Shown: positions 1 through 32,043 of the stretch, piece by piece
How the letters are laid out: each line of letters opens with the position of its first letter
How positions within the stretch are numbered: the first letter of the stretch is position 1
Assembly (NCBI GenBank): GCA_027066325.1
Contig: JAMONY010000047.1
Coordinates: 1-32,043 of the forward strand
Reading direction: 5' to 3'
Length of the DNA stretch: 32,043 nt
DNA from: Helicobacteraceae bacterium
GTDB lineage: Bacteria > Campylobacterota > Campylobacteria > Campylobacterales > Sulfurimonadaceae
Position numbers and translations under genes: made by a program
The notes under the pieces: generated by a model
The model's database searches: none
What the model saw: the letters and a program-made list of their open reading frames with translations, nothing else
Told to the model about the DNA's origin: nothing

Positions 1-127
1 TTACATTTCCATCAGGTGCGGTTGTCCAAGTACCCTCGCCAGGAACTACTAAAGTATCATTGTAGCCATTGCCACTGCTATCAGTTGCAGTTGGATCTGT
101 AAATGAGATAGTACTTACATTTAGATC
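1..127 (-). repeat. CshA-type repeat segment, copy identical to 637-763
   Basis: Bases 1-127 equal 637-763 exactly; the first mismatch is at 128/764. Both encode the CshA-like fibril module with DPTATDSSGNGYNDT and VVPGEGTW. The repeat probably continues beyond the window edge. A diverged related module lies between the two at about 250-600. Confidence 0.9.
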
Positions 128-3100
128 ACCCTCTGGGTCTGTATCATTTGCTGATACTGGTATGGTTGCTGGAGTAGATGCTACACCTACTAGATTATCA
201 TCTGTTGCAACTGGGTTGCTTTGAGGATAGTCTATGCGTACTGTTGCTGGGTCAGATGTTAAGCCTGAGTTATCATCTACTATGTAGGTGATTGGTGTAG
301 GATCACCTGTGAATGTTGGTAGTGGTGTAAATGTGATACTACCATTGTTCTCTACACTCCAAGTACCCTCATTAGGAACAACTAGTGTTGTTACAGGTAG
401 AGCTGGATTGTTAGGGTCTGTAATAAGTACAGTTGCTGGGTCTGTATCGTTTGAGTCATTACCCAACACATCTATAGTTACTGGATTACCAGTTGTACCA
501 GTTGCGTTGTCATCTACTGCTACTGGTGGGTATGTTAGTGTAATAGTAGCTATATTAGATACTAGATCTGTGCCATCAGTTATGTTGTAATCAACTGATG
601 AAGGATCATCTATAAATGTTGGTAGTGGTGTAAATGTTACATTTCCATCAGGTGCGGTTGTCCAAGTACCCTCGCCAGGAACTACTAAAGTATCATTGTA
701 GCCATTGCCACTGCTATCAGTTGCAGTTGGATCTGTAAATGAGATAGTACTTACATTTAGATCGCCATTAAGATCTGTATCGTTTGCTGATACTGGCACT
801 ACAGTTGGTGTAGATGTTATACCCGTCACATTATCATCTATTGCTACTGGAGGGTGGTTTACAAAGATAGTAGCATTATTGTCTATCTTGGCGCATACGA
901 TAGCAGAGTGTGTAATAAGCAAATTGTAAACATTGTCATCTAGACCTGTTACATCGCTTATAGCTAGAGTGTCTGTATTTACTCCACTATATACACCCCC
1001 ATCTAGCAGGTCAAGAAAAGTAACTCCTCCATCTGTGCTTACTTGCCACTGATACAGAAGGTCTCCAGATGTGTCTACTGCTGGTGGCATAGTATAATCT
1101 GGCACTCCAGGTACGGTGTAAGTTGTTGTACTCTGAGCTGTTGCAGAGGTGATGCTCAATGTTGTTGCACTACCTACAGTTACATTTTGATCTACTAATG
1201 CTGTAGCGTTAACATCTACTTGAGTAGCTGTTACCACATTGGTATTTGTTGCTGGGACATTTGTGTATGCGTCTGCTGAGCCATTAATTCCCGCTGCTAT
1301 AACCAAGCCATTAACATTAACATCTACAGATTCAACAACTCCTCCGTAAGTGCCATCTGAATTAGAGTCTGTACCAGAGGCACCATAGGCCTCATCTGCA
1401 TCTGGACAACCATCATTATCTGAATCTGTATCAAAACTGTCGATAATACCATCTTGATCTGTATCTGGGCAACCTAAGATCACCTGTTGATCATCCACAA
1501 ATACTGCAGGAGAGAGAACATATCCTGTAATACCGCCTCTTTTTAAAACATTAAACTCTACCGAATCTACAAAACCCAACTCCGTTGTTACCCATAGGTT
1601 TTGATCAGGTGGGCTTCCAAATGTATTTGTACTAAAATTAACATAAGTCCCCGCATCACCAAAAAATGAGCTTGAAGTCTCGGTTAAAGATATGTTTGAT
1701 AGAGGTGAAACAGAGGTGCGGTAAGCATAGATATCCGACTTGAGTAGCTCAACACCTTCACCAGGTGCTGTATTGTCGATATCTTTAAATGTAAAACCTG
1801 CCTCAATTGTCATTGGTGTAGTTGTACCTGTCTCAAAAAATTCTGCCAAAAACTTAACAGCAGAGCCGCTACCTGGGTTATTTAAAAAGATTGGAAAATA
1901 GTATCCACCACTCACCACTCCACTGATATTAACATTTGGAGCAGGACTCTCAATCTGTGCTACAGTCAACTTGACATCAAATGCTTGCCCCTCATAAATA
2001 CCTACATTGGTATATAGTGCTGTATCATTAAGACCATTTGGTTGTCCGCTATCTGTAAATGTAAGTGATGCTTGAGAGAGAGCAAAAAGTGTTGGCTTCA
2101 CATAATTAAGTCCGGTTTTTCCGCCTCTACAACCCTCTTCTGTATCTAAAATACCATCATTATCATCATCTAAATCTATCACATCTGGCACACCATCTCC
2201 ATCGTTGTCTGGTGCTGCCACATCGATAGTAGCTGTTGCAGTATCACAGATTGCTTGACTTGGTGCATTAAGACAGATCTGATAGACGATATCGTGATTG
2301 CCAGGTGCCAAACCTGCTGGTACTGTTATGATACCTGCTGAGTCTATGCTCATGCCTGCTGGTACTACTCCACCATCAAAGCTCTGTATGCTTATGTTGT
2401 CATTGATGTTTGCATCTGTTGCCGCTGAGCCATCTGAATCATCTGTACCATTTGCATTATCTGCAAAAACAGTTGTAGTAGTACCACCGTTTGAGTCGAT
2501 AGGCGTAGCTGTTAGATTGTCATCTACTGCGGTTATAGTAGGTACTAAACAGTATTTGATAGGTCCTAAAGTAACACCATTTGATCTATTTCTATTTGGT
2601 GCTGTCTTTGAAGATGCTATATTGTCTATCTCAATTCTCTTGAAGATTATCTTTCTAAAACCTGCACCATTCTCTATAGTTAGAGTGCCTCCGTCATTGC
2701 CAGCTGCTGTGTACGAAATACCGCCTCTTACCTCACGCGTTGAAGCATCAAGTAGCACATCTCCAGATGCTGTAAATGCAAAGATAGTTGAAGAGCTAAT
2801 GTCTGTTCCCAAGCCATCTTCAACTCTAACAATTTTAATCCTCTCATCTCCATCTATGTTAAAGTTTAGAGCCGCAAACGATAACTGCGTCTGAATAACA
2901 TCACCTGAGAAAGTCATCTCATATGTCTCTTCATCTAGACCCTGATTTGCCCATTTTGCAGGATACAGATCATCAGATCCTAACCAGATTCCACTAACGG
3001 GTGCCCAAGCAGTAGGTGCTCCATTAAGAGGTGCTGAGCTACCTCCAACAGAGTCTAAGCCTGCTGTTTTTGCAAAGATCATATCCATCCCTACTACACC

Positions 3101-4414
3101 TGCTGCACTAATAAAGGTTTTGCTAAGCTGTCCATTATAAGTTCCGCCATCATAAAGCTCTGCTATAGTCATCTCATTCTCTGTACAAGCAGTTGGCACA
3201 CCTATAACCAATGGTATATCTGTTACTACCTTGATAGTAGCTGTTGCAGTATCACAGATTGCTTGACTTGGTGCATTAAGACAGATCTGATAGACGATAT
3301 CGTGATTGCCAGGTGCCAAACCTGCTGGTACTGTTATGATACCTGCTGAGTCTATGCTCATGCCTGCTGGTACTACTCCACCATCAAAGCTCTGTATGCT
3401 TATGTTGTCATTGATGTTTGCATCTGTTGCCGCTGAGCCATCTGAATCATCTGTACCATTTGCATTATCTGCAAAAACAGTTGTAGTAGTACCACCGTTT
3501 GAGTCGATAGGCGTAGCTGTTAGATTGTCATCTACTGCGGTTATAGTCTGCGCATTCATAGTCATGCCTATAAGCATAACATCCGCACCACCATTAATGA
3601 TAACACCGTTACTTCCGCTAACTCTTAGGTAGACTTTAAACTTAATGTTTGATAAATTAGATCCTGTCACTAAGACACTACCACTACCAGCTCTTGAAGT
3701 CTCAGCACCACCATGACTATTGCCATTGGAGTTGATAATACGATTGCCACCTACTACACCAAGTCTACTATTGCTAGATAGTCCAGTTAGTGTAATATTT
3801 GGTGTAATAAGCTCAAACTCCAAAGAGAAGTTAGAGTTAAAAAAGCCAACATTTCTATTGCCTCCTGTATTGATCAAATGAAATACTGGGTCAGTTACTG
3901 GTTCTGAAAAAATAAACTCAATGTCTCCAACATAGTGTGTGCCATTGTTTGATGCTCCACCACTACGCAGACCATTTGTTCTTACTTCAAACTCTGTCAA
4001 ATAGTTGCTATTTCTACTAATCCCAGTCCCTACTGCTACAGTTGGGCTAGATGTATAAAAGCTATTGTTGGTATTGCCAAAAGTAGCGTCCATTCTCTGA
4101 AAGAGCCTAGATCCTCCGCCAAATATGGAGCCAAATGCCATAACATCTGTGCCTCCACCAAACTGAATGTTAGACATTCTAATGGTCTGTGTGATTGGTG
4201 GTGATGTTAAAGTCTGAGTATTTCCAAATGGATTATCAGAGTTTATTGCATATGTCACTATCTGGTCTGCCTGTGAAGGACCGTTTATGTTTGTTGCTGC
4301 TCCATTAGAAAAGGTCTCCAATGTTGGCGTAGCATATAGCTGGCTGACATTCAAAAAACCAACTGCTAAAAAAAGCAGAAACATGGTTCGTCTGAACTGA
4401 GTGGTTGTTTTCAT
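1..4414 (-). CDS. Giant secreted repeat protein (adhesin/fibril-like), 3' end beyond window
   Basis: I translated this frame by hand; it is open from ATG 4414 to base 1 (about 1471 codons) with no stop, so the gene is cut by the window edge. Residues 1-28 form a signal peptide (basic start, hydrophobic core, predicted cut after LYA). Residues about 29-289 are a Gly/Asn/Ser-rich beta-type region. Residues 290-394 and 626-730 are identical 105-residue repeats opening with ITAVDDNLTATP. Asp-rich thrombospondin-type-3-like segments follow at about 735-765 (containing DGDGVPDVIDLDDDNDG) and 980-1010. An Ig-like stretch (LLYQWQVSTDGG) comes next, then from about residue 1180 tandem CshA-type fibril repeats with VVPGEGTW, FTPLPTF and VAVDDN. 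Known proteins with this make-up are secreted or surface-anchored calcium-binding adhesins; the secretion route cannot be told without the C terminus. GGGG lies before the ATG. It is transcribed away from dapC. Confidence 0.9.
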   Translation of the reverse strand, partial: MKTTTQFRRTMFLLFLAVGFLNVSQLYATPTLETFSNGAATNINGPSQADQIVTYAINSDNPFGNTQTLTSPPITQTIRMSNIQFGGGTDVMAFGSIFGGGSRLFQRMDATFGNTNNSFYTSSPTVAVGTGISRNSNYLTEFEVRTNGLRSGGASNNGTHYVGDIEFIFSEPVTDPVFHLINTGGNRNVGFFNSNFSLEFELITPNITLTGLSSNSRLGVVGGNRIINSNGNSHGGAETSRAGSGSVLVTGSNLSNIKFKVYLRVSGSNGVIINGGADVMLIGMTMNAQTITAVDDNLTATPIDSNGGTTTTVFADNANGTDDSDGSAATDANINDNISIQSFDGGVVPAGMSIDSAGIITVPAGLAPGNHDIVYQICLNAPSQAICDTATATIKVVTDIPLVIGVPTACTENEMTIAELYDGGTYNGQLSKTFISAAGVVGMDMIFAKTAGLDSVGGSSAPLNGAPTAWAPVSGIWLGSDDLYPAKWANQGLDEETYEMTFSGDVIQTQLSFAALNFNIDGDERIKIVRVEDGLGTDISSSTIFAFTASGDVLLDASTREVRGGISYTAAGNDGGTLTIENGAGFRKIIFKRIEIDNIASSKTAPNRNRSNGVTLGPIKYCLVPTITAVDDNLTATPIDSNGGTTTTVFADNANGTDDSDGSAATDANINDNISIQSFDGGVVPAGMSIDSAGIITVPAGLAPGNHDIVYQICLNAPSQAICDTATATIDVAAPDNDGDGVPDVIDLDDDNDGILDTEEGCRGGKTGLNYVKPTLFALSQASLTFTDSGQPNGLNDTALYTNVGIYEGQAFDVKLTVAQIESPAPNVNISGVVSGGYYFPIFLNNPGSGSAVKFLAEFFETGTTTPMTIEAGFTFKDIDNTAPGEGVELLKSDIYAYRTSVSPLSNISLTETSSSFFGDAGTYVNFSTNTFGSPPDQNLWVTTELGFVDSVEFNVLKRGGITGYVLSPAVFVDDQQVILGCPDTDQDGIIDSFDTDSDNDGCPDADEAYGASGTDSNSDGTYGGVVESVDVNVNGLVIAAGINGSADAYTNVPATNTNVVTATQVDVNATALVDQNVTVGSATTLSITSATAQSTTTYTVPGVPDYTMPPAVDTSGDLLYQWQVSTDGGVTFLDLLDGGVYSGVNTDTLAISDVTGLDDNVYNLLITHSAIVCAKIDNNATIFVNHPPVAIDDNVTGITSTPTVVPVSANDTDLNGDLNVSTISFTDPTATDSSGNGYNDTLVVPGEGTWTTAPDGNVTFTPLPTFIDDPSSVDYNITDGTDLVSNIATITLTYPPVAVDDNATGTTGNPVTIDVLGNDSNDTDPATVLITDPNNPALPVTTLVVPNEGTWSVENNGSITFTPLPTFTGDPTPITYIVDDNSGLTSDPATVRIDYPQSNPVATDDNLVGVASTPATIPVSANDTDPEGDLNVSTISFTDPTATDSSGNGYNDTLVVPGEGTWTTAPDGNV
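637..763 (-). repeat. CshA-type repeat segment, upstream copy
   Basis: Partner of the 1-127 repeat, offset by 636 bases (212 codons), so reading frame is kept. Downstream of the identical part the copies remain similar but accumulate substitutions. Confidence 0.9.
2225..2539 (-). repeat. 315-bp exact direct repeat, copy 2
   Basis: Second copy of the 315-bp module, encoding residues 626-730 of the giant surface protein. Identity including silent positions points to recent duplication or gene conversion. Confidence 0.95.
3233..3547 (-). repeat. 315-bp exact direct repeat, copy 1
   Basis: Base-for-base comparison by eye shows this segment is identical to 2225-2539, at an in-frame offset of 1008 bases. 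It encodes residues 290-394 of the giant surface protein, running from ITAVDDN to TATATI. Flanking sequence diverges at once on both sides, so the identity is confined to one protein module. Confidence 0.95.
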
Positions 4415-4752
4415 CTTAGTGTTCCCCGAGTTTTGTAAAGTACAGCATCTATTAATCTTTTTAATCATACGGCTCTAATTTCTTAAAAAACCAAACTATT
4501 TGACTAATTAAATACTTTCACAAAGTTTACACAGGTAGTCTTAAAATATATTTAAGTTAACCTATTGTCAATGATTAAAGTCAAGAATGCTACCAATCGC
4601 CACACTGCCTATCTTTGCCGATGCAAATGGGCAACTTACTAATGATAAACTTCACTCCAATATAGGTTGAGAGATTATGATAAAGTGCTCTTAAATATAT
4701 ATCGCTAGCAATAGATATTGTATTGATCAAATTAATTGGTATAATTGCACCC
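4415..4752. other. Intergenic region between the surface protein and dapC
   Basis: This 338-bp AT-rich spacer separates two divergently transcribed genes. On the minus strand there is a candidate promoter for the surface protein: TTGACA at 4566-4571 and TATTTT at 4543-4548, 17 bases apart. The -10 lies inside a perfect 6-bp-arm palindrome at 4540-4556 (CTTAAA, 5 bases, TTTAAG). This would give an unusually long leader of about 120 bases. A nearer alternative -10 is TATGAT around 4465-4470. On the plus strand 4587-4670 could encode a 27-residue peptide beginning MLPIATLPIFADANG, with only a weak ribosome site; I do not claim it as a gene. The dapC promoter lies at the right end. Confidence 0.5.
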
Positions 4753-4754
4753 AT
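4721..4754 (+). promoter_or_regulatory. dapC promoter with shared 34-bp motif; predicted leaderless start
   Basis: TATTGATC at 4721-4728, an 11-base spacer, then TATAATTGCACCCAT ending on the first bases of the dapC ATG. The -10 TATAAT (4740-4745) is only 7 bases from the ATG at 4753, so transcription would begin at or next to the start codon. The same composite motif occurs on the minus strand at 18509-18542, with 27 of 34 positions identical. Confidence 0.65.
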
Positions 4755-5889
4755 GATTGATTTTGAAACATACCCATTTGAAAAATTAGAGATACTACTT
4801 GATGGTACAGCACCAGATAGTACCTATGAGCCCCTTACACTAACGGTTGGTGAGCCACAATCTCAAACACCAAAGTTCATACAAGATGAGCTATGCAACA
4901 GCAGTAGCCTCTTAAATAGATACCCAGCAACCGCTGGAGAGCGTGCCCTTAATGACTCCATGATGGAGTTTGTTAAGAGACGCTTTGGTGTTGACCTTAA
5001 AGATAGTGAGCTTCTTAGTACACTTGGTACAAGAGAGGTGCTTTTTAATTTTCCACAACACCTCCTCTTTGGCAAAGATAGGGCTGTCATGGCGTATACA
5101 AATCCATTTTACCAGATATATGAAGGGGCTGCTAAAGCTAGTGGAGCAGAGGTTTTTCACCTCGATCTTACCAAAGAAAACTCTTACAAACCAGACACAA
5201 GTGCAGAGTTTTTAAAAAAATGTGACCTTGTGATCCTCAACTTTCCAAACAATCCAACAGCTAGCATACTTAGCGTAAGTGAGCTTGAGAAGTGGGTAGA
5301 GTTGGCTTTAAAATTCGACTTTGTCTTACTGAATGATGAGTGTTATAGTGAGATATATCTAGATACACCTCCACCATCTCTACTAGAAGCTAGTCTAAAT
5401 ATCGGCAATAGCAACTTTAAAAATATCGTAGTTATAAACTCCATCTCAAAACGCTCATCCGCTCCTGGTCTTAGAAGTGGCTTTATAGCTGGAGATAGTG
5501 CCCTCTTGCACGGATATAAACGATATAGAACCTATGTAGGGTGTGCCTCTCCTATACCGCTACAAAGAGCTGCTACTCTAGCATGGAGTGATGATAAACA
5601 TGTGCAAAATGCACGCGAAACATATAGAGAAAACTTTAAATTGGCAAAAAAGATACTTGGCATAACACCACCAGATGCTACATTTTACATCTGGCTTAAG
5701 GTTGATAATGCACTAGAGTTTACACTAAAACTCTACAGAGAGTACAATCTTAAAGTACTACCAGGAGAGTATTTAAGCAGAGGAACTCATAAATTCAATA
5801 TTGGTAAAGACTATATCCGAATAGCTCTAGTAGACACACCAACACGAACAGAAGATGCGCTTATGCGCATAAAAGAGGCGCTATGTTAA
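4753..5889 (+). CDS. dapC: Succinyldiaminopimelate transaminase
   Basis: A fold-type I PLP aminotransferase that makes N-succinyl-L,L-diaminopimelate in the succinylase branch of lysine and peptidoglycan precursor synthesis. The 378-residue product carries DapC hallmarks: YPFEKL near the N terminus, TNPFYQIYEGAA, NNPT at 166-169, NDECYSE with the PLP-nitrogen Asp195, the Schiff-base lysine at 233 in SISKRSSAPGLRSGF, and RYRTYVGCASPIPLQ. I chose ATG 4753; an in-frame TTG at 4723 lies upstream of the -10 box and would add ten unrelated residues. The stop overlaps the next ATG by 7 bases, so it heads the operon with murC and mutS2. The next enzyme of the branch, DapE, is encoded at 11888. Family is confident; the exact acyl substrate is inferred. 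Confidence 0.9.
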   Translation: MIDFETYPFEKLEILLDGTAPDSTYEPLTLTVGEPQSQTPKFIQDELCNSSSLLNRYPATAGERALNDSMMEFVKRRFGVDLKDSELLSTLGTREVLFNFPQHLLFGKDRAVMAYTNPFYQIYEGAAKASGAEVFHLDLTKENSYKPDTSAEFLKKCDLVILNFPNNPTASILSVSELEKWVELALKFDFVLLNDECYSEIYLDTPPPSLLEASLNIGNSNFKNIVVINSISKRSSAPGLRSGFIAGDSALLHGYKRYRTYVGCASPIPLQRAATLAWSDDKHVQNARETYRENFKLAKKILGITPPDATFYIWLKVDNALEFTLKLYREYNLKVLPGEYLSRGTHKFNIGKDYIRIALVDTPTRTEDALMRIKEALC

Positions 5890-6326
5890 AAAAGAGAATT
5901 TTAGAGGCTGTAGAACAGGGTGACATTGCGGCACTCTATCTTATTGAACCAGAAGCAGCAGAGAACTTCGATGAGGAACAGCTAGGAAGATTTTATGCAA
6001 ACATATTAGATCTAGCACTTGAAAACCTTACAGATGCACTTGAGAGCAAGCGTCGTTTAAGCTTTGAAAATGCGCAAGATATCTGCACCATCAAAGCGCT
6101 CTATGAGTATGCACTTGAGCACTTTGATGCTAGCAAGACACATGACGCTAGTGCGCTCTTTGAGATACTCTCTGGACTCAGTGACAATAGAGAGTTCTCA
6201 CAAGCTATGAAAAAACATCAAGATGGCACTAAAAACATGAAGAACTTAGAGCAGTTTTTAGAGCAGATAGCAGACCTAGAGGCTACTGAAAAGAGTGGTA
6301 CATTTTACATAAGTGAGTTCAGATAG
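5883..6326 (+). CDS. Conserved hypothetical protein between dapC and murC
   Basis: 147 residues, no domain recognised. The sequence is acidic, rich in Glu, Leu and Ala, and looks almost wholly alpha-helical, with no signal peptide or membrane segment, so it is probably a small cytosolic protein. It overlaps dapC by 7 bases and murC by 1 base (TAGTG), which indicates translational coupling inside a cell-wall operon. I recall similar short ORFs next to murC in related Campylobacterota but cannot confirm this here. Function unknown. Confidence 0.8.
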   Translation: MLKKRILEAVEQGDIAALYLIEPEAAENFDEEQLGRFYANILDLALENLTDALESKRRLSFENAQDICTIKALYEYALEHFDASKTHDASALFEILSGLSDNREFSQAMKKHQDGTKNMKNLEQFLEQIADLEATEKSGTFYISEFR

Positions 6327-7630
6327 TGAATATACATTTTATAGGCATAGGTGGCATAGGTATCTCAGGATTGGCGCAATTTATGCACCACAAAGGCAAC
6401 AGAGTTAGCGGTAGCGACATAGCGTCCAATCGCATAGTAAGATCGCTAAAAAGCAGAGGTGTACCAATCACCATACCGCACTGCTCGTCTGCTATAGACT
6501 CTCAAGATCTCGTTGTACACTCTGCTGTTATAACGCAGAGCAATGTTGAGGTAGTTGAAGCTAAAAAACATGGCATAACTGTACTCTCAAGACGCGATGC
6601 ACTCATGCAAATTTTACATGACAAAGAGGTCTATGCTGTTGCTGGAGCACATGGCAAAAGTACAACTTCTGCTATCTTAGCATCTATCTTAGATGGCTCA
6701 GCTATCATAGGTGCAGAGTCTAAGGAGTTTGGCTCAAATGTCCGCTATGAAGATGGAGATAGACTTATCTTTGAAGCTGATGAGAGTGATGGGAGTTTTT
6801 TAAACTCCAATCCATACTGCGCTATCGTGACCAATGCAGAGCCCGAACACATGGAGTATTATGAGTATGATTATGATAGATTCTACAACGCCTATAGAGA
6901 GTTTATACACTCCGCAACCATTAGAGTAATCAACGCTGAAGATCCATTTTTGCAAAAGATAGAAGATGAGGCTATCAGGCTCTATCCAAGCCGTGATATC
7001 ACAGATATAGAGTATAGGCTTAAAGATAGTGAGCCATACACAAGTTTCAATCTTAAAGAGTTTGGTAGATTTGAAGTGTGGGGATTTGGTGAGCATATAG
7101 CACTAGATGCATCTTTGGCAATTCTAGCAGCACACCATAGTGAAAATATAGACTCCATAAGAGCCAAACTTAGTAGATATCGTGGTATCAAAAAGAGATT
7201 TGACATACTCTATAAAGATGAAAAATCTATCATTATAGATGATTATGCACACCACCCTACAGAGATAAAAGCCTCCTTAAGCTCTGCAAAACTCTACTCA
7301 TCCCTAAAAGAGAATTACTCCATAACAGCCATATGGCAACCACACAAGTACTCACGCACCTTAGACAACTTAGAGGAGTTCATAGCGTGCTTTAGAGGGG
7401 TAGATAAACTATATATCCTGCCAGTCTGGGCAGCTGGAGAGAAGCATGTAGAGATAGACTTTGCTACACTATTTGCACCATACAATCCAACTCTTATACA
7501 GAGTATAGAGCGTCTTGAAGACTCACTCTTACTAATCTTGCTAGATGGCAGCAAGGAGATGTTAGATAGCTCACTAACCATAGGCTTTGGAGCTGGAGAC
7601 ATAACATATCAACTAAGGGGTGAGAGATGA
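6326..7630 (+). CDS. murC: UDP-N-acetylmuramate--L-alanine ligase
   Basis: Adds the first amino acid, L-alanine, to UDP-MurNAc in cytosolic peptidoglycan synthesis, using ATP. The 434-residue protein has the N-terminal Rossmann-like UDP-binding motif (HFIGIGGIGISGLA), the ATP P-loop GAHGKSTT at 107-114, the Mur-ligase central motif EADESDGSFL at 150-159, a DDYAHHPTEI segment and a C-terminal ligand-binding domain. It is slightly shorter than many MurC proteins, as I would expect for this phylum. The start is GTG at 6326, overlapping the previous stop by one base; no strong ribosome site is seen, so coupling is likely. It ends in an ATGA overlap with the next gene. Confidence 0.96.
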   Translation: MNIHFIGIGGIGISGLAQFMHHKGNRVSGSDIASNRIVRSLKSRGVPITIPHCSSAIDSQDLVVHSAVITQSNVEVVEAKKHGITVLSRRDALMQILHDKEVYAVAGAHGKSTTSAILASILDGSAIIGAESKEFGSNVRYEDGDRLIFEADESDGSFLNSNPYCAIVTNAEPEHMEYYEYDYDRFYNAYREFIHSATIRVINAEDPFLQKIEDEAIRLYPSRDITDIEYRLKDSEPYTSFNLKEFGRFEVWGFGEHIALDASLAILAAHHSENIDSIRAKLSRYRGIKKRFDILYKDEKSIIIDDYAHHPTEIKASLSSAKLYSSLKENYSITAIWQPHKYSRTLDNLEEFIACFRGVDKLYILPVWAAGEKHVEIDFATLFAPYNPTLIQSIERLEDSLLLILLDGSKEMLDSSLTIGFGAGDITYQLRGER

Positions 7631-7956
7631 GTTATATATTGGCAGTAGTAACGGTTTTGGCGCTATTTGTAGGGTTACATTTTTTATCAAAACTAAAAAT
7701 CGTACAAAAAATATCTATATCTATAGCACTCTTAGTAGTTATACTTTTTGCTATAGCATACAACTCATACAGCGATAGAGCGGCTGAGCAAGTACGCGAT
7801 GTTATACTAAAGTACCAACAAGGCAAGCTGATTGAGTGTAGCAACATTGAAGTAAATAGCACCAATTTTACATACTCCAAGGGAACAAAAAGCTTTTTGG
7901 CAAAAGAGCACACACCACATGCAGGACTCATTATAGATGCAGAGCAGTGTAGATAA
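7627..7956 (+). CDS. Small membrane protein with two transmembrane helices
   Basis: 109 residues. Two hydrophobic helices (about 3-21 and 29-47) are followed by a roughly 60-residue soluble tail with two cysteines (C at position 71 region and near the C terminus). The N terminus has few charges, so whether the tail is cytosolic or periplasmic is uncertain. It starts in a 4-base ATGA overlap with murC and overlaps mutS2 by 20 bases, so it is a firm member of the operon. No family recognised; placement suggests an envelope role, which is inference only. Confidence 0.8.
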   Translation: MSYILAVVTVLALFVGLHFLSKLKIVQKISISIALLVVILFAIAYNSYSDRAAEQVRDVILKYQQGKLIECSNIEVNSTNFTYSKGTKSFLAKEHTPHAGLIIDAEQCR

Positions 7957-10159
7957 TAGACATGAGGCTCTAGTAAAAAAGCTAGACCTCACAGATCACA
8001 TAGCTTCACTACAGAGTTTTTACAGCAGAGAGAAATCACTCTTTATGGAGGGTGATCAACAACTTCACTACAGCCACATCAAAGCTCTTGAGAAGTTAGA
8101 GTTTACGCCACCTCCAAAAGTTGCTAACTTTAAAAAGATTCTAGCTCACATTAAGAGATCTGGTCTGCTTAGGTTTGATCAGATCTTTGAGCTTATCAAA
8201 GTTGTACGCTACTTTAAGATGATGAATTCAAAAGGGTACGAGGGCATCATAGGTGAGTGGATGAGCAAGTTTGACATGCCAGATAAGTTTATGGATATAG
8301 CCAAATTTTTTGATGAAAAAGGTCAATTTATTGTAGAGCTAGATGAACAGATACATAAAAACTCACTCAGATTAAAAGAGCGTAAAAATGAGCTAAATGC
8401 CCAACTCTCAAGACTCCTATCTTCACAAAAATTACACGCATATCTAGTCGACTCATCTGTACATTACCAGAATGATTATGAGTGTTTACTGATGCGAAGT
8501 GGCTTTAATCATGTTCTTAAAGGTAGCGTAGTTGGTCGCAGTAGTGGTGGTTTTTTCTATATCACTCCAGATGTTATCTTAAAAATAAGAGAGCGCATAA
8601 AAACTCTCTTAATGCACCAAGATGAACTACTTTATGAGTATGCAAAACGGTTTTCAAATACTCTTTATACGCTACAGTCATTTATAAGATATATAGATAA
8701 AGAATTTGATAGATTTGATAACTACAGTGCTAGAGTGCTCTTTGCAAGAGCCACCTCTTCACATATCATCAAAACCAATAATAGCAATAACATCAATATA
8801 TATAACTTTGCCCACCCAAGCCTCAATAACCCAAAACTACTCTCTGTAGAGTGGAGCAAGCCTCTGCTTCTTATAACTGGGGTAAATGCTGGCGGAAAAA
8901 CTATCTTACTAAAGTCACTACTATCTGCAGCTTTTATGGCAAAGTATCTTATCCCAATGAGATTAGATCCACATAGATCAACCATAGGAAATTTTAAAAA
9001 AATCTTCTCGATTATAGATGATCCACAAAATGTTAAAAATGACATCTCAACATTTGCTGGTCGTATGAGAGAGTTTAGTACTCTTTTGCAAGCTAAAGAG
9101 ACTCTCGTTGGAGTTGATGAGATAGAGCTTGGAACAGATAGTGATGAGGCAGCGGCACTGTTTAAAGTTATATTGGATCAACTTATCAATAAAAAACAGA
9201 AAATTGTTGTTACAACACATCATAAGCGATTAGCTTCACTTATGGCTGATAATGACAAAGTTGAGCTAATAGCTGCTATGTATGATGAAGAAAATAGAGT
9301 GCCTACATATGAGTTCCTGCAAGGCACCATAGGTAGAAGTTACGCTTTTGAAACTGCACTTAGATACGGCATACCACCTCACATCATAAAAGAGTCTAAA
9401 AGCCTCTACTCAGAGCAGCTAGAGCAGCTTAATCTACTCATAGAGCGTAGCTCACAGCTACAAAGAGAGTTAAGAGACAAACATAAAGATCTTGATGATA
9501 GATTGCAAAAAGTTCACTCCTTGCAGCTGCAACTTAAAGAGCAGAAACTATCTCAAATCAGAGAACATAAAGAGCGAATCTCTTTAATGAAACAGGAGTT
9601 TCAAGATGCTATAAAAAGCGCCAAAGATGCAGCAAAAGCTGGTGATACAGCATCTATACATCGTGCCCTCAATGTGGCAAACTCTAAGATACCAAAACCT
9701 ACAAAACCAGCAGAAGATCCAATATATCTTTTTAAAGTTGGAGATAGTGTAAAGTATCGCAAGCATAGAGCTACTATCACACATATTGGCTCTAAAGAGA
9801 TAACCATAACAACAGATGACTCTTTTAAGATTAGAGTAGATATCAAAGATCTTAAGCCAACTGCTCCACTACCTCTGCAGAAGCCAAAAGTAGAGATTAG
9901 CACAACTATACATAAAAGATCAGCACTCAAACTAGATCTTCATGGACTGCGTGCTGATGAGGCAATAGAGCAGCTAGATCAGTTTATCTCAGATGCGCTC
10001 ATCAATGGTTGGGATGAGACTCTCATCTATCACGGCATAGGTGAAGGTAAGCTCTCTTATGTAGTTAAGCAGTTTCTAAAAGAGCACCCAAAAGTGCTCA
10101 AATTTGAAGATGCACCTCCACAATTAGGAGGCTTTGGGGCTAAAGTTGTCTGGTTGTAA
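7937..10159 (+). CDS. mutS2: MutS2-family ATPase with Smr domain
   Basis: MutS2 proteins bind branched DNA and suppress recombination; related family members also split collided ribosomes. The protein has 740 residues. Residues 1-300 are the helical core and clamp, without the mismatch-recognition domain of MutS. Walker A is GVNAGGKT at 315-322, a STFAGRM motif lies at 371-377, Walker B is LVGVDEIELGTD at 390-401, and TTHHKRL follows at 426. A coiled coil spans about 490-560. A C-terminal Smr domain (664-740) has LDLHGLR and HGIGEGKL, the usual nuclease-associated motifs. ATG 7937 lies inside the previous gene; no better start is available. It is the last gene of the operon. Confidence 0.95.
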   Translation: MQSSVDNRHEALVKKLDLTDHIASLQSFYSREKSLFMEGDQQLHYSHIKALEKLEFTPPPKVANFKKILAHIKRSGLLRFDQIFELIKVVRYFKMMNSKGYEGIIGEWMSKFDMPDKFMDIAKFFDEKGQFIVELDEQIHKNSLRLKERKNELNAQLSRLLSSQKLHAYLVDSSVHYQNDYECLLMRSGFNHVLKGSVVGRSSGGFFYITPDVILKIRERIKTLLMHQDELLYEYAKRFSNTLYTLQSFIRYIDKEFDRFDNYSARVLFARATSSHIIKTNNSNNINIYNFAHPSLNNPKLLSVEWSKPLLLITGVNAGGKTILLKSLLSAAFMAKYLIPMRLDPHRSTIGNFKKIFSIIDDPQNVKNDISTFAGRMREFSTLLQAKETLVGVDEIELGTDSDEAAALFKVILDQLINKKQKIVVTTHHKRLASLMADNDKVELIAAMYDEENRVPTYEFLQGTIGRSYAFETALRYGIPPHIIKESKSLYSEQLEQLNLLIERSSQLQRELRDKHKDLDDRLQKVHSLQLQLKEQKLSQIREHKERISLMKQEFQDAIKSAKDAAKAGDTASIHRALNVANSKIPKPTKPAEDPIYLFKVGDSVKYRKHRATITHIGSKEITITTDDSFKIRVDIKDLKPTAPLPLQKPKVEISTTIHKRSALKLDLHGLRADEAIEQLDQFISDALINGWDETLIYHGIGEGKLSYVVKQFLKEHPKVLKFEDAPPQLGGFGAKVVWL

Positions 10160-10180
10160 CAAATCGATCTAAGTTTACAC

Positions 10181-10186
10181 TATAAT
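10181..10186 (+). promoter_or_regulatory. -10 box (TATAAT) for the orphan gene at 10218
   Basis: TATAAT lies 31 bases before ATG 10218, just after the mutS2 stop. It overlaps the upstream in-frame ATG at 10185, which is why that codon cannot be the translated start. No good -35 is seen. Confidence 0.5.
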
Positions 10187-10217
10187 GTCACAGCTACTAC
10201 TACAAGGATCTTTTTTT

Positions 10218-10712
10218 ATGCACAACTTCAACCAACTAGATAGTGAAAATAAGGTCACTTATCATCATCAACTAAGTGCCTGCGCTACATCACTAGGTGG
10301 TAAAAACTTTTTTCTTAAAATGATAGAAGATATACGCTGCTCAAAACCACATCCGATCATGTCAAAAGGGTTGCGTTTTCATTTTTCCCATGGCACTATT
10401 AGCTGGAATAAAGTTATTTTTCAAGATAAGTTTACGCTACTAACAACAGCTAGAACCAATGAGAGCAAGCAGAACAACCTCCTACCAGATAAAAGTGATA
10501 AAAGTTATAAAAAAATCTTAAATCTAACTCGAGCTCTGCGCCCTATAACATTTACATTTAAGCCGAAAAATAGTGCTGATGGTGATGGATTCAGTATCGA
10601 AGTATTTGACATCATAGATGAACACACCACAAGACTCAACCCTCTTTTTGATGCTATCTTCTTCTGCTCAATCGATACACTTAAAAAAATACTATCTTAC
10701 AAAACCAACTAA
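10218..10712 (+). CDS. Hypothetical protein, unrecognised
   Basis: 164 residues from ATG 10218, which is preceded by AAGGA at 10204-10208 with 9-base spacing. An in-frame ATG at 10185 falls inside the -10 box and is rejected. The product is rich in Lys, Phe, Asn and His, with no signal peptide, membrane helix or recognised motif; a beta-rich middle (LRFHFSHGTISWNKVIF) suggests a globular cytosolic domain. It has its own promoter and its last 4 bases overlap the end of the convergent flavoprotein gene. Function unknown. Confidence 0.75.
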   Translation: MHNFNQLDSENKVTYHHQLSACATSLGGKNFFLKMIEDIRCSKPHPIMSKGLRFHFSHGTISWNKVIFQDKFTLLTTARTNESKQNNLLPDKSDKSYKKILNLTRALRPITFTFKPKNSADGDGFSIEVFDIIDEHTTRLNPLFDAIFFCSIDTLKKILSYKTN

Positions 10713-11851
10713 GCCATACTCTTGGCACAAAGATAAGCAGAGCTAAATGCCCACTGTAGGTTGTAGCCTCCAAGCTCACCTGCTACATCTGTAACTTCAC
10801 CTATAAAATAGAGCCCATCAACAAAAAGACTCTGCATGCTGTCTAGATCCAACTCATCAAGACTAACTCCACCTTTAGTAGTTTCAGCTTTTGTGTAGCC
10901 AAATGTACCAGATGGTGCAAATGAGTAGTTGTGTATAAGTTTAAGTCTCTCTATCTCGCTAGAGCTTAATCTATTGGCACTCTTATCATCAAGATCTATA
11001 CTTTTTAAGAACTCTTTAGCAAACCTTTTTGAGACTGGAAGAAGTGTGCTAAGCTGTTTTTTAGAGCCTTTTAGCATCTTTACGATATTGAGCTTAGGAA
11101 GAAAATCTAACACTATCTCCCCTCTCTCCCAATAGAGCGAACCATTTAACACTACAGGACCAGTGATGCCTTTATGGGCAAACAGCAGATCACCCTCAAA
11201 ACTCTTCTCTTTAACCTTTAGCGCAACCCTCATAGATATACCACTAAGCTCTTTGAACCAAAATTGAGGTGGCTGTAGAGTTAGACCAACAAGTGCTGGC
11301 TTAGTCACAACTATGGTGTGTCCAAATTTTGCTGCTATCTGCAAACCTATATCGCTAGCTCCTATCTTTGTGTAACTGAGCCCACCAGTTGCTACAACAA
11401 CCCTTTTAGCCCCAAACTTACCACCAGTTGTAGTGACTACAAACTCACCATCTATTTTCTCAACTTCTAAGATCTTAGTGCCAAGTGATAGATCCACATG
11501 AGATGTTAATTTTTTAAACATGTTAATAATTTCTTCTGAGCTCTTTGTGCAGAAATACTGCCCATCTGTTCTGATCTTAGGGTAGACGCCATTAGAGTTT
11601 AAAAATTCTAAAAGATCAAGCTGTGTAAAACGCTCTAGTATGGGCTCAATAGATCTGCTACTTGATGAGACAAAGTTACTGCTACTTACAGATCTATTTG
11701 TGACATTACATCTGCCTCCACCTGAGATCTTAATCTTTGCACCTACAGATAGATTGGTATCTATCATCAACATATTGTGATGCCTTTGATGTGTCGCAAA
11801 CATAAGAGCAGATGCACCTGCACCCAAAATAATCGTATTGTATCGTTTCAT
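10709..11851 (-). CDS. HI0933/BaiN-family FAD-dependent oxidoreductase
   Basis: A cytosolic flavoprotein of the HI0933-like family, whose natural reaction is poorly defined; annotations such as aminoacetone oxidase or BaiN-like reductase are by similarity only. The 380-residue product begins with a Rossmann FAD motif (IILGAGASALMFA), has the family signature GGGRCNVTN at 44-52, a VVVATGGLSYTKIG segment, and a C-terminal FAD-closing motif GGYNLQWAFSSAYL. The start is ATG 11851, with TATAAT only 6 bases upstream and no Shine-Dalgarno, so the transcript is probably leaderless. It is divergent from dapE across a 36-bp gap and convergent with the orphan gene at 10218. Confidence 0.92.
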   Translation of the reverse strand: MKRYNTIILGAGASALMFATHQRHHNMLMIDTNLSVGAKIKISGGGRCNVTNRSVSSSNFVSSSSRSIEPILERFTQLDLLEFLNSNGVYPKIRTDGQYFCTKSSEEIINMFKKLTSHVDLSLGTKILEVEKIDGEFVVTTTGGKFGAKRVVVATGGLSYTKIGASDIGLQIAAKFGHTIVVTKPALVGLTLQPPQFWFKELSGISMRVALKVKEKSFEGDLLFAHKGITGPVVLNGSLYWERGEIVLDFLPKLNIVKMLKGSKKQLSTLLPVSKRFAKEFLKSIDLDDKSANRLSSSEIERLKLIHNYSFAPSGTFGYTKAETTKGGVSLDELDLDSMQSLFVDGLYFIGEVTDVAGELGGYNLQWAFSSAYLCAKSMA

Positions 11852-11857
11852 AGCGTG

Positions 11858-11863
11858 ATTATA
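11858..11863 (-). promoter_or_regulatory. -10 box of the HI0933-like gene, leaderless geometry
   Basis: TATAAT on the minus strand ends 6 bases before the ATG at 11851. A start site at the usual distance would fall on or beside the A of the ATG. It sits back-to-back with the dapE -10 at 11877-11882, so each promoter's -35 region would lie in or near the other gene. Confidence 0.55.
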
Positions 11864-11876
11864 AGCTAAAAGAGGC

Positions 11877-11882
11877 TAAAAT
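11877..11882 (+). promoter_or_regulatory. -10-like box of dapE, leaderless geometry
   Basis: TAAAAT ends 5 bases before ATG 11888, with no ribosome-binding sequence between them. This is one mismatch from TATAAT. The closeness to the divergent -10 at 11858-11863 suggests the two promoters compete. Confidence 0.45.
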
Positions 11883-11887
11883 AACCT

Positions 11888-13015
11888 ATGAAAAATATCA
11901 AACTTGAGACAATAGAGCTACTAGAGCACCTCATCTCTTGCAAAAGTGAGACTCCAGATGATGGTGGGTTACTTGATTTTGCTGCTAAATACCTTAGTGA
12001 TTTTGAAGCAGTTCGCATAGATAAAGAGGGTGTTAAAAACCTATTTTTAAGCAAGAGGTTTGGTGATGGGGCACATCTATGTTTTGCAGGGCATGTAGAT
12101 GTTGTACCAAGCGGTGATGGCTGGAGTAGTGATCCTTACACTCTCACACATAGAGATGGCTATATATATGGCAGAGGCACACAAGATATGAAGAGTGGTG
12201 TATGTGCTCAACTACAAGCATTGCGCGAGTGTGAGGAGTTTGATGGTACCCTCTCACTACTTTTAACATCTGATGAGGAGGGTGAAGCTAAGTATGGCAC
12301 CGTCATTGTATTAGAGTATCTTAAAAAACACTCTTTGCTTCCCGATGCGGTTGTAGTTGCTGAACCGACCTGTGAAAGTGAGTTTGGTGATGCTATCAAG
12401 ATAGGTCGTAGAGGCTCTATAAACGGTATCTTAACACTACAAGGAACTCAAGGACATGCTGCATATCCAGATAAATCTACCAATCCAATTCATCAGATAT
12501 CTCACATACTGCCACACATAGCAGGTGTAGATCTTGATAATGGAGATCAGTTTTTCTCTCCAAGCAAGCTCGTTGTGTGTGATATACGATCAGGTCTTGA
12601 GGTGAGCAATGTCACACCAGATACTTTAAAGATGATGTTTAACATTCGCAACTCTACTAAAACAGACGCTACAGATGTGAAACAGTTTATAGCCAAATGG
12701 TTTAAAGATACAAACTACAAACTAACACTTTCACAATCTGCTATGCCGTTTATCACAAAAGCAGACTCAGCTATAGTACGCTCACTAGATAGTGCCATAG
12801 ACTCCATACTGCACAAAACTCCCGCACACTCTACAGCAGGTGGAACATCAGATGCTAGATTTATAGCCCAATACGGCATAGATGTTGTAGAGTTTGGTGT
12901 GATCAATGACACAATACATGCTATAGATGAGCGAACAACTGTGAACGAGGTGCAAAATCTACACCTTATCTTTGCTAAGATGATAAAAAATTACTCCAAG
13001 GAGATGAGTTGTTAG
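11888..13015 (+). CDS. dapE: Succinyl-diaminopimelate desuccinylase
   Basis: A dizinc M20-family hydrolase that releases L,L-diaminopimelate from its N-succinyl form, the step after DapC. The 375-residue protein has the expected ligands in order: His69 and Asp71 in FAGHVDVVP, bridging Asp100 in GRGTQDMKSG, catalytic Glu130 in SDEEGEAKYG, Glu159 in VVAEPT, dimerisation-domain His190 in GTQGHAAYP, and a late His344 in NDTIHAIDE. The substrate-binding segment STAGGTSDARF is present and distinguishes DapE from ArgE-like relatives. Its 3' end overlaps the next gene by 7 bases, so the two are co-transcribed. Its promoter geometry suggests a leaderless mRNA. Confidence 0.95.
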   Translation: MKNIKLETIELLEHLISCKSETPDDGGLLDFAAKYLSDFEAVRIDKEGVKNLFLSKRFGDGAHLCFAGHVDVVPSGDGWSSDPYTLTHRDGYIYGRGTQDMKSGVCAQLQALRECEEFDGTLSLLLTSDEEGEAKYGTVIVLEYLKKHSLLPDAVVVAEPTCESEFGDAIKIGRRGSINGILTLQGTQGHAAYPDKSTNPIHQISHILPHIAGVDLDNGDQFFSPSKLVVCDIRSGLEVSNVTPDTLKMMFNIRNSTKTDATDVKQFIAKWFKDTNYKLTLSQSAMPFITKADSAIVRSLDSAIDSILHKTPAHSTAGGTSDARFIAQYGIDVVEFGVINDTIHAIDERTTVNEVQNLHLIFAKMIKNYSKEMSC

Positions 13016-14730
13016 ATACTATACTCAACCTTTTAAAAGAGGCTTTAGGGATACTTGTTATACTCTCTCTTGTAGGGATTTTGGCACTATTTGTATATGA
13101 CAAATTTATACAAAGACGACACTCTTTGCTTATTAGCTATCCTGTTATAGGTAGATTTCGTTATCTGTTTGAGGCTCTAAGGGAGCCGATGCGTCAATAC
13201 TTCGGTGAAGAGTCATTTTACGAATCGCGCGACAAAGTAGACTGGGTGTATGCCGCCTCAAGAGATAAGCCAAACTATAAGTCATTTTCAGTATCACAAC
13301 CATTTGCAAGCTCAAGATTTGTCATTAAACATACAGAGCATGTTTTAAACAATGATGAAGTTAGTGATGATTTTAGTATTACTTTTGGTGATACAAGAGA
13401 GATACCGTTTGAAGCTGCTTCACCAATCATCCGCTCCGCTATGAGCGATGGTGCTCTAAGTCCCGAAGCTGTCCGTGCATTTGTTATAGGAGCAGAGTCT
13501 GCCAAATTTGCACTCAATACTGGTGAAGGCGGGCTTACATCAAACTTTTTCTACACTCACTCACCATCCATAAATAACGCGCCATATCTGGAGATAGTGC
13601 ACCCAAAAAAGTTTGCCCAATTTGTATTTAAGATAGTAGCTTTTTTCTCCAATAGAGCCATGGCAATCAAGCTATACAAACAGATGTTAGTAGATAAAAA
13701 GATAGCTAACACATACATATATGATCCATCATCTGGTGTACTATTTCGCGTCAACTGGGATGCTCCTATAGAGTCATTTCCACAACAAGTACCAGATGAC
13801 ATGCCAGATCTAATCTTTCAGATAGGCTCTGGTCTATATGGTGTGCGAGATAGTGATGGCAAGTTTGATGAAGCACGATATGAAAAGGTTATGCGCTTTT
13901 GTCATATGAGTGAGATTAAGATTGCCCAAGGCGCCAAACAGACTGGGGGTAAATTAGCTGCTAACAAAGTAACCGCCGATATAGCGTACTATAGAGGAGT
14001 TGAGCAAGATAGAGACCTTATCTCACCAAATAGATTTCCATACGCCTCTAGTGTTGAAGAGCTGCTAGACTTTGTCTCAAAACTACAGTCTATCTCAAAA
14101 AAACCAGTTGGTCTAAAGATTGTTATATCAGATATGAACAACCTTAATCAAGTTACACAAAAGTTAGTACAACGCAAACAAGAGGGTAAAACTTTACCAG
14201 ATTTTCTAACTGTAGATGGTGGAGATGGAGGTAGTGCTACTGCACCTCTTGAGCTTATGGAGAGTGTTGGCATGACTACCGCTAATGCTCTTTATATGGT
14301 AGACAAAGCACTACGAGAACACAACTTAAGAGATGAGATGCGCATCATAGCAAGCTCTAAAACACTCACTCCTGATGATGTAGTTATACTACTTAGTTTA
14401 GGGGCAGATGCCGTTGGGATAGCTAGAGGTTTTATGATGAGTGCTGGATGTATTAGAGCTAGAGTCTGCTCAGGTATCAATAACCACCACTGTCCTGTTG
14501 GCATAGCAACACAAGATCCAAATAAAAGAGCTGCTTTTATTGTTGTAAAACAGGGTAAAAATATAGCAAACTATCACAACAACCTCATCAAAGGGATCAA
14601 GACCATACTGGCAGTCATGGGCAAAAAAAGCATACACAACATCGACAAATCAGATCTAACATATGTAGATAGACAAGGGCATATATACTTTGATATCTGT
14701 GCCTATTTTGAAAATAAGCTAAGATATTGA
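13009..14730 (+). CDS. Membrane-anchored FMN-binding glutamate-synthase-like protein
   Basis: 573 residues matching the FMN/Fe-S synthase domain of the glutamate synthase large subunit, without the glutaminase or C-terminal beta-helix domains. A hydrophobic helix at about 11-29 should anchor it to the inner membrane. FMN-barrel motifs include IKIAQGAKQTGGKL, FLTVDGGDGGSATAPLE and LGADAVGIARGF. Cys481, Cys487 and Cys495 are candidate 3Fe-4S ligands; the last gap has 7 residues, against 4 that I recall for classical GltB. The start is TTG at 13009, fixed by AAGGAG at 12998-13003 with 5-base spacing; no in-frame ATG is near. Coupled to dapE. Substrate unknown: it may not be a true glutamate synthase. 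Confidence 0.85.
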   Translation: MLDTILNLLKEALGILVILSLVGILALFVYDKFIQRRHSLLISYPVIGRFRYLFEALREPMRQYFGEESFYESRDKVDWVYAASRDKPNYKSFSVSQPFASSRFVIKHTEHVLNNDEVSDDFSITFGDTREIPFEAASPIIRSAMSDGALSPEAVRAFVIGAESAKFALNTGEGGLTSNFFYTHSPSINNAPYLEIVHPKKFAQFVFKIVAFFSNRAMAIKLYKQMLVDKKIANTYIYDPSSGVLFRVNWDAPIESFPQQVPDDMPDLIFQIGSGLYGVRDSDGKFDEARYEKVMRFCHMSEIKIAQGAKQTGGKLAANKVTADIAYYRGVEQDRDLISPNRFPYASSVEELLDFVSKLQSISKKPVGLKIVISDMNNLNQVTQKLVQRKQEGKTLPDFLTVDGGDGGSATAPLELMESVGMTTANALYMVDKALREHNLRDEMRIIASSKTLTPDDVVILLSLGADAVGIARGFMMSAGCIRARVCSGINNHHCPVGIATQDPNKRAAFIVVKQGKNIANYHNNLIKGIKTILAVMGKKSIHNIDKSDLTYVDRQGHIYFDICAYFENKLRY

Positions 14731-14745
14731 TATAAAAATACTATC

Positions 14746-16080
14746 TTATTTAGCGCCTCTACGCGTGATAAGCACTTCAAATGTTTTAACAAATATAATA
14801 AAGTCAAGCCATAGTGACCAGTTTTGTATATACCATACATCTAACTCCACTCTGCGTGCAAAACTTAGACTATTTCTACCTTTGATCTGCCAAAAGCCGG
14901 TGATGCCTGGCTTGACATGCAGTATGGTGTCTATATGCTCACCCAACTTCTCTCTCTCATCTATCATGTATGGACGTGGACCTATAAGGCTCATATCAAA
15001 TTTGAGTATATTGAGTATCTGGGGTAGCTCATCTAGTGAGCTTACTCTAAGCCATCTGCCAACTCTTGTTATGCGTGGGTCATTTAGATATTTGTGATAT
15101 AGCTCATAATGCTCTATCTCATCTGGATTGTGTTGCAGATACTCTCTTAAGATCTTATCGCTACTATTGTACATAGTACGAAACTTATAACATGTAAAGA
15201 TCTTTCCATCTTTGCCTAATCTGTGCTGCTTAAACAGTACATCCCCTCTACTATCTAGCCTGATGCAGAGTGCTATGACAATATAGACAACTATAAATGG
15301 TGGTAAAAGCAGTAGTACAAGAAGTATCTCAAGGCTCTTTTTTAAAACTATATTGCGTGTGCGAAATAGCTGATTTTGGATATTGATCATACTCAACTGC
15401 CCAACCCTAAGGTCTACTATCTCCGCATTTGCAAAACCGATATTGCTCAAATATGGTATAACAACAACCTCTGCTACCTCTTTTTTGTATCGACTAATGA
15501 GTACTTGAAGTCGCTCAACACTCATGTGAGCTGTGGCTATAAAGATGATTTTAGCATCTTTATCTTTTGTGACACAGTTGTAACCTAGGTACCAGTTTAG
15601 CTTCAAACTCTCACACAACTTAGAGACTTCACTATCATGACCCACAACAAAAGCATCCATGCCCCAAAATCCTGAGTTATATAGCCATCTTTTACAAAGT
15701 ACACGACCAAGTGGTAGCAATATAAGAAGATTGATAAAGAGTAGAGCTATCACAAAACGCGAATACTTCAAACTCTCTTGAAGTGCAAAGATATAGACTA
15801 TACAGAAGAGACTAAGAATAACAATACCGATCCATATACGCCTAGTCTCCTCCCAAAAATCGTTACGCCTAGTGTAGAGTCCACTAAAGAAAAATATGAC
15901 AAACATGAAGAGTAGTAGTAGTCCTGAGAAGAGAAAGCGCGTAAAATCACCATCATACTCATCAAAAATTTTAAATCTATCAAGATACACTCTAGTAAAA
16001 TGGCTCAACATTAAAGCCGTCAAGACAGCTAGAGCATCTGTAAATATGAGTGCTAACTTACTAACAATGTCTCTATTCAT
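14746..16080 (-). CDS. WbaP-type polyprenyl phosphoglycosyltransferase
   Basis: Transfers a sugar phosphate from a nucleotide sugar to undecaprenyl phosphate at the inner membrane, starting O-antigen, capsule or exopolysaccharide repeat synthesis. The 444-residue protein has four N-terminal membrane helices (about 8-28, 48-68, 81-100, 106-127), a cytosolic middle domain, a membrane-associated helix at 248-272, and the bacterial sugar transferase domain. That domain shows KQHRLGKDGKIFTCYKFRTM, the catalytic Asp350-Glu351 in SSLDELPQ, SLIGPRP and PGITGFWQIKGRN. The sugar (galactose, glucose or other) cannot be read from sequence. Last gene of the lipoprotein-nfo-GT4 operon, 7 bases after the GT4 gene. 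Confidence 0.93.
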   Translation of the reverse strand: MNRDIVSKLALIFTDALAVLTALMLSHFTRVYLDRFKIFDEYDGDFTRFLFSGLLLLFMFVIFFFSGLYTRRNDFWEETRRIWIGIVILSLFCIVYIFALQESLKYSRFVIALLFINLLILLPLGRVLCKRWLYNSGFWGMDAFVVGHDSEVSKLCESLKLNWYLGYNCVTKDKDAKIIFIATAHMSVERLQVLISRYKKEVAEVVVIPYLSNIGFANAEIVDLRVGQLSMINIQNQLFRTRNIVLKKSLEILLVLLLLPPFIVVYIVIALCIRLDSRGDVLFKQHRLGKDGKIFTCYKFRTMYNSSDKILREYLQHNPDEIEHYELYHKYLNDPRITRVGRWLRVSSLDELPQILNILKFDMSLIGPRPYMIDEREKLGEHIDTILHVKPGITGFWQIKGRNSLSFARRVELDVWYIQNWSLWLDFIIFVKTFEVLITRRGAK

Positions 16081-16087
16081 AAGCAGA

Positions 16088-17173
16088 TTATAACACGCTA
16101 TCTATAAAATCTTTAAATTGCTTTAAAAAACGCTGCTTAGAGTAGAGTAGCGCATCTTTGCTTATCTGCTCAAGATCAAACTCGTTTAACTCAAATCTAC
16201 TAACTGCTCTCATGATCTCCTCTACACTCTGTCTCTTAAAGTGTATGCCATTTTTTTTATCTACGATGGTCTCAGCAGTCCCTCCATCATCAAGCCCGAT
16301 CACGGGAGTTCCACATGCTAAAGCCTCGATGGGTACAATCCCAAAATCCTCAACAGCAGCATACACAAATGCGCAGGCTCGTTGCATATGATCTACTAGA
16401 GTCTCATCTGTGCAGTAGCCCAATATCTCTATGTTTGGTGTAGCAATCTCTCTTATATAACCCAGCTCCTCTCCACTACCTATAACTACAAGTTTGCGGT
16501 GAGGCATCTTAGTAAATGCTTCAACTATGAGCGCAGTTTTTTTGTATGGAACCAATCTAGATGCTGTAAGGTAGAAGTTATTTTTCTTAGCACACAAAGA
16601 GAATTGATCAGTATCTACAGGCGGATAGATAACAGTTGAGCTTGTGCCATAGGTGCGCTCTATACGACCTGCTACAAACTTAGAGTTTGCTACAAAATGA
16701 TCTACTCTACTAGCTGTAGATCTATCCCAAGCCCTCAATCTCTTTAAACTCATCTTAACTACTAGCTTCTTGATACCCGTAAGGTTAGATGTGTACTCCT
16801 CATATAGATCCCAAGCATAACGCACAGGAGTATGACAATAACACACATGTGTCTGAGTAGAGTTAGTCTTAACGCCCTTTGCGACCGCCCAAGAGCTACT
16901 TATGACAAGATCAAACTGACTTACATCAAAGCTCTCTATAGCTCTAGTAAATAGTGGCAGATAATTTCTGAAGTGTTTTTTTGCAAGTGGCAACTTCTGG
17001 ATAAAAGAGGTGATGGTAGTTTTACCGTGTAACACTCTATCTCTCTGATGAGGTGTCAAAAAATCCACAAGCGTATAGATGGTAGCATCTGGATATAGAG
17101 ATAGTATCGCCTCCAGAACCTTCTCAGCTCCAGCATCACACACTAGCCAGTCATGAACTATGGCTACTCTCAA
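16088..17173 (-). CDS. GT4-family glycosyltransferase
   Basis: A 361-residue GT-B retaining glycosyltransferase, probably adding a hexose such as mannose to a lipid-linked glycan begun by the WbaP-type enzyme downstream. Features are an N-terminal acceptor domain (VAIVHDWLVCDAGAEKVLE), YCHTPVRYAWDLYEEY, a donor-domain start at about 199 (FYLTASRLVPYKK), and the EX7E motif Glu275 to Glu283 in EDFGIVPIEALACGTPV. The start is TTG at 17173, immediately after the nfo TAG, with GGAG 6 bases upstream; no in-frame ATG fits. The zero spacing indicates co-translation with nfo. Confidence 0.92.
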   Translation of the reverse strand: MRVAIVHDWLVCDAGAEKVLEAILSLYPDATIYTLVDFLTPHQRDRVLHGKTTITSFIQKLPLAKKHFRNYLPLFTRAIESFDVSQFDLVISSSWAVAKGVKTNSTQTHVCYCHTPVRYAWDLYEEYTSNLTGIKKLVVKMSLKRLRAWDRSTASRVDHFVANSKFVAGRIERTYGTSSTVIYPPVDTDQFSLCAKKNNFYLTASRLVPYKKTALIVEAFTKMPHRKLVVIGSGEELGYIREIATPNIEILGYCTDETLVDHMQRACAFVYAAVEDFGIVPIEALACGTPVIGLDDGGTAETIVDKKNGIHFKRQSVEEIMRAVSRFELNEFDLEQISKDALLYSKQRFLKQFKDFIDSVL

Positions 17174-18016
17174 CTACTGCTCCAGTGAGTACAACAACCT
17201 AATCTCCTCTGCCCATATACTAGAGTCTATTGTCTCTAATATGAGCGGGATATCATCCATTCGTTTATCATTCATGATAAATCTAAAAGCGTCAAGTCCA
17301 ATCTTGCCTTTGCCGATACTCTGGTGTCTATCGACACGACTACCAAGCTCTGGCTTTGAGTCATTTAGATGCATACCTTTGAGGTACTCAAACCCTACAA
17401 TATTTTCAAATTGTGACATCGTGATCTCATAAGAGTCTTTGGTTCGTATGTCATAGCCTGCTGTAAACATATGGCATGTATCTATACAGACACCAACCCT
17501 GCTCTTATCTTCTACTCTATCTATAATATGTGCTAAATGTTCAAACTTATAGCCCAAGTTACTGCCTTGTCCAGCTGTATTCTCAAGCACCAATGTCACA
17601 CCAGTTGTTGCATCTAGTGCGCGATTTAGACTCTGTGCTATAAGATCTAAACACTCATCTTCACCTATCTTATTGAGATGTGATCCAGGGTGAAAGTTGA
17701 GCCTATCAAGACCTAACTGCTCACAACGCTCTATCTCATCTACAAATGCATCATATGACTTGGCTCGTTTTTCACTATCTGGACTACCCAGATTAATAAG
17801 ATAGGAGTCATGAGGTAGTACATGCTGTGGCTCTATGCCGCTATCTTCAAGGTAGCTCTTAAAGGTGTCTATGGTTTTAGTATCGAGTGGTTTTGCACTC
17901 CACTGTCTCTGATTTTTAGTAAATAGCGCAAAAGCAGATGCTCCGATGAGCTGTGCATTTTTAATAGCATTGAAGACTCCACCAGCAGCAGATGTATGTG
18001 CTCCTACAAATTTCAA
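17174..18016 (-). CDS. nfo: Endonuclease IV (AP endonuclease)
   Basis: A trinuclear-zinc enzyme that cuts 5' of abasic sites in base-excision repair. The 280-residue product is the standard length and shows the family motifs: GAHTSAAGG at the start, [59 protein letters not shown] and PLILETI. The start is TTG at 18016, in a TTGA overlap with the upstream lipoprotein stop, with AGGA about 8 bases before. It sits unusually between a lipoprotein gene and two polysaccharide genes; the link is probably transcriptional rather than functional. Confidence 0.96.
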
Positions 18017-18489
18017 TTTATCTTCCTGAGTTTAATCAGTATCTCATTTTCTCTATCTCTAAAATAGAGACCATGTGAATCTACAATATAGACTATGTCA
18101 TACTCTGACTCAAAAATTCTCTGCTCAAACCCATCATCACTCACAACTAGATCACGCCCGCCCATAAGAGGTCTTGACTTTAGTAGATTGTAGAGCAGAT
18201 TATCGCCATAGCTAGCAGATAGATACTTGGCATTAAAAGCACTCTTGCTCATACACCCCTCATCTTCAACACATACCATTTTAGAGATCTGAAGCTCCAA
18301 CACTCTCTTAGACGCAACAAATACCTCAAGTCCAGCTGTATCATCATCTTCGCGAACAAACCCAGTATCTGCAAATTTCCACTGTGGTGTCTTTAGAGTA
18401 ATGGCATATGCTTGAGACTTCTCTAGCTCTTTCATAGCACATCCACTCATAAAAACCAACAGTGCAGATAGTAAAAATAGTCTCATCAT
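18013..18489 (-). CDS. Predicted lipoprotein, first gene of the nfo operon
   Basis: 158 residues with a short lipoprotein signal ending in the lipobox MSGC (Cys17; Cys16 if the second ATG at 18486 is used). The mature protein has a paired-cysteine stretch ([11 protein letters not shown]) and a C-terminal beta-strand-rich part. I know of no named family; it resembles small lipoproteins annotated only as hypothetical in related genomes. A 4-base overlap joins it to nfo. The promoter at 18509-18542 carries the motif shared with dapC. Membrane sorting (inner or outer) is not resolved; the residue after Cys is Ala. Confidence 0.82.
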
Positions 18490-18508
18490 CTAAGCTCTTT
18501 ATGTTAAT

Positions 18509-18542
18509 ATGGGTGCAATTATATCCTAAAAATAGATCAATA
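18509..18542 (-). promoter_or_regulatory. Promoter of the lipoprotein-nfo operon, shared 34-bp motif
   Basis: Minus-strand TATTGATC (18535-18542), 11 bases, then TATAATTGCACCCAT down to 18509. The -10 TATAAT is at 18518-18523, predicting a leader of about 20 bases with an AAAGAGC ribosome-site-like stretch. It matches the dapC promoter at 4721-4754 in 27 of 34 positions, including TGCACCC after the -10. Confidence 0.65.
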
Positions 18543-18615
18543 CTCTAAGTGCCAAATCACTTAACAATAACTCTTTCTATACTACTTTTTGTGGCATCAA
18601 GATAGAGACTAGAGA

Positions 18616-19002
18616 CTATACTTTTACAACTGCTTCTGGAAATAGAACACCATCTATCCCCTCATATGCCATAGTCTCTATCTGTTCATCTTGCTCTACT
18701 CTACATAGTATCTTGGCATCAAACATGTACTCTGTAGCTATCTTTTGAGCACTTGGAGCCAACTGTGAACATAAGACTATGCCCCAAGCATCTAAGTTTT
18801 CAGCAAAGATAACATCTCGTATGCTCTCTACTTCAAGCACAAAAGAGATTCTATTTTTACTGCAGTGCTCTATAAGCTGTAAATTTATCTCTTTAAATGT
18901 TATAAGCAGTGTGCTATTTGATGGTGTATGGACTATGGCGTCTATGCTTCTAATGTGGTAGAAAACCTGTGAAGGTATATACTTGTGACCAAAGATCAGC
19001 AT
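18616..19002 (-). CDS. Conserved hypothetical protein, last gene of the rsmG operon
   Basis: 128 residues from ATG 19002, which overlaps the previous stop as TAATG and has AAGGTG upstream; a longer GTG start at 19026 would lie inside the previous gene and is less likely. The product begins MLIFGHKYIPSQVFYHI and reads as an alternating beta-alpha fold (SIDAIVHTP, NSTLLITF, FVLEVESI, AWGIVLCS, AKILCRV, GIDGVLFPEAVVKV), suggesting a small Rossmann-like or TIM-barrel-derived domain. No signal peptide. Function unknown. Confidence 0.8.
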   Translation of the reverse strand: MLIFGHKYIPSQVFYHIRSIDAIVHTPSNSTLLITFKEINLQLIEHCSKNRISFVLEVESIRDVIFAENLDAWGIVLCSQLAPSAQKIATEYMFDAKILCRVEQDEQIETMAYEGIDGVLFPEAVVKV

Positions 19003-19208
19003 TAGCGTGCACCTTTTTTGGCACACTCTAGTGAGCAGTAGTGGTTGCCGTCTGCCACTACGCCCTCATCAGAGCTCACATATAGACCACACTCCTTACA
19101 AGGAACCATAGTCTGCTCATCACCCCTACTCTCAACTTTTTTCTTCTTCAGAAAAAGAGCATAAACAGCTCCTATAACACCAATGAGTAATAAAATCTTT
19201 AGTAACAT
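19002..19208 (-). CDS. PP0621-like small zinc-binding membrane protein
   Basis: 68 residues: one N-terminal membrane helix (about 3-20), a KKKK stop-transfer, then a compact C-terminal zinc-type site with Cys37, Cys40, Cys58 and Cys62 (CKEC and CSLEC) plus His56. This layout fits the PP0621 family of uncharacterised proteins, by recollection. It overlaps the rsmG 3' end by 10 bases and the following gene by 1, so all three are coupled. The positive-inside rule puts the zinc domain in the cytosol. Confidence 0.82.
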   Translation of the reverse strand: MLLKILLLIGVIGAVYALFLKKKKVESRGDEQTMVPCKECGLYVSSDEGVVADGNHYCSLECAKKGAR

Positions 19209-19801
19209 CTACACCTCTTAGTTGGATCTATAAGTAAAAAATTACGCTCTTTAAGCTCTATGATTTTACAATCTAGCTCATCTGGTAACTCATCTTCTAT
19301 CTTTTCGCCTTTATAAAAAAGCAGTATCGTGCCACTATCTCTAAATGGTGCACTATAGCTAAGTAGAGTCTCTGTTTTGCTAACAGCTCTTGATGTTATG
19401 AGCTCATAAGGCATCTCATCTAAATTCTCCACCCTATCGTTACAAACTGTAACATTTTCAAGAGAGAGGCGAGCTTTTATAAACTGTAAAAAACTGGCTC
19501 TTTTATGTAGTGGCTCAACTAAAGTCCACTCTGTTTGTGGCATAGCAATTGCTAGTATAAGCCCTGGAAACCCAGCACCCGTACCGATATCAAGCGCACT
19601 TTTAAGTGGTGGTAAAAACGAGAGAGGATAGAGTGAATCTACTATATACCTCTCTATAATTTCATCACTTTTGTATCCTGTTAGATTATGGGTTCTATTC
19701 CACTGCTTTAGCTCTTTTGTGTAGAGATCAAATGCATCTAGTATGTTACTTTGAGTGGGAGTTAAAATCTGATCTATCTGATCTATGCTTTTTTGTAACA
19801 A
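19199..19801 (-). CDS. rsmG: 16S rRNA (guanine527-N7) methyltransferase
   Basis: SAM-dependent methylation of G527 in 16S rRNA (GidB family). The 200-residue product shows NLTGYKSDEIIERYIVDSL before the SAM-binding motif ALDIGTGAGFPGLILA at 69-84, then LVEPLHKRASFLQF and ITSRAVSKTETLL, all family hallmarks. The reading frame starts at TTG 19801 with only a weak ribosome site; no in-frame ATG is close, so the start is likely but not certain. First gene of a three-gene minus-strand operon, divergent from the DAHP synthase gene. Confidence 0.94.
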   Translation of the reverse strand: MLQKSIDQIDQILTPTQSNILDAFDLYTKELKQWNRTHNLTGYKSDEIIERYIVDSLYPLSFLPPLKSALDIGTGAGFPGLILAIAMPQTEWTLVEPLHKRASFLQFIKARLSLENVTVCNDRVENLDEMPYELITSRAVSKTETLLSYSAPFRDSGTILLFYKGEKIEDELPDELDCKIIELKERNFLLIDPTKRCRCY

Positions 19802-19840
19802 AATGAGTCTTTTTTTGATAACATACTACACTAAGGCACC

Positions 19841-19846
19841 TATAAT
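19841..19846 (+). promoter_or_regulatory. -10 box of the DAHP synthase gene
   Basis: TATAAT 55 bases before the ATG at 19902. TTGATA at 19815-19820 is a possible -35 but is 20 bases away. The leader would be about 50 bases, the longest among the clear promoters here; no leader peptide or attenuator hairpin is evident. Confidence 0.5.
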
Positions 19847-19901
19847 GAGGCTTAAAGCAATAAGTGTGTATCATTTGCAAAAAATATTGAGGCGATAGAA
19901 A

Positions 19902-21248
19902 ATGAGCAACTGGTCAAAGAGTAGCTGGAGAGCTAAAGCGATACTTCAACAACCAACATACCCAGATCAAGAGGAGCTAAAGCGTGTAGAGAGTCAACTT
20001 GCAGACTATCCACCTCTAGTTTTTGCAGGAGAGGCTAGAAACCTAAAACACTCTTTAGCTAAGGTTGTAAACAGAGAGGCATTTTTACTACAAGGTGGTG
20101 ACTGTGCAGAGAGCTTTTCAGAGTTTCATGCCAACAACATACGAGACACCTTTAAAGTTCTACTACAGATGGCAGTAGTGATGAGCTTTGCAAGTGGTCT
20201 TCCTGTGGTCAAAGTTGGGCGACTTGGTGGACAGTTTGCTAAACCTAGATCTAGTGATAGCGAAACCATAGATGGAGTTAGCCTACCTAGTTATCGTGGA
20301 GACATCATAAATAGTATTGAGTTTAATGAGGCATCAAGAGTGCCAAATCCCCACCGAATGATACAAGCATACCATCAAGCAACCGCTACACTTAATCTTC
20401 TTCGTGCATTTGCATCTGGAGGGTTAGCAGATTTGCGTCAGGTACATAAGTGGAATCTAGACTTTGCTCAACAGAGTGAAGTATCTGCCAAATATGAAGA
20501 CTTAGCAAAACAGATAGAGCAGTCTTTAAGATTTATGGAGGCTTGCGGTGTCACATCTACGAGCTACAGAACTCTAAGAGAGACCGATTTCTACACCTCA
20601 CATGAAGCACTACTACTCAATTATGAAGAGGCATTTACACGCCAAGACTCTCTTACTGGTGAGTGGTACGATGTGAGCTCTCATATGTTGTGGATAGGTG
20701 ATAGAACACGCCAAATAGATGGTGCTCATGTTGAGTTTTTACGCGGTGTAAACAACCCTCTAGCCTTCAAAGCTGGACCAACAATGCAGAGCGATGACCT
20801 ACTAAAGCTCATTGACATACTCAATCCAGACAATGAAGCTGGGCGCATTAACATCATAGTGCGCATGGGTGCTGATAAAGTTGCAGACAACATGCCTCAA
20901 CTCATAAGAGCCATAGAGAGAGAAGGCAAGCAGGTGTTATGGAGCTGTGATCCTATGCATGGCAATATCATCAAGTCTAGCAACGGCTATAAAACCAGAA
21001 AAGTTGACTCAATCTTAACAGAGATGAAGCAGTTTTTTCAAGTACATAAAAGCGAAGGCACATATGCTGGTGGTGTACACCTTGAGATGACTGGCAAAAA
21101 TGTAACTGAGTGTCTTGGTGGTAGTTTCCAGATAACAGAAGAGGATCTTACTAGCAGATACCACACTCATTGTGATCCGCGCTTAAATGCAGATCAATCA
21201 CTTGAGTTGGCTTTTATGATAGCAGATACTCTAAAAGAGGCGCGCTAG
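19902..21248 (+). CDS. Type II 3-deoxy-7-phosphoheptulonate (DAHP) synthase
   Basis: Condenses phosphoenolpyruvate and erythrose 4-phosphate, the first step of the shikimate pathway. The 448-residue protein is the plant/mycobacterial class II type, not the E. coli AroG type, and is about the usual class II length. It shows the metal-ligand Cys68 in [22 protein letters not shown], the PEP-site segment [11 protein letters not shown], a metal His in [24 protein letters not shown] and THCDPRLN. Monocistronic, with its own promoter and GAGG about 10 bases before the ATG. Confidence 0.96.
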
Positions 21249-21262
21249 ACAGCAGAGTGGGT

Positions 21263-22048
21263 CTACCGTCTGCCTTGATTGCCTTGATTGCCTTGATTAT
21301 TCTTTGGGTAATCTGGTTGACAATAATCCACACCATCAACAATACCCAAAGTACAACATCCTTGAGCTAGACCCATATTTTTTAATCCGCTATCAAATGA
21401 GTGGTAGTGACTATAGCTACCATCTCTTAAAAAGTTTAAAACACTCACTATATCATCTGCACCTGCATTGACAGCACTTGGGATGCGCATGTTAAGATCA
21501 TTGATATCGGTAACTTCTACCATACATCCGACCTCTAAAGCATCTTGTTTAGATTTAATCCCTTTTGCATATAGAGCATCATATAGATCTTGAATGGCTT
21601 TTATATCATAAGTTCCAGCTTGCATTTGTGATATATTGACATCTTTATATCCTAGTGGTGGCAGATCTATATTGGAAAAATCCTCACTACTGTCTATATA
21701 TTTGCGAACCAATAGCTGTACGGCCACTATGTGCTTATACTCTGATTTTGTAGGTATATTATAGAGCTGTTTTACATCTGGAAACTTAAGATAAAGTGCA
21801 TTATAGACATCGTATGCCAATCTCTCCTCATTGCCCATAAACGATAAGATATCTTTTAACTCTTGAGTCATAGATGACTTATTGGCATCAATAGCACTTT
21901 GTACTTCTGCTGGCAAAGTAGTTGTACTAGTTGCATTTGAATCAGGCATGTGGGTTGTGTTGGTTTCACTACTAGATGAGGTATCATCACCACAAGATGA
22001 TAATATAAGTGCTGCTGCTATACTTGTAGCTACAATAATCTTTTTCAT
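21263..22048 (-). CDS. DUF2202 (ferritin-like fold) lipoprotein
   Basis: 261 residues. A lipoprotein signal ends in LSSC (Cys19), followed by a Ser/Thr/Asn-rich linker to about residue 50. Then comes a helical DUF2202 domain with FMGNEERLAYDVYNALY and EYKHIVAVQLLVRKY, whose Glu and His residues could bind metal as in ferritin-like proteins; metal binding is inferred. The C terminus has GCC and a short NQG tandem tail before RR. The ATG at 22048 has AAGGA 7 bases upstream. Convergent with the DAHP synthase gene, 14 bases apart. Probably periplasmic and membrane-tethered. Confidence 0.85.
   Translation of the reverse strand: MKKIIVATSIAAALILSSCGDDTSSSSETNTTHMPDSNATSTTTLPAEVQSAIDANKSSMTQELKDILSFMGNEERLAYDVYNALYLKFPDVKQLYNIPTKSEYKHIVAVQLLVRKYIDSSEDFSNIDLPPLGYKDVNISQMQAGTYDIKAIQDLYDALYAKGIKSKQDALEVGCMVEVTDINDLNMRIPSAVNAGADDIVSVLNFLRDGSYSHYHSFDSGLKNMGLAQGCCTLGIVDGVDYCQPDYPKNNQGNQGNQGRR
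21272..21298 (-). repeat. Three tandem copies of a 9-bp unit in the DUF2202 gene
   Basis: GCCTTGATT on the plus strand is repeated exactly three times, encoding NQG-NQG-NQG near the protein C terminus. Such a unit can gain or lose copies by slippage without shifting frame. Confidence 0.9.
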
Positions 22049-22156
22049 AGAGAGTTCCTTGCTATTTTTTAAAATCTTATCTATGAAATGTTAATTTTGT
22101 GTGAAATAGAACTCTTTAGCTACATATATCAACAGAAGAGATGTGGGCAAGCAGCA

Positions 22157-23341
22157 TCAACCCTCCAGCTCCTTAAGCACCCATGCCAAACCTTGTCTGT
22201 TTAGCTCACGCATAAATGGATCTGGATCAAACTGCTCCATGTTCCACACTCCACTCTTCATCCACGCTCCTTCACACATAAGCCTAGCTCCTATGACTGC
22301 TGGCACACCTGTAGTGTATGAGACTGCTTGAGATCTCACCTCATCATAACAGCGTTTATGATCGCTCACTTGGTATATGTAGATCTTTTTTGGCTTGTTA
22401 TCTTTCATGCCGGAGGCTACTATGCCTATGTTGGTCTTGCCAACTGTTCTCTCTCCTAAAGTTGAAGGGTCGGGAAGAAGTGTTTTTAAAAACTGCATTG
22501 GTACTATCTTTTGACCATTATGCTCTACCTCCTCAATTCCCAACATGCCTACATTTTCAAGACACTTCATATGTGTTAGATAACTCTCGCCAAAAGTCAT
22601 AAAAAAACGAATTCTTTTAAGACCTTTTATATGTTTGACTAATGATTCCATCTCTTCGTGATATAGAAGATAGCTCTCTCTTTCACCAACCTCAGGATAG
22701 TCCCACACCATCTTAATCTCCATAGGATCAGTCTCTATCCATTTGCCATCTTCCCAATATCGTCCTTTTGAGCTAACTTCTCTTAAGTTTATCTCTGGAT
22801 TAAAGTTAGTAGCAAACGCATAGCCATGGTCACCATCATTACAGTCTAAGATATCTATAGTGTGGATCTCATCAAAGTAGTGTTTTTGAGCATATGCGCA
22901 AAATACATTAGTAACTCCAGGATCAAATCCACTTCCAAGCAGAGCCATTAAGTTAGCATCTTTAAATGCTTGATCTTTAGCCCACTGCTCTTTATACTCA
23001 AACTTTGCCTCATCTGGATGCTCATAGTTTGCAGTATCTAGGTAGTGAGCTCCACTCTTCAAACAAGCCTCCATGATAGTCAAATCCTGATATGGAAGAG
23101 CTACATTTATGACTATATCTGCTCCTATACTCTCTATAAGTCTAGCTGTCTCAACGGTATCATCTGCATCAACTTGAGCAATTTCAATGGCACCATCTGG
23201 TAGCTCACTTTCGATTGCTCTACAGCTCTCTATGCGCCTACTTGCTAATACAATCTTACTAAACACATCTGCATTCATCACACACTTATGTGCTACAACT
23301 CGACCAACTCCACCTGCTCCTATGATCAAAACAGTACTCAT
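22157..23341 (-). CDS. Carboxynorspermidine/carboxyspermidine dehydrogenase
   Basis: A saccharopine-dehydrogenase-like NADPH enzyme that condenses aspartate semialdehyde with a diamine, giving carboxy(nor)spermidine, the alternative polyamine route used in Campylobacter and Vibrio. The 394-residue protein has a Rossmann motif IIGAGGVGRVVAHKC at 6-20, the segments ALPYQDLTIMEACLKSG and YLDTANYEHPDE, LLGSGFDPGVTNVFCAYA, and a C-terminal SYTTGVPAVIGARLMCEG. The full length and these segments fit carboxynorspermidine synthase rather than true saccharopine dehydrogenase. Its decarboxylase partner is not in this window. It overlaps dgkA by 4 bases and ends the aspartoacylase-like operon. Whether the product is spermidine or norspermidine is open. 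Confidence 0.9.
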   Translation of the reverse strand: MSTVLIIGAGGVGRVVAHKCVMNADVFSKIVLASRRIESCRAIESELPDGAIEIAQVDADDTVETARLIESIGADIVINVALPYQDLTIMEACLKSGAHYLDTANYEHPDEAKFEYKEQWAKDQAFKDANLMALLGSGFDPGVTNVFCAYAQKHYFDEIHTIDILDCNDGDHGYAFATNFNPEINLREVSSKGRYWEDGKWIETDPMEIKMVWDYPEVGERESYLLYHEEMESLVKHIKGLKRIRFFMTFGESYLTHMKCLENVGMLGIEEVEHNGQKIVPMQFLKTLLPDPSTLGERTVGKTNIGIVASGMKDNKPKKIYIYQVSDHKRCYDEVRSQAVSYTTGVPAVIGARLMCEGAWMKSGVWNMEQFDPDPFMRELNRQGLAWVLKELEG

Positions 23342-23712
23342 GTATCTACTCCCAAAAATATTACACTAAGTGTACCTATCCATATGGCGCCAGTACAGAT
23401 AAGCGAAACAAATACAACAGTTGCACCAACATCTTTAGCTCTTCCTGCCATCTCAACCTGCTCTAGTGTTACTAGATCTACTACTCTCTCTATGGCACTA
23501 TTGACTAACTCAGCTAAGATTGGTATAAATAATGAGATGTTGAGCATTAGACAAAGCGCTGCATCTATAGGTAGCAGCCAAGCAACTATACTCATGACTG
23601 CAAATAGTAGCAGTTGTAGTCTAAATGAGCTCTCATGCTTTACAACATCCACAAAGCCATTAAGAGCATACTCTGTATTTTTTAGTAGTCTGTATTTTGG
23701 TTTATTTAGCAT
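23338..23712 (-). CDS. dgkA: Diacylglycerol kinase
   Basis: A small integral membrane enzyme that phosphorylates diacylglycerol released during envelope glycan synthesis. The 124-residue protein has three hydrophobic segments (about 31-46, 52-66 and 97-119) and the family motif ELVNSAIERVVDL at 68-80, with Glu68 and Glu75, followed by AGRAKDVGA. Glu28 in the N-terminal amphipathic part fits the second metal-site residue. The N terminus contains TEYALNGFV, typical of the family. It overlaps the preceding gene by 11 bases and the polyamine gene by 4. Confidence 0.95.
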   Translation of the reverse strand: MLNKPKYRLLKNTEYALNGFVDVVKHESSFRLQLLLFAVMSIVAWLLPIDAALCLMLNISLFIPILAELVNSAIERVVDLVTLEQVEMAGRAKDVGATVVFVSLICTGAIWIGTLSVIFLGVDT

Positions 23713-24403
23713 ATGTTGTGCTCCAGCCTAGATATTTACCATGCTCTTTTAGAGCACTTTCTATAAGTCGCTTAGTGATAGTGCGAAGCTCATTACCATC
23801 TAATGTATGTCTTGAATCTAACACTAAAACATGGCTGTGGTGTGGATCTTCTCTAAGCTCCACCCTACTCTCACCAAGATCTATAAGATCTTTAGCCACC
23901 CGTGAAGCTATGCTGCTAGTTGCAAAACCAAGATAGTGCTCAACTCTCCTCGCTCTACTAAGATCATCACCCTCTGCCTCTAGTTCATCTACTATCTTCT
24001 TACTCTCAATGGCCTGCAGTTCGTATGTATCAGGAAGAAGGGTTTGATGATAAAATAGCTGTTTTGAGTCTCTATGTACACCAAACTCTATCTTCTCATA
24101 ACCGTGTTTACTTAGTGAGTCTCTTATGAGACCTTCAGCCCCTTTGCTACTAGCTGCATAGAAGTAGATCTCTATCCAGTCATCACTGATCTTACTACCA
24201 GCATAGTGTATGCCATTTTTCAACTCCAATCTAACACATATCTCTTTTATGATCAGTAGAAGATCATCACGCTCATCTTTAAGGTGCTGTAGAGGTGTAA
24301 ATGCCCATAGCATCCAAGAGGTATCTGGATCTGGAGCAAATGCTAGATCTACCTCTATCTCAGTAGGTGTTCCACCTAAGTTGCTCTTGTATCGCTCTAT
24401 CAT
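23702..24403 (-). CDS. DUF695/RraB-like two-domain protein
   Basis: 233 residues, cytosolic. The N-terminal half (about 1-130) looks like DUF695. The C-terminal half (about 135-233) resembles the RraB-type regulator of RNase E: a GDDLSRARRVEHYLGFAT segment, then alternating strands, ending in ALKEHGKYLGWSTTY, like the family's YDGWE motif. Proteins joining these two domains exist, but their role is not established. The start at 24403 has a perfect GGAGG 7 bases upstream. It lies 24 bases after the aspartoacylase-like gene and overlaps dgkA by 11 bases. RNase control is only an inference. Confidence 0.75.
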   Translation of the reverse strand: MIERYKSNLGGTPTEIEVDLAFAPDPDTSWMLWAFTPLQHLKDERDDLLLIIKEICVRLELKNGIHYAGSKISDDWIEIYFYAASSKGAEGLIRDSLSKHGYEKIEFGVHRDSKQLFYHQTLLPDTYELQAIESKKIVDELEAEGDDLSRARRVEHYLGFATSSIASRVAKDLIDLGESRVELREDPHHSHVLVLDSRHTLDGNELRTITKRLIESALKEHGKYLGWSTTYAK

Positions 24404-24427
24404 AATCTGCCTCCTTTAAAGTGCCAA

Positions 24428-25291
24428 TTAGAATTTATGTAAAACTTTTCTAGCCAAACAAAGAGCAAAACCCTTTTCATAGTATGCTGCCTCATTGACA
24501 AATAGAGCAAACAGACCATCTTCACCATCATACTCTATAACTTCTGCGTCAAATGTCAAAAATAGAGCATCTTTAGAGTGAAGCTCCTTAAAATCTCTAT
24601 CTTGTAGATCGGGGTGTATCATACCTATGAGGTTATTATCACTATCTCTTGGATAGTCTACTAATGCTACATGTTCATATATGTAGAGCTCTCTTTTAAG
24701 AGTGACTCTATCTTGCTTATATAGCTCAAAAAAATCCAACAAAGCGAGTGTAATCTGTTCAGTCTTAAGATAAACATCAGCGCGCAATATACCTTGAGGA
24801 ACTGCTCCAACCTCTATGGCAAAACCACTATCTGCAAGAGAGTTGACATAAGCACCTTCTATGTCACCTTGCCATCTATAGACTCTAAGGTCTTCAAATT
24901 GATCGCTTAGATAAGCAGCTGCTAACCATGTTAGCTCACTATCGCTACTCACCACCAATGATGAGCCCATATTGGCAGTTGTTGTGTGTAGATCTACTAT
25001 AAAATCTACTCTTTTGTAAAGAGCATCTCTAAGCTCTCTTGCAACTCTATCTTCATATGTATCACACTCTTTATTTTCAAATCTCTCAAGAGAACATGTT
25101 CGATTTAGATCTCTATCTACATAGCGTCTACACTCCTTAAATGCTCTACTATTTGCTAAGATAACCTCGGTCTTAAATCCATCTCTAGCTACTAGGTGAG
25201 GATGCTTTTGCCAGTGTGAAGCAAGATATGCACCAGTGTACTCATTGCCATGCGTGCCACCTACAATTGCGACATTATCTATTTTTAGCAT
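24428..25291 (-). CDS. Aspartoacylase / succinylglutamate desuccinylase family zinc hydrolase
   Basis: A M14-like zinc deacylase. The 287-residue product has the zinc ligands His14 and Glu17 in GGTHGNEYTG, the substrate-binding DRDLNR, the third ligand His102 in DLHTTTANMGSS, and the catalytic Glu160 in FAIEVGAVPQGILRAD. The wording of these motifs is closest to aspartoacylase (N-acetylaspartate hydrolysis) rather than AstE, but the true substrate is unproven. I start at ATG 25291, since the upstream TTG at 25303 overlaps the ribosome site GAGGAAG. A TATAAT at 25316-25321 gives a short leader. First gene of a four-gene operon. Confidence 0.88.
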   Translation of the reverse strand: MLKIDNVAIVGGTHGNEYTGAYLASHWQKHPHLVARDGFKTEVILANSRAFKECRRYVDRDLNRTCSLERFENKECDTYEDRVARELRDALYKRVDFIVDLHTTTANMGSSLVVSSDSELTWLAAAYLSDQFEDLRVYRWQGDIEGAYVNSLADSGFAIEVGAVPQGILRADVYLKTEQITLALLDFFELYKQDRVTLKRELYIYEHVALVDYPRDSDNNLIGMIHPDLQDRDFKELHSKDALFLTFDAEVIEYDGEDGLFALFVNEAAYYEKGFALCLARKVLHKF

Positions 25292-25315
25292 GCTCTTCCT
25301 CAATATTTTTTACTA

Positions 25316-25321
25316 ATTATA
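25316..25321 (-). promoter_or_regulatory. -10 box of the aspartoacylase operon
   Basis: Minus-strand TATAAT preceded by TG (extended -10), about 25 bases upstream of ATG 25291, followed by the GAGGAAG ribosome site. It is divergent from the -10 at 25369-25374. Confidence 0.55.
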
Positions 25322-25368
25322 CACTCAAAGTATAAATTTTAAACCCCTATCTGTTTCTCATAGTTAGC

Positions 25369-25374
25369 TACAAT
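25369..25374 (+). promoter_or_regulatory. -10 box of the dehydrogenase operon, leaderless geometry
   Basis: TACAAT ends 6 bases before ATG 25381 and no Shine-Dalgarno lies between, as for dapC and the HI0933-like gene. Confidence 0.45.
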
Positions 25375-25380
25375 AATATT

Positions 25381-25890
25381 ATGAAAACACGAAGAGATAT
25401 GCTTAAGTCTGCTGCCTTAATGCCCATGCTGCTACTTGCATCTACATCTTGCTCTAAGCCGCCACAGATTAAAGATGCCACCTTTGAAGATACAGTAAAG
25501 ATACTTCTAGATGACCTATTTCCAAAAACCGATACACTGCCTTCATCTTCTCAGCTAAATATCTTAGACTATATCAACAGAGTTCTGCATAGCAAGTTTA
25601 CAAGTGATGATGATAAACTATTTCTTAAAAATGGTGCTACTTGGCTCAATGAGAGTGCGGTTGAGAGGTTTGATAGATCTTTTCATCTACTAGACTCTAA
25701 ACAGAGAGGGCTAGTTATTGAAGCTATACTTCTAAAAAGATGGGGAGAGAGTTTTATCATAAGTCTCTCTTCATACTACTTTGAAGCACTTCTAGGTGAG
25801 CCTATATATGGCTCAAATATCGATATGGTAGGGTGGAAATGGCTAAATCATATAGGTGGAAAACCGCAACCAACTAAGGCTCTTTTTTGA
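25381..25890 (+). CDS. Gluconate 2-dehydrogenase subunit 3-like Tat-exported protein
   Basis: 169 residues. The N terminus TRRDMLKSAALMPMLLLAS is a twin-arginine signal, probably ending near the Cys in STSCS. The mature part is helical, with an FPKTDTLP segment typical of the small subunit 3 family that escorts a GMC-type dehydrogenase to the periplasm. The downstream gene is exactly such a dehydrogenase and overlaps by 4 bases, which supports a complex. Known relatives have a third, multiheme cytochrome subunit; none is encoded here. Confidence 0.85.
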   Translation: MKTRRDMLKSAALMPMLLLASTSCSKPPQIKDATFEDTVKILLDDLFPKTDTLPSSSQLNILDYINRVLHSKFTSDDDKLFLKNGATWLNESAVERFDRSFHLLDSKQRGLVIEAILLKRWGESFIISLSSYYFEALLGEPIYGSNIDMVGWKWLNHIGGKPQPTKALF

Positions 25891-27551
25891 AAACCTTTGA
25901 TATCTGCATAGTTGGTAGTGGAGCGGGTGGCTCACCTATAGCATACGAGCTTAGCAGAGCTGGTTTTAGTGTTGCGGTATTTGAGAAAGGTGCTCACTAT
26001 AACAAAACAGATTTTAGCAAAGATGAGATAGCAGTGTGTAGAAGAGATATCTATACGCCTGATCTAAAAGATGAGCAACACACCATAGTCACATACAACA
26101 GCGATGGCACAGAAGAGTACTTTAGTGGAGCAGATGAGCAGTGGAGTTTCTGGAATGGTTCCATGCTTGGGGGCTCTTCTAATCTTATGAGCGGGTACTT
26201 CCATAGACTAAAGCCCGATGACTTTAAACAGCTTAGTGTATATGGAGCTATAGATGGAGCCAATGTTGCAGATTGGCCAATAAGCTACAGTGATCTTGAG
26301 CCGTACTACACAAAGGTTGAGCAGATTGTTGGTGTGAGTGGTAGAGTAGTAGAGCATGCTCATCAAGAGCCACGCTCAACCAAAGATTTTGCATACCCTC
26401 CTACAGAAGAGCAGCCGATGAGTGGCTGGATTGATGAAGCTTGCAAGAAGCTCGGATTTACAAGCATACCCATACCAAGGGCAATCTTACCTTACAACAC
26501 AGAGCTTAGAGATGGATGCTCTTACTCAAACTTTTGCGGTAGCTATGGGTGTGCTACTGATGCTAAAGGTAGCGCTAGAGCCGCCCTACTACAGAGAATC
26601 AAATATGATCTATTTGCAGACTCTTTTGTCTATAAAATTGATGCTGATAGCAAACAAGTCAACCAGATACACTACTACGATAAAAATCATAAATCCCATA
26701 GTATTAAAGCTAAGATTTTTGTGATTAGCGCACAAGCACATGAGAGCGTAAGGCTTCTTATGAACTCTAAAAACTCAGACCATCCAGACGGCATAGGCAA
26801 TACACATAAACAGCTTGGTAAAAATCTTATCTTCTCAGCTGGTGGAAGCGGAAGTGGTCGCATTCTTGCCAAACATCTAGATCACAAGAAACGCAAAGAG
26901 CTCTTTACAAGGGGGCTATTTGTAAATCGTTCTATTCAAGATTGGTACAGCTACAGTAAAAACAACAGAGTTATCAAAGGTGGAACTATAGATTTTTTAT
27001 ATGAGCATGCAAACCCTATAGTACGCGCTATAAGAGAGCTTAGAGGCAATGATACTCAAGTACTATACGGTCGCAAGCTCCAGAAGAGATTGGAGTTTGC
27101 CTTTAAAGAGTCTAGGGTATTGAAGTTTGAAATCTTTAATGACTGGCTACCAACAGACAGATGCTACATAGGAGTTGACGATCATGTTAGAGATAAATTT
27201 GGTGTCAATGTAGGCAAATTGCACCTACATGCTCACAGCCAAGATCTTGAAGTTGGAAAATATTTGGCTTCAAAAGCGCAGATGGTTCTAGAAGAGCTCG
27301 GAGCAGTTGAGATAGAGTCAAATATCTCCGCTGCTCCTCCACCAAATCTCATAGCTGGAGGGTGTAGATTTGGAGATGACCCTAAAACATCAGTTCTTGA
27401 TAGCTCTTGCAGAGTCCATGGGTTGGACAATCTCTATGTTTGTGATGCTAGCTTTATGCCAACAGGCGGGAGTGTGCCATACACTTGGACAATTTATGCT
27501 AACTCATTTAGAGTGGCAGATATCATTCTACAAAGGTTAAAAAATGGTTAA
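25887..27551 (+). CDS. GMC-family FAD dehydrogenase, large catalytic subunit
   Basis: A 554-residue flavoprotein of the gluconate/sorbitol/glucose dehydrogenase type. It begins with IVGSGAGGSPIAYELS, an FAD Rossmann motif without its own signal, so it probably rides on the Tat subunit. GSMLGGSSNLMSGYFHRL is the GMC signature. Cys211, Cys217 and Cys222 (CSYSNFCGSYGC) fit the 3Fe-4S ligands known in related FAD dehydrogenases. Near the C terminus, LIAGGCRFGDDPKTSVLD aligns with the usual HxxGG/T-R-M-G motif but seems to lack its His, and VPYTWTIYANSFRVAD replaces NPTLTI. Donor sugar or alcohol unknown. It overlaps queC by 8 bases. Confidence 0.88.
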   Translation: MKTFDICIVGSGAGGSPIAYELSRAGFSVAVFEKGAHYNKTDFSKDEIAVCRRDIYTPDLKDEQHTIVTYNSDGTEEYFSGADEQWSFWNGSMLGGSSNLMSGYFHRLKPDDFKQLSVYGAIDGANVADWPISYSDLEPYYTKVEQIVGVSGRVVEHAHQEPRSTKDFAYPPTEEQPMSGWIDEACKKLGFTSIPIPRAILPYNTELRDGCSYSNFCGSYGCATDAKGSARAALLQRIKYDLFADSFVYKIDADSKQVNQIHYYDKNHKSHSIKAKIFVISAQAHESVRLLMNSKNSDHPDGIGNTHKQLGKNLIFSAGGSGSGRILAKHLDHKKRKELFTRGLFVNRSIQDWYSYSKNNRVIKGGTIDFLYEHANPIVRAIRELRGNDTQVLYGRKLQKRLEFAFKESRVLKFEIFNDWLPTDRCYIGVDDHVRDKFGVNVGKLHLHAHSQDLEVGKYLASKAQMVLEELGAVEIESNISAAPPPNLIAGGCRFGDDPKTSVLDSSCRVHGLDNLYVCDASFMPTGGSVPYTWTIYANSFRVADIILQRLKNG

Positions 27552-28212
27552 AAAATCTCTGTGTGTGCTAAGTGGAGGACTTGACTCAACTACAGCTACA
27601 GCTATGAGTATCAATGATGGCTACGACATAATAGCTCTTCATTTTAGCTACAATCAGCTAACACAACAGCGTGAGTCAGAAGCATTTGACAATATAGTAG
27701 AGTACCTAAAGATAGAAAATGTCTACAAAATAGATCTTGGATTTTTCAACCTGATTGGCTCAACAGCACTAATAGACAAGAGCATAAAAGTGCCTACAGG
27801 TGGGCTAACAGATGGTGTTCCAGCTACTTATGTGCCATTTCGAAATGGAATTTTTTTAAGCATAGCAGCTGCTATAGCAGAAAAAGAGGGTGCATCAAAG
27901 ATTGTGCTTGGAGCGGTTGAGGAGGACTCTAGTGGCTATCCAGACTGTAGATCAAACTTTATATCGTCCATGCAACAGAGCATAAATCTTGGCACCAAAG
28001 ATAGCACAAAAATCACTCTTCATACTCCACTAATAGATCTAAATAAAGCACAGATAGTACAACAAGCCCTACAGATAGACGCTCCTCTTCACCTAACTTG
28101 GAGCTGCTATCAAAACAGCTCTACTGCTTGTGGGGTTTGTGATAGCTGCAGACTTAGACTTAGAGGGTTTGAGATAGCTGGGGTAAAAGATCTTATACCA
28201 TACTCTAAGTAG
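27544..28212 (+). CDS. queC: 7-cyano-7-deazaguanine synthase
   Basis: ATP-dependent conversion of 7-carboxy-7-deazaguanine to preQ0 in queuosine synthesis. The 222-residue protein has the PP-loop LSGGLDSTT at 9-17, PFRNGIFLSIAAAIAEKEGA, GAVEEDSSGYPDCR, and a zinc site with Cys188, Cys196, Cys199 and Cys202 (CYQN...CGVCDSC). It overlaps the GMC dehydrogenase gene by 8 bases. No other queuosine genes are in the window, so its place here looks like operon convenience. Confidence 0.95.
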   Translation: MVKKSLCVLSGGLDSTTATAMSINDGYDIIALHFSYNQLTQQRESEAFDNIVEYLKIENVYKIDLGFFNLIGSTALIDKSIKVPTGGLTDGVPATYVPFRNGIFLSIAAAIAEKEGASKIVLGAVEEDSSGYPDCRSNFISSMQQSINLGTKDSTKITLHTPLIDLNKAQIVQQALQIDAPLHLTWSCYQNSSTACGVCDSCRLRLRGFEIAGVKDLIPYSK

Positions 28213-28250
28213 CTATATGATACTATTACCTTTACCATAAGAGGGGCTAG

Positions 28251-29465
28251 ATGTCAGATTTTGTTCATATTGCTAGGCAGTCGATCATAAGCAGTGATAG
28301 CGCGGTGTATGGCTACGAAGTGCTCTATCGTAACCAAGATGGTGTTGTTGATCTCTCACTAACCGAGCGAACACTCACTGCTAATGTTATCTTAAGTGTG
28401 TTTAACCTTATAGGTCGTGAGAGATCTGTTGGTGAACACATTGCATTTTTTAATGTAGACCAAGCTATACTACTTACAGATATCATAGAGGCTCTACCAA
28501 AAGATCAATGTATATTTGAGCTCAATTCATATAGCTCTTTTGGCACTAAAGAGTTAGAAAACATACAGAATCTACACAGTCTAGGCTATCGATTTGCACT
28601 AGATAACTTCATAGTAACTGATCAAAATCTAGACAAATACGCCAAGCTTTTAAGATACATAACATACATCAAGATAGATGTTCAGTCTAACGATGTAGAG
28701 CTAGTAGCAGACAAATTTAACTCTCTTAAACAAGCATACAAGCTAATAGCACATAAAGTTGAAACAAAAATTGAGTTTGATACTTACAAGCAGATGGGAT
28801 TTGACTATTTTCAAGGCTTCTACATACAGTACCCAGTGGCTATCAAGCACTACAAAATGCAACCACGACATCTAGGTCTAACGCGACTTTTTAAGCTGAT
28901 CCATGATGTACCTATACAGGAATTTGCAAAAGAGTTTGAGAGACACAATGAGCTATGTATACAGTTTTTTCAATATATCATCTCAACAGGCATGTATAGA
29001 TACAACGCATCAAATTCAGTGCGAGATGTTATCGTAGAAGCTGGAGTAGAGATGATTGAGCGATGGATGATGCTTATAGTTTACGCAAAAGGTAGTCATA
29101 AAATTGATGATAAAAGAGGTGCCCTATCACTCTTTTTTATAAGACGATTAGATCTTATGAATACCATAGTTTCAAATGTCCACATAGACAATAGAAAAAA
29201 ACTATCTGATGAGCTTAAACTACTTGCTATCTTCTCAATATTGCGCGATATCTACAAGGTACCATTTGATAGCATATTGGATAGTTTTGAGCTAGATGAA
29301 AATTTAGAACTGTGGCTCATTATTCATAAAGGTAGATTTGAGTTGATCTATAAAGCACTCAAAATGCTTGAGACCAAAGAGATAGATGAGCATAAACTAA
29401 ACTCATATCTTCTACCATTTAAGATAAACTATCAAGAGTTAAAGCAGAAATTACCAGATCTATGA
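28251..29465 (+). CDS. EAL-HDOD protein with degenerate EAL domain
   Basis: 404 residues: an N-terminal EAL-like domain (about 5-195) and a C-terminal HDOD domain (about 200-390), the YuxH-type arrangement. The EAL motif is changed to EVLYR (Glu23), and the DDFG loop is LDNF at 117-120; KID at 141-143 is kept. Loss of the paired Asp suggests it cannot hydrolyse cyclic-di-GMP and may act as a binding or scaffold protein. ATG 28251 follows an AAGAGGGG ribosome site. The 38-base gap after queC may contain a weak promoter. It overlaps the metallopeptidase gene by 4 bases. Confidence 0.9.
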   Translation: MSDFVHIARQSIISSDSAVYGYEVLYRNQDGVVDLSLTERTLTANVILSVFNLIGRERSVGEHIAFFNVDQAILLTDIIEALPKDQCIFELNSYSSFGTKELENIQNLHSLGYRFALDNFIVTDQNLDKYAKLLRYITYIKIDVQSNDVELVADKFNSLKQAYKLIAHKVETKIEFDTYKQMGFDYFQGFYIQYPVAIKHYKMQPRHLGLTRLFKLIHDVPIQEFAKEFERHNELCIQFFQYIISTGMYRYNASNSVRDVIVEAGVEMIERWMMLIVYAKGSHKIDDKRGALSLFFIRRLDLMNTIVSNVHIDNRKKLSDELKLLAIFSILRDIYKVPFDSILDSFELDENLELWLIIHKGRFELIYKALKMLETKEIDEHKLNSYLLPFKINYQELKQKLPDL

Positions 29466-30079
29466 GGCTAACTATTTGTGGCTTTGAAGTTGATCACCAG
29501 ATCAACAGTAGATTAAAACATGCCTACTTAAGAGTAGGAGATGATGGGCTAGTACAGCTTAGATCATCTAACCTGCCATTAAGCGATATAGAGCAGTTTA
29601 TAAGTTCAAAACAGAGTTGGATCTTAAAAGAGATACAAAAAATAGAAGCAAAACCCACCATAACCATAGCTAAAAATATCTTACTATTTGCAAACATGCT
29701 CAACCTAGATCAAGTGAGAGACACAAGCTCTCTAGAGAGTAGAAAAGATTATGATCGTTATTATGCTCATACTGCACAAAATTATGTCAAAGCCCGGGTA
29801 GAACTATTTGCAAAACAGATGAATCTCTCATATAGCCAGATAAAATTTAGAAAAATGAAGAGGAGATGGGGTAGCTGTAGTAGTCATGCTGTTCTCTCTT
29901 TTAACACCCTAATCGTTCAGTTAGACAAAGAGCTCATAGATTATATCGTAGTACATGAGCTGTCTCATCTAGTCCATTTTAACCACAGTAAAGAGTTTCA
30001 TCTATTTGTAAGAAGTCACCTCACACAAGAGGCATCTTTAAGAGCAAAATTAAAAGAGATAAGCTGCATACTATACTAA
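29462..30079 (+). CDS. YgjP/M48-like metallopeptidase (DUF45)
   Basis: 205 residues with the zinc motif HELSH (His165, Glu166, His169), a third ligand His175 in NHSKEF, and the upstream family signature RRWGSCSS at 134-141. No signal peptide or membrane helix, so probably cytosolic. The YgjP/DUF45 family has a SprT/wss1-like protease fold, and substrates are largely unknown. Starts in a 4-base ATGA overlap with the EAL-HDOD gene. Convergent with hspR. Confidence 0.9.
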   Translation: MRLTICGFEVDHQINSRLKHAYLRVGDDGLVQLRSSNLPLSDIEQFISSKQSWILKEIQKIEAKPTITIAKNILLFANMLNLDQVRDTSSLESRKDYDRYYAHTAQNYVKARVELFAKQMNLSYSQIKFRKMKRRWGSCSSHAVLSFNTLIVQLDKELIDYIVVHELSHLVHFNHSKEFHLFVRSHLTQEASLRAKLKEISCILY

Positions 30080-30108
30080 GCTAGCTGTAGTCTAGCACCT
30101 CTTACGAT

Positions 30109-30480
30109 CTACTCATAAATTATCATCTCATATATACTTCGCTTAGTTACAAGTGACTTCTCTGGAGGTATAGCTGAGTGGTGACTAGCTTGTGAGAGCT
30201 GATGACGCAGTGACGCTATCTCCTGCTCCATGCTCTCCATCTGATCTTTTAGCCTAAGCACAACATCTACTCCTGCTAAGTTGACGCCCATCTCTCTTGT
30301 TAGACGCAATATGAGCTTAATCTGCTCTATATCACGCTGTGAGTAGAGTCTGATTCTGCCATCTGTTCGTGATGGTGTTATAAGGTTTTCACGCTCATAC
30401 TGACGCAGTGTTTGTGGATGGATATCCAATATTTTAGCTACTATGCTTATAAGATAGACCGGCTCATCGTAGTGGTGCAT
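30109..30480 (-). CDS. hspR: MerR-family heat-shock repressor HspR
   Basis: A 123-residue winged-helix repressor of chaperone operons. Residues 9-50 contain the MerR helix-turn-helix and wing (VAKILDIHPQTLRQYERENLITPSRTDGRIRLYSQRDI), with HPQTLRQYE being characteristic of HspR. A coiled coil spans about 70-95. There are no metal-sensor cysteines. ATG 30480 has GGAG 6 bases upstream and follows the cbpA stop by 3 bases. In Campylobacter and Helicobacter, HspR is co-transcribed with cbpA and represses its own operon; the same order here supports that. Confidence 0.94.
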   Translation of the reverse strand: MHHYDEPVYLISIVAKILDIHPQTLRQYERENLITPSRTDGRIRLYSQRDIEQIKLILRLTREMGVNLAGVDVVLRLKDQMESMEQEIASLRHQLSQASHHSAIPPEKSLVTKRSIYEMIIYE

Positions 30481-30483
30481 CTT

Positions 30484-31347
30484 CTACTCCTTTGGTAGTT
30501 TTTCTCTCATCATCTCAACAAGATCACTATCTAGCGACTCTACATCTGGCAAGATGATATCTGCCTTAAGGTAGAGATCACCTCTTTTTTTGGTTGATCT
30601 ATTCATAACACCCATCTCTTTTACTCGAAACTTCTGACCACTCTTAGTCCCTTTTGGAACTTTAAGCGTAATCTGCTTCTCCAGCGTCTGCACATCTACT
30701 TTTCCACCAAAAAGTGCTGTATGTAATTTTAGCTCAAACGACTTAACAAGATCATACCCCTCTTTGACATACTCGTTACTACTGGCAACACTAACCTTGA
30801 TGTACAGATCACCTACTCTGCCACCCATCTGCTTACCCTTAGAGCGCACTCTAAGTTTTTCACCATTTTTGATGCCTGGTGGTATCTTGATGTCAAAACT
30901 GTCTGAGTTTATGCTAATGTTGTGTTTACCTCCAAGTACTGATACTTGAAATGGTATAGTGATGGTTGTCTCAACATCCAGATTTGGTTGTGTATGAGAG
31001 CTAAAACCGCCAGCAGAGCCAAAGCCACCTTGTGCTCCAGCAAAGCCTCCACCAAACATCTGGCGTAAAATCTCATCAAGATCTACACCACCACCTTGAG
31101 ATCTAGCAAAGTCACTAAAGTCTTGCCCACCAAACATGCTATCACCCAGCTGATCATACTGTGCTTTTTTCTCTTTATCGCTAAGGACCTCATAAGCAGC
31201 ATTGATCTCTTTAAACTTCTCTTCCGCTCCAGCATCTTTATTTACATCTGGATGGTACTGTCGCGCAAGCCTTCGATATGCTTTTTTGATCTCCGCCTCT
31301 GATGCGCCCTCGCTAACTTCTAATGTCTTATATAAACTCTTACTCAC
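30484..31347 (-). CDS. cbpA: CbpA-type DnaJ co-chaperone
   Basis: A 287-residue class B J-protein that stimulates DnaK. The J domain (1-70) has the essential His32-Pro33-Asp34 in [10 protein letters not shown] Gly/Phe-rich region (about 85-118) follows, then two C-terminal beta domains (120-287) with no cysteine zinc finger, which separates it from DnaJ proper. The start is GTG at 31347 with an AAGG about 10 bases upstream. First gene of the heat-shock operon with hspR. Confidence 0.94.
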
Positions 31348-31378
31348 TCTCTAAAACCTTCTCTATATTTTTAGTGAG

Positions 31379-31408
31379 ATTGTAACATATAACTTGAGTC
31401 TAAGTCAA
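31379..31408 (-). promoter_or_regulatory. cbpA-hspR promoter with possible HspR half-sites
   Basis: Minus-strand TTGACT (31403-31408), 18 bases, TACAAT (31379-31384), then a leader of about 25 bases to the GTG. The spacer begins with an ACTCAAG half-site matching the HspR/HAIR consensus arm (CTTGAGT-N7-ACTCAAG). The opposite arm is the imperfect TTGACT with only 3 bases between, so a canonical HAIR element is not clear. This is the only promoter in the window with a good -35. Confidence 0.55.
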
Positions 31409-31586
31409 TCAACCCTGCTTCTACCATCTCTCTATTTTCATATAAAAATCACAACTTCCTACTAAAAATTCAGTAAGTTCATTTCTACAAAACCCCGTCA
31501 TTGCCAGTTGTGATTCATCACTATCGTTGCATGCCAGTCACTGCTAGTCCAAGTTTGCTAAACACAATCAACCCATCTTTAATGCT
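31409..31586. other. Gene-free stretch before the right-edge ORFs
   Basis: About 180 bases with no credible ORF or RNA. It contains CCCCGTCATTGC near 31494-31505, two TGCCAGT copies and a small perfect hairpin (GTGAT-TC-ATCAC). The CCCCGTCATTGC string recalls the start of widespread palindromic repeats, but the rest does not match, so I leave it unnamed. Confidence 0.4.
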
Positions 31587-31784
31587 TCAGTCGAAAACCA
31601 AGTTATCTATCCATTCATAGCTTGCAGTATATATCATTATTAAAACTCCTTTTCTATTTTTTGGAGGTAGTTTCTTAGACTTTTTTGCATAATCTAACAT
31701 CTGCTTAATATCTTTATTGTACTTTCTAGTATCTCCAGAAACTATTTTAGATACTCTGCGAACATCTTTAATTTCTTTTGCCAC
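31587..31784 (-). CDS. Short unrecognised ORF, possibly a gene fragment
   Basis: 65 residues from a GTG at 31784; no clear ribosome site. The product is very basic (many Lys/Arg) in the first two thirds, then ends YTASYEWIDNLVFD. An in-frame stop lies just upstream. It is more AT-rich than its neighbours and uses AT-ending codons. It follows the upstream partial ORF by 23 bases. It could be a real small gene of an accessory module or a decayed fragment; no family recognised. Confidence 0.4.
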   Translation of the reverse strand: MAKEIKDVRRVSKIVSGDTRKYNKDIKQMLDYAKKSKKLPPKNRKGVLIMIYTASYEWIDNLVFD

Positions 31785-31807
31785 AGCATCACAGTGTCAA
31801 TATTTTG

Positions 31808-32043
31808 TCAATAAGAATATCCTATCTCTGCAATATCATCTACAATATCAGCATAACAAATATTTTGATTTAAACTTTTAATAATGTCTTCATTGAGTGC
31901 TTTATGTTCAAAGATATATTGAACTACCTTTTCACTTAATTCTATCTCATAGTACTCTTCCGCCCATTGTCTGTATAGGCTTGTATCACCTGTTAGAAAT
32001 TTTAAATAAGGTAGATTTTCAGATATGGGTTTTGAAATCCATC
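31808..32043 (-). CDS. C-terminal part of an unrecognised protein, cut by the right edge
   Basis: Reading the minus strand from the edge gives an open frame of 77 codons ending in TGA at 31808-31810. It contains LKFLTGDTSLYRQWAEEYYE, SEKVVQYIFEHKALNED and ADIVDDIAEIGYSY. The composition is acidic, helical and protein-like, so I take it as a true C terminus. The start lies beyond the window. No domain recognised. Together with the 65-residue ORF it may form an AT-rich accessory cluster. Confidence 0.5.
   Translation of the reverse strand, partial: WISKPISENLPYLKFLTGDTSLYRQWAEEYYEIELSEKVVQYIFEHKALNEDIIKSLNQNICYADIVDDIAEIGYSY

Follow-up and report, generated by a model that had tools for sequence, protein, structure and literature searches.

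The window, which is the whole stretch of DNA analysed here (32,043 bases), is one entire contig of a host genome of 1,692,674 bases in 82 contigs. Its left end carries an adhesin-like gene, the parts of which are collected in Table 1. The initial annotation had called the product a giant surface protein. As the frame is cut by the contig end, "giant" here stands for at least 1489 aa.

Table 1. Features of the adhesin gene and of the adjoining contig end; positions refer to the window.
Feature	Position	Strand	Basis
Open frame, modular secreted or surface protein, at least 1489 aa	2..4468	-	ORF reading; 3' part cut by contig end
Signal-peptide-like segment (aa 19-46), read from an internal ATG	4331..4414	-	By-eye reading of sequence
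N-terminal domain X1; Pfam: no match (query 3548-4468)	3548..4330	-	Pfam profile search
Module copy R1, aa 308-412, 105 codons	3233..3547	-	Exact repeat, fold model, relatives
Domain X2, 231 aa, between R1 and R2; Pfam: no match	2540..3232	-	Pfam profile search
Module copy R2, aa 644-748, DNA identical to R1	2225..2539	-	Exact repeat
DxDxDG-rich stretches and a domain (aa 750-1072) 31% to a Winogradskyella jejuensis giant protein	1253..2224	-	Protein match
CshA-type repeats running off the contig	2..889	-	PF19076 E 1.4e-19; TIGR04225 E 1.5e-19
Second identical tract, equal to 1-127 at an offset of 636; lies in adjacent CshA-type repeats	637..763	.	Self-comparison
Contig end coinciding exactly with a repeated word of 127 nt (fork in the graph of a k=127 assembly)	1..127	.	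Contig-end word test

Self-comparison of the window showed a single uninterrupted 315-nt match between R1 and R2 at an offset of 1008, with mismatches immediately beyond both ends. As 1008 = 336 × 3, the repeat is in frame, and both copies encode the same 105 residues. The initial annotation was thus correct that two 105-codon copies 1008 bases apart are identical including silent positions, and that recombination between them would delete 336 codons in frame. Under the codon usage of this gene, the chance that the same protein would be written in the same codons twice is ~10^-38, which excludes convergence and indicates common descent. The 0 differences in 315 nt set a 95% upper bound on divergence of ~0.95% overall and ~3.9% at silent sites.

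The sequences around the copies gave a different picture from the one proposed initially, in which the flanking modules were fully diverged. The 300-nt flanks match at 82/300 (27.3%) and 80/300 (26.7%), which is chance level, and X1 and X2 have no detectable similarity (BLASTP E 3.5). The flanks are not sister modules; the copies bracket an unrelated domain of 231 residues. We also considered a diverged tandem duplication, in which X1-R1 and X2-R2 would be old sister units and conversion would be proven. It is unsupported, given the result for X1 and X2. Because these domains are unlike, the older history is unreadable, and duplication is indistinguishable from conversion of older copies. The adhesin gene also contains the second identical tract of 127 nt and one 23-nt run, while no exact direct repeat of 20 nt or more occurs in the remaining 27.6 kb of the window. 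The concentration of all three within 4.5 kb suggests that the recombination is linked to the modular gene.

The limits of the module were taken from an alignment of the R unit with 23 hand-picked relatives, in which both boundaries of the 315-nt unit fall close to those of the matched module in the related proteins. At locus L008, R-type modules stand in tandem, joined by short linkers. The predicted structure of the R module was a confident beta-sandwich (pLDDT 92.9, pTM 0.84). Foldseek found no match for this model at E <= 0.001, the best being a Rib domain (E 9.1e-3, TM 0.44). VIA-align gave a Z value of 8.6 for part of MpAFP and ~7–8 for many cadherin domains. Since such Z values are common, we limit the claim on the fold to a cadherin/Rib-like beta-sandwich, and each copy is, as modelled and with limits drawn from the relatives, one complete module of this kind. 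The model of X2 was unusable (mean pLDDT 35.9, from a single sequence).

Like the CshA-type fibrillar adhesins (PF19076, TIGR04225), the known part of the protein has repeats at its carboxy side that score above the curated cut-offs of both profiles. Unlike in that class, no Pfam family exceeds its cut-off for the duplicated R module. The CshA-type repeats match W. jejuensis and W. wandonensis at 41–46%, and like stretches within this part are 89% alike over 214 nt. We take CshA_repeat to be a stalk domain and the DxDxDG-rich stretches to be thrombospondin-3-like. Pfam also placed Big_9 above cut-off in the 1489-aa frame, a family named among the stalk domains of fibrillar adhesin-like proteins in excerpts of PMC8286594. 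No known adhesive domain appeared among the Pfam matches to the 1489 aa available of this incomplete protein. Searches of the host assembly with the CshA profile, the last 633 aa and the terminal 127-mer found no 3' continuation of the gene, which parts of the genome reading N could hide. A third PF19076 match in the host genome, under the cut-off, was considered as the missing gene end and rejected, as it sits in another, presumably subtilase-like protein on another contig. The host genome encodes, in a minus-strand frame (L078), a protein of 1131 aa that is presumably subtilase-like, with a leucine-rich-repeat-like part.

The contig breaks off inside the gene, so we inspected what the assembly can tell. 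Bases 1–127 recur in the second tract, and the next base differs. We examined 113 of the 164 contig ends of the genome; eight read N and 105 were readable. Exactly 127 nt were shared with other examined DNA of the genome at 35 of the 105 readable ends, another length at four (38, 70, 126 and 153), and no terminal word of 20 nt at 66. In the control, 22 of 2000 random internal 127-mers recurred, draws with N being counted as no hit. The host assembly is of the short-read de Bruijn type with k=127, a pattern that we take to be that of SPAdes-type assembly. In a random-letter model, an arrangement with a single [X2-R] unit and one with two gave identical 127-mer sets, which also contained every 127-mer of the deleted form. 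As the 315-nt repeat is longer than the 127-nt word, the junctions are supported and the number of units is not fixed. A mixed population could look the same in such a draft assembly.

These properties bear on the zero differences between the copies, which could be partly an assembly product, slightly different copies having been merged into one path, with the number of units being a minimum. The contig-end counts and the equal 127-mer sets speak for this, as do excerpts of two papers, according to which metaSPAdes collapses bulges (PMC8021871) and the graph alone does not resolve repeats longer than the word (PMC6868369). Bulge collapsing could have merged a few real differences between R1 and R2, and hence the zero is not firm. 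However, a path of this kind should be built only if reads span the junctions of both copies, and a false duplication from nothing is improbable. We regard this reading as unlikely. The recent duplication or gene conversion invoked by the initial annotation is the natural reading of 0/315 differences, with the reservation that a k=127 assembly could have merged small ones. For draft genomes in general, exact repeats longer than the assembly word show a minimum number of units, and copies that look "identical" may owe this in part to the assembler.

To place the module among its relatives, we scanned genome contigs and found four loci (of 133 stretches matching the pattern), all in Flavobacteriaceae and 50–63% identical. 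We take loci L008–L011 to be SprB-like, gliding-motility-associated giant proteins of this family (T9SS), with which the window protein thus shares a homologous R module. At L009 and L011, CshA-type repeats and a DxDxDG part occur in the same region as the R module. The module matched at E <= 0.001 in 42 of 397 genomes of the W. jejuensis family, a set that includes W. jejuensis itself and is not a blind sample. As to the C-terminal secretion signal of the SprB-like proteins, TIGR04131 had 0 matches in the host genome, in which the adhesin C-terminus is missing. X2 was not found in the 397 Flavobacteriaceae genomes, in a search run without a positive control. Among the relatives of the host, the module matched in one of 99, weakly (E 8.7e-4). 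The R1-X2-R2 stretch matched in none of 227 other genomes of the host family (a set overlapping with the 99), and the N-terminal 820 aa in none of 59 relatives. Six stretches of viral contigs matched a pattern, none of which was confirmed as a relative.

The neighbourhood of the gene was compared in seven congeners. Five of them keep the dapC-murC-mutS2 order, with no match to the adhesin gene in the stretch fetched. In two of these five, those with upstream ORFs listed, a regulator gene, presumably Crp-like, lies upstream of dapC. The host itself, judging from its gene content, presumably belongs to Campylobacterota. The host lineage most likely gained the adhesin gene laterally, next to dapC; this is the simplest reading because loss in the relatives needs many events. 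GC content is ~40% in the host stretches looked at and 50–60% in the congeners. Five congeners (L079–L083) have ~60% GC, and the identity of their dapC protein to that of the host is only 62–63%, which describes a wide genus.

In the tree, R1 and R2 fell together within a 20-row set with a support of 100/99. The other rows are all Flavobacteriaceae, either named ones or ones drawn from the W. jejuensis family. Matches covering <91 residues of the query were left out of the set used for the tree and the identities, as were loci L065, L072 and L077; L075 and L076 entered as L036 and L041. The fork nearest to the window rows had a support of only 88/76. The R1/R2 end branch measures 0.47 changes per column, yet there are 0 differences between R1 and R2, which makes the copying recent relative to the split of the module from its sampled relatives.

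We then compared the repeats in the genes of the relatives, using 16 distinct module regions: four from the contig scan and 12 from the 42 matching genomes, picked because their matches were numerous or strong (a further region, L077, duplicates L010). In three of the 16, an exact direct repeat reached 315 nt or more (L011, 669 nt; L065, 674 nt; L074, 386 nt). The two copies of each such repeat share a single open frame, which also holds the module, and their offset is a multiple of three. The long exact repeat covers the module only at L065, those of L011 and L074 being elsewhere in the same frame. The module match of L065 is weak (31%, E 8.5e-4); its contig measures 2.61 Mb in a genome of 2.6 Mb, which makes a fragment artefact unlikely. 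The longest exact repeats of L008 and L009 measure 205 and 215 nt. An exact repeat of at least 100 nt was found in 10 of the 16 regions and none in six.

The DNA identity of modules within one gene ranged from 56% to 96.8% at nine other multi-copy loci, so that the 100% of the window is the top of a broad range. The best value reached at least 88% at four of the nine (L008, 88.6–96.8%; L011, 88.9%; L069, 93.7–95.1%; L070, up to 93.4%). It was 84–86% at L066 and L068, and <70% at L009, L067 and L071; homogenisation is therefore not universal. Such values also bear on a lateral arrival of the gene with its copies already identical, which would involve no recombination in the present host. Flavobacteriaceae genes do carry near-identical module copies and long exact repeats, as this reading needs, but the window rows sit on the long 0.47 branch, on which there is no sampled relative. 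The donor would thus be unsampled, and with these data such an arrival is inseparable from recombination in the host. We consider such an arrival distinctly unlikely.

With these comparisons at hand, we propose that the 315-nt duplication probably arose through ordinary intragenic recombination among adhesin stalk modules, without a dedicated device. The 315-nt unit would encode one complete stalk module of a modular surface adhesin. The modules, judging from the kind of protein, may be spacers by which ligand-binding domains are kept at a distance from the cell. In its module and in its thrombospondin-3-like and CshA-like parts, the adhesin resembles giant proteins of Flavobacteriaceae, and the gene would have entered the host lineage by lateral transfer. 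Homologous recombination within the gene, either through unequal crossing-over or through gene conversion, with the module ends as its limits, may recently have placed the same module on both sides of the unrelated X2, or made two copies alike. The potential 336-codon deletion would come as a by-product of having repeated modules rather than as a dedicated switch. One point against this explanation is that the absence of X2 from the Flavobacteriaceae searched leaves the donor of X2 unaccounted for. The locus is a clean example of how modular bacterial adhesins appear to exchange and homogenise their building blocks, here in a host of which almost none of the searched relatives has the module.

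Another alternative is a selected size-variation device, in which the identical flanks are maintained to let RecA-type recombination delete or multiply [X2-R] at a useful frequency. The in-frame 336-codon offset, the 315-nt identity and the second identical tract are consistent with it, and excerpts of PMC8201768 propose length variation as the purpose of the high DNA identity in such genes. However, the single genome at hand offers no length variant, the unique X2 domain would disappear in the event, the published class consists of tandem arrays while the copies here lie apart, and long exact repeats also occur in the genes of relatives. We judge a selected device to be very unlikely. Near-identical module copies are common in the relatives, so no special device is needed; the initial interpretation is supported in part. 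Phase variation, also suggested, fits poorly: the predicted event would be one-way and in frame and would cost the unique X2, and thus it should be neither an off-switch nor reversible in a cell. As X2 is single-copy, a cell cannot restore it after the deletion, which leaves size variation at most. In the furthest-reaching reading, the identical modules are the borders of a cassette: recombination removes or multiplies X2 with one stalk module, cells of one population show or lack X2, and a surface protein has crossed from Bacteroidota-type genes into another phylum. To this combination we likewise assign a very low probability. Should the units vary in nature, the locus would offer a test of domain loss by recombination outside the well-studied pathogens.

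The duplicated-module adhesin is a real and well-described kind of feature. The Periscope proteins, the closest concept, resemble the window in that a surface-type protein has folded modules identical in DNA, between which recombination would change the length in frame. According to excerpts of PMC8201768 and PMC9704523, high DNA identity between folded repeats enables intragenic recombination in these proteins, and the class is defined by tandem arrays together with population-level length variation. The 105-codon module, with its confident fold model, conforms to the class in being a folded repeat of >50 residues highly identical in DNA, subject to the caveat on assembly. In contrast, the identical domains are not in tandem, as the unrelated 231-aa domain separates them. 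Because of this arrangement, and because the data cover one genome per species, we do not file the window protein under the Periscope proteins, although it could work the same way. Among the titles listed by the literature searches, none concerned the adhesin gene itself.

Porphyromonas gingivalis HagA, Kgp and RgpA have modules that we take, as far as known, to be unrelated to the R module. The likeness lies in the identical repeats inside surface-protein genes, which break short-read contigs, according to excerpts of PMC5266723. The reference list of the same source includes a paper whose title names the variable repeat number of hagA. The variation there rests on strain comparison, unlike the window, which is one genome.

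By eye, no promoter-type switching tracts were evident upstream of the adhesin gene in 4480–4760, and promoter-like sites upstream of it numbered one versus 2.1 expected by chance. A short run of seven A at 4368–4374 (seven T on the coding strand) lies inside the part of the gene that encodes the signal peptide. The R module recurs in Flavobacteriaceae and its window copy has no Pfam family above cut-off, which makes it a candidate new domain family. Among 11 other host stretches of 20 kb each, the longest exact repeat measures 160 nt; it occurs in a single stretch and is in frame, inside an open frame composed of repeats. The next longest measures 41 nt. The 160-nt repeat, at an offset of 936, belongs to a 660-aa open frame (L114 2202–4181), presumably composed of NHL-like repeats.
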